DNA from: an uncultured Bacteroidales bacterium
Lineage (GTDB): Bacteria > Bacteroidota > Bacteroidia > Bacteroidales > Paludibacteraceae
DNA: 54,720 nt
Assembly: GCA_900317345.1 (NCBI GenBank)
Contig: ONGK01000007.1
Coordinates: forward strand, 1-54,720
Direction: 5' to 3'
Shown here: positions 1-54,720 of the stretch, piece after piece
How positions within the stretch are numbered: position 1 is the first letter of the stretch
How the letters are laid out: the number at the start of each line of letters is the position of its first letter
Notes under the pieces: model-generated
What the model was told of the DNA's origin: nothing
The model's input: the letters and a program-made list of their open reading frames with translations, nothing else
Database searches by the model: none
Made by a program: the position numbers and the translations under genes

Positions 1-105
1 GAGAAATGGATTGACGGCGAGCAGGCGCATATGGCCTGGGAGGCACAGTACCTGGGTTACATCAATAAACTCGGCTACGAGAACTTCCTTATCGCGATGA
101 TGTAA
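1..105 (+). CDS. C-terminal fragment of an unidentified protein
   Basis: The first 34 codons of the window are open in frame 1 and end at a TAA at 103-105. The fragment is rich in aromatic residues and ends LGYENFLIAMM. The start lies outside the window. I do not recognise the family from this tail. The next gene begins one base after the stop, so it was probably the upstream member of the same operon. Confidence 0.55.
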   Translation, partial: EKWIDGEQAHMAWEAQYLGYINKLGYENFLIAMM

Positions 106-106
106 T

Positions 107-745
107 ATGACATTCGTTCGCACCTTACGATGCATGCTTTGGTTGGCATGCACCGTGCTAATACTAATTTCGTGTAATTATAAAACAGACAATAATATGG
201 CAACAATTTATGATTTCAAAGCCCTCTCGAATAGAGGCAAAGAAGTGGATCTTGCAGACTACAAGGGTCAAGTGATTCTTATCGTTAATACCGCATCCAA
301 GTGCGGTTTCACGCCGCAGTATGACGGCTTGGAGGAGTTATACAAGAAATATAAGGACCAAGGTTTCGTCATCCTTGGCTTCCCTTGTGACCAATTCGCT
401 AATCAAGAGCCGGGCAGCGATGAGCAGATCGAAGAGTTCTGCCGTCTCAACCACGGTGTCACCTTCCCGCTCATGGCTAAAAGTGATGTGAACGGAGCTA
501 ACGCAAATCCTGTATTTGAGTATCTCAAGTCGCAGGCCCCCACCGAGGAGTACAAAGGTCTCAAAGCGAAAGCCGCACACGCGATGCTCAAACGTATTAG
601 CAAGAGTGTGGAGAAAGAAAGCGATATTCTCTGGAACTTCACCAAATTCCTCGTTTCCAAAGACGGCAAGACCATCCAGCGTTTTGCGCCGGTAGCCGAG
701 CCTAAAGATTTCGAGCAGAATATCGTAGCTGAGTTGGCGAAGTAA
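107..745 (+). CDS. Glutathione peroxidase family protein, predicted lipoprotein
   Basis: Thiol-dependent peroxidase of the GPx family, which reduces hydroperoxides, in bacteria usually with thioredoxin. The peroxidatic residue is Cys66 in NTASKCGFTPQY, so it is a cysteine rather than selenocysteine enzyme. The second family motif FPCDQFANQEPG and the WNFTKFLV motif near the C-terminus follow. The 107 start gives a short hydrophobic leader ending in a lipobox (LISC, Cys23), so the protein may be anchored in a membrane. A second Met at residue 31 (position 197) would give a plain cytosolic 182-residue enzyme of normal length. I prefer the upstream start because it is one base from the preceding stop and gives a convincing lipobox. 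An OhrR-like peroxide sensor follows, which fits peroxide defence. Confidence 0.88.
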   Translation: MTFVRTLRCMLWLACTVLILISCNYKTDNNMATIYDFKALSNRGKEVDLADYKGQVILIVNTASKCGFTPQYDGLEELYKKYKDQGFVILGFPCDQFANQEPGSDEQIEEFCRLNHGVTFPLMAKSDVNGANANPVFEYLKSQAPTEEYKGLKAKAAHAMLKRISKSVEKESDILWNFTKFLVSKDGKTIQRFAPVAEPKDFEQNIVAELAK

Positions 746-748
746 TGT

Positions 749-1201
749 ATGTATGAACAACTGAAACTGGGTAATCAACTGTGCTTCCGTCTCTATACGG
801 CAGCACGGTTGACTATGCAGGCCTATTTCCCCTATTTTGAGCCGCTGGGCATCACGTATCCGCAGTATTTGGTGCTGCTGGTGCTATGGGAGAAAGACCA
901 TCAGCCGGTGAATGACATCGCCCGTCGCCTGTATCTGGAGACGAATACCGTCACGCCGCTGCTCCAGCGCATGGAGAAGCAAGGTCTGCTCACCCGCAAA
1001 CGCGGCAAAGAAGACACGCGCCAGCGCATCGTCTCGCTCACCCGGCAAGGCAAGGAACTGGAAGAGCAAGCCAAAAATATCCCTGGCTGTCTGGCGCAGC
1101 AGTTGTCCGGCAAAATGGACGATATCAATTGCCTTGTGGCGGCTATCCCGGCTCTCGATAAACTCATCGAAGGATTAGCACAGCCGACCGCAAAAAATTA
1201 A
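749..1201 (+). CDS. MarR family transcriptional regulator, OhrR-like peroxide sensor
   Basis: A 150-residue winged-helix regulator. The N-terminal LGNQLCFRLYTAAR and the following EPLGITYPQYLVLLVLWE are the OhrR signature. Cys12 aligns with the single redox-sensing cysteine of one-Cys OhrR proteins, and Tyr residues near it match the residues that hydrogen-bond the reduced thiolate. The recognition-helix region is LETNTVTPLLQRMEKQGLL, followed by the wing. Known OhrR proteins repress a peroxidase gene and release DNA when organic hydroperoxides oxidise the cysteine. Here no Ohr gene is visible; the neighbour 3 bases upstream is a glutathione peroxidase, so I infer that this is the regulated partner. 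ATG at 749 is used because an ATG at 745 is followed at once by a stop. Confidence 0.88.
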   Translation: MYEQLKLGNQLCFRLYTAARLTMQAYFPYFEPLGITYPQYLVLLVLWEKDHQPVNDIARRLYLETNTVTPLLQRMEKQGLLTRKRGKEDTRQRIVSLTRQGKELEEQAKNIPGCLAQQLSGKMDDINCLVAAIPALDKLIEGLAQPTAKN

Positions 1202-1221
1202 CTACTAACTCCATAGCGGCT

Positions 1222-2331
1222 ATGCTGCATTTAATCAAGCAATCAATGGATTTACAACAATATATGAGCGACGCCATTCGGCGGATTATGGCGAAAGCCT
1301 ATCGCAATGTGCTGAGTAATCCGCGCGAGGCGAAGACGGTCTTTCGTCTGCAGAATACGTTCCTCAAATCCGAGAAACGCCGCCGGCAGGTAACTGAAGA
1401 AGCGGGTGTGGAAGTGCCTCCGTTTCTGATTTGCAGCATCTCCACGGAGTGCAACCTGTCCTGCAAAGGTTGTTATGCTCGTACGAATGGCATTGCTGAT
1501 AACCCTGGTAAGAGCACGCGACCAACGCTCACACCTGAGCAGTGGCGGGATATTTTCACCGAGGCTTCTTCGCTTGGCATCAACTTCGCCCTTTTGGCAG
1601 GTGGTGAACCGATGATGCGCAAAGATATCCTAGAGGAAGTAGCGAAAGTGGAAGATATGATTTTCCCTATTTTCACCAACGGCACACTCATCGGACCGAG
1701 TTATATAGCATTCCTCAAAGAGCACCTCAACCTCATTCCTGTTATCAGCATCGAGGGTGCAGAGCATGGTACGGATTCGCGTCGCGGCAAGGGTATATAC
1801 AAGCGTGCGATGCTGTCTGTGGAGGAACTGCACAAAGAGGATTTGTTCTTCGGCGTCAGTATCACCGTTACCACGGAGAATTTTGCGCTTGTCACTTCTG
1901 ACGAATACGTGGATCATCTGCGTGAATTGGGATGCAAACTGATTATCTATGTGGAATATGTGCCTACTGAGCCAGGAACGGAGCATCTGGCGTTCGGCGA
2001 GAATGACCTGGAGATGATGGAAGCCGTGCAAGCACATCAGCGTGAGCGTTATACGGATATCATCATCATCTCTTTCCCCGGCGACGAGAAGCATATGGGC
2101 GGTTGCTTGGCGGGCGGTCGCGGATTCTTCCATATCGCCCCGGACGGAAATGCCGAGCCATGTCCATTCTCGCCTTATAGTGATAGCAATGTGCTCACGC
2201 TGGGCGTCAAAGGGGCGCTGCAATCGCCTCTATTCAAGAAACTGCGGGCTGTACACCTCGTGGGCGGAGAGCACTCCGGCGGATGCGCTTTATGGGAGCA
2301 TCGCGACGAAGTTGAGGCTATGATGAACTAA
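1222..2331 (+). CDS. Radical SAM protein with SPASM-like C-terminal cysteines
   Basis: A 369-residue radical SAM enzyme. The [4Fe-4S] cluster motif CxxxCxxC is at Cys77, Cys81 and Cys84 in TECNLSCKGCYA. The glycine-rich SAM-binding motif is ALLAGGEPMMRKD. The C-terminal part carries further cysteines (GGCLAGGRGFFHIAPDGNAE followed by PCPF, and GGCALW near the end), as in SPASM or twitch domains that hold auxiliary clusters. Such proteins modify peptides or mature enzymes, but no precursor peptide or partner enzyme is visible, so the substrate is unknown. It lies in a plus-strand run with OhrR upstream and a flavodoxin downstream. A flavodoxin could supply electrons to a radical SAM enzyme; that link is inference from proximity. 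Confidence 0.85.
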   Translation: MLHLIKQSMDLQQYMSDAIRRIMAKAYRNVLSNPREAKTVFRLQNTFLKSEKRRRQVTEEAGVEVPPFLICSISTECNLSCKGCYARTNGIADNPGKSTRPTLTPEQWRDIFTEASSLGINFALLAGGEPMMRKDILEEVAKVEDMIFPIFTNGTLIGPSYIAFLKEHLNLIPVISIEGAEHGTDSRRGKGIYKRAMLSVEELHKEDLFFGVSITVTTENFALVTSDEYVDHLRELGCKLIIYVEYVPTEPGTEHLAFGENDLEMMEAVQAHQRERYTDIIIISFPGDEKHMGGCLAGGRGFFHIAPDGNAEPCPFSPYSDSNVLTLGVKGALQSPLFKKLRAVHLVGGEHSGGCALWEHRDEVEAMMN

Positions 2332-2370
2332 AATGATGAAATTGCAAATTTAAAATACTAAATTATTCGT

Positions 2371-2781
2371 ATGCAGACAGCTATTCGTTATTACAGCAAG
2401 TTCGGCCATTCTGCCAAGATGGCGCAGGTGGTCGGCGAGGTAACAGGTGTAAAACCTGAGAGTGTAGCTACACCGCTTGCTGAAGAAGTGGACATCCTCT
2501 TCATCGGTGCAGGTGTGTTCCTGGGCAAGGTGAACGGCAGTATTAAAGAGTTCGCACGCTCACTCGACCCCAAGAAAGTGAAGAAAGTAGTGTGCTTTGG
2601 TTCGTCCGCCATCATCGACTCGCCCGTTCCGCAGTTACGGAGGATTTTTGAGGAACTCGGCTTTAACGTGGCCGCAGATTCCTTTACCTGCCGTGGAGCT
2701 ATGGGACCTGTTCATAGCGGACATCCTGACGAGAACGATTTGCAGGCGCTCCGCAAATTTGTGCAACAAATCTACGGTTAG
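2371..2781 (+). CDS. Flavodoxin-like protein
   Basis: A 136-residue protein with the flavodoxin fold pattern. The phosphate-binding loop is near the N-terminus (IRYYSKFGHSAKMA), followed by alternating strands and helices, with DILFIGAGVFLGKVNGSIKE in the middle where family members have the second FMN loop. It is close to the usual short-flavodoxin length. It should bind FMN and carry single electrons. It sits between the radical SAM gene and the DUF1295 gene, with 39 bases before it and one base after it, consistent with one transcript. Confidence 0.8.
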   Translation: MQTAIRYYSKFGHSAKMAQVVGEVTGVKPESVATPLAEEVDILFIGAGVFLGKVNGSIKEFARSLDPKKVKKVVCFGSSAIIDSPVPQLRRIFEELGFNVAADSFTCRGAMGPVHSGHPDENDLQALRKFVQQIYG

Positions 2782-2782
2782 T

Positions 2783-3652
2783 ATGAAAAGAGATTATTCC
2801 AAATGGTGTAGCGTGGCGCTAATAACCGCCATCTATGTCCTTGCCGGCGTGGCTGGAGTGCTGTTGTTCCGCTTCACAGCGCCGGTTATCGCAAGTCCCA
2901 TCGTCCGTCTTTTTATGGCGGATGTGCTGGCTACTATCATTGTTTGGGCGTTCGGGTTGCTCTATGAGAACGTGTCGGTCTACGATCCCTATTGGAGTGT
3001 CTTCCCGCCCGTCGCGTTTCTCATCTGGGCATTTTACACGGGTGTGTGGACGTTGCCTGTCGTATTACTCCTGTTGGCGTCATGGTACTGGGGCTGGCGG
3101 CTCACGCGCAACTGGGTGATTACCTTCAAAGGCATTGCCCATGAAGATTGGCGCTATACCAAATACCGCAGTCAGCATCCGCTCGTCTTCCATGCCATCA
3201 ACTTCTTTGGTCTGAATATGGTGCCTACGCTGGTGGTCTTCGCCGCTATGTTACCGGGATTGCAACTCTATGACTTCCCTGTAACAGGTAACCTTTCCCC
3301 GGTAGCCCTTATCATCCTATACTTCGGCTTCCTCGTATGCCTTGCTTCTGCCACTATCCAACTCATTGCGGATAAGCAGATTCATGACTTCCGCGCGGCT
3401 AATCCCGGCAAGTACTGCACTGTGGGGCTGTGGAAGCACGGTCGGCATCCGAACTATTTCGGTGAGATTCAGTTCTGGTGGGGCATATGGATTATGTACG
3501 CCGCCTGTGGAGGTTTCGACTGGTTTATCTGCGGGCCGATAGCCATGACGGCTTTGTTCCTTGGCATCAGCATACCGCTCATGGAGAAGCGGCAACTCGC
3601 CAACAAACCCGGCTACGCTGAGTATCGCAAACAAACTCGCATATTGATTTAA
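2783..3652 (+). CDS. DUF1295 / steroid 5-alpha-reductase-like membrane protein
   Basis: I start this at ATG 2783 (MKRDYSKWCSVAL), one base after the flavodoxin stop, giving 289 residues. An in-frame ATG at 2597 would overlap most of the flavodoxin gene and adds no recognisable sequence. There are about six to seven hydrophobic segments. The C-terminal block GLWKHGRHPNYFGEIQFWWG is the hallmark of DUF1295 and of related isoprenylcysteine methyltransferase and steroid-reductase-like membrane enzymes, where it forms the cofactor site. The substrate in Bacteroidales is not established. Confidence is high for the family, low for any reaction. Confidence 0.85.
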   Translation: MKRDYSKWCSVALITAIYVLAGVAGVLLFRFTAPVIASPIVRLFMADVLATIIVWAFGLLYENVSVYDPYWSVFPPVAFLIWAFYTGVWTLPVVLLLLASWYWGWRLTRNWVITFKGIAHEDWRYTKYRSQHPLVFHAINFFGLNMVPTLVVFAAMLPGLQLYDFPVTGNLSPVALIILYFGFLVCLASATIQLIADKQIHDFRAANPGKYCTVGLWKHGRHPNYFGEIQFWWGIWIMYAACGGFDWFICGPIAMTALFLGISIPLMEKRQLANKPGYAEYRKQTRILI

Positions 3653-3657
3653 CTGCT

Positions 3658-3771
3658 ATGCAAACTGTCAAACTGAACAACGGCGTTGCGATGGTTGGTG
3701 CAGATACGGGTTTCCGAGACTTTGCAGACCCGAACTATCTGCGTCGTATCATCGGCATGTTTAATATATAA
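3658..3771 (+). pseudogene. Remnant of an aldo/keto reductase gene
   Basis: A 37-codon reading frame beginning MQTVKLNNGVAM. This matches the first strand and loop of bacterial aldo/keto reductases, which start with a very similar MQ-x-V-x-LNNGV-x-MP segment. After residue 12 it jumps to ADTGFRDFADPNYLRR, which loosely resembles the C-terminal end of the same family (a DTG...DP...V segment). I read it as a gene with nearly all of its barrel deleted. It could instead be a chance short open frame. It sits 5 bases after the DUF1295 gene and 6 before the HAD gene. Confidence 0.45.
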
Positions 3772-3777
3772 CTGCTG

Positions 3778-4374
3778 ATGCCGCTGACAAATAGGCATAT
3801 TGTCTTTGATTTCGGTGGCGTGCTGATGAAGCATGACAAGGAATCTTGTCTGAATGCCTTGCGTCAACTCATGCCGGATGATGTCATAGCCAATATCCTT
3901 GGATTCGGAAATAGCAAAGCTGGTACGCTACGGACGCAGTTTGAGATAGGTGCATGCAGTGAGCGCTTTTTTCTGGACCATGTCCTGGTGCTTTGCCAAC
4001 CTGGTACGACCGAGCAACAGCTCATTGACGCATGGAATAAGATACATGCTGGCATCTCGGATGAAGCATGGCAAATGATAAAGCAGTTGCGCGCAGAGGG
4101 ATATCACACCTATCTCATGTCGAATACGGATGAGATTCATTGGAACCATACGCTGGAACTTTATCAGCGGCAAATCGAAACTTCTTTTGATGACGTGTTT
4201 TTGTCCTTTGAACTCGGAATGGCTAAGCCTGCAGAATCGTTCTTTCGGTATGTCGCAACTGTCTTGGGCAACGGACCAACTATCTTTGTAGATGATATGG
4301 AAACGAATCGCGAAGCGGCAGAGCACTTCGTTGGCTGGCATACCTGCGCCACCATGCAAGAGTTGCGTATATGA
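3778..4374 (+). CDS. HAD family hydrolase, subfamily IA
   Basis: A 198-residue haloacid dehalogenase-like phosphatase. Motif I is VFDFGGVLM with the nucleophilic Asp; the usual second Asp of DxD is replaced by Gly, as is common in YihX-like members. Motif II is the Ser/Asn of YLMSNTDEIH. Motif III is the Lys of ELGMAKPAESFF. Motif IV is FVDDMETNREAA, which binds magnesium. The helical cap lies between motifs I and II. The likely activity is hydrolysis of a small phosphorylated metabolite; the substrate cannot be told. It is the last gene of the plus-strand run that starts before the window. Confidence 0.85.
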   Translation: MPLTNRHIVFDFGGVLMKHDKESCLNALRQLMPDDVIANILGFGNSKAGTLRTQFEIGACSERFFLDHVLVLCQPGTTEQQLIDAWNKIHAGISDEAWQMIKQLRAEGYHTYLMSNTDEIHWNHTLELYQRQIETSFDDVFLSFELGMAKPAESFFRYVATVLGNGPTIFVDDMETNREAAEHFVGWHTCATMQELRI

Positions 4375-4399
4375 AGGCGCATATTACCTACTCCCGACT

Positions 4400-4440
4400 G
4401 GGGGTAAGAACTCCCAACCGAGGGTGCAGACCCCCTTTAT
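4400..4440 (+). terminator. Possible terminator after the HAD gene
   Basis: GGGGGT at 4400-4405 pairs with ACCCCC at 4430-4435, with a shorter CCC/GGG pairing inside the loop, followed by a weak TTTAT. It would close the plus-strand operon. The long loop and poor T-run keep confidence low. Confidence 0.3.
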
Positions 4441-4446
4441 ATACAA

Positions 4447-4470
4447 AAGAGACACCGTTTGGTGTCTCTT
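4447..4470 (-). terminator. Terminator hairpin downstream of tRNA-Ser
   Basis: A perfect 10-bp stem, AAGAGACACC with GGTGTCTCTT, and a 4-base loop, starting two bases beyond the tRNA 3' end. On the minus strand it is followed by TTTG only, so the U-tract is short. It may serve transcription from both sides. Confidence 0.6.
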
Positions 4471-4471
4471 G

Positions 4472-4558
4472 CGGAGAAAGGGGGATTCGAACCCCCGGTA
4501 CGGTTACCCGTACGACAGTTTAGCAAACTGTTGGTTTAAGCCACTCACCCATCTCTCC
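4472..4558 (-). tRNA. tRNA-Ser (anticodon GCU)
   Basis: Minus-strand cloverleaf of 87 nt with the long variable arm of class II tRNAs. Acceptor arms are GGAGAGA and TTTCTCC with discriminator G. The anticodon loop sequence TTTGCTAAA gives GCU, reading AGC and AGU serine codons. The T-arm has GGTTCGAATCC. CCA is not encoded. It has its own promoter at 4585-4616. Confidence 0.95.
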
Positions 4559-4584
4559 GTAGCTTAAATTATCAAAAGCGGGTG

Positions 4585-4616
4585 CAAAGGTACTGCTTTT
4601 TTTTCATATACGCAAA
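4585..4616 (-). promoter_or_regulatory. Bacteroidota promoter of tRNA-Ser
   Basis: On the minus strand TTTG (4613-4616), 20 bases, then TACCTTTG (4585-4592), followed by a CACCCGCTTTTGA discriminator that is shared with the other tRNA promoters in the window. Confidence 0.85.
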
Positions 4617-4656
4617 TTTTTCTCTAAAAAAAGATAAAAAAATGTAAGAGCTACAC

Positions 4657-4728
4657 AAAAAAAAAAGCAGGTTGTCTCCCGACAACCCAATCTTTTCATT
4701 TAACCTTAAATCTAATACCATGAAAAAC
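4657..4728 (-). ncRNA. Candidate small RNA of about 72 nt
   Basis: On the minus strand a complete promoter at 4735-4766 is followed, about 70 bases on, by a textbook intrinsic terminator: GGTTGTC and GACAACC stems around a GGGA loop (4670-4687), then TGC and ten T residues (4657-4666). No open reading frame of useful length lies between. The body contains GGTATTAGATTTAAGGTTAA, which is single-stranded by eye. The opposite strand reads like a Bacteroidales translation start, but encodes only 13 codons. Rfam has a Bacteroidales-1 family delimited in a similar way by promoter and terminator; I cannot confirm membership. It could also be an attenuated leader. Confidence 0.6.
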
Positions 4729-4734
4729 ACGGTG

Positions 4735-4766
4735 CAAAAGTACTGCTTTTTGACAATATGACCAAA
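4735..4766 (-). promoter_or_regulatory. Bacteroidota promoter of the candidate small RNA
   Basis: TTTG at 4763-4766, 20 bases, TACTTTTG at 4735-4742 on the minus strand. The remaining 4767-4893 stretch is AT-rich and holds nothing else I can identify. Confidence 0.8.
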
Positions 4767-4893
4767 TATTTTACGAAAAAAGTGTTAAAAATCTAAAATA
4801 TGCAAACTATACCTTGCAAAATGGCATAATTATGCAATATCTGCGAATTTTATGACAGAATGTTTGCTCTCTCGCAAAATGAATAGCAAAGTG

Positions 4894-5463
4894 TTAGTCG
4901 CAAAGCGAGAATAAGTCTTCTCTGGGATTGACCAGCATAACCGGTACTAATGCTTTTCGGATGGCGTGACGCTCAGGTGGACCGAATAGGATATCATCCA
5001 GACCATATTCACGGCTGGCAGTAAGAATGAGCAAGTCATGCCGGAAATCTCTCTGGCGCTCTGACGCTTCTGCCATCAGCTTGAACGAGTCTTTTCGTGC
5101 CTCTACCACCTCATAGGAGATGGTCTCTCCGGACTTCTCGCTTACCGCCTTGATATGTGTTACGATACGGTTTACATTCTGCTGCGCATGCGAACCGAAA
5201 TCATGGGCTTTGAGCAGAATGATATGCGCTCCTGTCTTGCGTGCGATATAGGTGCAAATCTCGGCTTTATATACCTCTTCCTCGAGCATTGAGACGGGTA
5301 CCAGGAGCCTATGCAGCGGCTTTACGCTCATTGTATTGGTGATGAATACATATGGCCGCCGTTCCTCGCGGCATTCGTCTAGGTGCCGCTGGATGACCCG
5401 CCTGTTGTTCTCGCATTCTATCAGGCGTATATCGTCGTTATTATCCCAAATCATTTGTCCCAA
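4894..5463 (-). CDS. Universal stress protein-like protein
   Basis: A 189-residue protein. From about residue 52 it follows the UspA fold: HRLLVPVSMLEEEVYKAEIC as first strand and helix, LLKAHDF as the second strand, and GPPERHAIRKALVPVMLVNP as the usual C-terminal strand. The first 50 residues look like an extra, partly degenerate segment rather than a full first Usp domain. The ATP-binding G-2x-G-9x-G motif is not obvious, so it may be a non-ATP-binding member. Its start overlaps the mltG stop by 13 bases, so it is cotranscribed with mltG and mutS. Confidence 0.7.
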   Translation of the reverse strand: MGQMIWDNNDDIRLIECENNRRVIQRHLDECREERRPYVFITNTMSVKPLHRLLVPVSMLEEEVYKAEICTYIARKTGAHIILLKAHDFGSHAQQNVNRIVTHIKAVSEKSGETISYEVVEARKDSFKLMAEASERQRDFRHDLLILTASREYGLDDILFGPPERHAIRKALVPVMLVNPREDLFSLCD

Positions 5464-6500
5464 TGTATGGTGTCCATCGTGTGGCGGTACTGCTTAGCGG
5501 CAGCGGAGTGATTTCCGTAGGACGATGAGAAGATATGGGTGTTGTTCAGTTCCGGGCTCGCGCACATGAATAGGTAGTTCGTTTCCGGTGCGTCAAGTAC
5601 CATATCCATCGTCGCCGGTGCTGCGCAACGGATAGGTCCGGGCGGCAGACCGGGGTTTTTATAGGTGTTATACGGCGAATCGACATTTAGATGGCGATAC
5701 AGAATACGCTTTAATTTGAAGTCACCCAGCGCATATTTGATGGTAGGACATGCCTGCAGAGGCATACCTTTGCGAACGCGGTTGATATACAGGCTGGCTA
5801 TCACCGGCATCTCCTGTTTGTTATGGCTCTCGCCTTCCACGATAGATGCAATAATTGCCACCTCGATGGGCGTCAATCCAATAGAGTCCGCCTTGGCGCG
5901 TCGGCGCTCGTTCCAGAAGACGTTATATTCCCGCTGCATCCGTTTGAACAGGCCTTCGGGCGTAATATTCCAGAATACCTCATATGTATTTGGGATGAAC
6001 AGGCAACGGCTGGTTTCTTTGTTCATGCCGTACGGCTCCAGAAATGCATCGTCCTCCAGGTATGGCAGTAGCGTTGCGCTATCCATCTGCAGGTGGGTTG
6101 TCACTTTGCCTGCTAGTTCTTCCCGCGTACGGATATTATTGGTCCAGGTAATGCGCACAGGCGTCTGATAGCCGTATTTGAGTCGTTCAATCAGCTCGCG
6201 GTCGCCTATCTGCGCCGGGAATACATAGTGTCCCGGTTCCGGCGTGTTGAACACCAAAAAACGCATATGCATCTTCAGGTCGGTCTCGGAACTGATGTCA
6301 TAATCCTCTCGCAGCAGATTGAGCACCGAGTCGATGGACGCACCCTCATAGATATTATATGCATGCTCCTGATAGTCTCTCGCGCGGAAGTTGCATATAT
6401 TCCAGCGATAGTACTGCTCGGCTAAAAACACCGAGATAATTACTGCCAATACGCCGATACTGATTAGAATGGCGCGAAGAATGTAACGTTTCTGTACCAT
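5451..6500 (-). CDS. mltG: Endolytic murein transglycosylase MltG
   Basis: A 349-residue YceG-family enzyme anchored by one N-terminal membrane helix (about residues 9-30), with its catalytic part in the periplasm. The catalytic glutamate lies in IIASIVEGESHN, and the active-site neighbourhood continues with SLYINRVRKGMPLQACPTIK and the loop PYNTYKNPGLPPGPI, both diagnostic. It cleaves nascent peptidoglycan strands and so ends glycan polymerisation. It starts one base after the mutS stop, so the two share a transcript. Confidence 0.93.
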   Translation of the reverse strand: MVQKRYILRAILISIGVLAVIISVFLAEQYYRWNICNFRARDYQEHAYNIYEGASIDSVLNLLREDYDISSETDLKMHMRFLVFNTPEPGHYVFPAQIGDRELIERLKYGYQTPVRITWTNNIRTREELAGKVTTHLQMDSATLLPYLEDDAFLEPYGMNKETSRCLFIPNTYEVFWNITPEGLFKRMQREYNVFWNERRRAKADSIGLTPIEVAIIASIVEGESHNKQEMPVIASLYINRVRKGMPLQACPTIKYALGDFKLKRILYRHLNVDSPYNTYKNPGLPPGPIRCAAPATMDMVLDAPETNYLFMCASPELNNTHIFSSSYGNHSAAAKQYRHTMDTIHWDK

Positions 6501-6501
6501 A

Positions 6502-9114
6502 TTATTTCCCTCCTACTAAACGTTTGATTTCCGATAGTTTGTTAAGCGCCTCAAGGGGCGTTAAATTGTTAATATCCAGGCTTTTCAATTCGTCGCGTAT
6601 TTGTTCGAGCACAGGGTCGTCCAGTTGGAAGAAGCTCAACTGCATGCCCTCGCGTGTCTCGCCCAGATGGGCTCTGGCGTTGCTGTCGGCGCTGGTATTG
6701 GCTGCGCCTTCCAAATCTGCCAGTATGCGGTTGGCGCGCTCTACAATAGAGGCCGGCATGCCTGCCAGTTTGGCTACATGAATACCGAAACTGTGCTCGC
6801 TGCCGCCGCGAACGAGCTTGCGCAGGAATATCACTTTGCCGTTCACCTCACGCACCGACACGTTATAGTTCCGGATGCGCTCGAAGGTCTTCTCCATCTC
6901 GTTCAACTCGTGGTAGTGCGTGGCGAAAAGCGTCTTCGCATGCCCGCGGTTCTCATGGATGTATTCCACAATCGCCCATGCAATACTGATGCCGTCATAG
7001 GTGCTCGTGCCGCGTCCCAGCTCATCGAATAGCACCAAACTGCGTTCGCTCAGGTTATTCAATATAGATGCCGCTTCGTTCATCTCCACCATGAATGTCG
7101 ATTCGCCTAAAGAGATATTGTCGCTCGCCCCTACACGGGTGAAAATCTTGTCCACCACGCCGATAGAGGCGCTTTCTGCAGGCACGAACGAACCCATCTG
7201 CGCAAGCAGCACAATTAGCGCTGTCTGGCGGAGTAGGGCGGATTTACCAGCCATATTCGGGCCGGTGATGATGATGATTTGCTGCCCGTTATTGTCCAGC
7301 AGTACATCATTGGCGATATATTGCTCTCCGAGCGGTAGCTGTTGTTCAATAACAGGGTGCCGGCCCTGGTGAATATCTATCACGAGGCTGTCGTTCACCT
7401 CCGGACATACATAGCGATACTCCGCCGCAACGGTAGCAAAACTCAATAGGCAATCCAGTTGTGCCAGCACGTTTGCGTCCAGCTGTATTTGCGGCACCCA
7501 TTCGCATAACGCCAGCATCAACTCCTGATAGAGCCTGTTCTCGATGATTTGTATCTTCTCCTCTGCGGTCGTTATTTTCTCCTCATAGGTCTTCAGTTCT
7601 TCGGTGATGTAGCGTTCCGCATTGACCAGCGTCTGTTTGCGAATCCATTCCGCCGGCACTTGGTCCTTGTAGGTATTGCGCACCTCCAGATAATAGCCGA
7701 AGACGTTGTTATAGCCTATCTTAAGGCTCTGAATACCGGTCTTTTCTATCTCGCGTTGCTGAATCTGCAGCAGGTAGTCTTTTCCGTCCGATTGAATGGC
7801 GCGCAGTTCATCCAGTTCTGTATCCACACCGCGTGCGATGATGTTTGGCCTACCTTGTGCTAACGGCGGGTCGGGCACTATCTCACGCTCTATACGCATC
7901 CGCATCTCCGAGCATGGGTCCAGTTGCTCGCCCATTAGACTCAGATAGGCGTTCTCCCGCGCCTCTTCACATATGCGCTTCACCGGTGCTACGGCACGCA
8001 GGGCACGGCCTAACTGAACCATCTCACGCGGACCGATGCGACCAGTGGAAACCTTGCTCACAATGCGCTCCAAATCGCCTACTTGCGTCAGTGCCTCACG
8101 CAGTGTCTCGCGTGCTTCGGGGTTCTTGAATAGATGTTCAACCACCGTCTGCCGGTTACGAATCGGACGCACTTCTTTCAGCGGAAACGACATCCAGCGG
8201 TGGAGCATACGGCCGCCCATAGGCGTGATAGTACGGTCGATGATATCGAAAAGGGTCTTGCTGTCCTCGGTCTGTCCGCCGGTCAGCTCCAGATTGCGGA
8301 TGGTGAAGCGGTCCAGCCACACGTATTTGTCTTCTTCTATGCGGCTAAGGTGCTGAATATGACCAGTTTGCAGGTGTTGCGTCATATCCAGATACATCAA
8401 TATACCGCCTGCTGCTGTCACGCCGGCAGGCATCTTCTCCAGGCCGAAACCTTTCAATGAACTCACGCCCCAAAGCTTTTGCAAACGCTCGCGCGCTGTG
8501 CTCTCCACCAGCATCCAGTCTTCCAACTCAAAGGTGAAGAACTTACTGCCGAATAGGTTCTCCAGCTCTGCCTTACGTCCGCGCAAGTGCAGCACTTCTT
8601 TCGGCGCAAAATTCGTCAGCAGTTTGTCGATATAATCGCTGTCGCCTTGTCCGGCTACGAACTCACCGGTGGAGATATCGAGGAAAGCCACGCCGATGGT
8701 ATGTTTCTCGAAATGCAGGCATGCCACCCAGTTGTTCTCTTTCTGCGTAAGCGTCGTGTCCGAATAGCTCACACCGGGTGTCACCAGTTCCGTCACACCG
8801 CGTTTCACCAGTTTCTTTGCCAGCTTCGGGTCTTCCAACTGGTCGCAGATCGCCACGCGCAGACCGGCACGAACCAGCTTCGGCAGATACGTGTCGAGGG
8901 CATGGAATGGAAAGCCCGCCATCTCGGTGGCTTGTGTACCGCCGGCCCCGTTGCTTCGGTGCGTCAGCGTGATATTCAATATCTTGCTCGCCCGCACCGC
9001 ATCCTCCGCGTATGTCTCGTAGAAGTCACCGCAACGGAACAGCAGCATCGCATCCGGATACTGCGCTTTGATGTCGCGAAACTGCTTCATCATCGGTGTA
9101 ATTTCTTCTTTCAT
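6502..9114 (-). CDS. mutS: DNA mismatch repair protein MutS
   Basis: An 870-residue MutS of normal length. The N-terminal mismatch-binding domain has the Phe-x-Glu motif in [13 protein letters not shown]. The lever and clamp domains follow. The ATPase has Walker [12 protein letters not shown] at about residue 615, Walker [14 protein letters not shown], and the His switch in ATHYHEL. It recognises mispairs and recruits MutL; no mutL is present here. The upstream gap to the receptor gene is 67 bases and holds a palindromic element and a 7-bp tandem repeat, but no promoter of the usual type, so it is probably read through from upstream. Confidence 0.97.
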
Positions 9115-9131
9115 CCTTTATTTGCTTTTAT

Positions 9132-9155
9132 CTTTGAGCAGCTTTAGCTGCGGTC
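9132..9155. repeat. Palindromic element, intergenic copy A
   Basis: CTTTGAGCAGCTTTAGCTGCGGTC: GCAGC pairs with GCTGC. It is one copy of the element described for 10560, 10795, 11838, 12279 and 45325, and lies between mutS and the receptor gene. Confidence 0.7.
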
Positions 9156-9181
9156 CATTGTCCATTGTCCATTGTCCATTG
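9154..9181. repeat. Seven-bp tandem repeat, four copies
   Basis: TCCATTG repeated four times without error, ending one base before the stop codon of the receptor gene. It abuts palindromic copy A. Confidence 0.85.
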
Positions 9182-11743
9182 TCACCTTAGGTCCACTGTA
9201 ATCTTCAGGTTATACCGTCTTCCGGTTAGGTAATTCGGGCTTGCCCATTGTTGTCCGTACGCGTCCGCCACCCAGAAATACGAGTTCACGTTGCGCCAGC
9301 CCACCAGGTTGAAAACCTCGAATTGTATTGCCCACTGCTTCACATGCTTGGCGCTCGGCGCGCGCATGAATTTGGTTGTCTTCTCGTTGAAGATATAGGT
9401 GGCGCCTAAATCAATGCGTTTGTAGGTCGGCATACGGCCCCATGCCTCGTTGTTGCGCGGAGCGTAGAAGGGCTGGCCTTCCGCAAACTGCATCTTCAGG
9501 TGAAATTTCAACTGCGGCAACTGCGGCAGGTAGTCTTGGAACAGCATTGAGAAGTTCCATCGCTGCTCATTCGGGCTCGGAATCCATAGATTCGAACCGA
9601 TGAAGCGCTGACGTGCCACCATTGTGCTGAACGAAATCCAACTGTCCGCACCGGGCACTAATTCGCCGTAAAGCTTCAGGTCCAAACCGCCGGCATAGCC
9701 ATGCGAGTCATTCTTTCCTGAATACCGAACCCGCACATTATCAACGGTATAGCTCTCCATTCGGTCGATATATTTGTAGTAACCCTCTGCCGTCAGTTTG
9801 AATGGACGACCCCATGCGCGGAAATAATAGTCGCCGCCGAGCACCACATGCACAGACCGTTGCGCCCGCAGATCCTTGTTCAGCCGGATACGCGTTACGC
9901 CTAACGCGTCCGTCACCGTGTCGCGCAACTCTTTGTAGAACGGAGCCTGATAATACAGACCGGTCGCCAAGCGGAAACACACATCGCGTTTCCAGCCCGG
10001 AATCCATTCGATGCTCGCGCGCGGAGAAGGCAGCACTTCGTTGTTCCAGCTCCACCACTGCAATCTGCCGCCTACGGTTAGAATCCACTGCCCCGCCTTT
10101 GTGTTCCATTTATGCTCGTTCTGGATGTAGGCTTGCAATCGTCCGGTCTTCATTTCGCTAAAACCCCGCAGGCTGTAAAACAGCTCCATCGAGCTTCCGT
10201 CATTGGGCAGCGAATAGCCGGCACTGTCGCGCCATTCCCATTCGGATATTTGGTCTTTTATCAGCTCAGCCTGTCCGCTCACACCCCAATAGAGTGTGTT
10301 GCTCCCGCTTTTCCACGAGCCGTTATGCGCTAAGGTGATGACGCCCGCCTCAAGGCTGTTTCGCGCGTGCTGGTGGTATAGACCGGTGCCTAACACATCG
10401 GTCTGGCCGCTCATCGGGTCCACTTGTTCGCCACTTCGGCTGGAACTGTTCTGACCCGCCGGAGCATTGGAGAGCACGTATTCGCCGGTGATGTCGAAGT
10501 TCTCCCGCTCGTTGGTATAGAATCCGCTTGCGTCAAACCCAATACTGATTTTGTCGTCGCTTTGAGCGGTTTCGCCGCGGTCTTTTGTCTTTCTACGTTC
10601 TACTGTATATTCTCCCTTTGCGCTCAGTGCTGCAAAAGCCGTCAGGAACTTGTCTTTCTCCTGGCCTTCATAATAAATACTCAGGTGTTTGGCGTTCTGC
10701 CCGCCGAAACTCTCACTCAGGCTGTCCGGCTGAAAACGATAGTCGTTCTGACTCACATTACCCAAAAACGACATTGACCACTGCCCCTTGTCGCTTTGAG
10801 CGGCTTCGCCGCGGTCTTTCGACTTTCTACTTTGTACTTTCCACGTGATAAACGTCTGATAATCAATATATGTCGGCTGATAATTGCCTGCGGTGTTCAA
10901 CCCGCCTAACATATACTTACTGGTCTTGTAGCGCAGACCGTGCATCATCGAATAGGTGCTGTCGCCGTGCCCCACATAGAGTTGTGCGCCAAGCAGACTG
11001 GCACTCAGACTTGCCTCAAAGGTCTGCGGACGCTTGTAGGTGATGTCCAAAACCGATGACATCTTATCGCCGTATTTCGCGCTAAAGCCGCCGGCAGAGA
11101 AACTCACGTTCTCCACCATCTCCGGGTTTACAAAACTCAGTCCTTCCTGTTGCCCGCTGCGGATGAGCAGAGGCCGGTGTACCTCTATGCCGTTCACATA
11201 TACCGAGTTCTCGTCGAACGAACCGCCGCGCACGTTGTACTGGCTGCTCAGCTCGTTGGTCTGACTCACGCCGGCAAAGGTAATCAGCAGACTCTCGATG
11301 CTGCCGCCTGTCGCATCCGGCATGACGCGCGTGGTGCCGGCGTCTATCTGGTCCATCGTACCCTGCGTATGTTTGATGCCGCGCACTTCTATCTCCGTCA
11401 GCATCTGTTCGTCTGTCAGCATCTGCACATTGATGTTGAGCACCTCGCGCAGGTCTATAATACGTTGCTGCACCGTGGTATAGCCGATCATCGAGAAATG
11501 CAGCACCACGGTATCTGCTTCATCCAGCAGCAGCTCATAATATCCGTTTTTGTTGGTTGATGTACCGCCTAATAACTGCTTGTCATCTTGATTGCTCGTC
11601 CATGCCGCCACGTTCGCCAATTCGATTCCCACATTGTCCTGGTCCACCACGTACCCATATACGCGTGCCGTGCGCGCGTACAAAGAAAACGTGCTCAAAA
11701 AGAGCAAGCCCCACAAATGTACTATTTTTAAGATTTTACTCAT
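9182..11743 (-). CDS. TonB-dependent receptor-like outer membrane protein
   Basis: An 853-residue protein with a signal peptide (about residues 1-23). Residues 24-110 form a carboxypeptidase-like regulatory domain (VYGYVVDQDNVGIELANVA). A plug domain follows, with QYNVRGGSFDENSVYVNGIE and the glycine-rich SAGGFSAKYGDKMSSVLDI. The rest is beta-barrel and ends in aromatic-rich strands. It should import a ligand across the outer membrane using TonB energy; the ligand is unknown and no SusD partner is adjacent. Two in-frame copies of the palindromic element, at about residues 302-316 and 380-394, add RKSKDRGEAAQS and RKTKDRGETAQS in loops between strands. The first codons (MSKILKIV) lie within a repeated flank described in the findings. 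Confidence 0.85.
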   Translation of the reverse strand: MSKILKIVHLWGLLFLSTFSLYARTARVYGYVVDQDNVGIELANVAAWTSNQDDKQLLGGTSTNKNGYYELLLDEADTVVLHFSMIGYTTVQQRIIDLREVLNINVQMLTDEQMLTEIEVRGIKHTQGTMDQIDAGTTRVMPDATGGSIESLLITFAGVSQTNELSSQYNVRGGSFDENSVYVNGIEVHRPLLIRSGQQEGLSFVNPEMVENVSFSAGGFSAKYGDKMSSVLDITYKRPQTFEASLSASLLGAQLYVGHGDSTYSMMHGLRYKTSKYMLGGLNTAGNYQPTYIDYQTFITWKVQSRKSKDRGEAAQSDKGQWSMSFLGNVSQNDYRFQPDSLSESFGGQNAKHLSIYYEGQEKDKFLTAFAALSAKGEYTVERRKTKDRGETAQSDDKISIGFDASGFYTNERENFDITGEYVLSNAPAGQNSSSRSGEQVDPMSGQTDVLGTGLYHQHARNSLEAGVITLAHNGSWKSGSNTLYWGVSGQAELIKDQISEWEWRDSAGYSLPNDGSSMELFYSLRGFSEMKTGRLQAYIQNEHKWNTKAGQWILTVGGRLQWWSWNNEVLPSPRASIEWIPGWKRDVCFRLATGLYYQAPFYKELRDTVTDALGVTRIRLNKDLRAQRSVHVVLGGDYYFRAWGRPFKLTAEGYYKYIDRMESYTVDNVRVRYSGKNDSHGYAGGLDLKLYGELVPGADSWISFSTMVARQRFIGSNLWIPSPNEQRWNFSMLFQDYLPQLPQLKFHLKMQFAEGQPFYAPRNNEAWGRMPTYKRIDLGATYIFNEKTTKFMRAPSAKHVKQWAIQFEVFNLVGWRNVNSYFWVADAYGQQWASPNYLTGRRYNLKITVDLR
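10560..10603. repeat. Palindromic element, in-frame copy B in the receptor gene
   Basis: TTTGAGCGGTTTCGCCGCGG and then TCTTTTGTCTTTCTACG. The stem is GCGGT with GCCGC. Read in the gene it encodes RRKTKDRGETAQSD. The surrounding sequence is ordinary barrel strands, so this looks like an insertion that kept the frame. Confidence 0.8.
10795..10838. repeat. Palindromic element, in-frame copy C in the receptor gene
   Basis: TTTGAGCGGCTTCGCCGCGG and then TCTTTCGACTTTCTAC. The stem is GCGGC with GCCGC. It encodes SRKSKDRGEAAQSD, between the strand FITWKV and the strand QWSMSFLGNVS, which are adjacent strands in related receptors. Confidence 0.8.
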
Positions 11744-11750
11744 TTATACG

Positions 11751-11805
11751 TGCTCGGTATCATCTCGGACTCTTCTCGTAGGCAATTCGTACTCATTACC
11801 TATGC
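11751..11805. repeat. Array of five 11-bp units upstream of the receptor gene
   Basis: Units TGCTCGGTATC, ATCTCGGACTC, TTCTCGTAGGC, AATTCGTACTC and ATTACCTATGC follow each other with no gaps. The array is 8 to 62 bases upstream of the receptor start. The same array in the same order, on the other strand, occurs at 28627-28681. No standard promoter is visible here. Confidence 0.75.
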
Positions 11806-11837
11806 ACAAAAATGTACTATTTTTAAGATCTAATATC

Positions 11838-11900
11838 TTTGAGCGAAGCGTTCTTTCTACTTTGAGCGCAGCGGTCTTTATTCTTTGAGCGAAGCGTTCA
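11838..11900. repeat. Palindromic elements, cluster D at the engB 3' end
   Basis: Three short versions in a row: CTTTGAGCGAAGCGTTC, CTTTGAGCGCAGCGGTC and CTTTGAGCGAAGCGTTC. The third forms the last codons and stop region of engB, which therefore ends ASLKE. Confidence 0.7.
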
Positions 11901-12516
11901 GTTCTTCAATGTAAGCCACCAGCTCTTCTCCTCCCAACCCGGTCTCTGAACTTGTCACAAATACCGGCGGTAGCTCTTCCCATTCTTCTAACAGCCGCGT
12001 TTTGTATGCCTCCACATTCTCGCGCAACCGCACTTTGCCCAACTTATCGCCTTTGGTAAACACTATCGCAAAGGGCACGCCGTTCTCGCCTAACCAGTTG
12101 ATGAACTCCAAGTCTATCTTCTGCGGCTCGTGACGGCAATCGACCAGCACAAACAGGCAAACCAACTGTTCTCGCAGCAAGCAATACCGCTCAATCATCC
12201 GCTTTAGCGCTTCCCGCTGTTTCTGTCCTGCCTGTGCATACCCATATCCCGGCAAATCCACCAAATGCCACTCTTGGCTTTGAGCGACAGCGTCGCGGTC
12301 TTTTGTCTTTCTACTTTCTACTAAAAAATGATTTATCAGCAGTGTCTTTCCGGGTTTCTGACTTGTCTTGGCGAGCTTCGGGTTATGGCACAGCATATTA
12401 ATGAGGCTGGATTTCCCCACGTTACTTCGCCCGATGAACGCATATTCCGGCAGCCCGCTCTGCGGACAATCCTTCACATCCGGACTAGAGATGATATATT
12501 GTGCGTTTTTTATCAT
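11878..12516 (-). CDS. engB: Ribosome biogenesis GTP-binding protein EngB (YsxC/YihA)
   Basis: A 212-residue GTPase involved in late 50S assembly. G1 is GRSNVGKS (residues 29-36), G2 is the Thr of [10 protein letters not shown]3 is DLPGYGYA (from 87), G4 is FTKGDKL and G5 is [10 protein letters not shown] start at ATG 12516 because the promoter -7 box (12534-12541) lies inside the longer reading frame from 12564. Residues 67-81 ([15 protein letters not shown]) are an insertion encoded by palindromic copy E; relatives have only about two residues between LINHFLV and WHLVDLPG. The insertion is in the beta2-beta3 turn and leaves the GTPase motifs intact. Confidence 0.93.
12279..12321. repeat. 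Palindromic element, in-frame copy E in engB
   Basis: TTTGAGCGACAGCGTCGCGG and then TCTTTTGTCTTTCTAC. The stem is GCGAC with GTCGC, a different pair set from copies A-C, so both arms changed together. It encodes [14 protein letters not shown]. Confidence 0.8.
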
Positions 12517-12533
12517 AACTATTAATTGGACCA

Positions 12534-12565
12534 CAAAAGTACTGCTTTTTTTTGACATATGCAAG
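12534..12565 (-). promoter_or_regulatory. Bacteroidota promoter of engB
   Basis: CTTG at 12562-12565, 20 bases, TACTTTTG at 12534-12541 on the minus strand. It fixes the engB start downstream of 12534. Confidence 0.8.
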
Positions 12566-12576
12566 AGTTTGTGCCG

Positions 12577-12612
12577 AAAAAAAACTCCCGCGACATTCTC
12601 ATGCAGCGGGAG
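12577..12612 (-). terminator. Intrinsic terminator after the 12705-14531 gene
   Basis: CTCCCGC at 12606-12612 (minus strand) pairs with GCGGGAG, ending 12585, followed by eight T residues. It insulates the surface-protein gene from engB. Confidence 0.85.
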
Positions 12613-12704
12613 CCGAATAACTTTTATTTAACTAATTAACCTCGTGCAGAATGCACAAAGGCTTTTTTTATGGTATGTATTAATGAATTGCTTGACCCAT
12701 CGCG

Positions 12705-14531
12705 TTATAACGAACACCGTTCTTCCTCAGTATTGTCCAGAGCGGTAGCAGGAGTCTTAGTGAAGACAATTTTGTAGATACGACCCATAGCCGGACCAAC
12801 GACATCTCCATCGCGTGATTGCGGATCGGTAGCATCAGGAATGTAGAACGTGATTTCAACGTTACCAGCAGATACACTAATAGCTTCAGTGTCTTTTTGA
12901 TCTTGGCTAGCCGAACCTTCTGCAGACATTGTCTCATTTACTTTAACGTGACGATAAGGTCTTTTACCACCAGTGTTAGAATAGGTAACTACAACTGTTC
13001 CAGCAACAGTAGTATTAAACTTAACCTTGTTCCCTTGGAAATAGGTTCCACGGTTAGCAAATTGTGCAATACCAGAAAGAGCAGCCGCATTGAATGTATT
13101 AGCTGGACTAATCAATACATCTGCAAAGTTGAACTCTTCTGCGTTTGTCGGAAGAGTAGTCGCTGTTTGCTCACCAGTAGCGCTTCCTGCATTCGTCCAG
13201 TCCCATGTGGTACTTTCGCTGATAGAAGCCAGTTCCGTTGCTGCTGCGCGGGTGTAGCTGATAATATAGTTGTTTACCGTTGTGCCATCTTCAGCTGTTA
13301 CAACAACGGTGTCTGCGCCATCAGTAATAATGTTGTTCTTAAGTACAGCAGTAGCGTACGGAGCATCATTGGCGGTATAAGTGATAGTAAGTTTCTCATA
13401 AACCCCAATCTCACCTACAGCATAAGCAAAAGTTGCGGCGTCAAAGGCAGGATCCAGAGTTTTACCTGCTACGGAAAGCGCGCTCAGCGTAGCATCATCG
13501 CTGATATTTACAGTAATTGTGCAACTCTTTTCTATAGCACCACTAGTATTGAATTCGTTTGCTGCATATGCTGTGAATACATATGAACCAGCAGCATTCG
13601 GAGTGAATACATAATCTGCGGTTTTGCTAACTGTATCTCCTGCAAGAATCCATCCTATTTTGGTAGCTGCAGCATCCAAATTGGTGATAGACAGGTTAAC
13701 ATCATCTCCCTTACGGGCAGAAGAAGATGCCGGTATTGTAAAATCAGTAACAGGGGTCTTTTGACTTATATTCAAAGTTACGCTCTCTTCTACCTCACAG
13801 TGTGTGCCATCTTTTGCTTGGGTAGCTGTTACTACATATGTGCCGGCAACTGTCGCCGTAAACTTGCCCTCTGAAATAGATGCATCGGAAGTAGCAACTC
13901 CACCTTTCTTAATGTCCCATACAATATCACTTGTATTGTCGGAACTATATTCCAAATCAATAGCATCACCAACAAATCCAACAGCATCATCAATGATAGA
14001 AGCGTTTGGGTCGGAACATGCAGGTCCTACAGTCGTGACTAACTTAATCAAACCAATTTTGTCTGCCGATACTTTTATATAATATGTACCAGCAGCTAAA
14101 TTTGTTGCCTCAATTTTATAAACTTTGTTCGTTGCTGCACAGTTCACATATGCCAAATCAGTGCTTGCTGGAGCTGCATTGGTTGTCTTAATAGCAATGG
14201 CCTTATCTGCTGTGTTAGTTTGCACATAAGCTGTCACAGTTGCTATGTAACCGGATTTTACATCAATTTTAATATTATTTCCATCACTACTACCGCCAAA
14301 ACGGGGCGCTTTCAAACCTGCTTCTATCCCATAAGTTGCATCAGCGACAGTGGTAACTGGTGAGTTTGAGTAAGCTTTCATGGAGTTAAATGTAAACTTA
14401 ATTTCAGTTTTATCTACATTTGCTGTGTTCACCCCACTAGACGTGGCCATGTAAATAGTGTAATCAGCTCCCCACATACTCATCGAGAACAATGCCATTA
14501 AGGCTAAAGAAAATAGTTTTAGTTTTCTCAT
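12705..14531 (-). CDS. Secreted multi-domain surface protein with a frameshifted C-terminal tail
   Basis: A 608-residue protein with a signal peptide (MRKLKLFSLALMALFSMSMW, then GADY). After an N-terminal beta-rich region it has two Ig/PKD-like segments (about residues 165-255 and 256-340). A cadherin-like beta-sandwich repeat follows (DATLSALSVAGKTLDPAFD, then PYTATAV-like strands, ending near NNYIISYTRAAA). A further carbohydrate-binding-like beta domain follows (about 430-590). The frame ends TALDNTEEERCSL. One base out of frame the DNA continues with NGVRYNAMGQAIH and a stop at about 12680, which is the tail expected for this type of Bacteroidales secreted protein. So the last residues have been lost by a small indel. 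No function can be assigned beyond cell-surface location. Confidence 0.75.
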   Translation of the reverse strand: MRKLKLFSLALMALFSMSMWGADYTIYMATSSGVNTANVDKTEIKFTFNSMKAYSNSPVTTVADATYGIEAGLKAPRFGGSSDGNNIKIDVKSGYIATVTAYVQTNTADKAIAIKTTNAAPASTDLAYVNCAATNKVYKIEATNLAAGTYYIKVSADKIGLIKLVTTVGPACSDPNASIIDDAVGFVGDAIDLEYSSDNTSDIVWDIKKGGVATSDASISEGKFTATVAGTYVVTATQAKDGTHCEVEESVTLNISQKTPVTDFTIPASSSARKGDDVNLSITNLDAAATKIGWILAGDTVSKTADYVFTPNAAGSYVFTAYAANEFNTSGAIEKSCTITVNISDDATLSALSVAGKTLDPAFDAATFAYAVGEIGVYEKLTITYTANDAPYATAVLKNNIITDGADTVVVTAEDGTTVNNYIISYTRAAATELASISESTTWDWTNAGSATGEQTATTLPTNAEEFNFADVLISPANTFNAAALSGIAQFANRGTYFQGNKVKFNTTVAGTVVVTYSNTGGKRPYRHVKVNETMSAEGSASQDQKDTEAISVSAGNVEITFYIPDATDPQSRDGDVVGPAMGRIYKIVFTKTPATALDNTEEERCSL

Positions 14532-14615
14532 AATGTTAAAATTTTTAAAGTTAAACGATATAATTGGTTAATTTGTTGTTTTATTCTTTATATTTTTGTT
14601 CTGTATTTTCTTTCT

Positions 14616-14670
14616 GCCACTTGCACGTGGTTTTTGTGTGGTTTTTACGTGGTCATTACGTGTTCCCACA
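14616..14670. repeat. Array of five 11-bp units upstream of the 12705-14531 gene
   Basis: GCCACTTGCAC, GTGGTTTTTGT, GTGGTTTTTAC, GTGGTCATTAC and GTGTTCCCACA are contiguous and in phase. The array is 85 to 139 bases upstream of the gene start. The unit sequence differs from the other arrays but the period is the same. Confidence 0.7.
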
Positions 14671-14674
14671 CACA

Positions 14675-14711
14675 AAAAGCGGTAAACCCGCATATTGGAT
14701 TTACCGCTTTT
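14675..14711 (-). terminator. Terminator after the toxin-antitoxin pair
   Basis: AAAAGCGGTAAA and TTTACCGCTTTT form a 12-bp stem with a 13-base loop. It works on either strand and lies 25 bases downstream of the toxin stop. Confidence 0.8.
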
Positions 14712-14736
14712 GCTGATAAAAAGAGTAGATGTGATT

Positions 14737-15039
14737 TTAGTAAATCACCATACTTTGTGGGATAATACGTTGAATATAAACGATATTATCTTCTATTGAA
14801 TACAGAATCGCCATCTTCTTGAAATTCAAACGGCGTATCTCATATCCATACATGTACGACAACTCAGGAACTATTGGGAAATAATCTGCTCCGTTAGCCA
14901 ACCACTGCATTTTGGTGTTTAACTCACCTACGTAGCGTTTAGCTGTTATGGGAGCACGATAGTATTCTTTAATGGCATTGCGCAGATTAATAAGATCGCT
15001 TTGCGCTTTGTCTGTAACCTTAACCTCAAAACGAGCCAT
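14737..15039 (-). CDS. RelE/ParE-family toxin
   Basis: A 100-residue basic protein with the RelE/ParE pattern: an N-terminal strand (ARFEVKVTDKAQSDL), two helices, and a C-terminal sheet (YEIRRLNFKKMAILYSIEDN, then YIQRIIP). In this superfamily such proteins either cleave mRNA at the ribosome or poison gyrase; the sequence alone does not decide. It shares one base with the stop of a 59-codon gene just upstream, the usual antitoxin position. Low GC compared with its neighbours suggests it may have been acquired. Confidence 0.82.
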   Translation of the reverse strand: MARFEVKVTDKAQSDLINLRNAIKEYYRAPITAKRYVGELNTKMQWLANGADYFPIVPELSYMYGYEIRRLNFKKMAILYSIEDNIVYIQRIIPQSMVIY

Positions 15040-15218
15040 TATTGCGCTTCTCTAATGTCATGTAATCCGTAGTGCTGACCTAAGTCTTTGCACAATTCGT
15101 CGTAAACCTCCTCCCATGAGCGTGCAGGTTTATTCCGCCAATTGGCATCTATGAGAGATTCGCTCGTAACTTGCTCGTCAAGCGTTAATACATCTTCCTT
15201 TTGTAATGTCGCTTGCAT
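15039..15218 (-). CDS. Small antitoxin partner of the RelE/ParE toxin
   Basis: A 59-residue acidic protein running from ATG at 15218 to TAA at 15039, overlapping the toxin start (TAATG). Its middle part has RPARSWEEVYDEL-like helix sequence (observed KPARSWEEVYDELCKDLG). It has no obvious DNA-binding motif at its N-terminus, unlike RelB or PHD antitoxins. A full promoter lies 32 bases upstream, with no other gene between. The call as antitoxin rests on position, size and overlap. Confidence 0.7.
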   Translation of the reverse strand: MQATLQKEDVLTLDEQVTSESLIDANWRNKPARSWEEVYDELCKDLGQHYGLHDIREAQ

Positions 15219-15249
15219 TGTATAATTCCTTTCTTTTCAATTTTGCTCG

Positions 15250-15281
15250 CAAAATTACTACAAATTTCCGACATACGCAAG
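15250..15281 (-). promoter_or_regulatory. Bacteroidota promoter of the toxin-antitoxin pair
   Basis: CTTG at 15278-15281, 20 bases, TAATTTTG at 15250-15257 on the minus strand. Confidence 0.8.
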
Positions 15282-15389
15282 CATTTGGACAAAAAAGTGC
15301 AATCTTTTTACTTTTTGCGGTAAATCTCAATACTTCAAAGATCATTATTCATATTATTGTCCGCGCGCATGTCGTGCATATATACACAC

Positions 15390-15437
15390 AAAAAAGCGCA
15401 GACCTCTCGTTGCTTACTCATCAACAGAGGCCTTCGC
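15390..15437 (-). terminator. Terminator of the structured RNA
   Basis: The minus strand reads GCGAAGGCCTCT, an 18-base loop region with an inner GTTG/CAAC pairing, AGAGGTCTGCGC, then six T residues. Confidence 0.8.
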
Positions 15438-15680
15438 ATTGCCTTTAGGGTCAAATAAACAACAGGAAACCTACGCTGATATGACAAACCGCCTGCCAGA
15501 AACGGCAGATACGGGGGAATATTGTCACACCCATAGGCATCTATTGCGACTTTGATTTTGACCCTTGATTGTTAGAAAGTTGCGAAGTTCCTGTTGATCA
15601 AACGCAAAAACGTAATAAACGCTATATATGTCTGAAAATCCACCCTACACGAAGAGACATTTCCCTCCAGCGTAGATTTT
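15390..15680 (-). ncRNA. Unassigned structured RNA, about 290 nt, with pseudoknot
   Basis: The minus strand has a promoter at 15687-15718 and a strong terminator at 15390-15437, with no protein-coding frame between them. In minus-strand RNA the 5' domain folds as GUC-GAAAAUC...GAUUUUC-GAC with inner UACGC/GUGUA. Two 9-bp long-range helices cross each other: 15588-15596 with 15460-15468, and 15557-15565 with 15447-15455. A nested hairpin uses CUGCC/GGCAG, CCG/CGG and UGACAA/UUGUCA (15482-15526). An 8-nt match between 15668-15675 and 15471-15478 could compete with the 5' hairpin. It lacks the tRNA-like end of tmRNA and the conserved boxes of RNase P RNA. I do not recognise it. Confidence 0.7.
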
Positions 15681-15686
15681 CGACTG

Positions 15687-15718
15687 CAAAATTACAAATA
15701 ATATTTCATATATGCAAA
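15687..15718 (-). promoter_or_regulatory. Bacteroidota promoter of the structured RNA
   Basis: TTTG at 15715-15718, 20 bases, TAATTTTG at 15687-15694 on the minus strand. Transcription should start near 15680. Confidence 0.8.
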
Positions 15719-15758
15719 TTTGTAAAGTAGATTTTGCAATTTTTTCACAAAAAGCAAC

Positions 15759-15786
15759 AAAAAAGCGACCTTTCAGCCGCTTTTTT
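15759..15786. terminator. Bidirectional terminator after cstA
   Basis: AAAAAAGCG and CGCTTTTTT flank a 10-base loop, so a T-run follows the hairpin on both strands. It ends cstA transcription on the minus strand. Confidence 0.75.
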
Positions 15787-15852
15787 CACTCATTCACTCA
15801 CTCATTCACTCATTCACTCATTCATTCATTCATTCATTCATTCATTCATTCC
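15787..15852. repeat. Tetranucleotide repeat at the cstA stop codon
   Basis: About 66 bases of CATT/CACT units on the plus strand, pure CATT at the cstA end. On the minus strand the cstA stop TGA is formed by the first (GAAT)n unit. Confidence 0.85.
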
Positions 15853-17327
15853 CTACGCCTCCTTGCCCAGATGATGAAGATATCAAGACACACGATTGTC
15901 ACTATACCGGCAATGACGTACCCTAACCATCGCACATCCGGGGCGATATTCAGGCCCTCCGGCGCAATCAGGATATAACTGCTGCACACCATCGTCATAA
16001 ATATAGCCGGAAAGAGCGCTATCATGTATCCGTTGCGATGTCCTTTCTTATACAGCCAAACCGCACCGGCCCAGAGCGTGAAGCAGGCAAGCGTCTGGTT
16101 CGTCCAAGCGAAATAACGCCAAATGACATTGAAATCCACGAAAATCATGCCAAAGACGCTTAGGAACAGCGGTAAGGCAATCTCTAAACGGTGAGGTATT
16201 GAACGTTGCTCAACGTGCATAAAATCCGCTACTATCAATCGTGCGCTGCGCAATGCCGTGTCGCCGCTCGTAATCGGAGCTGCTATCACACCGATGATGG
16301 CTAAAAGACCGCCTACTTTGCCTAACCAGCTTCGGCTGATCTTGTCAATCACCAGCGCTGCGATGTTCTCTCCGGGATGCTGTGCCGCAAAGGCCTGCAG
16401 ACCGTCAATGCCATACACTCCTTCTTCCGGATTTGCAAAGAAAGTGCCTGCTGCTGCAGCCCAAATAAGCGCCAAGATGCCTTCTGCCACCATCGCGCCA
16501 TAGAATATCCAGCGACCCTGACGCTCATTCGTTATGCATCGCGCCATAATAGGACTTTGCGTGCCGTGGAAACCCGAGATAGCGCCGCAAGCAATGCTTA
16601 CAAACATCATTGGGAACAGCGGCAAACCGTTTGTCTGGCGGTTGTGCAAACCGTCAAAAACCTCCGGCATCTCGCTGCTGTGCCAACCGAGCATCACCAC
16701 CATGATGCCTAAACCCATAAACAGCAATATAGCGCCGAAGAAAGGGTAGAACCGACCGATGAGCTTATCAACCGGCAGAACGGTAGCTAAGGCGTAATAG
16801 CAGAAAATGATGAGCACCCAAGCGATTGGAATAACATGCCCGTGGTACGGAATGGCTTGCAAACTCTCCAAACCTTGCAGCAGCGTTGCCGGACCGCTCA
16901 GAAAAGTGGTCGTCAGCAATATAAGCAGTACCAGACTCAAAACGCGCAGGAACTGCTTCGTGTGCTTGCCCAACTCGTCACCCACAATCTCCGGAAGCGA
17001 AGCTCCCCCCTTGCGGATAGAGAGCATACCGCTCAAATAATCATGCACACCGCCGCCAAAAATAGTACCGAATACAATCCATAGAAATGCTGCCGGACCG
17101 TAGAAAATACCCATAATAGCACCGAATATCGGGCCAAGGCCGGCGATGTTAAGAAACTGAACCAGGAAAATACGCCATGGCGCCATGGGCACAAAGTCCA
17201 CGCCGTCTGTCATGGTCAATGCCGGAGTCTTGCGCTCTGGCTCTATTCTGAAAATCTTCTCAACAAACGTGCCGTAAGTAAAGAAACCTACGACCAACAG
17301 AATCAATGCAACAATAAAAGTAATCAT
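15846..17327 (-). CDS. cstA: Carbon starvation protein A, pyruvate/peptide transporter
   Basis: A 493-residue membrane protein with about 12 to 14 hydrophobic helices. Family sequence is clear: TDGVDFVPMAPWRIFLVQF, then NIAGLGPIFGAI, FGGGVHDYLSGMLSIRKGG and GFHGTQSPIMARCI. CstA proteins take up pyruvate or peptides when carbon is scarce; which applies here is unknown. It is somewhat shorter than the E. coli protein, like other Bacteroidales CstA. Its ATG overlaps the stop of the PepSY-like gene (TGATG), so both are read from the 17801-17832 promoter. Confidence 0.93.
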   Translation of the reverse strand: MITFIVALILLVVGFFTYGTFVEKIFRIEPERKTPALTMTDGVDFVPMAPWRIFLVQFLNIAGLGPIFGAIMGIFYGPAAFLWIVFGTIFGGGVHDYLSGMLSIRKGGASLPEIVGDELGKHTKQFLRVLSLVLLILLTTTFLSGPATLLQGLESLQAIPYHGHVIPIAWVLIIFCYYALATVLPVDKLIGRFYPFFGAILLFMGLGIMVVMLGWHSSEMPEVFDGLHNRQTNGLPLFPMMFVSIACGAISGFHGTQSPIMARCITNERQGRWIFYGAMVAEGILALIWAAAAGTFFANPEEGVYGIDGLQAFAAQHPGENIAALVIDKISRSWLGKVGGLLAIIGVIAAPITSGDTALRSARLIVADFMHVEQRSIPHRLEIALPLFLSVFGMIFVDFNVIWRYFAWTNQTLACFTLWAGAVWLYKKGHRNGYMIALFPAIFMTMVCSSYILIAPEGLNIAPDVRWLGYVIAGIVTIVCLDIFIIWARRRRE

Positions 17328-17764
17328 CAGTCGTCTATGCCGATAAACTCAAAGTTGCGGTTGAACTTCAAGTCGAGCTTATTGTTCAGTTCGGCTTTCC
17401 AACCCCACATATCATTCTTGCTCCATTCAACGATGAAAGCCTGCGGGAACTGCGTCTTCACATATTCCAGCACAGCGGCTGGAATAAGAGCATCCGGCAC
17501 TGCCTGCAGTTTGCAATCTACCTTCTCCAGACTGCCGTCGCCCTCGAACTTCAGCTCTGCGCCATCATTGAAGCGCACTTCATACTCTTTGCTGAAAAGC
17601 TCACGGTCCATCGTCACGTACGCTACATTCTCAACGGCGAAATGTTCGTTAACCACTTGTTGAGCGGCTGCAGGAAGTTGCTCAAACGGGATGATTTTGT
17701 CCTTGGCGCATGCACTCATACTCATGCATACAGCGGCCAGAATAACATAAATACTCTTTTTCAT
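17327..17764 (-). CDS. PepSY-like periplasmic protein
   Basis: A 145-residue secreted protein with a signal peptide or lipobox-like leader (MKKSIYVILAAVCMSMSACA). Two related halves follow, each with the PepSY-like pattern of a helix (LPAAAQQVVNEHF and IPAAVLEYVKTQF) and three strands (VAYVTMD...YEVRFNDGAELKF and AFIVEWSK...WKAELNNKLDLKF). Such proteins are common in Bacteroidales and their ligand is unknown. I start at ATG 17764 because the longer frame from 17803 would begin inside the promoter -7 box. It is the first gene of the cstA transcript. Confidence 0.82.
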   Translation of the reverse strand: MKKSIYVILAAVCMSMSACAKDKIIPFEQLPAAAQQVVNEHFAVENVAYVTMDRELFSKEYEVRFNDGAELKFEGDGSLEKVDCKLQAVPDALIPAAVLEYVKTQFPQAFIVEWSKNDMWGWKAELNNKLDLKFNRNFEFIGIDD

Positions 17765-17800
17765 AATTCCAATGTTTTTAATTCCTAACCTTTGCGACTG

Positions 17801-17832
17801 CAAAGGTACAGCTTTTTTTTGACATATGCAAG
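17801..17832 (-). promoter_or_regulatory. Bacteroidota promoter of the PepSY-cstA operon
   Basis: CTTG at 17829-17832, 20 bases, TACCTTTG at 17801-17808 on the minus strand. Confidence 0.82.
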
Positions 17833-17866
17833 AAAAAATGAAAAAAAGCCAAATCCTCCCTCAATA

Positions 17867-18160
17867 CCGATTTGCGGTATGAAGGCCGTAGCGCAACCCA
17901 ACAACAATGGTAGTAGTTGTGGTTAATGTACATAGTTACGGATTCGAGCATTGCCGCAGGCAATAATCGTTCGAACGAAGTGAGATAAGAACCCAGACCG
18001 ATCTGCGGTTTGAATGCCGTAGCGCGACCTAACAACAATGGAAGCCGTTGTAGTTAATGTACATAGTTTCGGATTCGAGCATTGCCGTAGGCAATAATCG
18101 TTCGAACGAAGTGAGATAAGAACCCAGACCGGTTTGCGGTTTGAAGGCCGTAGCGCCTTC
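17867..18160. repeat. 131-bp tandem repeat, two copies and a partial third
   Basis: Copies begin at 17867, 17998 and 18129, each with CCG and TTGCGGT or CTGCGGT. Each full copy contains GAGCATTGCC-x-AGGCAATAATCG-like palindromes and CGTTCGAACG. The two full copies differ at scattered sites only. Each also contains ACGGATTCGA, which is identical to the T-arm stretch of the adjacent tRNA-Val. No gene or promoter is visible in it. Confidence 0.8.
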
Positions 18161-18161
18161 T

Positions 18162-18197
18162 AACAGCAAAGGCCACCATTTGGTGACCTTTGCTGTT
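18162..18197 (-). terminator. Long hairpin downstream of tRNA-Val
   Basis: AACAGCAAAGG and CCTTTGCTGTT with inner CACC/GGTG give a stem of about 15 bp, starting 3 bases beyond the tRNA end. There is no T-run on either strand, so it may be a processing or rho-assisted end. Confidence 0.55.
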
Positions 18198-18200
18198 AAG

Positions 18201-18275
18201 TGGGCGTTTACGGATTCGAACCGCAGACCCTCTGCTTGTAGGGCAGATGCTCTAAACCAGCTGAGCTAAACGCCC
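18201..18275 (-). tRNA. tRNA-Val (anticodon UAC)
   Basis: Minus-strand cloverleaf of 75 nt. Acceptor GGGCGTT pairs with AACGCCC, discriminator A. The D-arm has AGCTCAGCTGG, the anticodon stem is TCTGC/GCAGA with loop CCTACAA, and the T-arm has GGTTCGAATCC. CCA is not encoded. Promoter at 18295-18326. Confidence 0.95.
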
Positions 18276-18294
18276 TTTCTCTCGAAAGCGGGTG

Positions 18295-18326
18295 CAAAGG
18301 TACTGCTTTTTTTTCATATGACCAAA
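18295..18326 (-). promoter_or_regulatory. Bacteroidota promoter of tRNA-Val
   Basis: TTTG at 18323-18326, 20 bases, TACCTTTG at 18295-18302, then the CACCCGCTTTCGA discriminator. It lies just beyond the 3' end of the PAP2 gene. Confidence 0.85.
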
Positions 18327-18355
18327 TATTTTTGAAAAAAAATGCAGTTTACCCC

Positions 18356-19081
18356 TCATTTTTTTGCATTTTGTCGCTCTTTATGGCCGAAAACACGGTA
18401 ATTATACCATTTTTGACCCTCGTAACGGTGCAAGATGGCATAGCAAATTGTCGTTATTACAATGCCAACCGCCATACCTGCCAGCACATCTGCCGCGAAA
18501 TGTTGACTCAGATAAATACGGCTGTAACCACCCAATGCCGCCAGCGCGAAAAATGCAACTTGCAGAAGAATGACGGCGGCTGACAATTCGCCTTGCCGGC
18601 TGGTTGCTTTGCCGGCAGATGGTTTGGCTGCGAGGTGTTGTCCGGATATTATACTAAGCGCAAAAAACAATGCAAAGAATGTGGTCGTATGTCCGGATGG
18701 GAACGAGAACCAATAATTCATCCGTACGCCCTCTACTATCGGTAACTGCACATCCGGCATGTTGGCTGCGAACCATGTGAGCGGACGTGGCGCATTGACG
18801 ATGTGTTTGAATAGCTGCGTAGTGAGGGCCGCGAAAGTCAGTCCCGCTGTAGCCAACACGCCGTCCCCGATACGACTGAAAAGCAGCAGAGCCACGCATA
18901 GCACATACGGAAACCACTCTGCCACTTGTGTATAATACCTAAAGAATATATCGCGCGCGGGCGTGTGGTGGTCGCATAGCAGCAGGTGCAATTCACCTTT
19001 GGGAATATATAAAAGGGCTAAGCCCAATGCCACCATGAGCATTAGGCTTAGACCCAAGAATATGCTGTTTCTTTTAAGCAT
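18356..19081 (-). CDS. PAP2 family membrane phosphatase
   Basis: A 241-residue protein with about six membrane helices. The three phosphatase motifs are present: KHIVNAPRP (motif 1, KxxxxxxRP), FPSGH (motif 2) and SRIYLSQHFAADV (motif 3, SRxxxxxHxxxD). It should dephosphorylate a lipid phosphate such as undecaprenyl pyrophosphate, phosphatidylglycerophosphate or lipid A on the periplasmic face; the substrate cannot be chosen from sequence. It begins 19 bases after the upstream surface-protein gene, as last gene of a four-gene run. Confidence 0.9.
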   Translation of the reverse strand: MLKRNSIFLGLSLMLMVALGLALLYIPKGELHLLLCDHHTPARDIFFRYYTQVAEWFPYVLCVALLLFSRIGDGVLATAGLTFAALTTQLFKHIVNAPRPLTWFAANMPDVQLPIVEGVRMNYWFSFPSGHTTTFFALFFALSIISGQHLAAKPSAGKATSRQGELSAAVILLQVAFFALAALGGYSRIYLSQHFAADVLAGMAVGIVITTICYAILHRYEGQKWYNYRVFGHKERQNAKK

Positions 19082-19100
19082 TCAAATCAGGACTTGGTGC

Positions 19101-21884
19101 TTATTGTACCCGCTGTCCGTAGATATCGTACATTTTGTCATCCTTGTAAATCACCATACGCCGGTTGACAAGTATCTTTCTTGCCGGCGCAGCCGCAGGA
19201 GAAGATGCATCAAATACCGGAACTTCCAAAATGGTCTGCTTGCAAGATGGAATGGTCACTCCCTTGTCATCGGTGAGCTCTACATAATATTCATCACCCT
19301 CGACGAAGATGCTGTCGCTGTGGTAAACGGATTGCGTAGCTCCTGGAATCGCGTCACCATTCCGATACCACTGGTAAGCCGTGAATATCCATCCTTCATT
19401 GCCGCCGCGTCCCGGCTTATAAACCGCAAGCACATTGTTGTATTTATACTTGAAGACGGAGTCCGGATAATTGACGGTGAAATCAAACCAGCGGTCGAGT
19501 GTATCTTGCGCGTTCTTATCAACTATACGTAATTCGCCGTGATATTTACCCGGAGAGAGGGTAGTGGTCGGCAGCGCTTGTGTTTGGGGTGTGCCATCCA
19601 ACGTATTATCATTATTGAAGTTCACCTCTTGTGCATCTAATACGCCGGGTACGATAAATAGTACCGGATTCTGGATGTCACCTTTGGTCTTTTTATACGC
19701 GAGATCCAACTCTTCTCCCGGGCAGATGTGGTAATCATTTTGCACAACGCTCATATCAAGGCTGGTAATAACCGTCAAATGGCAGATGATGAGCGAATCG
19801 CAACCGGATGCGTTCTCTATCGTGCCCGTTACATCCTGGGATGCGTAATACCATTTTCCGAACATATATACGCTGTCCTTCTCTGTCCTGGAATACTCGT
19901 ATTTGGAATCTCTACCGTAATCCACAATGTTGATAACCACATCGTCCGGACAATCGGCAAACGTAGTGTCATTGCCTCCATTTGCCAGCAAATCTGCTAT
20001 TTGTTCTTCGGTTAATTGTGTGCCATCCGGCAGTTTGCCGTCCACAGAGATACATTCGTGTTTGAAACCGCCGGTAACTGTATCCTGACGTACTACGCGG
20101 AAGGAGAAGTGCATATCTTCATTAAACCGTTGGTTGGTACAATGATTGACATATACTGCCGCAATAGTTAAATCATACCATCCGGGACTCGTATAGGTGT
20201 GCGAAGTCTGTTTTTTCTCATCGTTGGTGGCACTCGGGCTGGCCGCATAGGTAATACCATCTCCGAAATCCCACTCAATGCTCTCATAATCGTTATTACC
20301 GATATTGAGTTTCATGTCAATCTCCTGACCAACGCAGAATACACCGGAATAGACACTGTCAATCATCAGCGGACTGCCATTAAATGTCACACTCCGCTGG
20401 ATAGTGGACGAACCGCAAGAGTATGCGTATGATTCTCGTTCTCCATATCCATATACATGCGCCAAGAAACCTACATTTCCTTTCAAATGATGGTTACCGG
20501 ATTGAATTTGAAGTCGTGCGTATGAATAATCCGGATTACCGGCAACGGGGTAGAAATATGGTTGCAGATTATGTGTACTGCCGTCAGGATCCGTCCATAA
20601 CATATTGGGAACATCTGCGGTTGTAGTCACAATATTCATGTAATGGAGACTTGTACCTTTATCGTAGGTGGCAAAGTCAATTTCCTTAATTACTTGCTCT
20701 ATAGGACTAATCCATAGCATTGCAGGATCGTTGATTCCATAATTGCTGCCATCTTCCGTATCATACCTATTGGAAACCATAAAGATATGTACACCTACAG
20801 GACAAGAAGTTGTTAAGTAGCAAGATGAGTCGGCTACGAGTGGACTTTCCAATTTACTTCCTTTAGGATAAACACTGGATTTCTGAGATGCACTATATGC
20901 TATCTCTTCACCAATTTCGAATGTCCAATAGTGTTTCTTGTCTACATTGAAATCAAATGTGTGTACCAAAATAGGATCTCCGTCTTCGTTATTGATATAC
21001 ACTTCAGTGCCATCATTAAGTGCCATGACGGCGATGATATCTCGTCTATGGTGGCGAGAAGCGGTGATGCCAAATTCAGAACCCCAATATGCTGTAGGTA
21101 CAGCTTGCGAGAAAATATGATCACGGTCCTCGACCATATAAGGAATATTAGTGTGGGGACATCCCTGGAATACGGCAATCTTCTTACCATTTTTTGCCTT
21201 GACAGTCGTTCCGCTAAAATCCGCAGCGTCACCTGCTCCTTTGCCGGTCCATACATAATATACCTGACCTTTGTTTAAGGTAACATTCTGTGTCCCTGTT
21301 TTTCCTCCTGCCGTTTTGGCGGTTAGAGAATACTCCACTTCGGTATTATCCTCCACAGCAACGATAGCAAAGTGGCTACCACGCGAAGCTCCGTCTCCAT
21401 CATGGTCGGAAGGCGGATATGTTTGGACAACATAATCGTCCAATAACGCTGCAGTAGGAAGTACATTGGTCGCATCAAAAGTTTTGCTAATGTAGTTACC
21501 TGCGAATAAAGAGATATCCTCCGTTGCTGTTACATGCAGCGCAGTATACGTTGCTTGCTCATTGGTAGTACTATAGCAATCTTGTATACGCAATTGGCGC
21601 CTAGGAGTTGCTGTTTGCGGAGCTGTGTTAGTACTGATTACTGTACTACTATTTGCTCTGACAGTGAACGTTGTGGTATAATTATTATTCGGATTCTCCA
21701 CCGTCACTGAACATGCATTCTTGGCTGATATAGTCAATATCAGTTCAGTCGGATTTTGCTGTGCTTGCAGGAATGTTACCCAGAAGTCTCTACCTTCTGT
21801 AGAAGGAGTGGCTTGGCCCCACATCGGAAGAATGCTTGTTGCAAGCAGTGTTACCAACAATAATGATTTTAGTTGTTTTTTCAT
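19101..21884 (-). CDS. IgGFc-binding-like surface protein with PKD domain, paralogue 2
   Basis: A 927-residue secreted protein with a signal peptide ending near MWGQA. Residues 28-500 resemble the IgGFc-binding N-terminal domain: STEGRDFWVTFLQAQQN, then SLFAGNYISKTFDATNVLPT, GSHFAIVAVEDNTEVEYSL and VFQGCPHTNIPYMVEDRDHI. A PKD domain follows (ESIEWDFGDGITYAASP, ending near SPGWYDLTI). The last part is Ig-like, and the tail is KILVNRRMVIYKDDKMYDIY then GQRVQ, a Bacteroidales-type surface-protein ending. It is a paralogue of the 24076-26685 gene in the same operon but has a different C-terminal end. Location is likely cell surface; the ligand is unknown, and the family name does not imply antibody binding here. 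Confidence 0.75.
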   Translation of the reverse strand: MKKQLKSLLLVTLLATSILPMWGQATPSTEGRDFWVTFLQAQQNPTELILTISAKNACSVTVENPNNNYTTTFTVRANSSTVISTNTAPQTATPRRQLRIQDCYSTTNEQATYTALHVTATEDISLFAGNYISKTFDATNVLPTAALLDDYVVQTYPPSDHDGDGASRGSHFAIVAVEDNTEVEYSLTAKTAGGKTGTQNVTLNKGQVYYVWTGKGAGDAADFSGTTVKAKNGKKIAVFQGCPHTNIPYMVEDRDHIFSQAVPTAYWGSEFGITASRHHRRDIIAVMALNDGTEVYINNEDGDPILVHTFDFNVDKKHYWTFEIGEEIAYSASQKSSVYPKGSKLESPLVADSSCYLTTSCPVGVHIFMVSNRYDTEDGSNYGINDPAMLWISPIEQVIKEIDFATYDKGTSLHYMNIVTTTADVPNMLWTDPDGSTHNLQPYFYPVAGNPDYSYARLQIQSGNHHLKGNVGFLAHVYGYGERESYAYSCGSSTIQRSVTFNGSPLMIDSVYSGVFCVGQEIDMKLNIGNNDYESIEWDFGDGITYAASPSATNDEKKQTSHTYTSPGWYDLTIAAVYVNHCTNQRFNEDMHFSFRVVRQDTVTGGFKHECISVDGKLPDGTQLTEEQIADLLANGGNDTTFADCPDDVVINIVDYGRDSKYEYSRTEKDSVYMFGKWYYASQDVTGTIENASGCDSLIICHLTVITSLDMSVVQNDYHICPGEELDLAYKKTKGDIQNPVLFIVPGVLDAQEVNFNNDNTLDGTPQTQALPTTTLSPGKYHGELRIVDKNAQDTLDRWFDFTVNYPDSVFKYKYNNVLAVYKPGRGGNEGWIFTAYQWYRNGDAIPGATQSVYHSDSIFVEGDEYYVELTDDKGVTIPSCKQTILEVPVFDASSPAAAPARKILVNRRMVIYKDDKMYDIYGQRVQ

Positions 21885-21904
21885 ATAGGTATGTTATTTC
21901 TTCT

Positions 21905-24055
21905 TTACAAAATCTCAATCTCTACACGACGGTTGTTTTGACGGCCTTCGTCGGTGTCGTTGGTGTCAATCGGCTGGCTCTCGCCGCGACCTTCAGCTTG
22001 GATACGCTCCGGTGCGATACCGCGCTCGATGAGGTCTTTCATAACCGCGTTGGCACGTCCGTCAGACAGCTTCTGGTTAGCCGCGTCTTTACCTACATTA
22101 TCCGTATGACCAATAATCTTTATACGTACTTGCGGGTTGCGCGCGAGATACATATATAGGTCATTAAGCGCTTCCTCTGAACTCGACAAAATACGAGTCT
22201 TGTTGGTCGCGAAATGGAGGTTCTTCACGATGAATACTTCGCCCTTCTTAATCGGTGAGAGTTGAATATTCATCGAGTCACCGATATTGGCAATTGCCAT
22301 TTCCAGCGTGTCGTAACCCATCTGTGCAATATGGAGACGATAGCTCGGACCCTCAGCCAGCATGCGGCGTACAGAACCGGAAGCCGAATCGGTAACCAAA
22401 TTGTATGCAGGCTCCGTGACATCGCTTTGGTAAATATGCACTGTTGCAGGAACGGGTTGTCCATTCTCTTTGTTGGTTACACGGATGCGCAATACAGGAC
22501 GATGACGCATGGCGATGGTGACATACTCGGTGCTACCTACGTTCTCAATAGAGTAGGTCTGCGTAGTGTTATAGTATCCTTCCGCTTTAGCATCAACCGA
22601 GTACGAGCCAAGAGCGTGCTTCTGGCGCAAGCCCTTCGGGCTGATCTGCTTTTCACGCACAACGATCTTGCCGTTAGCGGTGTTGTGTGCTTCAATGATA
22701 GCAGCCGGTAGCGGTTCGTTGGTGTTAGCATCTACTACACTAAAGATAGTGTATGAAGGAGGCGGCGGTACAGGACGCTCTTTCTTGCCCGGCACCTCAA
22801 ACTGGATGGCGAACTTCGCACCTACGAAGAGGTTATTGAGTTTCGTGTCACCATTCATGGCCAGGAAGGTGTTGGTGTTGTTCACCTCTACATTGTTTCC
22901 TGCAAAGGCTACCGGCAGTGCAGCGGGTGTATTATTGATGTTCAGCACACCGTATTCAGCGAACAACGAAACGCGATAGTGAACGTGCTCACGGCCGAAC
23001 GGCTGACGCTGACCGGGTTTCACTTTCTTGGCTTTTTTCTTATCCGGCTGGGCCTGCAACCACTCATCCAAGTCAATACCTACTTCGGCTGCAATGCTGA
23101 GGTCGATAGGCTTGAACTGCATCTTGGTGTCGGTCTGACCATTCAGGTTGTGGATTCCCATTCCGTAAGGCTCCAGCAGCGCCGGGTCGGTAACCACGAT
23201 GTCATATTGACCTCTATGGCTGTATCCCATGGGCAATTCATAGTGCAGTTTTGCTCCCAAGAGGAAGAAATAACGGCTGAACTGCGCACCGAACATAACG
23301 GGAATACCAATACCCAACATATTGCGTGTTTCGCGCAGATTATCAAACATATAATCATATGTTGCGCCGTAGGCTTGGTCGATACGGGTAGCAGTGAGAC
23401 CATAAGCGGAAGTAGAGTTCAGGAAACGGAAGTCCAACCCTGTCTCGAAGAGGAAATGGCCATATTCGAGGTTGTAGGTTACATCCAAACCAGCACCCGG
23501 ACCACCTTTGAGCTGCTGCAGCGCATTGCTTTGGTTAAGCGTTCCGGCTCCCATATAGGCGTTGTTCAACTTATCCATCATCGCTGCATAGCCGAGACGC
23601 AGACCCAGATTGAAATAAGAGATAACTTCCGTTTTTGGGTTCTCCAGACTTTCCTGGTATTTCTCGTAGTCACGCAGGGCTTTCTCTTCTTTTGCCTGCT
23701 CTGCGGCCGCTTTCTTGGCTTGCGCCTCTTGGCGTTCTTGTGCTACTTTAGCGCGCTCTTCGGCTGCTTTATCACGTTCCGCCTGTTTCTTGGCATTGTC
23801 TTTGGCAGCAGCGGCTTTCTTTTTCTCCGCTTCGCGTTTCTTGGCTTCTGCAGCCTTCTGTTTCTCGCGTTGCGCTTTGAGCTTAGCTTGTTCTTTCTTG
23901 CGTTTCTCTGCTTCTTTCTGTTTCTGCGCAGCAGCTTTCTGCCTGTCTGTCTGCGTTGCAGGAACAGGTTCCGGCATTGCGTATACCGCTATCGGCGCAG
24001 CATTCAAACTAAGAATAACACTGGCAATCAGTATGTGTTGAAATAAGTTTTTCAT
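21905..24055 (-). CDS. OmpA family outer membrane protein with coiled-coil N-terminus
   Basis: A 716-residue protein. A signal peptide (about 1-27) is followed by a Lys/Ala/Glu-rich segment (about 35-135) that should form a long helix or coiled coil. Then come an outer-membrane beta-barrel-like region (about 145-420), one or two regulatory-like beta domains (YTIFSVVDANTNEPLPAAII and VLRIRVTNKENGQPVPATVH), and a C-terminal OmpA peptidoglycan-binding domain (LHFATNKTRILSSSEEALND, then KIIGHTDNVGKDAAN and NNRRVEIEIL). It should link the outer membrane to the cell wall. Its place between two surface paralogues, with 20-base gaps on either side, suggests that it helps display or anchor them; this is inference. 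Confidence 0.87.
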   Translation of the reverse strand: MKNLFQHILIASVILSLNAAPIAVYAMPEPVPATQTDRQKAAAQKQKEAEKRKKEQAKLKAQREKQKAAEAKKREAEKKKAAAAKDNAKKQAERDKAAEERAKVAQERQEAQAKKAAAEQAKEEKALRDYEKYQESLENPKTEVISYFNLGLRLGYAAMMDKLNNAYMGAGTLNQSNALQQLKGGPGAGLDVTYNLEYGHFLFETGLDFRFLNSTSAYGLTATRIDQAYGATYDYMFDNLRETRNMLGIGIPVMFGAQFSRYFFLLGAKLHYELPMGYSHRGQYDIVVTDPALLEPYGMGIHNLNGQTDTKMQFKPIDLSIAAEVGIDLDEWLQAQPDKKKAKKVKPGQRQPFGREHVHYRVSLFAEYGVLNINNTPAALPVAFAGNNVEVNNTNTFLAMNGDTKLNNLFVGAKFAIQFEVPGKKERPVPPPPSYTIFSVVDANTNEPLPAAIIEAHNTANGKIVVREKQISPKGLRQKHALGSYSVDAKAEGYYNTTQTYSIENVGSTEYVTIAMRHRPVLRIRVTNKENGQPVPATVHIYQSDVTEPAYNLVTDSASGSVRRMLAEGPSYRLHIAQMGYDTLEMAIANIGDSMNIQLSPIKKGEVFIVKNLHFATNKTRILSSSEEALNDLYMYLARNPQVRIKIIGHTDNVGKDAANQKLSDGRANAVMKDLIERGIAPERIQAEGRGESQPIDTNDTDEGRQNNRRVEIEIL

Positions 24056-24075
24056 ATTCGTGTCTCCTCTTAGTT

Positions 24076-26685
24076 TTACTTGTTAATGAAAAATTTGAAA
24101 CTGCGCGTCGCCTTGCCCGTTACTACGCGGAGCAGGTAGAGACCATTCTCCTTCGGCGTCTCAATCGTGCAACCGCCATCCGGGATATCAAAGGTCTTAT
24201 CTGCATAGATGCGACCGCTGGCGTTAATCCACTGTGCATAGCACTTCACATCGGTCTTACCTCCCCAATTAGCGTTGACGAACACTACATCGCCGACATT
24301 CATGTAGGTGGCGGTAATAAGCAGTTTATCAGGATCATTGACGAACTCATGCTGCGTGGCATCGGTGTTGAACGCCTTAGCGCAAGCACAAGTCTTCACT
24401 TCATCTGCGGTGCCTTTATTGATGGTGAAGCAGACATAATATGTATCATTGATGTCGCCGCCGTACGGGAGGTCGTAGAAATTGAGGTTCGCAGACACCT
24501 GTCCTTCTATAGCGGTGCTATCGGATGTGCGATACCATTGGTAGTCACTCAGTTCCTTGCCCTCAAACGTGCTTGCCAGCAGACCGAGCACATTGTCATA
24601 GCGCTGTATAATGACATCTTTGTCATAATTGAGCATGAAGTGCATCGTGGTGTCTGCGCCGCCGCAGTCCGAAACGATGACAAGATGTATGCCGTATTCT
24701 GTTTCCGGCTTGGCTGTTGCGGGAATGGTAATCTGGAAGTACTGGTCGGTGATTTCCAAATCGGAGTCCTTGAAACCATCTGCTTTAGCTACGGCATCAA
24801 ACTCAATGGTTACATTGTCGCCATGGAGGTTTACATGGCCTTCGTTGGTATAGAATACCTTGCCGATAGGCGTTTTGCCGTCCTCCGGACAAGGAATCTC
24901 AATCTCAGTGATGGCAAACTGATAGCGGCCGATGGTAACGGTAATAGGGATACTATCCACAGCGTTTTGTCCTACACACACATTACTGCTCTCGCGATAG
25001 ATGAGCACATAGGCAGGGTAGGAACCGGAAGCGGTGTAGTAGTGAGGCACAATAGAGTCTTTCTCTCTGTCCTCATACGGAATCTCGCGGATAGGCGATC
25101 CATCGCCGAAGTTCCAAGCAATCTTGGTGTATACGTAGTCCGGTACGCAGGCAAACTTAATGGTGTCTTCGCCGCAGAGGGTGTTCTCCGAGTCCGGTGT
25201 GAAAATCTGACCATTGATTGTGATATACTGCGTCAGCGGCTTCGTAGCACCACCGGCAGAATAACCATAAGACTCATTCTTGGTGAATCCGTATACGTGA
25301 GCAATGAAGTTCGATCCGTTGCTCTTGAGCGTATAAGAAGTGGCCTCACTACCCAACGATACTTGTGCGTAATGATAAGTGGAAGAACCACTAACAGGTT
25401 TGAATGTCATGGTAGGTGATGCACCACCAGTGATAGTCATCAAATCCGGTTGATCGGTCACAACGTTCACATAGTGAGCTGTTGTTCCGTTAGAACTGGA
25501 ATATGTAGCAAAAGTAACTTGGTCGATTTGTTGCTCTATAGGATTTACCCAAAGCATTGAAGGGTCTCCATTATCCACATTATCGTCTTTCTTTGAAGCA
25601 AGGAAGAGGTGCGTTGCGCAAGGACAAGATGTTGTAATCAAGCAACTGCCGTCCTGTGCATAGGTACCCTGATCACCAATTGTAAATTCCCAATATTGTT
25701 TTTTATCACGATTTGCGAAATCAAACGTATACACCGAGTCGCCATTTATATAAACTGTAGTCTCGTCGTTCAGAGCGAGGATACGGACATAGTCTTTATG
25801 ACGTCCGGCAGAAGCTGTCAGCACGAAGGTGTTACCCCAATATTTGGTAGGCATAGCCTGCGAGAAAATGTGATCGCGCTCCTTTACTTTGTGTGGGATG
25901 TTCGTATGAGGGCAACCCTGGAAAACGGCAATATTTTTGTTTGCCGTGATATGAGTGCCACTCAAATCATACGAATCTCCATCGCCGTTTCCTGTCCATA
26001 CATACCATACTTCGCCGGCTTTGAGCGTGTCTGTGACAATTGTATCTCCTTTATAGTTCATCATTGTATTCGCCGAGAGTACATAGGATGCTACCGTATT
26101 GTCTTCGGTCGCAACAATGGCAAAATGCGAGCCCTGCGCTGTGCCTCCGTGGTCGGAAGGAGAGTAAGTCTGAATGACATATTCGTTCAATAACGAAGCT
26201 GTCGGTAAAACGTTCGTTGCGTCGAAGGTTGCTTTTTTATAGTTGGTTGCGAACAAGGAAATATTCTTCGTTGAGGTGACGTGAATGGCACATGTGTCTT
26301 TCTGTTCTGAATTAACAGAGTAGCACACTTTGCCTGTTCCATTCATTGCATCTCGAGCGTCCCATGTCAGCGGACTACCGGTGTACACTGGAATTGGCAA
26401 CATTACATTTGCTTGTACGTCAAACGTGTCGCTATAATTGGTGAAAGGGTTGCTAACAATGACTTGGCAATCCTCTCTAGCAGAGATAGACAGTGACAAT
26501 TTAAGCGTGTTGTAGTGGCCATCCCAGTCGCCATCATCACTTGTGCGTTGGTCGGCTTGCATGAACGTTACCCAGAAATCTTTTCCTTCGGTCGATTGAC
26601 CTTCATCTACTACATCTGCTTGTATGTTCATAGCAGGCAAAGCCAGCATGCAGCAGAGTAGGGAATAAAAGAGTTGTTTTTTCAT
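24076..26685 (-). CDS. IgGFc-binding-like surface protein with PKD domain and T9SS-type tail, paralogue 1
   Basis: An 869-residue secreted protein with signal peptide (about 1-23). The IgGFc-binding-like domain starts STEGKDFWVTFMQADQ and includes SLFATNYKKATFDATNVLPT, GSHFAIVATEDNTVASYVL and VFQGCPHTNIPHKVKERDHI, closely parallel to the 19101-21884 protein. A PKD-like segment follows (IAWNFGDGSPIREIPYED). The C-terminus, ending PKENGLYLLRVVTGKATRSF then KFFINK, has the pattern of the type A sorting domain of the type IX secretion system, so this paralogue is probably T9SS-exported. It is first in the operon. Confidence 0.78.
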   Translation of the reverse strand: MKKQLFYSLLCCMLALPAMNIQADVVDEGQSTEGKDFWVTFMQADQRTSDDGDWDGHYNTLKLSLSISAREDCQVIVSNPFTNYSDTFDVQANVMLPIPVYTGSPLTWDARDAMNGTGKVCYSVNSEQKDTCAIHVTSTKNISLFATNYKKATFDATNVLPTASLLNEYVIQTYSPSDHGGTAQGSHFAIVATEDNTVASYVLSANTMMNYKGDTIVTDTLKAGEVWYVWTGNGDGDSYDLSGTHITANKNIAVFQGCPHTNIPHKVKERDHIFSQAMPTKYWGNTFVLTASAGRHKDYVRILALNDETTVYINGDSVYTFDFANRDKKQYWEFTIGDQGTYAQDGSCLITTSCPCATHLFLASKKDDNVDNGDPSMLWVNPIEQQIDQVTFATYSSSNGTTAHYVNVVTDQPDLMTITGGASPTMTFKPVSGSSTYHYAQVSLGSEATSYTLKSNGSNFIAHVYGFTKNESYGYSAGGATKPLTQYITINGQIFTPDSENTLCGEDTIKFACVPDYVYTKIAWNFGDGSPIREIPYEDREKDSIVPHYYTASGSYPAYVLIYRESSNVCVGQNAVDSIPITVTIGRYQFAITEIEIPCPEDGKTPIGKVFYTNEGHVNLHGDNVTIEFDAVAKADGFKDSDLEITDQYFQITIPATAKPETEYGIHLVIVSDCGGADTTMHFMLNYDKDVIIQRYDNVLGLLASTFEGKELSDYQWYRTSDSTAIEGQVSANLNFYDLPYGGDINDTYYVCFTINKGTADEVKTCACAKAFNTDATQHEFVNDPDKLLITATYMNVGDVVFVNANWGGKTDVKCYAQWINASGRIYADKTFDIPDGGCTIETPKENGLYLLRVVTGKATRSFKFFINK

Positions 26686-26725
26686 TTTATTTGATGTGTT
26701 AAATGTGTGCGTTTTAATTCGGCTG

Positions 26726-26733
26726 CAAAATTA
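26726..26733 (-). promoter_or_regulatory. Possible -7 box of the surface-protein operon
   Basis: TAATTTTG on the minus strand, 41 bases upstream of the 26685 start. The position where TTTG would be expected reads CACG, inside a run of alternating CG and CA bases, so this is a weaker match than the other promoters. Confidence 0.4.
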
Positions 26734-26766
26734 CAAAAAATCTCTTACGCGCGCGTGCATTAATTC

Positions 26767-26800
26767 ACGATAAATGTGTAAAAATTGACACACTTATCGT
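26767..26800 (-). terminator. Hairpin overlapping the stop of the endonuclease gene
   Basis: ACGATAAGTGTGT and ACACATTTATCGT form an imperfect 12-bp stem with an 8-base loop on the minus strand. The stop codon TAA lies in the first arm. There is no T-run after it. Confidence 0.45.
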
Positions 26801-28587
26801 ATCATTTGTCCTAAAGTGCTATAAATTGCCGAATTTCGAATGATTACTATCTGCCCCTCCCGCAATTCTTTGCGCGCGGCACCTTGTACTATCGGGTTGC
26901 TGAGATCTTCAGAATCGTCTCCGTATTCGTCTCCGTAGCTTTGCGTGAGCAGCGTGAAATCAACGGCCTCGCCCTGCTTGTCTCCCCAGATATATTCTAC
27001 CAAATCCGGGTAGTCAATAAACGGATTGCGATTGCCCTGAATCTTGTTGACTTCTACGGCTCGGTCCAATTCCTTCTGACTGACATGGTCCAAACGGTGC
27101 CAAGTCAGCAATACATCTCTCAACCAAGGCTGGAACTCCTGCCATCCATTGTTGGTCATGGCGATACCCGGTTCGCCTGTTTCCAGCCATGTGAGCGAGT
27201 CGCCGTAGCAGGTTGCGATATAGAAATATGCGCGCGCAAAATCTCCTTTGTATTCGTCTGCGGGACAGAAAACTCTCGGCAAACCATATGCGGCGCCGCT
27301 TCCGGTGACGAAGGAACCGTTGTTGAACGTGCTGTCACTCGGAATACCCGGTGCATGGTTCGATTTGCTTCGGTTGGCAGAGTAATCACCCGGAACCAGG
27401 TGGAATAAATCGCAGTAGGCAGGATTGACATCACCGCCCCACCATGATTTGGGCAGCATATGCTCTATATCAAAATTCGCGACACTTGCAGTTGGTTTCT
27501 CCGGGTTAAAGTAGCGCACATTGTTTGAATACATGTCGAGTACTTGGTTCGTATTGGTATCCCGGTCGGTATGGAAGAATGCGTCCCACGACCGTTTCGA
27601 ACCGCTTCCATACCGATAGCGCTTTCCGCAACAGATGATATAGGCCAAATGATTTTTGAGCGTGGAATCCGCTGTATTTTGCGCAAACTCATAGTATTTG
27701 CCGGGCATAGGTCCGATAGCCATTCGTGTGGTATCCAAGGTGTATGCCGGTGGAGTGTAGGCATATCCTGTGATTTTGAAGGGTACTGTTTTGGTAACAG
27801 GTATATTGTCCAAACCTACACCACTCACATACAACGTGTCGTTGACAGTTCCCGTAAAGTCTAGGCTGTAAGCGATATCCACTTCACCTCCATTTGACGG
27901 AAGATTGTTTCCACTAAGTGAGAATACTGTGCCGGTTTTAAGGGCTAACTGAATATCGTCCACAACGTGTTTACCGATAACATTGATACTTACTACATCT
28001 TCTGATACTTCACCTGCTTCAACCGGTACACTACCAAAATCTACCGTATACGGCATTTCGAAAACGGCTGTGTTTGGTAGCGGGTCGGGCGCTTCAAATT
28101 CTATCTTCTGCACGTACCAGCGGTTGTTAGAAGCTACCTTAGCAGCAATACTGATATCGCTAAGCGTGGAGTCAATGGTCAAGGTATATGGATAAAGTTC
28201 TGCTTTATGATTGTCCTCCCAAATCAGGTTCTTCCCGCATACAGAGATACCTCGTCCGGCTGCAGTATCGTTTTTGTGTGGATAGGAGGCTGCATAAATA
28301 GTCATCGTGCTGATGGAGTAGGCTGCATTGAGCCGAATGGTCAGTTCTCCTTTTGCACTGCTTTTACCGCCTTTGATACCTCTTTCGGAACCGGCATTGT
28401 ATATATTAGTGGCTGTAACTACGCTTTCTACACAATTATCCGTGGCGCTGAGGATGATTTTTGCTAACTCGGACACTTTGGTTCCCGAATCTCCGCTACC
28501 ATTACCGCTTTTGAAGACAACCGTATATGTTTCTGCCGTCACCGCAACGGAACAGAAAACAGCGAGGAGTAAGAAAATCTTTTTCAT
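26794..28587 (-). CDS. Secreted endonuclease I family nuclease
   Basis: A 597-residue protein with a signal peptide (about 1-18). The N-terminal half is beta-rich and probably binds a surface polymer or DNA. The C-terminal half (about 290-555) is the endonuclease I domain: FDIEHMLPKSWWGGDVNPAY, then CDLFHLVPGDYSANRSKSNH, where the His and Asn residues bind the metal and cut DNA. It should degrade extracellular DNA, perhaps as a nutrient source. The tail ends ELREGQIVIIRNSAIYSTLG then QMIR, the same sort of C-terminal motif as in the 19101-21884 protein, which suggests a shared sorting route. An 11-bp array lies upstream. Confidence 0.85.
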   Translation of the reverse strand: MKKIFLLLAVFCSVAVTAETYTVVFKSGNGSGDSGTKVSELAKIILSATDNCVESVVTATNIYNAGSERGIKGGKSSAKGELTIRLNAAYSISTMTIYAASYPHKNDTAAGRGISVCGKNLIWEDNHKAELYPYTLTIDSTLSDISIAAKVASNNRWYVQKIEFEAPDPLPNTAVFEMPYTVDFGSVPVEAGEVSEDVVSINVIGKHVVDDIQLALKTGTVFSLSGNNLPSNGGEVDIAYSLDFTGTVNDTLYVSGVGLDNIPVTKTVPFKITGYAYTPPAYTLDTTRMAIGPMPGKYYEFAQNTADSTLKNHLAYIICCGKRYRYGSGSKRSWDAFFHTDRDTNTNQVLDMYSNNVRYFNPEKPTASVANFDIEHMLPKSWWGGDVNPAYCDLFHLVPGDYSANRSKSNHAPGIPSDSTFNNGSFVTGSGAAYGLPRVFCPADEYKGDFARAYFYIATCYGDSLTWLETGEPGIAMTNNGWQEFQPWLRDVLLTWHRLDHVSQKELDRAVEVNKIQGNRNPFIDYPDLVEYIWGDKQGEAVDFTLLTQSYGDEYGDDSEDLSNPIVQGAARKELREGQIVIIRNSAIYSTLGQMIR

Positions 28588-28596
28588 GGTATAAAG

Positions 28597-28721
28597 GATA
28601 AAATCTTAATAATCGTGTATGTTTTTGAGTCCGACATGACTCCGATTTGCCTCCGATAAGAGTCCGATATGATACCGAGCACGTATATACGGGCAAAATC
28701 TTAATAATCGTATATTTTCAG
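28597..28721. repeat. Array of five 11-bp units with flanking direct repeats
   Basis: Units at 28627-28681 are GAGTCCGACAT, GACTCCGATTT, GCCTCCGATAA, GAGTCCGATAT and GATACCGAGCA. On each side is an AAAATCTTAATAATCG copy (28600 and 28696, 96 bases apart). The whole block is homologous, in opposite orientation, to 11711-11830 upstream of the receptor gene. The gap between the endonuclease and pssA genes holds nothing else. Confidence 0.75.
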
Positions 28722-29422
28722 TTTTTCTTAGCGAAAGCCAATAATAGGTTCAGCGTGACGTACCAAAGGATGCACGCCGTACCGCTGAACAAGGCAAATT
28801 CAATATGCTTGTTGACAATCGCTTTTATCACACAGAAAACAATCAGTATGATGCATCCGACCAAGAACGACATCACTTCCACTCTCTGCTTTTTGACACT
28901 TTTGAAACTGAAGAACGGGATTTCTGCGTTGAGCAGATAGCAACTGACGAAGGACAGCGCAATCAGGCACCATCCCATCCAGTCGTACGCCATTACCGAT
29001 ATGGGCAGGCAGCATATGCCGCCCCAGAAGATGGCGTTTGCCGGTGTTGCGAGGCCGATGAAGGACTCATGCTGGCGTTCATCGACATTGAATTTAGCGA
29101 GGCGTAGCGCAGAAAACGCCGCCATCAGTAGCGCCAGCAATGCCCACCAGCCGAGTATCGGGCGCAAATAGCAGAACAGCATCATCGCCGGCGCAAGACC
29201 GAATGTGATTACATCCGCTAAGGAGTCTAACTGCACTCCGATGGGACTTACCACCTTCAGCAGTCGAGCGCTCCATCCATCGCAGAAATCAAACAAAGCT
29301 CCGCCGAGAATGAAGAGAAAAGCTCCTATAAATGCACCTTGCGTGGCCAGAAAAACAGCGATAGCGCCGCACAAGAGGTTGCCACACGTCAAGGAGTCCG
29401 GAATGATACGTTTTGCGTTCAT
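28718..29422 (-). CDS. pssA: CDP-diacylglycerol--serine O-phosphatidyltransferase
   Basis: A 234-residue membrane enzyme. The CDP-alcohol phosphatidyltransferase motif D-x2-DG-x2-AR-x8-G-x3-D-x3-D is complete in FDFCDGWSARLLKVVSPIGV followed by QLDSLAD. About seven hydrophobic segments follow. The short start and the PDSLTCGNLLCG segment are typical of phosphatidylserine synthase rather than phosphatidylglycerophosphate synthase. It makes phosphatidylserine, the precursor of phosphatidylethanolamine. Its ATG overlaps the stop of the MFS gene by four bases (ATGA). Confidence 0.92.
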   Translation of the reverse strand: MNAKRIIPDSLTCGNLLCGAIAVFLATQGAFIGAFLFILGGALFDFCDGWSARLLKVVSPIGVQLDSLADVITFGLAPAMMLFCYLRPILGWWALLALLMAAFSALRLAKFNVDERQHESFIGLATPANAIFWGGICCLPISVMAYDWMGWCLIALSFVSCYLLNAEIPFFSFKSVKKQRVEVMSFLVGCIILIVFCVIKAIVNKHIEFALFSGTACILWYVTLNLLLAFAKKN

Positions 29423-30708
29423 AGTTTTTTATAGACGAAATAGGTAATTATAAATGTGGTTATGCTGCAAGCATTGGCAATCCAGAAGAAAGCGGTATAT
29501 CCGACAGCCATTTCCAAAGCTCCGGCTACGAAGCCCGGTATCATCATCGAAAGCGCCATGAAAGCTGTGCAGATGGCATAGTGGGCGGTCTTGTATTTGC
29601 CTTCCGAGAAATGCATCATATACATCATATATGCCGTGAAACCGAAGCCGTAACCGAATTGCTCGAAGCTGACGGCCGTGCCGATGAGCCACAGGGACTC
29701 CGGTTGCGCCATGCTGAGATAGCAATACACGAAACTGGGCAATGTCAGCGCCGCCGCCATAAGCCACAGCGAGCGTCTAAGGCCATGCCGGGAGATATAG
29801 ATGCCGCCTAAGATACCGCCTAACAACAGACAGGCTACGCCGAATGTGCCGTACAGAAGTCCCACAGTATCAGTATTTAACGCCAAGCCGCCACCAAAAA
29901 TCTGTCCGTCGCGTATCATGGCCTCCTTACTATCTACCAAGAACGGTTGGCTTAGTTTGACGAGGAAGCCTTCACTTAAGCGATAGAGCAGCATAAAGGC
30001 TACCGCAAGTCCTACTCCCGGTTTGGTGAAGAATGTGACGAAAGAATCTCTAAGTTCCATCCAAACCTCGCGAGTGCTTGTTCCTTCGCGCGGCTGGTCT
30101 TCTGCTGGTTTGGGCAAGAAGAAACTATGGTAAAGCGTCACGCCAAGCATGATAACACTTACCACGCCAAGCGTCAGTTGCCATGCGAGCGGTATGTCGC
30201 CCGTCTTGTTCTCCAAATAGCCGGCGATATACACTATCGCGCCTTGCGAGAAGATGGCCGCAATCCGGTAGAATGTCGAACGGATACCGATGAACGCCGC
30301 TTGGCTCTTGGTGTCATGCGCCAGCATATAATAGCCGTCGGCCGCGATGTCATGCGTAGCAGAGGCAAAGGCGGTGATGATGAATAGAATCAGGGTCCAT
30401 CGGAATACAGATACCGACGTTGCTTTAGCAGCAATCATCTCTGCTGCAGGGTGGGGAAGGCTGATTGTCAGCAAGATACATAAAATGGTCATGAGTGCCT
30501 GCATGGCTATTACCCACCATCTCTTGGTGCGTAATATATCCACGAACGGGCTCCATAAACCTTTCAGGAACCACGGGAAATAGAGCAACGTGGTGAAGAA
30601 CGCCAGTTGGTCATTAGGCACACCCATTTTGGCAAACAGCATCACGGAGATGCTGTTTACCAAGAAATATGGGATACCTTCCGTGAAGTACAGCGTTGGT
30701 ACCCACAC
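29419..30708 (-). CDS. MFS transporter, AmpG-like
   Basis: A 429-residue transporter with about 12 helices, starting at GTG 30708. WVPTLYFTEGIPYFLVNSIS near the N-terminus is typical of AmpG-like muropeptide permeases in Bacteroidota, and FDADG-like and loop motifs of the family follow (FASATHDIAADGYYMLAHD). It probably takes up a cell-wall-derived or other small substrate; this is by family only. No ATG is present upstream, yet the upstream codons, in frame to 30763, still read like a family N-terminus (IRNKEHISPWVWVP). The true start may therefore be an unusual codon such as ATT. Confidence 0.82.
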   Translation of the reverse strand: MWVPTLYFTEGIPYFLVNSISVMLFAKMGVPNDQLAFFTTLLYFPWFLKGLWSPFVDILRTKRWWVIAMQALMTILCILLTISLPHPAAEMIAAKATSVSVFRWTLILFIITAFASATHDIAADGYYMLAHDTKSQAAFIGIRSTFYRIAAIFSQGAIVYIAGYLENKTGDIPLAWQLTLGVVSVIMLGVTLYHSFFLPKPAEDQPREGTSTREVWMELRDSFVTFFTKPGVGLAVAFMLLYRLSEGFLVKLSQPFLVDSKEAMIRDGQIFGGGLALNTDTVGLLYGTFGVACLLLGGILGGIYISRHGLRRSLWLMAAALTLPSFVYCYLSMAQPESLWLIGTAVSFEQFGYGFGFTAYMMYMMHFSEGKYKTAHYAICTAFMALSMMIPGFVAGALEMAVGYTAFFWIANACSITTFIITYFVYKKL

Positions 30709-30762
30709 CCACGGTGATATGTGCTCTTTATTCCTTATAATATACGTGTACGCACGCGCGTA

Positions 30763-32763
30763 TTATTGGAAGTTAGCTCGGTTGTCCTCAACCTCTGCCT
30801 TGTCCTCAATCAGCTGCATAGCTTGATACGGCAGGTAAGCGAAACGACTGGACAGCTGTGCTTTCTCGGTCTCGGGCACGAAGGTCTCGTTGCCGTTGTT
30901 GGCAGCGCCGGTCTTCACCATGAACACACCCATGTTGCCTTGAATCGGTTCGCTGAGCGTATTCTCGCCCAATGCGATGGTCTTGCCGATAACAGCAGGC
31001 TCCATACCTGCATTGCCGAAGCGGCTGTCAGCCAGCGTAACGCGCTCAACAGCTTGTACTTTCTGGCCCATTACCTCAGCGGCAGCCTCAAGGCTCTCAA
31101 CGCCCTTCAGTTGCTTTTTGATGTATTCGGCTTTTGCGTTGTTCATTGCTTCGTATGTCAACTCTGCACGAACAGCGTTCAACGGACGATACTCACCGTC
31201 GTTAACCTCTGTCAGCGCAGCTACTACGAATTGCTGACCGCACTCAAATACATCTGAAACCTGACCTTCTTTCGCTTCAAAAGCCCAGCGAACAATAGGA
31301 CGGCTGGCTTTGAGTTGGCCGACTTTGTCTGTGGTAGCGGTGAGGTTGTATTGCGGAATAACCGCCATTCCTGCCTCTTGAGCAGCGGTTTCCAAAGCCT
31401 CTGCATCGTTGTTATCAACGATGAACTGCTTTGCCTTATTGTAGATAATCGAATAGGTCTTGCTCGACGGTGTTACCTCACGCGCGAGAATAGCCAGCTT
31501 CACTTTCGGTGTCGGTTTGCTAATCTCCATTATCTCATAGGTCTGCTCTCCCATTCCCTGAGCCACGGTGAAGCGCGTGCCACGTTTGCCTGCAAATGCC
31601 GGTTCCGCGATGTTTTTGGGCAGGTCGGTAGCTTTGAACCAACCGAGTTCCTGATCCTCACCGCCTTCTACGATACCTTTCAGTTCCACTGAATCCGGTT
31701 TCGAATAGCCAGCCTGCATGATACGTGCCATGGCATAGGTGTTGTTCTCAAACAAGATGTCTGTGCAATCGCCAGCCTTAGCACCCTTTGCAAATGCAAA
31801 GTCCTTGAACTGAGCCGGTACGGTCTGTTCCGAGTAGTCACGGCCATCATACATGATATCCGAATTGGTGTTCACTACAAGGCTGATGTCGTCTGTAGTC
31901 TTGAACTCGTTCTGCAGATTTGTCAGTAACTCTTGTGCAGCTTTGAAGTCTTCTTCAGAAGGCACGATATCGAATGCGATATACTTGATTGCGCGATTCG
32001 GTGTCTGCTTGTATTGCGCTTTGTGCTGGTTGTAGAGCTTCTTGATTTCGCTGTCGCTCACTTTCACGAGGCTGTCAGCCACGGTGAAATAGGGTTGCAT
32101 TGCGTACTCTGCCGACACACCCTTCTGGCCGTTGTTGAATGCGAATTCAGCGTCCAGTGTATTCGCTTTGAAAAGATGTTGGAGCAGCGCTGTGTATTTC
32201 TCCTGCATGTAGCTGATACGCACAGCTTTCTCCCAGTACAACCAATAGGTCTTGGCTTGCTTGAGGTTCGCATTCATCTCTGCGTCCTCGCTACCTTCGT
32301 TGATAGCCTGCAGCAGGTTCACCACTGCGTTGCGGTTGAACTGACCGTTCTCGTCGTAGAAAGCCCGACGTCCGCGAATAATCTGGTGGATGTTCTCACC
32401 GATGCAGAGTTCGCTCAGCTCATCTGCCGTGATATCCATACCGATTTTCTTTGCCTGTGCGCGCATCGTGTAGTCCATAAGCATCATGTTCCATGCCTGG
32501 TTGCGGATTTGCGTCTGCAGATCTTCGTCGAAATCGTTACGACCGGTCTCAATTTTGTACACTTCAGTCAGTTGTTCTTTAGCTGCCTCATACTCCGTGT
32601 AGTGAATCTTCTGACCTTCAATAACGCCTACGTTTTCGCGGCTGCGGTTAAAGAAACTGCTACCGGAGTTCAAAAAGTCTCCGAGGATAAATGCCAACAT
32701 GGCCAGACCCACGATTGCAATCAGCAGGGCGCCATGATTTCTAATTCTTTGTAAACTTGCCAT
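30763..32763 (-). CDS. PpiD-like periplasmic peptidyl-prolyl isomerase / chaperone
   Basis: A 666-residue protein anchored by one N-terminal helix (GALLIAIVGLAMLAFILGDF). A SurA-like N-terminal helical region (about 60-240) is followed by parvulin-like segments (about 245-360 and 360-470; for example ELGWFKATDLPKNIAEPAF) and a helical C-terminal part. The parvulin active-site residues are not clearly conserved, so chaperone action may outweigh isomerase action, as proposed for E. coli PpiD. It assists folding of exported proteins. It starts 30 bases after the upstream lipoprotein gene. Length fits other Bacteroidales PpiD proteins. Confidence 0.85.
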   Translation of the reverse strand: MASLQRIRNHGALLIAIVGLAMLAFILGDFLNSGSSFFNRSRENVGVIEGQKIHYTEYEAAKEQLTEVYKIETGRNDFDEDLQTQIRNQAWNMMLMDYTMRAQAKKIGMDITADELSELCIGENIHQIIRGRRAFYDENGQFNRNAVVNLLQAINEGSEDAEMNANLKQAKTYWLYWEKAVRISYMQEKYTALLQHLFKANTLDAEFAFNNGQKGVSAEYAMQPYFTVADSLVKVSDSEIKKLYNQHKAQYKQTPNRAIKYIAFDIVPSEEDFKAAQELLTNLQNEFKTTDDISLVVNTNSDIMYDGRDYSEQTVPAQFKDFAFAKGAKAGDCTDILFENNTYAMARIMQAGYSKPDSVELKGIVEGGEDQELGWFKATDLPKNIAEPAFAGKRGTRFTVAQGMGEQTYEIMEISKPTPKVKLAILAREVTPSSKTYSIIYNKAKQFIVDNNDAEALETAAQEAGMAVIPQYNLTATTDKVGQLKASRPIVRWAFEAKEGQVSDVFECGQQFVVAALTEVNDGEYRPLNAVRAELTYEAMNNAKAEYIKKQLKGVESLEAAAEVMGQKVQAVERVTLADSRFGNAGMEPAVIGKTIALGENTLSEPIQGNMGVFMVKTGAANNGNETFVPETEKAQLSSRFAYLPYQAMQLIEDKAEVEDNRANFQ

Positions 32764-32793
32764 TTTTGTATTTAATTTTTTTAATTTTGTTTC

Positions 32794-33753
32794 TTACTTC
32801 AGGTTGGGGTTTGAAGAATAGTAAATATATCCACCACTTGCGGTTTCAGCAGTACCGCTGTAATTCTGAATCTTGCAGCGTAATACTACGAAATCTCCCA
32901 CTTGCACTTGATTTAAAGCCGTGATGTCACTTTTGTTCGGACCTTTAACGCGATAAGCCTCGAAAGTGAATGCATCCGCTGAGCCATCATTCGTAGCCGA
33001 GATAAAGAAGGTGGCGTTATGGTATTGGCCCGTGATGCCACTTGCGTTATCATTGTGCAGACGGCATATCCATCCTTTGATATAGTATTCACCGGATGTT
33101 GTCTTGCCCGAACCGATGGAGTCGCTGATATGAAGTGCCTCATATACATTGACAGTTCCAGCCGGCACATTTGCGCCCTCGGGATCAGGAGTAATGTTCG
33201 TCGGGTCCATTTGAGGATCAAAGCCCGGATTGGTAGAATAGTACATAGATGCAGCTCCTCTTCCCTCTGTTTCGTACGTTTTGCCGCCGTAATTGGTCAA
33301 TTTGCCATAAATGATGACAAAATCGCCAACCTGCACCTGGCTGACATCATAGAATTTCTTTCCGTCCTTGCCATACACCTGATATGCCTCGAATGTTTTG
33401 CGATTCTTTCCCGTATTAGATTCGGCCATATAGAACGTAGCGTTACCATAACTGTAGATGCCGTCTGCGTTCTTCTCGTCCAGGGACTGAACCCATCCTT
33501 TCACATATCGTTTTTCCTGGGTGGTGCCACCAGGTCCTAAATCTTGGCATATCTTGATGGCTTCGGTAACAGTTAAGCATCCTTCGGGAATATCTATTCC
33601 TTCGGGATCGGGAGTTGGTTCCGGCTCCACAATCACGGGAATAGAATCCGTGTTCTTGCTGTTGTCACCGGGGCCGGCGATGTAAGGATTCTCCTTGCAG
33701 CCAACTAGAACCATTGCGACCGTTGCGGTCAATACTAAAATGCTCTTTTTCAT
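32794..33753 (-). CDS. Lipoprotein with two copies of a DUF6359-like domain
   Basis: A 319-residue protein with a lipoprotein signal (VAMVLVGCKEN, Cys19) and a Pro/Glu-rich linker. Two similar domains follow, about residues 55-185 and 190-319. Each has VTEAIKICQDLGPGGTTQEK or VYEALHISDSIGSGKTTSGE, then a KGW(V/I)-x-(S/R)L core, a NATF(Y/F)-x-(A/S) strand, TFEAY(Q/R)V, and QVQVGDFV(I/V). This resembles DUF6359 and nucleic-acid-binding OB-like folds in other Bacteroidales proteins. Function is unknown. It leads the operon with the PpiD-like gene. Confidence 0.72.
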   Translation of the reverse strand: MKKSILVLTATVAMVLVGCKENPYIAGPGDNSKNTDSIPVIVEPEPTPDPEGIDIPEGCLTVTEAIKICQDLGPGGTTQEKRYVKGWVQSLDEKNADGIYSYGNATFYMAESNTGKNRKTFEAYQVYGKDGKKFYDVSQVQVGDFVIIYGKLTNYGGKTYETEGRGAASMYYSTNPGFDPQMDPTNITPDPEGANVPAGTVNVYEALHISDSIGSGKTTSGEYYIKGWICRLHNDNASGITGQYHNATFFISATNDGSADAFTFEAYRVKGPNKSDITALNQVQVGDFVVLRCKIQNYSGTAETASGGYIYYSSNPNLK

Positions 33754-33819
33754 TGCTTTATTGTTTTATGATATTCTATTCAAGGTTCGCTAATACGCAC
33801 AATTTTTCAAAATAACGTG

Positions 33820-33851
33820 CAAAGATACAACAAAAATTGCACATGTGCAAA
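33820..33851 (-). promoter_or_regulatory. Bacteroidota promoter of the lipoprotein operon
   Basis: TTTG at 33848-33851, 20 bases, TATCTTTG at 33820-33827 on the minus strand; divergent from the dnaE promoter 36 bases away. Confidence 0.82.
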
Positions 33852-33887
33852 TATTTTAGCAACTTTTTTCAAAAAATCCCATTCCCT

Positions 33888-33919
33888 ATTGCGTATGTCA
33901 AAAAATAAATGTATCTTTG
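33888..33919 (+). promoter_or_regulatory. Bacteroidota promoter of dnaE
   Basis: ATTG at 33888-33891, 20 bases, TATCTTTG at 33912-33919. Transcription should start near 33926, so the dnaE leader is only about 13 bases and the ATG at 33909 cannot be used. Confidence 0.82.
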
Positions 33920-33938
33920 CAGTCAAATTTTTATTACA

Positions 33939-36900
33939 ATGGAATTTACGCATTTACACGTGCACTCGCACTACTCGCTGCTGGACGGATTGTCGAAAGT
34001 GGAGGAGATAGTGGATAAATGTATCTCGACCGGCATGAATGCTGTGGCGCTGACCGATCATGGCAATATGTACGGCATCAAGGATTTGCTCGATTACTGC
34101 AAGAAAGTGAACGAGAAGCGGGAAGCGGCGGCCAAGGAGAATGGCGAAGAATTCGTGCCGTTCAAGCCTATTGTTGGTACAGAGGCGTATTGTGCCCGTC
34201 GCGGAAGACTCAGCAAGAATGAGGACAAAGCAGTCAATCCGGAAGGTCGTACGTATGTCATTGACCGTTCGGGATGGCACCTTATCTTGCTGGCCAAGAA
34301 TATTGTCGGTTATCATAATCTTTGTCGGCTTGTTTCGCATGGTTTCATGTCCGATGCGTTCTATCATACGCCGCGCATTGACAAGGAACTGCTTGAGAAA
34401 TGGCATGAAGGAATCATTTGCTGTTCTGCATGTCTCGGTGGCGAGCTGCCTCAGAAGGTGCTGGAAGGCCTGCAGAGCGGTGATATGAGTGCCGCAGAGG
34501 AGACTGTGCAATGGTTCAAAAACCTGTTCGGCGAGGATTATTATATCGAGTTGCAGCGTCACGAGACGCAGAAACCCGGTGCTGATGTAGAGGTGTATGA
34601 GCGGCAGAAACAGGTGAATCCGGTGCTTATAGATCTGGCTCACAAATACAATGTCAAGCTTATTGCTACTAACGATAGCCATTTTGTCAATGAGGAAGAT
34701 GCAGAGGCACATGACCGTCTTATTTGCCTGAGTACCAACCACTTTGTCAATGATGTCAACCGAATGCACTACACCAAGCAGGAATGGCTCAAGACGCCTG
34801 AAGAGATGGCAGAGATATTCGGCGACATTCCCGAAGCACTCTCCAATACGCAGGAGATAGTCAACAAGGTGGAGATTTATGATATCGACCACGGGCCTAT
34901 TATGCCCAAATTCGACATTCCGGCATCCTTCGGCAAAGAGGAGGATTATCCTGACCGTCTGGCCTTCGAGAGCGCATATCTGCGTTATTTGACGATGAAG
35001 GGTGCACTGGAGCGCTATGGGCAGGAGCGGCTTGATAACGATGAGGAACTGAAGGAACGCATTGAGTTTGAGTTGAATACTATTATCTCGATGGGCTTTC
35101 CGGGTTATTTCCTTATCGTGATGGACTTCATACGCGCTGCGCGTGAAGAACTGGATGTGTCGGTTGGTCCGGGACGTGGCTCTGCCGCCGGTTCGGTTGT
35201 GGCGTACTGCCTGAAAATTACAGACCTAGACCCATTGAAGTATGATTTGCTGTTCGAGCGTTTCCTTAATCCGGACCGAATCTCTCTACCTGATATTGAT
35301 ACCGATTTCGAGGATTGCGGACGTGGCAAGGTGCTTGATTATGTAAGCCGCAAATACGGAGAGACGCATGTGGCGCATATCGTCACATATGGCAAGATGG
35401 CTACCAAGTCCGCGCTCGCGGATGTGGGGCGCGTTCAACAAATTCCGCTCCCGCGCGTGAACGAACTAAAAGGAATGATTCCTGACCGTGAGTTCCCGGA
35501 TAATGTGCTCAAGGATTTGCCAAAAGACGCAAAGAAACCCAAGGTTAATCTGCGTAACTGCTACAAATACATCGAGGAACTGAAACACGAGTACGAAAAC
35601 GGCGACCCGAATACGCGCTCTATGCTCGATTATGCAGCGCGTCTCGAAGGTACTATTCGTCAAGTGGGAGTTCACGCCTGCGGCGTCATCATCGGTGCCG
35701 ATGATTTGACGAACTTTGCACCGCTGAGTTCCGTGGAGGATAAGAACAGCAAGAAACGCGTGCTCGTGACCGAATATGACGGCCATGTGGTTGAGTCTGT
35801 GGGACTTATCAAAATGGACTTCCTTGGTCTCATTACTTTGACCATCATCAAAGAATGTCTGCGCAACGTGAAGAAAGCGCGCGGCATTGACATCGACATT
35901 GATCATATACCTATAGATGACGAACTGACCTACAAACTGTTCCAAGAGGGCCGCACAGTAGCCGTGTTCCAGTTTGAGTCTGCCGGTATGCAGAAATACT
36001 TGCGCGAACTCAAACCAACTGTCATCGGTGATCTCATCGCCATGAATGCTCTCTACCGGCCGGGTCCGATGGATTATATCCCGCAGTTCATCAGACGCAA
36101 GCAGGGTATTGAACCGGTATCCTATGACATTCCCGTGATGGAGAAATACCTCAAGGATACGTACGGAGTGACCGTCTATCAGGAGCAGGTGATGCTTCTC
36201 AGCCGTTTGCTGGCGAACTTTACGCGCGGCGAGAGCGACAAGCTCCGAAAGGCGATGGGAAAGAAGCAAATGAACGTGCTTGCATCGCTCAAAGATAAGT
36301 TCATGGAGGGCGGCAAGACCAACGGACACGACCCCAAGATTCTTGACAAAATATGGCATGATTGGGAGAAATTTGCTTCATATGCATTTAATAAGTCGCA
36401 CGCAGCTTGCTACTCGTGGGTAGCGTACCAGACAGGATACCTCAAGGCGCACTATCCGGCGGAATTCATGGCCGCCAACCTGACTGTCAATAAAGATGAT
36501 ATCAAGGAGGTGACGAAACTTATGGATGAGTGTAAGTCGCTGGGACTGAGTGTGTTGGAACCGGATGTGAACGAATCGGAACTGAATTTCACGGTGAATA
36601 AAGATGGCGCTATCCGGTTCGGACTTGGAGGCATAAAAGGAGTTGGCGAAGGCGCAGCAGAAGCTATCATCAAAGAGCGCGAGAAGAACGGCAAATATAC
36701 CGGAATCTTTGATTTTCTCGAGCGCGTTAATTTGCAGTCATGCAACAGAAAGACGATTGAGAATCTCGCGCAATCCGGAGCGTTTGAGTGCTTTGACGAT
36801 ATCTATCGCGAGCAGTTCTTCGGCATGAATGATGAAGGCCAGAGCGGCCTCGACCTGCTGATGAATTACGGTCAGAAATGGCAGGCGGACAAGGAGAATA

Positions 36901-37778
36901 ACACCAATTCGTTATTCGGAGACCTTGACCTTGCAGTAGAAGTGAAACACCCGGAACTGCCTCAAGTGGCCCGCTGGGACACCATCGAACGGCTCAACAA
37001 AGAGAAAGACCTTATTGGCATCTACCTTTCTGCTCACCCGCTCGATGAATACGAATACGAGGTGCGCGAATTGTGTAACATTACTGCCAATGAGTTGTCG
37101 CATTTTGATGGATGGCGTAAGGCCGAGACGCGTGCAGAGGCGGAGAAACGTATCCGTGTGGAGCAAGCAGAGCAGCCCGACGAGAAACTCCTATTGCCAT
37201 CTGAATTTATTGCGGCACATAAGAATCAATCCTGTTTGCTGGGCGGTCTTATCACTGAGGCAGAACAGTTGCGCAGCCAGAAAGGAAACCCTTACGGACG
37301 GTATACGATTGAGGATTATACGGGCAGTTACCAGTTTGTGCTCTTCGGCAATGCGTACAGCCAGTTTGCGCACTTGATGCTCAAAGACCTGTACGTCATG
37401 GTCAATGGCGTAGTGCAGCAGCGCGGAGCCGGACAGAAATGGTTTAAGGAATCGCCGGATGAACAAGCGGACTTTGAGTTTGTCGTACAACGTGTCGATA
37501 TGCTCAGTGAGGTGCAAGACAAGTGCACAGACGGTATCAATGTGCGGTTGCAATTAGACGCAATCTCTGCGGAACTGATTGATGAATTGACTGATATTCT
37601 TAAGGCGAATCCGGGCAACGGGCGATTGCATCTGACGGTCTATAATCCGCTGAATCGCCAGCAGGTGGCGCTCACCAGCCGGTCGATGCCTATTCGTGTC
37701 ACGCCGAGATTCTACAAATGGCTGAATGCAAAGCGTGCAGAAGGAATATTGGATTTCAAAACGGTAGAGAAGAGTTGA
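33939..37778 (+). CDS. dnaE: DNA polymerase III subunit alpha
   Basis: A 1279-residue replicative polymerase of the DnaE1 type. The start at 33939 (MEFTHLHVHSHYSLLDG) gives the usual first residues of the N-terminal PHP domain. The polymerase core has the catalytic aspartates in PDIDTDFEDCGRG and the palm/finger motifs GPGRGSAAGSVVAYC, then GVHACGVIIG. The beta-binding and (HhH)2 region follow (FDFLERVNLQSCNRKTIENL), and an OB domain lies near the C-terminus. It copies the chromosome with the beta clamp. The stop TGA overlaps the proposed TTG start of folC. Confidence 0.97.
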   Translation: MEFTHLHVHSHYSLLDGLSKVEEIVDKCISTGMNAVALTDHGNMYGIKDLLDYCKKVNEKREAAAKENGEEFVPFKPIVGTEAYCARRGRLSKNEDKAVNPEGRTYVIDRSGWHLILLAKNIVGYHNLCRLVSHGFMSDAFYHTPRIDKELLEKWHEGIICCSACLGGELPQKVLEGLQSGDMSAAEETVQWFKNLFGEDYYIELQRHETQKPGADVEVYERQKQVNPVLIDLAHKYNVKLIATNDSHFVNEEDAEAHDRLICLSTNHFVNDVNRMHYTKQEWLKTPEEMAEIFGDIPEALSNTQEIVNKVEIYDIDHGPIMPKFDIPASFGKEEDYPDRLAFESAYLRYLTMKGALERYGQERLDNDEELKERIEFELNTIISMGFPGYFLIVMDFIRAAREELDVSVGPGRGSAAGSVVAYCLKITDLDPLKYDLLFERFLNPDRISLPDIDTDFEDCGRGKVLDYVSRKYGETHVAHIVTYGKMATKSALADVGRVQQIPLPRVNELKGMIPDREFPDNVLKDLPKDAKKPKVNLRNCYKYIEELKHEYENGDPNTRSMLDYAARLEGTIRQVGVHACGVIIGADDLTNFAPLSSVEDKNSKKRVLVTEYDGHVVESVGLIKMDFLGLITLTIIKECLRNVKKARGIDIDIDHIPIDDELTYKLFQEGRTVAVFQFESAGMQKYLRELKPTVIGDLIAMNALYRPGPMDYIPQFIRRKQGIEPVSYDIPVMEKYLKDTYGVTVYQEQVMLLSRLLANFTRGESDKLRKAMGKKQMNVLASLKDKFMEGGKTNGHDPKILDKIWHDWEKFASYAFNKSHAACYSWVAYQTGYLKAHYPAEFMAANLTVNKDDIKEVTKLMDECKSLGLSVLEPDVNESELNFTVNKDGAIRFGLGGIKGVGEGAAEAIIKEREKNGKYTGIFDFLERVNLQSCNRKTIENLAQSGAFECFDDIYREQFFGMNDEGQSGLDLLMNYGQKWQADKENNTNSLFGDLDLAVEVKHPELPQVARWDTIERLNKEKDLIGIYLSAHPLDEYEYEVRELCNITANELSHFDGWRKAETRAEAEKRIRVEQAEQPDEKLLLPSEFIAAHKNQSCLLGGLITEAEQLRSQKGNPYGRYTIEDYTGSYQFVLFGNAYSQFAHLMLKDLYVMVNGVVQQRGAGQKWFKESPDEQADFEFVVQRVDMLSEVQDKCTDGINVRLQLDAISAELIDELTDILKANPGNGRLHLTVYNPLNRQQVALTSRSMPIRVTPRFYKWLNAKRAEGILDFKTVEKS

Positions 37779-39040
37779 ACTACAACGAAGCGGTGACATA
37801 TCTGTATTCGTCGAGACCGCCTTTTCATCAAATAGGCGCAGCGGCGTATAAACCCGGGTTGGACAACACCTTGCGGCTCATGGAGCATGTTGGAAATCCG
37901 CATCAGCATTTGCGTGCGGTTCATGTAGCAGGAACGAACGGCAAGGGTTCTACAAGCCATTTGATTGCTGCTGCTCTGCAGGCTGCTGGGTATAGAGTGG
38001 GGCTGTTTACAAGTCCGCATTTGGTTAGTTTGACTGAACGTATCCGTATCAATGGTCAGCCGATTCCGGAAGATATTGTGGCAGAGTTTGTTTCGTTGCA
38101 CAAAACATTTTTGGATGAACTGCAGCCTTCGTTCTTCGAGACCATGACCGCTCTCGGGTTTTGGTATTTTGCGCAACAACGTGTGGATTTTGCGGTTGTT
38201 GAGACCGGTCTCGGAGGACGACTTGACAGTACGAATGTCTTGACGCCATTGCTCTCTGTTATCACCAACATCGGTATGGACCATACTGAATTTCTCGGAA
38301 ACACCCTGGCGAAAATTGCCCGCGAAAAGGCAGGTATCATGAAACCCGGAGTGCCTTGTGTTATAGGCGAGACGCATCCGCAAACGATGAATGTGTTCCT
38401 TGACAGGGCGCAGGAATGTGGCATCCTCGCTGAAGGATTGGAGACTACCAATTGTCGTATTTGGTTCGCGGACCAGTGCGGGTATATGCAGCGTTGCCGG
38501 CTCCGGGAAGCGCCTGAGAGTGAACTGAAAGGTATTTATCAAGAGCATAATTTGCAGACCGCTTATGTCGCTCTGCGCGCGCTGCAAGTTCCGCGTAAAG
38601 CCATACAGACTGGCTTTGCACGGGTGTGCTCAATGACGGGTTTGCGCGGACGATGGGAGATTCTCAACGATAAACCATTGACCATTTGCGACACGGGTCA
38701 CAACAGCCATGGTCTGCAGTATGTGGCGCGTCAGCTGAAAGAGCTCGCCAACCCGAATATATGGATTGTCTTTGGCCAAGTGAATGACAAGGATACAGAA
38801 GTTGTGATGCGCCTTATGCCGCATGGTGATAGATATCATTACATCTTCACCACGCCCAATACCCAGCGTGCCCGCTCTGCGCAGGAGATGTTGGATGTAT
38901 GGGGTGGGGAAGGAATGGCGATTGACAAACCTGTTGATGCTATTTGCTATGCACAAAATATGGCAGCAGAGGACGATGCCGTTTTCATTGGAGGAAGTAA
39001 TTATTTAGTAGCCGATGCGTTACCATTGTTTGCACATTGA
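37775..39040 (+). CDS. folC: Bifunctional folylpolyglutamate / dihydrofolate synthase
   Basis: A Mur-ligase-like enzyme that adds glutamate to folates. The P-loop is HVAGTNGKGSTSH, followed by LFTSPHLVSLTERIRING and the later motif TGLGGRLDSTN and ITNIGMDH. I propose the TTG at 37775, which overlaps the dnaE stop as TTGA and begins (M)NYNEAVTYLYSS, the usual start of relatives, giving 421 residues. An in-frame ATG at 37718 would add 19 residues that overlap dnaE and look unrelated. It is followed with a 26-base overlap by prmA. Confidence 0.92.
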   Translation: MNYNEAVTYLYSSRPPFHQIGAAAYKPGLDNTLRLMEHVGNPHQHLRAVHVAGTNGKGSTSHLIAAALQAAGYRVGLFTSPHLVSLTERIRINGQPIPEDIVAEFVSLHKTFLDELQPSFFETMTALGFWYFAQQRVDFAVVETGLGGRLDSTNVLTPLLSVITNIGMDHTEFLGNTLAKIAREKAGIMKPGVPCVIGETHPQTMNVFLDRAQECGILAEGLETTNCRIWFADQCGYMQRCRLREAPESELKGIYQEHNLQTAYVALRALQVPRKAIQTGFARVCSMTGLRGRWEILNDKPLTICDTGHNSHGLQYVARQLKELANPNIWIVFGQVNDKDTEVVMRLMPHGDRYHYIFTTPNTQRARSAQEMLDVWGGEGMAIDKPVDAICYAQNMAAEDDAVFIGGSNYLVADALPLFAH

Positions 39041-39806
39041 GACGGGTTTCACGGAAGACTGGCAGGCTGATGTGTTTGCCCAAAGTTTGTGCGACCTCGG
39101 CGTAGATACCATCGATGATGTGTCTGCGCCGGATGATACCCCGGCAATGGCTTGCTATATTCCTTCCGAGCTGTGGCACGCTAATTGTAGGGAGATTGGG
39201 GTGCTCTGTCAACGCACAGATGGTGTCCGTCTGCTCAGCGCGACCGAGTGTCCGGATGAGAACTGGAACGCCGTGTGGGAGTCCGAACATCCTATGCAGG
39301 AGCTGCCGATGGGTATTCGCATAGTGCCGCATTGTGCGTTTGGCGCTGGGCATCATGAGACAACATCGATGATGATTGCGGGTTTAATGAACGCGGAGAT
39401 GACGGGAAAGCGAGTTCTGGACCATGGCACAGGAACAGGTGTGTTGGCTATCTTTGCCAAACGTCTCGGTGCCGAAAAAGTAGTGGCGGTGGACATTGAC
39501 GAGAAAAGTGTACAGAACGCACAGGAGAACGCGGTGCTGAATGGAGAGACCATTGATGTGCGCTTAGGCTCCACGCCGCCTAAAGAACCATTCGACCTCA
39601 TCGTGGCGAACATACATCGCAACATCCTGTTGGCAAATATGCCTGCCTATGCTGATTGCCTTACGAACGGTGGCGAACTGTGGCTCAGCGGCTTCTATGA
39701 GGAGGATTGCACGGCGTTGCAGGCAGCGGCTGAGGAAAGCGGAATGCACTTGATAGACCGTCATGAGAATGGAGATTGGAGAATGTTAATGTTGCGCAAA
39801 GAATAA
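39015..39806 (+). CDS. prmA: Ribosomal protein L11 methyltransferase
   Basis: A 263-residue SAM-dependent methyltransferase. A small N-terminal substrate domain is followed by the Rossmann domain with motif I VLDHGTGTGVLAIFA, the acidic loop VVAVDIDEKSVQNA, and the catalytic-region motif IVANIHRNILL, where PrmA has DxxxANIL. GAGHHETTSMMI is the PrmA hallmark (AFGTGxHxTT). It trimethylates ribosomal protein L11. It overlaps folC by 26 bases. Confidence 0.93.
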   Translation: MRYHCLHIETGFTEDWQADVFAQSLCDLGVDTIDDVSAPDDTPAMACYIPSELWHANCREIGVLCQRTDGVRLLSATECPDENWNAVWESEHPMQELPMGIRIVPHCAFGAGHHETTSMMIAGLMNAEMTGKRVLDHGTGTGVLAIFAKRLGAEKVVAVDIDEKSVQNAQENAVLNGETIDVRLGSTPPKEPFDLIVANIHRNILLANMPAYADCLTNGGELWLSGFYEEDCTALQAAAEESGMHLIDRHENGDWRMLMLRKE

Positions 39807-39821
39807 AAAATATACGTAAAA

Positions 39822-39853
39822 TTTGCATAAATGCAAAAAATGTTGTACCTTTG
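39822..39853 (+). promoter_or_regulatory. Bacteroidota promoter of the amidase-mlaD pair
   Basis: TTTG at 39822-39825, 20 bases, TACCTTTG at 39846-39853. It lies after the prmA stop, so the amidase is transcribed at least partly on its own. Confidence 0.82.
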
Positions 39854-39877
39854 CAGTCGATTTTAATGTGCCGGAGT

Positions 39878-40975
39878 ATGTTCAAGCGTCTATACATATT
39901 CGTTATGCTCTTGATTTGTCTGCCTGTATGGGCGGGCAAACCGTATACACTTGTGCTGGATGCCGGGCATGGCGGAAAAGACCCGGGAGCGGTGGGGCGA
40001 TTCTCGCAGGAGAAGGATTTGAACCTCAAACTGGCGCTCAAAGTGGGCGAGCAGATCAATGCCCGCTATCCGGATGTGCAGGTCGTTTATACGCGTTCTT
40101 CGGATGTCTTTGTGCCGCTCCAGACGAGGGCGGATATCGCGAATAAAAACAATGCAGATCTGTTTTTCTCTATCCATACCAACTCCGCGGAATCCAGAAC
40201 GGCAAGCGGGGTAGAGACGTTTATTCTCGGAACAGAGAAAATGGAGAAGAACCTCGATGTGGCGATGCGTGAAAACGCGGTGATGAAACTCGAGGCGGAC
40301 TACAAGACCACGTATATGGGATTCGACCCGAACTCCATCGATTCATATATCATGTTTGAATTGATGCAGAATAGTTACATGGACCAATCGCTCCAGTTTG
40401 CTACGCAGGTGCAGCAGCGCTTTGTGGACCATCTGAATCGTGACGACCGAGGTGTACGGCAAGCGGCTTTTTGGGTGCTGCTCAAAACGGCGTGTCCGTC
40501 TGTGCTCTTCGAGATGGGCTTCATTTCTAATCCGGATGAGGAACGCTTCCTCAATCAGGATGCTTCTATTGCCCAGATGGCAAACGCTATCGTGAACGCC
40601 TTCGGTGCTTATACCCACAAACAGGCTGTCCGCAAGGAGACACTGGCTATTGACACTACTGCCACTGTCAAGGTTGATACTACTGCTAAATCCAAAGCCG
40701 ACACCGCTGCCATTACCCCCGCCAACACGCTACCTCAGCCAACAGCGAATGCCAGCGCCAAAGCCACCTATTATGCCGTCCAAATCTGTGCCTCAAAAGT
40801 TCCTCTGGCGGCGAATGATGAACGGCTGAAAGGACAAGTTTGCGATACCATTCACGCCGGAGAGTGGATTAAATATTACACGGCGACGGACACGGACCGT
40901 GCCAAAGTGGCGGAAGCGCTGCCTAAACTTAGAGAGCTCTTCCCCGATTGTTGGATAATAAAGTTTATTAAATAA
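39878..40975 (+). CDS. N-acetylmuramoyl-L-alanine amidase with SPOR-like C-terminus
   Basis: A 365-residue exported amidase_3 enzyme. The start at 39878 (MFKRLYIFVMLLICLPVWAG) gives a clean signal peptide; ATG 39866 is possible, and the frame from 39776 would cross the promoter. Zinc and catalytic residues lie in LDAGHGGKDPGAVG, FFSIHTNSAESR and VLFEMGFISNPDEERFL. A Thr/Ala/Lys-rich linker and a C-terminal domain (about the last 70 residues, ATYYAVQICASK...WIIKFIK) resemble SPOR domains that bind denuded glycan. It cleaves peptide stems from peptidoglycan, for example in daughter-cell separation. Confidence 0.92.
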   Translation: MFKRLYIFVMLLICLPVWAGKPYTLVLDAGHGGKDPGAVGRFSQEKDLNLKLALKVGEQINARYPDVQVVYTRSSDVFVPLQTRADIANKNNADLFFSIHTNSAESRTASGVETFILGTEKMEKNLDVAMRENAVMKLEADYKTTYMGFDPNSIDSYIMFELMQNSYMDQSLQFATQVQQRFVDHLNRDDRGVRQAAFWVLLKTACPSVLFEMGFISNPDEERFLNQDASIAQMANAIVNAFGAYTHKQAVRKETLAIDTTATVKVDTTAKSKADTAAITPANTLPQPTANASAKATYYAVQICASKVPLAANDERLKGQVCDTIHAGEWIKYYTATDTDRAKVAEALPKLRELFPDCWIIKFIK

Positions 40976-40979
40976 TATA

Positions 40980-41885
40980 ATGAATCACGCACGCGAAATT
41001 AAGGTGGGCATCTTGGCCGCCGTTTGTATTTTTCTTCTTTTCTTTGGGCTTAATTTCTTGAAAGGAGTGAATATCTTCTCGCCCACGAATAGCTATCATG
41101 GTGTCTTCTATAATCTGCACGGGCTCGAGGAGCAGGCGGCTGTGTACATCCGCGGACATAAAGTCGGACAGGTGGATAAGATTCATTATGATTTCACTCG
41201 CGATAGCGCTTTTACCATCGATATATCGATAGCCAAGGATGTTGCCTTGCCTCAAGGAACGCAGATGGCGCTCATTTCCGATGGAATGCTCGGAGGAATG
41301 GCGATTGAGCTGCAAATGGCATCATCGGAAGATGCAGACCATTCCGTCATCGCGCATGGCACTTTCCTGCCTACCACATATGTGCCGGGACTCGTAGAGA
41401 GCCTGCAGGGCGAACTTCTCGTGCATGTAGACGAGGCCATACAGGGAATCGATTCGCTGGTTGCTCAACTCCGCGGACAGGTAGATGGCGATCATCTCAA
41501 GAACACGCTTCATAACGTAGACCGCATCTCCGGAGACCTCACCGGCGTATCTGCTAATCTCAAGCATCTGATGAATAAGCAGGTGCCGGGAATTGTCAAC
41601 AATGCTGATACAGCGATTGCGAACCTCAATACGATTGTGGCGGATCTCAAGCAGGCTGACTTGGCGGCTACGGTTGCACGCGTCGATACAGCCGTGGACG
41701 GTGTTACTGCGCTTATCGCGGATGTCCGTTCGCCGGAGGGCACAATTGGGCAACTCTTGTATAACAAATCGCTATATAATCACATCGATGCTACGGTCGT
41801 TTCGGCCGATTCGCTGCTCGTCGATTTGAAAGCGCACCCGAAACGCTATGTGCACTTTTCACTATTCGGAAAAAAAGAAAAATGA
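40980..41885 (+). CDS. MlaD family (MCE) lipid-transport protein
   Basis: A 301-residue protein with one N-terminal membrane helix (VGILAAVCIFLLFFGLNFLK) and an MCE domain at about 38-120 (YHGVFYNLHGLEEQAAVYIR, GHKVGQV, DISIAKDVALPQGTQMALI). The rest is helical and fits the tunnel-forming part of such proteins. It should carry phospholipids across the periplasm as partner of an ABC permease, as in the Mla system; the mlaE and mlaF genes are not adjacent. It starts 4 bases after the amidase stop. Confidence 0.87.
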   Translation: MNHAREIKVGILAAVCIFLLFFGLNFLKGVNIFSPTNSYHGVFYNLHGLEEQAAVYIRGHKVGQVDKIHYDFTRDSAFTIDISIAKDVALPQGTQMALISDGMLGGMAIELQMASSEDADHSVIAHGTFLPTTYVPGLVESLQGELLVHVDEAIQGIDSLVAQLRGQVDGDHLKNTLHNVDRISGDLTGVSANLKHLMNKQVPGIVNNADTAIANLNTIVADLKQADLAATVARVDTAVDGVTALIADVRSPEGTIGQLLYNKSLYNHIDATVVSADSLLVDLKAHPKRYVHFSLFGKKEK

Positions 41886-41957
41886 TTGTTGATAAAGGGT
41901 AAAAAAACAACATTCTATTATTTGTAGATTTTCTAAACTGAAACTTTTTTTGACTTC

Positions 41958-41996
41958 GCGTAACATACCGATTTTTCGTGTGTTACGCTTTTTTTT
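41958..41996 (+). terminator. Intrinsic terminator after the mlaD-like gene
   Basis: GCGTAACA and TGTTACGC form an 8-bp stem with a 15-base loop, followed by eight T residues. Confidence 0.88.
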
Positions 41997-41999
41997 ACT

Positions 42000-42158
42000 A
42001 TAAAAATTAACCTTGCTATTGCATATTTAAAAGGTGCTATAAATCAATGAGTTATATGTTGATAACTTAGCTAATCGTCTGTAAATCATATGTTTATGCA
42101 TAAGTGCCTATAAATGCGCTACTTACGTCCATGTGTATTTTGGACCGACGTAAGCAGA
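42000..42158. promoter_or_regulatory. AT-rich dnaA upstream region with inverted repeat; possible origin
   Basis: The 160 bases between the terminator and the dnaA promoter are AT-rich and carry several GTTGATAA and TTATGCATA-like 9-mers that match the DnaA box TTATCCACA at only seven places. An inverted repeat, CTTACGTC at 42122-42129 and GACGTAAG at 42147-42154 with an inner GTCC/GGAC pair, lies 5 bases upstream of the -33 box and could be an operator. I see no clear cluster of DnaA boxes. Confidence 0.35.
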
Positions 42159-42190
42159 TTTGGTCATGTCGAAAAAAAGCAGTACCTTTG
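42159..42190 (+). promoter_or_regulatory. Bacteroidota promoter of dnaA
   Basis: TTTG at 42159-42162, 20 bases, TACCTTTG at 42183-42190, then CACTCGCTTTTGATCG, close to the discriminator of the tRNA promoters. Confidence 0.85.
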
Positions 42191-42262
42191 CACTCGCTTT
42201 TGATCGAGGCACCTTTATTTTTTTGCCCCGCAGAGAAACACCTTATATATAATATATAGCAG

Positions 42263-43627
42263 ATGCAAACATTACAACAACAATGGGCCCAGTGTCAGAC
42301 CATCCTGGCGGACAATCTGACCAGCAGCGCTTACCAGACTTGGTTCGCGCCCATTGTGCCGTTGCAGTTTGCTGAAGGTGTGCTCGTGCTTCAAGTTAAG
42401 TCGCAATTTGTGGCGGAGTATATCGAGGAGAATTATATTCCTCTGCTCTCTGCTGCTATCTATCGCGTCTTTGGCCAGGGAACGCGTCTGGAATACCGTG
42501 TCTTGATTGATTCTGCTTCCGGTGCTGGCACTATGTTGCCTTCTGTTGCTGCATCTACGCCGCAGAGACCGATGATGAATCCGCAAAGGCCCAATGATCA
42601 TTTTGAGTCGCAGCTCAATATGCTCTACACCTTTGATTCGTTCATCGCTGGTGAGCCTAATAAACTCGCGCGGACGGCGGGAATTGCCATCGCAAAGCAA
42701 CCCGGAGCTACTGCCTTTAACCCGCTTTTCATTTACGGAGGCAGCGGAGTGGGGAAGACCCATTTGGCGAATGCTATCGGAAACCAGGTTGCCGTCTTCA
42801 ACCCCCAGGCACGCGTCTTGTACGTCAGTGCGAACACGTTTAAACTGCAGTACCAGGCCGCAACGAAAGAGAACCGCATTCCCGATTTCCTCAATTTCTA
42901 TCAGTCTATTGATGTCCTCATTGTGGATGATATTCAGTATTTTGCCGGCCTCAAAGGCACGCAGGATACGTTCTTCCACATCTTCAACTATCTGCAGCAG
43001 AGTCGCAAGCAGTTGATTTTTACCTGCGACCGGGCACCGGTGGAGTTGAAGGATATCGAGGAACGGCTTCTCACGCGATTCAAATATGGTCTGACGGCGG
43101 AGATTAAGAAGCCTGACTATCAGTTGCGCAAGAATATCTTGTTGTCCAAGATGCGCCGCGATGGTATCAGCCTTACGGATGATGTGGTGGATTATATCGC
43201 GCAGAATGTGCGTCACTCCGTGCGAGATTTGGAAGGCATTCTCGCTTCTCTCTTGGCGCATTCCACGCTGACGGATGCTGAGATTGATATCAAACTGGCA
43301 GAGAAAGTTGTCAGCCGTATTGTGGCTATTCAGCCGCGTACCATCACTATTGGCGATGTCATCGGCGCGGTGGCGGACCACTATAACTTGCCGGAGAAGG
43401 CTCTTGCAGCGCAGAATAGGTCGCGTGACGTGAGCCAGGCGAGACATGTAGCGGTATATCTCTGTAAGGAGTTAACCAACAGCTCGCTCACCGAGATTGG
43501 CTTTAAGATGGGAAAACGCACGCATGCTACGATATTGCACTCTGTGGCGCTCGTCAAAGAGCAGTTGGAGTACGACCCCGTTATGCGGCAAAATATCTCG
43601 CAGCTTGAAGCAAAACTACACGCCTAA
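42263..43627 (+). CDS. dnaA: Chromosomal replication initiator protein DnaA
   Basis: A 454-residue initiator of standard architecture. Domain I at residues 1-85 includes ATTQTWF-like sequence (SAYQTWFAP). The linker is at 86-115. The AAA+ domain has Walker A GGSGVGKT (159-166) and Walker B VLIVDDIQYF (about 213-222), with the arginine-finger region in LLTRFKYG. Domain IV has the DnaA signature SQARHVAVYLCKEL and TNSSLTEIGFKMGKRTHAT. It binds the origin and melts it. It is convergent with groEL, and a bidirectional terminator lies between. Confidence 0.97.
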   Translation: MQTLQQQWAQCQTILADNLTSSAYQTWFAPIVPLQFAEGVLVLQVKSQFVAEYIEENYIPLLSAAIYRVFGQGTRLEYRVLIDSASGAGTMLPSVAASTPQRPMMNPQRPNDHFESQLNMLYTFDSFIAGEPNKLARTAGIAIAKQPGATAFNPLFIYGGSGVGKTHLANAIGNQVAVFNPQARVLYVSANTFKLQYQAATKENRIPDFLNFYQSIDVLIVDDIQYFAGLKGTQDTFFHIFNYLQQSRKQLIFTCDRAPVELKDIEERLLTRFKYGLTAEIKKPDYQLRKNILLSKMRRDGISLTDDVVDYIAQNVRHSVRDLEGILASLLAHSTLTDAEIDIKLAEKVVSRIVAIQPRTITIGDVIGAVADHYNLPEKALAAQNRSRDVSQARHVAVYLCKELTNSSLTEIGFKMGKRTHATILHSVALVKEQLEYDPVMRQNISQLEAKLHA

Positions 43628-43645
43628 AGCTAACCGCCAACAGTC

Positions 43646-43678
43646 AAAAAAAAAGAGAGCCAACCGGCTCTCTTTTTT

Positions 43679-43680
<2 letters not shown>
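43646..43680. terminator. Bidirectional terminator between dnaA and groEL
   Basis: AAAGAGAGCC, AACC loop, GGCTCTCTTT with A- and T-runs at both outer ends, so it can stop transcription from both convergent genes. Confidence 0.9.
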
Positions 43681-45319
<1,639 letters not shown>

Positions 45320-45324
45320 TTATT

Positions 45325-45384
45325 CTTTTGTCTTTGAGCAGCTTTGCTGCGGTCTTTTGTCTTTTGTCTTTGAGCGAAGCGGTC
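45325..45384. repeat. Palindromic elements, cluster F between groES and groEL
   Basis: CTTTGAGCAGCTTTGCTGCG followed by GTCTTTTGTC, then a short version CTTTGAGCGAAGCGGTC. The stem of the first is GCAGC with GCTGC. The flanks repeat TCTTTTGTC, as in copies B and E. Confidence 0.75.
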
Positions 45385-45385
45385 C

Positions 45386-45661
45386 TTATTTTACAATTGC
45401 CAAAACGTCACTCTGACGCATAATCAGGTATTTCTCGCCGTCCAGTTCAAGTTCTGTACCGGCATATTTGCCGTAGAGCACTTGATCGCCGGCTTTGAGC
45501 ACCATTGCTTCGTCTTTCGTTCCCTCACCTGCTGCGAGTACTTCGCCGCGCAGCGGTTTCTCTTTTGCGCTGTCCGGAATAATGATTCCGCCTACTGTCT
45601 TTTCTTCTGCAGCCGCCGGCTTGATAAGCACGCGGTCTGCTAACGGTTGAATTTTTGCCAT
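45386..45661 (-). CDS. groS: 10 kDa chaperonin GroES
   Basis: A 91-residue co-chaperonin. It has [20 protein letters not shown] at the start, the mobile loop with [13 protein letters not shown], and [20 protein letters not shown] near the end. It caps the GroEL ring. No CIRCE inverted repeat and no TAnnTTTG box are visible upstream, so the promoter and its heat regulation are unclear. The 5' region holds palindromes with ATCATTC repeats. Confidence 0.97.
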
Positions 45662-45688
45662 AGTATATAATTTTTTAATTCATAATTT

Positions 45689-45752
45689 CCATCATTCTAT
45701 CATTCGGCAGCTCTGCTTCCATCATTCAGCAAGCTTTGCTTGCATCATTCAT
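45689..45752. repeat. ATCATTC repeats separated by small palindromes
   Basis: ATCATTC or TATCATTC occurs at 45690, 45698, 45721 and 45744. Between the later copies lie GGCAGCTCTGCTTCC and AGCAAGCTTTGCTTGC, the second a perfect GCAAGC/GCTTGC hairpin. The layout differs from the TTTGAGC element but follows the same idea. The rest of 45753-45826 holds only a CTGCCATTTTGGCAG palindrome at 45787-45801. Confidence 0.6.
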
Positions 45753-45826
45753 CTATTTTCAAATTCCGTGCCAAACATCTGTTGTCTGCCATTTTGGCAG
45801 TCTTTGGCATCTTGCGCGTTCGGAGG

Positions 45827-45914
45827 TCTCTGTAAAGCACTACAAACTTCGTGGGAAACTATAAACCTCATATAAAGCTCATATAAACCTCATTCAAAGC
45901 TCATATAAACTAAA
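45827..45914. repeat. Array of eight 11-bp units between groES and the AddA-like gene
   Basis: Units run in phase from TCTCTGTAAAG through CACTACAAACT and TCGTGGGAAAC to TATAAACCTCA, TATAAAGCTCA, TATAAACCTCA, TTCAAAGCTCA and TATAAACTAAA. The last five are clearly repeated; the first three are degenerate but keep the AA at positions 8 to 9. Confidence 0.7.
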
Positions 45915-45990
45915 CTATATATTTTTCACATCGGGAAAATATCTATGCAGACATTTTTCTTCCAAATCTTTTGACAAAAAACGAATCAGT

Positions 45991-46022
45991 CTTGCATATG
46001 TCAAAAAAATATCGTACCTTTG
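45991..46022 (+). promoter_or_regulatory. Bacteroidota promoter of the AddAB-like pair
   Basis: CTTG at 45991-45994, 20 bases, TACCTTTG at 46015-46022. It rules out the TTG at 46020 as start. Confidence 0.82.
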
Positions 46023-46046
46023 CAGGCGCAAAGGTCTTTTACCGAT

Positions 46047-49000
46047 ATGACGAATGAACAACTGATTAACACACACCAACCTGTTACGGTCTGCAGCGCT
46101 TCGGCTGGAACAGGCAAAACCTACACCCTGGCGGCGTATTATGTCGGTCTGTTGCTGTCAGGAGAGGATTACCGCTCTATTCTTGCTATCACCTTCACGA
46201 ATAAGGCTACGGCGGAGATGAGCGAGCGTATCATCGGCTATCTGCATAGCATCTCCCAAGGAGGCGAGCGTGATTTCCTGGCGCTCGCAAGGCGCTTCAT
46301 GATTCGTGACGCACAGGCGCCGGATGCTGAACTCGCCCAGAGGGCGGGGAACTGCTTCCGGAAGATGCTTCTTGATTATGATAATGTGCAGGTGATGACG
46401 ATCGACTCCTTCTTGCAAACGCTCCTGAGCGGCCTGGCGAGTATTCTTCACCGTAGTGCCGGACTCACAACCGAATTGGATGTCGATCATGTAATCGAGC
46501 AGGCGGTAGACCGTTTATTGACCACCGATATGACGGCTGAGGACCGAACCATCATTGAGGATTATATGCGCCTCAAACTGGACCGGGAGTCGCAGTGGGA
46601 TGTGCGCCAGAGCCTCTGTGCCTTGGCCAAAGAGCTATATAACGAATCGGTGCAAGTGCTCGATGCGGAGGGCAAGATTCTCTTCGATGCGGCGTCTATC
46701 GCGCGCCGGCGCGAGGCCCTGGAGAACCTCTGGAATGCTAATAAGGACCTCGAGACCTTGCGAACGCTCCTCCAGCATTGCAACCCTGAGAATTATAATC
46801 GCTATACCCGTTGTGCCTACGAGCGCCTCTGCCGAAGCGTCAAAGACCCGCAGAAGATTTCTGCGGCAGACCGTTTCCGGGGCGTGAGCGGCAAGAATTG
46901 CAATGCCGACGAGATGGCGCAAGCCTCTGAACTGGCAGCGCGCCTCAATCGCTTGTATAACACCATTCAGCTTTCCATCCGTTTTAGCCGTGATATGGAG
47001 CTGATGGGCTCTTTGCAAGCGCTCGTCATCAGCAGCCTGACGGAGAAAAACAGTGCCCTGCTGGCGCAGACGGCAAGCACGCTCAGCCGCGCTCTCAAGG
47101 GCGGAGACGCCGATTTTATACTCGAGAAAGCGGGTATCCGTTATAAGCATATCCTCATCGATGAGTTTCAGGATACCAGCCGCTTGCAATGGAGTGTTAT
47201 CAACCAGCTGGTCATGGATGTCTTGGCCGGTGCCGGACACACGCTGCTCATCGTCGGCGATATCAAGCAGTCCATCTATCGATGGAGAAACGGTGACTGG
47301 CATATCATGGATGCACTCTCTGCTCATCCGCAGCGCAACCGGGCCTTCACCTCGCTCACCAAGAACTACCGAAGCAGCGAAGAGGTCGTCCGTTTCAATC
47401 TCTCGCTCTTCAAGCATATCATAGATACGTATCCCGCCGATGCGGATGAGAAAAGTCTTATGGAACGCATCTACGGCGAGGATTTTACCCCGGATACGCT
47501 CAGCCGCTTCTATCAGGCGGACAAGAAACCCGGAGGATATGTGCGGTTCCGCGCCTTCCCAAAGGGAACGAAGGAGCAGCTCGCCTATGATATGTTCGAT
47601 GCCATGGAGGAGCTCTTGAGCAAAGGCGCCTCCGCGCGCGATATGATGATTCTTGTGCGCGAGAAGAAAGAGGCTGTCTTCATCACAGACCTGCACGCCA
47701 TGCTCGATAAAGGCCAATATCCGCATCTCTCGGACGTCCACATCGTCTCGGCGGATAGTTTCCTGCTGGAGGCGTCGCAGGCTGTCAGAACGGTTATCGC
47801 CGGTCTGAAAATGGTGGTGAAGAACGATGAAGTGGCGGCCAAATATATTGAGATGGTGACGGGAAGCACCCGTTCCATTGCGCTCATCCGACAGCGTATT
47901 ACCGGCAAAACACCGCTGTACGAGGCGATGTGTGAGCTGATTCGGATTCTCATTGCCGATGAGCAAGGCCAGTACCACGGCTCCGAAACGGCGTATATCA
48001 ACAATCTGCTGGACCGCACACGGGATTATGTCAGCGCTTATGGAAGCCATATCGGCGATTTCCTCGTCTATTGGGAGGACACCATGCATTCCAAGCCCAT
48101 TCCCGCTTCTTCCACTGATGCGATACGTATCCTTACCGTCCATGCCAGCAAAGGTCTGCAGGCGCAGACGCTCTTTGTGCCCTTCTGTACATGGACCAGG
48201 GAAGCTGGCAAGCATACTGAGAAGATTTGGTGTCAGATAGCGGATGACATCTGCGATGACAAGGACTTCATCCCTGTTCAGGATGGCTCGGAAATGGCGG
48301 ATTCTGCCTATTGGCCGGAATATGAAGCGGAGCACGTCAACATGCGTATAGATAATCTGAATATGCTGTATGTCGCGCTCACCAGAGCGGAGGATAACCT
48401 CTATATTTCCACGATGTATTCGGTGCGGGCGGATGGCAAGATGGGCGTTTGCAATCATGTCGGACGCTATATCATGGATTTTGCCGACGGCGATGAATAC
48501 GAGGCGGGAACGCCTGTCGTGAGCACCAAGAAAGCCAAAGAGCAGGCCGGAACACAATATGCCGAACTATGGGCGAACAGCGAGCAGGTGCGTTTCATCC
48601 AGTCGCAGGAAGGTGCCTTGTACACCGATTATGGAGAGGAATCGTACCGCCGTGTCGCGCGAATGGACGAAGGCACGCTCTGCCACGAGATATTCGCGCA
48701 TCTGCACAAGGCGGATGAACTGGAGCACGTGCTCGATGATTTCGAGAGCCGCGGAGAGATTGCGTCCAAGGAGCAGAAGCAAATGCTCAGGGATCTCATC
48801 TCGTCCGCATGGACCGGAAGTGATGAGATGCGGGACTGGTTCACAGCGCCATGGCAGCTCAAGCTCGAAGAAGCGATTTATATCGACCATCGCGAGTTGA
48901 GACCGGACCGTGTGATGATTAATCCCGAAACGAACGAAGCCGTCGTGCTCGATTATAAGTTCGGTATCTGGGAAGACAGATATATACAGCAGGTACGCGA

Positions 49001-49100
49001 ATACATGGAGGCCCTGCAACGGATGGGCCATAGTCCCGTGCGAGGATACCTCTGGTTCGCTCGTACCAACAAATTAGTCCCCGTAACCCCAAACACATAA
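46047..49100 (+). CDS. UvrD/Rep family helicase-nuclease, AddA/RecB-like
   Basis: A 1017-residue superfamily 1A helicase starting at ATG 46047 (MTNEQLINTHQPVTVCSASA). Walker A is SASAGTGKTYTLAA; motif Ia ITFTNKATAEM; motif II LIDEFQDTSRLQW; motif III GDIKQSIYRWRNGD; motif IV and later LTVHASKGLQAQTL; motif VI YVALTRAEDNLYIS. The C-terminal 170 residues end with a PD-(D/E)xK-like nuclease fold (LCHEIFAHLHKADEL, then AVVLDYKFG). With the next gene it should form an AddAB-type enzyme that processes double-strand breaks for RecA. Annotation as exodeoxyribonuclease V beta would be equivalent. Confidence 0.9.
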   Translation: MTNEQLINTHQPVTVCSASAGTGKTYTLAAYYVGLLLSGEDYRSILAITFTNKATAEMSERIIGYLHSISQGGERDFLALARRFMIRDAQAPDAELAQRAGNCFRKMLLDYDNVQVMTIDSFLQTLLSGLASILHRSAGLTTELDVDHVIEQAVDRLLTTDMTAEDRTIIEDYMRLKLDRESQWDVRQSLCALAKELYNESVQVLDAEGKILFDAASIARRREALENLWNANKDLETLRTLLQHCNPENYNRYTRCAYERLCRSVKDPQKISAADRFRGVSGKNCNADEMAQASELAARLNRLYNTIQLSIRFSRDMELMGSLQALVISSLTEKNSALLAQTASTLSRALKGGDADFILEKAGIRYKHILIDEFQDTSRLQWSVINQLVMDVLAGAGHTLLIVGDIKQSIYRWRNGDWHIMDALSAHPQRNRAFTSLTKNYRSSEEVVRFNLSLFKHIIDTYPADADEKSLMERIYGEDFTPDTLSRFYQADKKPGGYVRFRAFPKGTKEQLAYDMFDAMEELLSKGASARDMMILVREKKEAVFITDLHAMLDKGQYPHLSDVHIVSADSFLLEASQAVRTVIAGLKMVVKNDEVAAKYIEMVTGSTRSIALIRQRITGKTPLYEAMCELIRILIADEQGQYHGSETAYINNLLDRTRDYVSAYGSHIGDFLVYWEDTMHSKPIPASSTDAIRILTVHASKGLQAQTLFVPFCTWTREAGKHTEKIWCQIADDICDDKDFIPVQDGSEMADSAYWPEYEAEHVNMRIDNLNMLYVALTRAEDNLYISTMYSVRADGKMGVCNHVGRYIMDFADGDEYEAGTPVVSTKKAKEQAGTQYAELWANSEQVRFIQSQEGALYTDYGEESYRRVARMDEGTLCHEIFAHLHKADELEHVLDDFESRGEIASKEQKQMLRDLISSAWTGSDEMRDWFTAPWQLKLEEAIYIDHRELRPDRVMINPETNEAVVLDYKFGIWEDRYIQQVREYMEALQRMGHSPVRGYLWFARTNKLVPVTPNT

Positions 49101-49104
49101 CAAC

Positions 49105-51879
49105 ATGCCAATTGCCTCTTTCTTACATCAGACCGCTCTGTCCATCATACAGACCATCGACTGGCAGCAGTTAAGCCGCACCACACTTGTCCTTCCTTCT
49201 CATCGCGCCGGACTGGTACTCAAGGATGAATTGCTGCGACTCCAGCAGGAGCGGCAGGCGCAAGCCGTCTGGGCGCCGCAAGTGCAGACGCTCACTCAAC
49301 TGCAGGATGCGCTCAGCCCGCTTTACGCCGAGGATGAACTAATGACTATCGTCCGCCTGTACAAGCACTATCGGCGCCTCAACGAAGGCGATACCGACCT
49401 TATGCCGCTTGATATGTTCTATGGATGGGGACGGCAGATGCTGGCCGATTTTACGAATGTCGATGCCTCGATGCCGCAAGCAGAAGTGCAGAATTTCTTT
49501 GAGAACACCGTTGCGGCGCACGAATTGGCGGACTGGCACTTGGACCCCGATACCGAAGAACGCCTTCGGGCATTGCTCCCGGATGCACAAGGCGCTGAAT
49601 ACAAGGCGCAGGCGGATTCGGTACGGGCGCAGTATGAGCATCTATGGAGGCAGATTTATCAGCTCTATACGGCTCTGCGAAGCGAGATGGAGCTGCAGCA
49701 GAAAGGATATCCCGGCATGCGCCAGCGTGCTGTCATCGAGCATTGGGACGATGAATATGTGCAATCCAAGCTGGCCGGACGTACGTATATCTTTGTCGGT
49801 TTCAACTATCTCCTCCCTGTCGAGCGCGATATGATGATGCGCCTCCGCGATGCCAACCAGGCGCTCTTCTATTGGGATTTTGTCACCAATTTTGAGACGA
49901 ACACCAAGGCATTCTCCTTTGCCGAACTCAATAGTGGTATCTTAGGCAGCGCTTTGCCGCCTAGAGCACCGCTTACCGGCAATCCTGCCTCCGTCACCCT
50001 TGTCTCGTGCGTCTCGAGAGAGGCGCAGGCTCAGTATGTGCATCGCTGGCTGCAGGAGAACTACACCGAGAAAGGGCAGAAAGTGGGGGTGGTTATTTGT
50101 GATGAAACCATGCTCGAATCTGTCATCTATACCCTGCCGCCAATCACCTTGCTCGGGCAGACAGAACCCGAACCGGTGAATATAACCAAAGGATTCCCGC
50201 TGCGCAATACTGCGGTCTATGCACGCGTACTCAAATGGTTGGGAGACAGGCAGAGAGGAAAGGCAGATGATGTCGTCACGCCCGAACTCATCGACCGGAT
50301 GCTCTCCGAGGTCTTCACTCCGGATACGGAAATTGCGGCACCCGCTGATGCCGGAAACGCCTCGCTCTCTTGGCAGGAACTGCTCATCTTCGAGTCCGAA
50401 TATCAGACGCGAAAGATAGCTAACCAGATGCGTCTGCTCATTGCTAATGGCATTGATAATGTGCCGTTTACGCTCAAACTCCTGCGCTTGTTGATGCGTC
50501 GGACCATGGAGAATGTCACTATGCCGTTCCATGGAGAACCCGTCACGGATATGCAGGTTATGGGTGTGCTCGAGACGCGTCTGCTCGATTTCGACAAACT
50601 GCTCCTGCTCAATGTCGAGGAAGGGATTATTCCGCAGCGCAAGAATGACTGCAGTTTCATTCCGTTCTATCTGCGCAAGGCCTATCATATGCAGACCTCG
50701 GATGAGCGGGCTACGGTCTATGCCTATAATTTCTTCCGCCTGCTTACGCGCGCCGGCCATTCAACGCTCCTGTATGCCTCGGCGGACACGGCTGAGGGAG
50801 GAAAAGGAATGTCGCGCTTTGTCATGCAGATCCTCTATTCGCCTGAATTCAAGGTCGAGAAGCAATATCTTCAGGAGCAGGGTACCCTCGCTGCCCGGAC
50901 GGATATATCTACGGCCATGACGGAGAAACTGCAACTCAAACGCCTCTCGCCCAGCGCTCTGAATACCTATATCTCCTGCCCCCGCAGTTTCTATCTGCAG
51001 TACGTCCTCGGATTGCGGCCGAAGGAAGAGGAGGCTACGCTCTTCAAGGCCAATACGCTCGGCTCGTTCGTCCATCATTCCATGGAGTATCTCTATCGCA
51101 CATGCTTGCATTGCGATAACGTCCATCCCGTGCGTGTGCAGCCCGAGCAAATAGAGGCTATGCGGACCGATGAAGCGCTCCTTGACGAGGCGCTCGCGTA
51201 CGCATATGTGGAGATGAATAAGGAGTGGCTCAGGGATCATCCGGACGAGCCGGACCATTTTGTGCCCAACCATCATCTGGGCGAGAATGTGATCATCAAA
51301 GGCTATGTGTCCAATATCCTGGAGCGCGACTGCAGGGATGCGAAAATCGGTCTGCAGATATATATGCTTGAGCAGCGTCTCACTTTCCGCGTGCCCATTG
51401 ACGGAGTAGGGGAGATTGAGGTGGGAGGAAACATCGACCGTCTCGATATCTTCGGACCGGAAGGAAACGAATGCTTGCGCGTGATTGATTATAAATCAGG
51501 TGGTTATAGCGATACCACGCATGCGGATAAGATGTCTGCGGCATGGGATGAGATGATGGAGAGCGATGAGAAAGGATATGTCCGCCAGACCCTTATTTAC
51601 AGCCACGCCGTCATGCTCAAGGACCAAACCGGCTTGCGCATCGAGCCGAACCTCTTCTTCTGCCGCCGTAAGCTGATAGATATCACCGCCACCACTATTG
51701 ATGTCGAGCAGCAGCCCGTCACCGATTATCGGCAGATTAGCGACCAGTTCTATCTCGCCTTGCAGGATAAAATCAGGCTCATTTTCTCTGCTACCGATTT
51801 CCCGCCCTGCGATGAAGGCAAATGTCCCTCTTTCTGTCCGTTCTTTATGCTCTGCGGACGCAAATCGACGGAGTTCTGA
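49105..51879 (+). CDS. PD-(D/E)xK nuclease family protein, AddB-like
   Basis: A 924-residue partner of the preceding helicase, starting 4 bases after its stop. The N-terminal part is an inactivated helicase-like fold: LPSHRAGLVLKDELL stands where AddB has a degenerate P-loop. The C-terminal nuclease domain has LSPSALNTYISCPRSFYLQY, then GGNIDRLDI and VIDYKSGG with the catalytic Asp and Lys. Four cysteines typical of the AddB iron-sulfur cluster are seen: one in SCPRSF and three in CDEGKCPSFCPFFMLC. It resects DNA ends together with AddA. The family varies a lot, so names differ between databases. Confidence 0.88.
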   Translation: MPIASFLHQTALSIIQTIDWQQLSRTTLVLPSHRAGLVLKDELLRLQQERQAQAVWAPQVQTLTQLQDALSPLYAEDELMTIVRLYKHYRRLNEGDTDLMPLDMFYGWGRQMLADFTNVDASMPQAEVQNFFENTVAAHELADWHLDPDTEERLRALLPDAQGAEYKAQADSVRAQYEHLWRQIYQLYTALRSEMELQQKGYPGMRQRAVIEHWDDEYVQSKLAGRTYIFVGFNYLLPVERDMMMRLRDANQALFYWDFVTNFETNTKAFSFAELNSGILGSALPPRAPLTGNPASVTLVSCVSREAQAQYVHRWLQENYTEKGQKVGVVICDETMLESVIYTLPPITLLGQTEPEPVNITKGFPLRNTAVYARVLKWLGDRQRGKADDVVTPELIDRMLSEVFTPDTEIAAPADAGNASLSWQELLIFESEYQTRKIANQMRLLIANGIDNVPFTLKLLRLLMRRTMENVTMPFHGEPVTDMQVMGVLETRLLDFDKLLLLNVEEGIIPQRKNDCSFIPFYLRKAYHMQTSDERATVYAYNFFRLLTRAGHSTLLYASADTAEGGKGMSRFVMQILYSPEFKVEKQYLQEQGTLAARTDISTAMTEKLQLKRLSPSALNTYISCPRSFYLQYVLGLRPKEEEATLFKANTLGSFVHHSMEYLYRTCLHCDNVHPVRVQPEQIEAMRTDEALLDEALAYAYVEMNKEWLRDHPDEPDHFVPNHHLGENVIIKGYVSNILERDCRDAKIGLQIYMLEQRLTFRVPIDGVGEIEVGGNIDRLDIFGPEGNECLRVIDYKSGGYSDTTHADKMSAAWDEMMESDEKGYVRQTLIYSHAVMLKDQTGLRIEPNLFFCRRKLIDITATTIDVEQQPVTDYRQISDQFYLALQDKIRLIFSATDFPPCDEGKCPSFCPFFMLCGRKSTEF

Positions 51880-52757
51880 TGACTGAGACAACCCAATATT
51901 ACCGGGTGGCGGACCTTCCGTTTGCCATAGAGGCAAGGCCTGAGCACTTTACCTTACTGCCGAATTATGCGCCGTTCATCGCAGATGCGGATGCTTCTCC
52001 GATGTTCGTCCTGCATGTATCCGAAGAGGCTTTTCCGGATATGGAGGGCTGGGAGCATATGCATACCGAATCGTCCGAACCCTCTCTGCCGCGTGTAGAG
52101 ATATACCGCCGCGCGGGCGAATGGCTGTTTCGCCTCGCATATACACGGGATGGAGATATCGTTGCTGTTTTGCATACCGATGCCGATTGGAGCAATGTCA
52201 CGCTCTCGCTCCGGCACGAGGCATTGCGCTTTGCCGTTGATTCTGCGGCGATGATGTCCTATGCATGCTGCGCAGCGCCGCATCGCGCACTGCTTTTCCA
52301 TGCTTCTGCCGTCATGCGTAGCGGGAAGGGATTTCTCTTCCTCGGCCGCTCCGGAACAGGTAAGAGCACCCACTCGCAGCTGTGGCTGAGCGCTTTTCCA
52401 GAGGCAGAACTGCTCAACGATGACAACCCTGTTGTGCGCATCCTGCCCGATGACTGTGTGCAGGTCTATGGCTCGCCGTGGAGCGGAAAAACACCCTGCT
52501 ATCGCAATCTCTCCGTCCCAGTCGCTGCGCTCGTCCAGCTGCAGCAAGCGCCATCCAATGCCATATGTCCGCTGAAAATGACGCAGGCCTATCCCTTCCT
52601 CCTGTCCTCTGTCAACGGACTCAAACTCGTTCCGGCAATAATGGACCGGCTGTACGACACTATCGCACAGCTCCTTGGGCATTGTAAGGTATATAAGCTG
52701 GATTGTCTGCCTAATCTTGAGGCGGCACAGTTATGCGCTCAAACGTGTTTATCTTAG
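51879..52757 (+). CDS. HPr kinase-like P-loop protein
   Basis: A 292-residue protein starting at ATG 51879, which overlaps the nuclease stop as TGATG. The first 130 residues are a beta-rich domain of unknown role. Then comes HASAVMRSGKGFLFLGRSGT followed by GKSTHSQLW, with a P-loop at about 156-164, and LLNDDNPVVRILPDD, where HprK has the catalytic and metal-binding residues. The pattern matches the HprK C-terminal kinase domain and the related PEP-carboxykinase-like kinases found in Bacteroidales. No HPr or PTS gene is nearby, so the target is unknown. Its end overlaps the convergent mtaB gene by 47 bases. Confidence 0.7.
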   Translation: MTETTQYYRVADLPFAIEARPEHFTLLPNYAPFIADADASPMFVLHVSEEAFPDMEGWEHMHTESSEPSLPRVEIYRRAGEWLFRLAYTRDGDIVAVLHTDADWSNVTLSLRHEALRFAVDSAAMMSYACCAAPHRALLFHASAVMRSGKGFLFLGRSGTGKSTHSQLWLSAFPEAELLNDDNPVVRILPDDCVQVYGSPWSGKTPCYRNLSVPVAALVQLQQAPSNAICPLKMTQAYPFLLSSVNGLKLVPAIMDRLYDTIAQLLGHCKVYKLDCLPNLEAAQLCAQTCLS

Positions 52758-53988
52758 CCTTGTCAAACGGACACGACACTTTGATGTAATTCTCTGTGAA
52801 TCCGTGCATTAGGTATTCTTCATTGCCCGTGTCTTCACGTTTGGTCCGTTTCCCTTCCCATAGCACGGTTGCTTCGTATCCGGCATGTTCTTTGTAGAAT
52901 GCTGCGGTCTTGCGGGCCGAGATAGCGTGCAGTTGTTTGCTTCGCCGTTCGCGCTCTTTCTGAGGAACCACAAGCAAATTCATCTCCAGCATGCGTGTGT
53001 TTGCGCGCTCGGAATAGGTGAATACATGCAGCTGGGATACCGGCAGCGACTCAATGAAATCGACATATTCTGCCCAGCACTCCTCGGTCTCTCCGCGCAC
53101 GCCTACCATGCAATCTACACCTATAAAGGCGTGCGGCATCACTGCTTTGATATGCGCCACGCGCTCGGCGAATAGCTCTCGTGTATAGCGCCTGCCCATG
53201 ATCTTGAGAACCGTGTTGCTTCCACTCTGCAATGGGATATGGAAATGTGGTGCGAAATGACGGCTATGTGCCACAAAATCAATGATTTCATCGCTTAGCA
53301 GGTTCGGCTCGCAACTGCTGATGCGTATCCGGTATTCGCCCTTTGCCTCTATCTCGTCTAAGGCGCGGAGCAGGTCGATGAATCGCTCTCCTGTGCTGCG
53401 TCCGAAATCGCCGATGTTCACGCCCGATAGGATGATTTCTTTTGCGCCGCCCTCCAGCGCCTCTTTTGCTTGTTCCACTAGCGAATGGATGGAGGGATTG
53501 CGGCTCTTCCCACGCGCTAAAGGGATTGTGCAGTAGCTGCAGAAATAGTTGCATCCGTCCTGCACTTTCAGGAAGCAGCGTGTGCGGTCGTCCTTGCTGT
53601 ATGCCCCGTGGAAATCGTCTACCTCACGGATAGGGGATATCTGTATACGCGCTTCCAGGCGGTTAATCAGTTCCGGCAAGCGGAATTTCTCGTCTTGCCC
53701 TAATACATAATCCACGCCTTCTATATGCGCTATCTCCTGCGGCTTCAGCTGCGCGTAGCAACCCGTCACAATCACTATCGCATTCGGATTCTGACGGCGG
53801 ATACGATGAATCATCTGCCGGTCTTTATGATCGGCGGCATCGGTTACGGAGCATGTGTTGATGATGCATATATCTGCGCTCTCGCCTTGTTTGGCGCGCG
53901 TGTGTCCGCGTTCCAGCAATGCTTTGCCTAACGCACTGCTCTCCGCAAAATTGAGCTTGCAGCCTAATGTCGTAAAGGATATCTTCAT
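52711..53988 (-). CDS. mtaB: tRNA (N6-L-threonylcarbamoyladenosine(37)-C2)-methylthiotransferase MtaB
   Basis: A 425-residue methylthiotransferase with two [4Fe-4S] clusters. The UPF0004 domain has Cys10, Cys46 and Cys77 (TLGCKLN, NTCSVTD, GCYAQ). The radical SAM cluster is Cys146, Cys150 and Cys153 in DGCNYFCSYCTIPLARG. A TRAM-like domain ends the protein. It turns t6A37 into ms2t6A37 in tRNAs reading ANN codons. TLGCKLNFAES rather than a MiaB-type start, plus GKSRNPSI after the cluster, separates it from MiaB and RimO. The last 47 bases overlap the convergent HPr-kinase-like gene. Confidence 0.92.
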   Translation of the reverse strand: MKISFTTLGCKLNFAESSALGKALLERGHTRAKQGESADICIINTCSVTDAADHKDRQMIHRIRRQNPNAIVIVTGCYAQLKPQEIAHIEGVDYVLGQDEKFRLPELINRLEARIQISPIREVDDFHGAYSKDDRTRCFLKVQDGCNYFCSYCTIPLARGKSRNPSIHSLVEQAKEALEGGAKEIILSGVNIGDFGRSTGERFIDLLRALDEIEAKGEYRIRISSCEPNLLSDEIIDFVAHSRHFAPHFHIPLQSGSNTVLKIMGRRYTRELFAERVAHIKAVMPHAFIGVDCMVGVRGETEECWAEYVDFIESLPVSQLHVFTYSERANTRMLEMNLLVVPQKERERRSKQLHAISARKTAAFYKEHAGYEATVLWEGKRTKREDTGNEEYLMHGFTENYIKVSCPFDKAKINTFERITVPPQD

Positions 53989-53993
53989 ATCTA

Positions 53994-54031
53994 CAAAAAA
54001 AATGGTTCATTCTGTAGGAGAACGAACCATT
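53994..54031 (-). terminator. Intrinsic terminator after tRNA-Glu
   Basis: AATGGTTC and GAACCATT form an 8-bp stem with a 15-base loop, then seven or more T residues on the minus strand. It ends just before the mtaB start, so mtaB is not read from the tRNA promoter by default. Confidence 0.88.
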
Positions 54032-54036
54032 TCCAG

Positions 54037-54109
54037 TAGTGCTACCCGGACTCGAACCGGGGTTTACGGCGTGAGAGGCCGTTGTCCTAGGCCACTAGAC
54101 GATAGCACC
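54037..54109 (-). tRNA. tRNA-Glu (anticodon CUC)
   Basis: Minus-strand cloverleaf of 73 nt. Acceptor GGTGCTA pairs with TAGCACT, discriminator A. The D-arm has CGTCTAGTGGCCTAGGACA, the anticodon stem is ACGGC/GCCGT with loop CTCTCAC, giving CUC, and the T-arm has GGTTCGAGTCC. CCA is not encoded. Confidence 0.95.
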
Positions 54110-54138
54110 CAGCGCGTTTGATTTCTCAAAAGCGGGTG

Positions 54139-54170
54139 CAAAGGTACTGCTTTTTTTTCATATACGCAAA
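54139..54170 (-). promoter_or_regulatory. Bacteroidota promoter of tRNA-Glu
   Basis: TTTG at 54167-54170, 20 bases, TACCTTTG at 54139-54146, then CACCCGCTTTTGA. The stretch 54171-54436 is AT-rich with one CG/CA-rich run at 54243-54286 and holds no gene I can support. Confidence 0.85.
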
Positions 54171-54436
54171 TCTTTTTGCATTTTTTTTGCATTTTTATCA
54201 TTTTTACGGATATCGCTTCCTCTTTTCGCCATCTCTATATACGTGCGTGTGCGCGCGTTCCTTATATACACGTGCGCATATTGAGCCAGCACGCCCGCTT
54301 CGCCTAAAATACGCCGATTCTCCTTCTTTCGGTCCAAATAACATTAAATTGCCAAAATTGAACAAAATTCCAAACTACACAAAATCAACGATTTACAGAC
54401 AAAGTGCAAAAAAAAGTAAAAAAAAGTGCAAAAATA

Positions 54437-54468
54437 TTTGGTCAGTTCAAAAATTTGTAGTACCTTTG
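54437..54468 (+). promoter_or_regulatory. Bacteroidota promoter of the rRNA operon
   Basis: TTTG at 54437-54440, 20 bases, TACCTTTG at 54461-54468, then CATCCGCTTTCG. Transcription should start near 54475, about 200 bases before the 16S gene. Confidence 0.87.
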
Positions 54469-54516
54469 CATCCGCTTTCGCCCAAAAAACTGGGGTCACC
54501 CAAAAGGCGCAAGCAA

Positions 54517-54677
54517 TGATCTTTGAAAGAATGTCTATTCATAACAAGATGTAGTACAAGAACTGAAGTAAATTTATTTACGTAAGTCCACGGCTTGTCC
54601 GTGAACTTATTTAGGTTCCCGAAAAATTCTACACTTGATAAATTCGATTATTCTGAGCTATCTTATAATTTCTTTTT
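54517..54677 (+). other. 16S rRNA leader with boxA-like site and hairpin
   Basis: TGATCTTTGAAAGA at 54517-54530 resembles the boxA antitermination signal. AAGTCCACGG and CCGTGAACTT at 54584-54608 form a hairpin in the leader. Neither is proven; both are where such signals usually lie. Confidence 0.5.
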
Positions 54678-54720
54678 ACAACGAAGAGTTTGATCCTGGC
54701 TCAGGATGAACGCTAGCGAC
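54678..54720 (+). rRNA. 16S ribosomal RNA, 5' end
   Basis: The last 43 bases include the universal AGAGTTTGATCCTGGCTCAG at 54685-54704, then GATGAACGCTAGCGAC, as in Bacteroidales 16S. By E. coli numbering the gene starts near 54678. The rest is outside the window. Confidence 0.95.

Follow-up and report, generated by a model that had tools for sequence, protein, structure and literature searches.

A small hairpin word set in heptamer arrays lies between genes and in frame within housekeeping genes of an uncultured Paludibacteraceae bacterium

In-frame palindromic repeats in bacterial proteins are best known from Rickettsia. The window analysed here, the whole stretch of 54,720 nucleotides from an uncultured bacterium of the Bacteroidales, raises the question of how one short palindrome came to lie both between genes and inside the reading frames of two unrelated proteins, a TonB-linked receptor and the GTPase EngB. 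In these ruminant gut bacteria intergenic repeat words are also read as parts of essential proteins, and close relatives differ at the same loop, which makes the system useful for studying how new protein segments are acquired in bacteria.

A relaxed pattern matched the window seven times, where shuffles predicted 0.04 matches. All of the copies listed in the original prediction were present, although the one placed at 45325 actually starts at 45332. The copies, the associated heptamer arrays and the host genes are as follows.

9132..9155, minus strand: hairpin word with a long stem, between two minus-strand genes; sense strand GACCGC..GCTCAAAG
9153..9183, minus strand: heptamer array (GTCCATT) x4.4 fused to the hairpin word
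9182..11743, minus strand: host gene for an 853-residue TonB-dependent receptor-like protein with Plug and CarboxypepD_reg-like domains
10560..10603, minus strand: hairpin word (10560-10582) plus TTTTGTC TTTCTAC GTTCTAC, giving the in-frame peptide VERRKTKDRGETAQSD of the TonB-linked receptor
10794..10837, minus strand: hairpin word (10794-10816) plus TTTCGAC TTTCTAC TTTGTAC, giving the in-frame peptide KVQSRKSKDRGEAAQSDKG of the same receptor
11837..11899, minus strand: three short hairpin words with heptamers, at and past the end of engB (pattern match at 11860-11876)
11878..12516, minus strand: host gene for the EngB (YihA/YsxC) GTPase
12278..12321, minus strand: hairpin word (12278-12300) plus TTTTGTC TTTCTAC TTTCTAC, in frame in engB; 16-residue peptide between two beta-strands
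45332..45354, minus strand: hairpin word with a long stem, between a 91-residue ORF and a 542-residue ORF
45352..45371, minus strand: heptamer array (GTCTTTT) x2.9 linking two hairpin words
45368..45384, minus strand: hairpin word with a short stem (GC GAA GC), 1 base from the upstream stop codon

The two ORFs flanking 45332..45354 are presumably GroES- and GroEL-like, judged by eye. The copy at 11838, described earlier as lying between genes, does so only partly: two units of the trio at 11837-11899 end in GCGTTC instead of GCGGTC, and the third (11883-11899) codes for the last EngB residues, NASLKE. The three coding copies of the window yield the peptides SRKSKDRGEAAQS, RRKTKDRGETAQS and a 13-residue third. 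Their shared strand and frame is real but an accident of the window, since hairpin words across the genome use all three sense frames as well as the antisense strand. The covariation of the stem arms was borne out, with one T.G position (GGT/GCC) in the copy at 10560. As for the proposed location in turns between beta-strands, that in EngB is backed by an AlphaFold2 model, in which a loop of low confidence joins strands 61-69 and 80-87, and those in the receptor by sequence alignment only.

The many copies expected across the genome were found. The pattern TTTGAGC(N1-20)GCGGTC revealed 61 copies in the 1.96 Mb genome, at least two of them likely chance matches (one with a 16-base spacer in L198 and an unpaired one in L202), and its reversed form none. 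The hairpin word is laid out as TTTGAGC-arm-loop-arm-GCGGTC, with a core of 16-24 bases in nearly all of the 61 copies and a stem of 2-6 bp; the commonest form is just GC-NNN-GC, this GC/GC-only stem around 3 bases being present in 36 copies. Within the 16 long-spacer copies 48 of 54 pairs in the variable arms are Watson-Crick, while 2000 shuffles of the arms averaged 34 and never exceeded 44.

A TTTNNNC heptamer lies beside 58 of the 61 copies, directly to the left of 48 and to the right of 38, the chance expectation for one side being about 0.3 copies. Unrelated loci share identical composites of 42, 37 and 33 bases (C32/C61, C28/C55 and C46/C22, respectively). Rather than a lone palindrome, the feature is a tiny dispersed repeat in which a hairpin word is embedded in arrays of TTTNNNC heptamers. 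Period-7 arrays number 6.3 per 100 kb in the genome itself (a density that may be biased upward by the choice of contigs with copies, and that excludes 16 kb of N), 8.3 in 20 genomes of the genus whose contigs were not picked by copy presence, 1.2 in 20 other families and 0.11 in a Markov control.

Inside ORFs were 37 of the 61 copies, 25 of them in recognisable proteins as classed by hand, several of the ManC-like, GH149, MBL-fold and HD matches being below curated cut-offs or domain-only. The hosts include EngB, MurE, LigA, RsmH, IspE, RimO, HypB, TsaB and BirA, and the in-frame copies occupy turns, linkers and tails of such housekeeping proteins. Extra residues relative to the best PDB chain were identified in EngB, MurE (two sites), LigA (two sites, the second with a net gain of only about 8 residues), RsmH, BirA and HypB. 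In-frame palindromic inserts that homologues do not have are thus present in unrelated genes well beyond the two proteins of the original prediction. RadA showed no net insertion in its alignment, that of LpxB was ambiguous, and neither one decided whether an insert is present. Read in the sense direction, GACCGCTTCGCTCAAAGACAAAAGAC is free of stops in all frames and codes for hydrophilic residues, as in loops; the antisense strand codes for LLSLSEAV and the heptamers for SFVLCPL, as in signal peptides, and two copies make signal-peptide-like protein starts. Such heptamer-made signal-peptide cores suggest a route from simple repeats to new functional sequence.

The same protein sites were compared in relatives. 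The EngB turn is either empty or filled by unrelated repeat words, and on a tree of 75 rows the minimum numbers of changes are 34 for insert type, 15 for presence and 9 for the TTTGAGC hairpin. Two receptor turns, two MurE sites and one RsmH site repeat this pattern; the insert residues are lacking or variable in relatives, and their lack had been anticipated for EngB and the receptor. The notion of one element invading once did not survive, because the same sites carry many unrelated repeat types. An ancestral peptide was ruled out: 11 of the 12 EngB loci whose titles name other genera or families (L114-L125) have a short 51-residue segment and the PDB homologues lack the residues, in a comparison that left out the unparsed L043 and L120, the latter being the twelfth outgroup locus. 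Of 30 loci, 17 gave a located RsmH site and 5 a second RsmH stretch. For MurE, 10 of 30 gave the first site and all 30 the second, and a search with other motifs placed both in 13 of 30. These comparisons were confined to the loci with a located site. Eleven of the 13 MurE pairs have only 4-12 bases common to their two sites, while one genome (L277) has 26 bases of the same degenerate heptamer order at both and another (L291) a 32-base palindrome. An assembly artefact is thought unlikely, as related inserts recur in bins from different studies and L053 and L080 carry the same EngB insert peptide.

At least 10 matches were present in 22 of 101 genomes of the genus (own included), with up to 72, and fewer than 10 in the other 79; the reversed control never exceeded 4. 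The 148 other genomes of the order had at most 7, with controls of up to 5. Within the samples searched, high copy number is found only in part of one genus. Neither Y1_Tnp (RAYT) nor reverse transcriptase (RVT_1) was matched in the genome itself or in the richest one (G033, 72 matches, 97% completeness). Y1_Tnp was matched in 5 of 12 copy-rich genomes, and RVT_1 in 3 of these 12 and in one of five genomes that the hairpin pattern did not match. A RAYT-driven REP is inconsistent with this distribution of Y1_Tnp, and so is an RNA intermediate with that of RVT_1, whose presence does not track the copies in the 17 genomes.

A conventional non-autonomous mobile element of the REP/REPIN or MITE type, its transposase missed, lost or of another family, would account for a dispersed hairpin with conserved flanks, variable palindromic arms and patchy copy number in the genus, and the five copy-rich genomes with Y1_Tnp are in its favour. 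The absence of Y1_Tnp from the genome itself and from G033 speaks against it, as do the many unrelated insert types at the same protein sites and the stem foot, which bears no GTAG or CGTC tag in the 61 pattern-defined copies; the feet GGTC / TCAA are, however, demanded by the search pattern in all 61, and variants with other feet would escape it. A transposase may exist outside the two families searched or may have been lost from the assembly, but we consider this explanation rather unlikely. The lack of an evident dedicated enzyme leads to the question of how such small words spread.

The 24 intergenic copies sit between co-directional genes in one orientation: 23 are sense to the upstream gene, the stop of which is no more than 10 bases away in 13 cases, and a median of 36 bases separates the copies from the next gene. 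This arrangement would suit a functional RNA or translation leader kept to aid expression of the next gene, with the coding copies as by-products, and TAACTGA heptamers in Beggiatoaceae have been proposed to act upstream of start codons (PMC4679880, available text). Selection against the antisense orientation alone would yield the same bias, however, and the GC/GC-only stem of 36 copies and the 79 poor genomes of the genus also argue against a leader. Rfam matched three tRNAs and FopS in the window at gathering score and nothing at a copy, for which reason a regulatory RNA was rejected. We regard the leader explanation as improbable.

The inserts of EngB matched their own 6-kb neighbourhood no better than the neighbourhoods in other species; 23 of 45 scored higher than the mean of the others (p = 0.24). 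One insert type of EngB, palB, is a single copy in its genomes, and another, the GTCGTTC heptamer array of L055, likewise occurs once in its genome; no genome-wide pool of the word in question therefore supplied these two, and a genome-specific word pool for every insert is unsupported. Both would fit local growth or transfer between species. Local growth as the only process, with slippage expanding heptamers and template switching making hairpins site by site while nothing moves, agrees with the unique GTCGTTC array and with reports of heptamers as over-represented bacterial simple repeats for which slippage was the proposed cause (PMC4692102, PMC4679880, available text). It is disfavoured for the TTTGAGC hairpin, as 61 words with the same flanks and composites of 33-42 bases at unrelated loci are hard to obtain independently, and as a general explanation we hold it to be quite improbable. 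The AAAGAC flanking the insert in EngB of L049 versus L075 can be read as a duplication of the kind a MITE would leave at its target, which is indistinguishable from the heptamer array itself.

Exchange of loops between species by recombination (natural transformation) would make the EngB turnover one of allele transfer. A near-identical palB insert does occur in four scattered lineages at one copy per genome, and the pair L087/L099 has an identity of 0.90 in the 30-base flanks against 0.67 further away. Yet the near-minus-far flank identity of 0.153 for palB, 0.132 for palC, 0.159 for palD, 0.130 for the hairpin and 0.061 for GTTGAGA compares with 0.116 (sd 0.053) for pairs of different type; with no average flank signal at the 30-base scale, allele transfer was rejected and is very improbable.

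The reading that we favour, at slightly better than even confidence, is a small dispersed hairpin-heptamer repeat spread by repair or replication copying without a dedicated transposase. New copies would arise when replication or repair copies a short stretch between heptamer arrays via microhomology or slippage, and template switching inside the hairpin would keep the arms palindromic, again without such an enzyme. Purifying selection would then retain the copies that are open in frame, and the purine-rich sense strand would make a tolerable leader between genes. We infer that the hairpin word is mobile, no movement having been observed. A bolder proposal, which we think doubtful, is that a candidate DNA synthesis or repair activity of the lineage produces heptamer and hairpin words at numerous positions and so keeps supplying new coding sequence, for turns of essential enzymes as well as for protein tails and whole signal-peptide cores, with unrelated word sets replacing each other within a species group. 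With many species in one genus whose EngB, MurE, RsmH and receptor turns are empty or filled, gain, loss, replacement and tolerance are directly countable.

Several known systems resemble this repeat in part. The original prediction knew of no such family in Bacteroidales, and short repeats of both kinds, palindromes and heptamers, have been reported from Bacteroidetes (PMC3733652, PMC4679880, available text). TAACTGA heptamers occur in Beggiatoaceae, Cyanobacteria and five Bacteroidetes including Paludibacter, mostly in a single orientation just upstream of the start codon (PMC4679880), and GGGAATC heptamers in Xanthomonas (PMC4692102); as far as the available text of these sources goes, period-7 arrays are common to them and the feature here, which differs in its many words, their joining to a hairpin word and the frequent in-frame coding copies. 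According to the available text of PMC3733652, GTAG/CGTC REP are short palindromes mostly downstream of genes, with termini that can supply a stop codon and some intragenic copies, the CGTC-tagged ones occurring in Bacteroidetes without a known transposase. The hairpin word is likewise a short palindrome sometimes inside genes, but its foot lacks the tag, and against stems of 5-13 (GTAG) and 8-9 (CGTC) in that text only its long copies overlap the GTAG range. The likeness to Rickettsia palindromic elements (Ogata 2000, 2002) stood: these lie in frame in unrelated protein genes, several families per genome (PMC10969869, PMC3733652, available text), and the hairpin word shares this. They are, however, alphaproteobacterial and about 150 bp long (PMC10969869, available text), a length not approached by the core of 16-24 bp in Bacteroidales. 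Compared by description, the hairpin word also differs from them in its heptamer setting, its use of three sense frames and the antisense strand, and the unrelated repeats at the same sites of relatives. The small dispersed repeats of cyanobacteria, known from work by Elhai in 2008 that PMC3116915 cites, are reportedly hairpins of ~21-27 bp that show compensatory changes and in many cases sit within tandem heptamers. By description the present repeat is similar, given its paired arms (48 of 54 against 34) and neighbouring heptamers, but it belongs to another phylum and its main feature is the in-frame occupation of housekeeping proteins. By analogy, it appears to work like the coding palindromes of Rickettsia and, at the same time, like the small repeats that cyanobacteria carry in heptamers.

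The copies of the hairpin word (TTTGAGC-spacer-GCGGTC) originally reported in the window were present as described, at slightly shifted coordinates. Seven matches to TTTGAGC N2-16 GCGGTC were found there, compared with 0.04 in shuffled sequence, and CTTTGAGC alone occurred 17 times, compared with 2.2. The expected abundance of copies genome-wide was confirmed in the organism's own genome (1.96 Mb, 77 contigs, 96% complete), where TTTGAGC N1-20 GCGGTC gave 61 matches and the reversed control none; this count includes at least two probable chance matches (L198 and L202) and leaves out variants such as TTTCAGC and GCGTTC, the latter found twice in the window.

The spacer was 3 bases (GC-NNN-GC) in 36 of the 61 copies, with GCA or GAA as the middle bases in 27 of these, 4 bases in seven, 9-11 bases in 16, and 5 and 16 bases in one each. 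The spacer of long-spacer copies added 3-4 stem pairs in 12/16 and 2, 2, 1 and 0 in the other four; ten different 5' arms occurred among these 16, pairing nonetheless being maintained. The covariation noted in the stem arms was borne out: 48/54 arm positions were paired, while shuffled arms averaged 34 and never exceeded 44.

A heptamer of the form TTTNNNC, most frequently TTTCTAC or TTTTGTC, lay directly left of the hairpin word in 48/61 copies, right of it in 38/61, and on at least one side in 58/61 (expected on one side, about 0.3). Identical composites of hairpin and heptamers were found at unrelated loci: 42 bases on contigs C32 and C61, 37 bases on C28 and C55, and 33 bases shared by the window and C22. 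The longest such match, of 47 bases on C28 and C40, lies in a pair of near-identical genes, one of them at the end of its contig, and was left out as evidence. These HD-domain genes (L130:7082-7525, at the end of C28, and L190:1081-2208, on C40), each with the repeat word, may be duplicates or strain variants within the bin.

Based on a simple ORF caller, 37 copies lay in ORFs and 24 between them. In 23 of the intergenic copies the upstream gene has GACCGC...GCTCAAA on its sense strand, the remaining one lying between divergent genes; 13/24 started no more than 10 bases from the stop codon of the upstream gene, and the next gene lay at a median distance of 36. Four close-neighbour pairs and the likely chance match L198 reduce the number of independent cases among these 24. 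Among the ORF copies 28 were sense and nine antisense. Judging from strand composition and coding, the orientation bias may reflect plain selection, since the sense strand is rich in purines, codes hydrophilic residues and lacks stops (none in any frame on direct reading of the hairpin word), and the other strand is rich in pyrimidines and codes hydrophobic ones. All three sense frames were used by coding copies (DRFAQSRK, KTASLKDK, RPLRSK), and the two copies in RsmH were read in two frames.

Twenty-five ORF copies, classed by hand, were in recognisable proteins: EngB (YihA/YsxC GTPase), the TonB-dependent receptor-like protein (two), a ManC-like protein, BirA, a GltD-like protein, HypB (two), an HD-domain protein (two, plus one in a partial near-duplicate), GH149 (past the point where its profile match ends), an MBL-fold-like protein, IspE, LpxB, an SDR oxidoreductase, MurE, RsmH (two), TsaB (two), LigA, RadA and RimO (two). 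Two antisense copies formed signal-peptide-like starts, judged by eye (L189 MKKVFYLLSLSAAVFCLSSC, L197 MKTTNMLLSLSVSGLLSLSAAFLTGC); the remaining ten lay at doubtful starts, at ends or within ORFs lacking a family match.

Heptamer arrays of TTTTGTC and TTTGTCC also formed the hydrophobic cores of signal-peptide-like starts, e.g. MNRYFLSFVFCLLSFVCFAQ. A second repeat class consisted of period-11 arrays (GAACTATTGAC, TATGGGTATCC and others), with 5.3 per 100 kb in the own genome, 3.5 in the genus sample and 0 in 20 other families. The 17-kb contig C20 (L165) carried words (TCAATCT, AACTCTTA) unlike the rest of the genome sample and could represent contaminating or foreign DNA.

Repeats and other features in the window and in own-genome stretches
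L156:2615-2650, L134:5935-5959, L140:17888-17911, L144:11564-11592: heptamer-coded signal-peptide-like starts
Window 45860-45910, L131:5079-5121, L141:15589-15647, other intergenic regions: period-11 arrays
Window 4658-4730: Bacteroidetes FopS small RNA match (75.7 bits)
Window 15785-15851: tetranucleotide array TTCA, 16.8 copies
Window 17866-18156: 131-base tandem repeat, 2.2 copies
Window 45695-45751: 23-base unit TTCCATCATTCAGCAAGCTCTGC, 2.5 copies, small repeat upstream of the ORF at 45386-45661

Proteins were compared with the best PDB chain among those listed, or with two chains for EngB. The EngB insert had no counterpart in 1sul or 3pqc; residues without counterpart were also found at two sites each in MurE and LigA (the second in LigA about 8 residues net), in RsmH (alignment split at residues 57 and 81), and at the repeat-coded residues of BirA and HypB. 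The LpxB alignment was diffuse at the repeat residues, and RadA showed zero net insertion. In the AlphaFold2 model of EngB (mean pLDDT 88.5) the insert falls at the tip of a beta-hairpin, between strands 61-69 and 80-87, residues 71-80 having a mean pLDDT of 60. The suggestion that the inserts sit in turns between beta-strands agrees with the EngB model; for the receptor, the placement comes from sequence comparison only.

By title, the closest EngB relatives were bins of uncultured Bacteroidales and Paludibacteraceae, and many of the names referred to ruminants or the rumen. The EngB segment exceeded 52 residues in 45/68 loci (L046-L113). As anticipated, relatives lacking the insert exist: 11 of the 12 loci titled as other genera or families had the 51-residue form, the twelfth not being parsed. 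The longer forms contained the hairpin word with GTCGAAA or GTAGAAA heptamers; pure heptamers (GTCGAAA, GTTGAGA, CAGCAAT, CTGAAAT, GTCGTTC or AATGGTA); or other palindromes (CCTCGGCGGAGG, CCCTCCC, CTGTAAGACCG); a few were short or unclassed. On a tree from insert-free EngB DNA (75 rows, 576 columns; good support for 26/72 inner branches, bootstrap not settled), the minimum number of changes was 34 for insert type, 15 for presence and nine for the hairpin word. The sister loci L055 and L059 had unrelated heptamer arrays, and three unrelated inserts occurred within one supported clade (L051, L082, L093).

A similar mixture was found at both receptor turns (68 loci with match), the second MurE site (insert in 11/30 loci, short in 19/30), the first MurE site (located in 10/30 in one comparison, 13/30 in another) and the RsmH site (17/30 located). 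Within a single genome, the two MurE sites had in common a 26-base stretch of heptamers in the same order (L277) or a 32-base palindrome (L291); the other 11 of 13 site pairs shared only 4-12 bases. Four scattered lineages (L082, L087, L099, L101) carried a near-identical double palindrome (TCCTCGGCGGAGGC..), here called palB, at the same turn of EngB. The C-rich palindrome CCCTCCC..GGGAGGG (peptides like TSPQPSPQGRE) recurred in different genes of relatives: EngB (L062, L072, L093), MurE (L278, L279, L287, L291) and RsmH (L252).

Within the samples searched, high copy number was confined to part of one genus. At least 10 matches were counted in 22/101 genus genomes, own included, with a maximum of 72 in G033 (control 0-4); the 148 other genomes of the order, only one of them (0 matches) from another genus of the same family, had at most 7 (control up to 5). 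Period-7 arrays of any word numbered 6.3 per 100 kb in the own genome (474 kb), 8.3 in 20 genus genomes (400 kb) and 1.2 in 20 other families (347 kb), with one in 874 kb of second-order Markov sequence.

The hairpin word is dispersed and tied to heptamers, its composites are shared, and turnover at tolerant protein sites is rapid. New copies could arise by copying between arrays in replication or repair, heptamers would grow via slippage, and arms might change via template switching. A Y1 transposase (none in the own genome, present in 5/12 copy-rich genomes) and a reverse transcriptase (3/12 versus 1/5 genomes without hairpin match) were not consistently present, and G033, richest in copies and 97% complete, had neither. 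The core motif of palB occurred once in each of the four genomes with this insert in EngB, and six further genomes lacked it; the GTCGTTC array of L055 had no second example in its genome and none in nine other genomes; and EngB inserts matched their own 6-kb neighbourhood no more closely than that of other species (p = 0.24). These three observations count against a single pool. Flanks of shared insert types showed no unusual similarity on average, so there was no sign of long-flank transfer, one pair (L087/L099) leaning towards it.

No description of such a system in Bacteroidales was found among titles and abstract openings of the open-licence literature, which does not prove absence. Cyanobacterial SDRs (Elhai 2008) are reportedly set in heptamers. 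They are cited in PMC3116915, and repeats in Porphyromonas gingivalis are treated in PMC5771137 and PMC4596501. According to PMC4679880, TAACTGA heptamers occur in five Bacteroidetes, Paludibacter among them, and most of those in Beggiatoaceae lie just upstream of starts; heptamers are over-represented among simple repeats, with slippage as a proposed cause (PMC4692102, PMC4679880). The known precedent for palindromes read in frame within genes is the Rickettsia palindromic elements (PMC10969869, PMC3733652). Intragenic GTAG and CGTC palindromes are described in several bacteria in PMC3733652, the latter, which lack a known transposase, also in Bacteroidetes, and GTAG termini often supply the stop codon to a flanking ORF.
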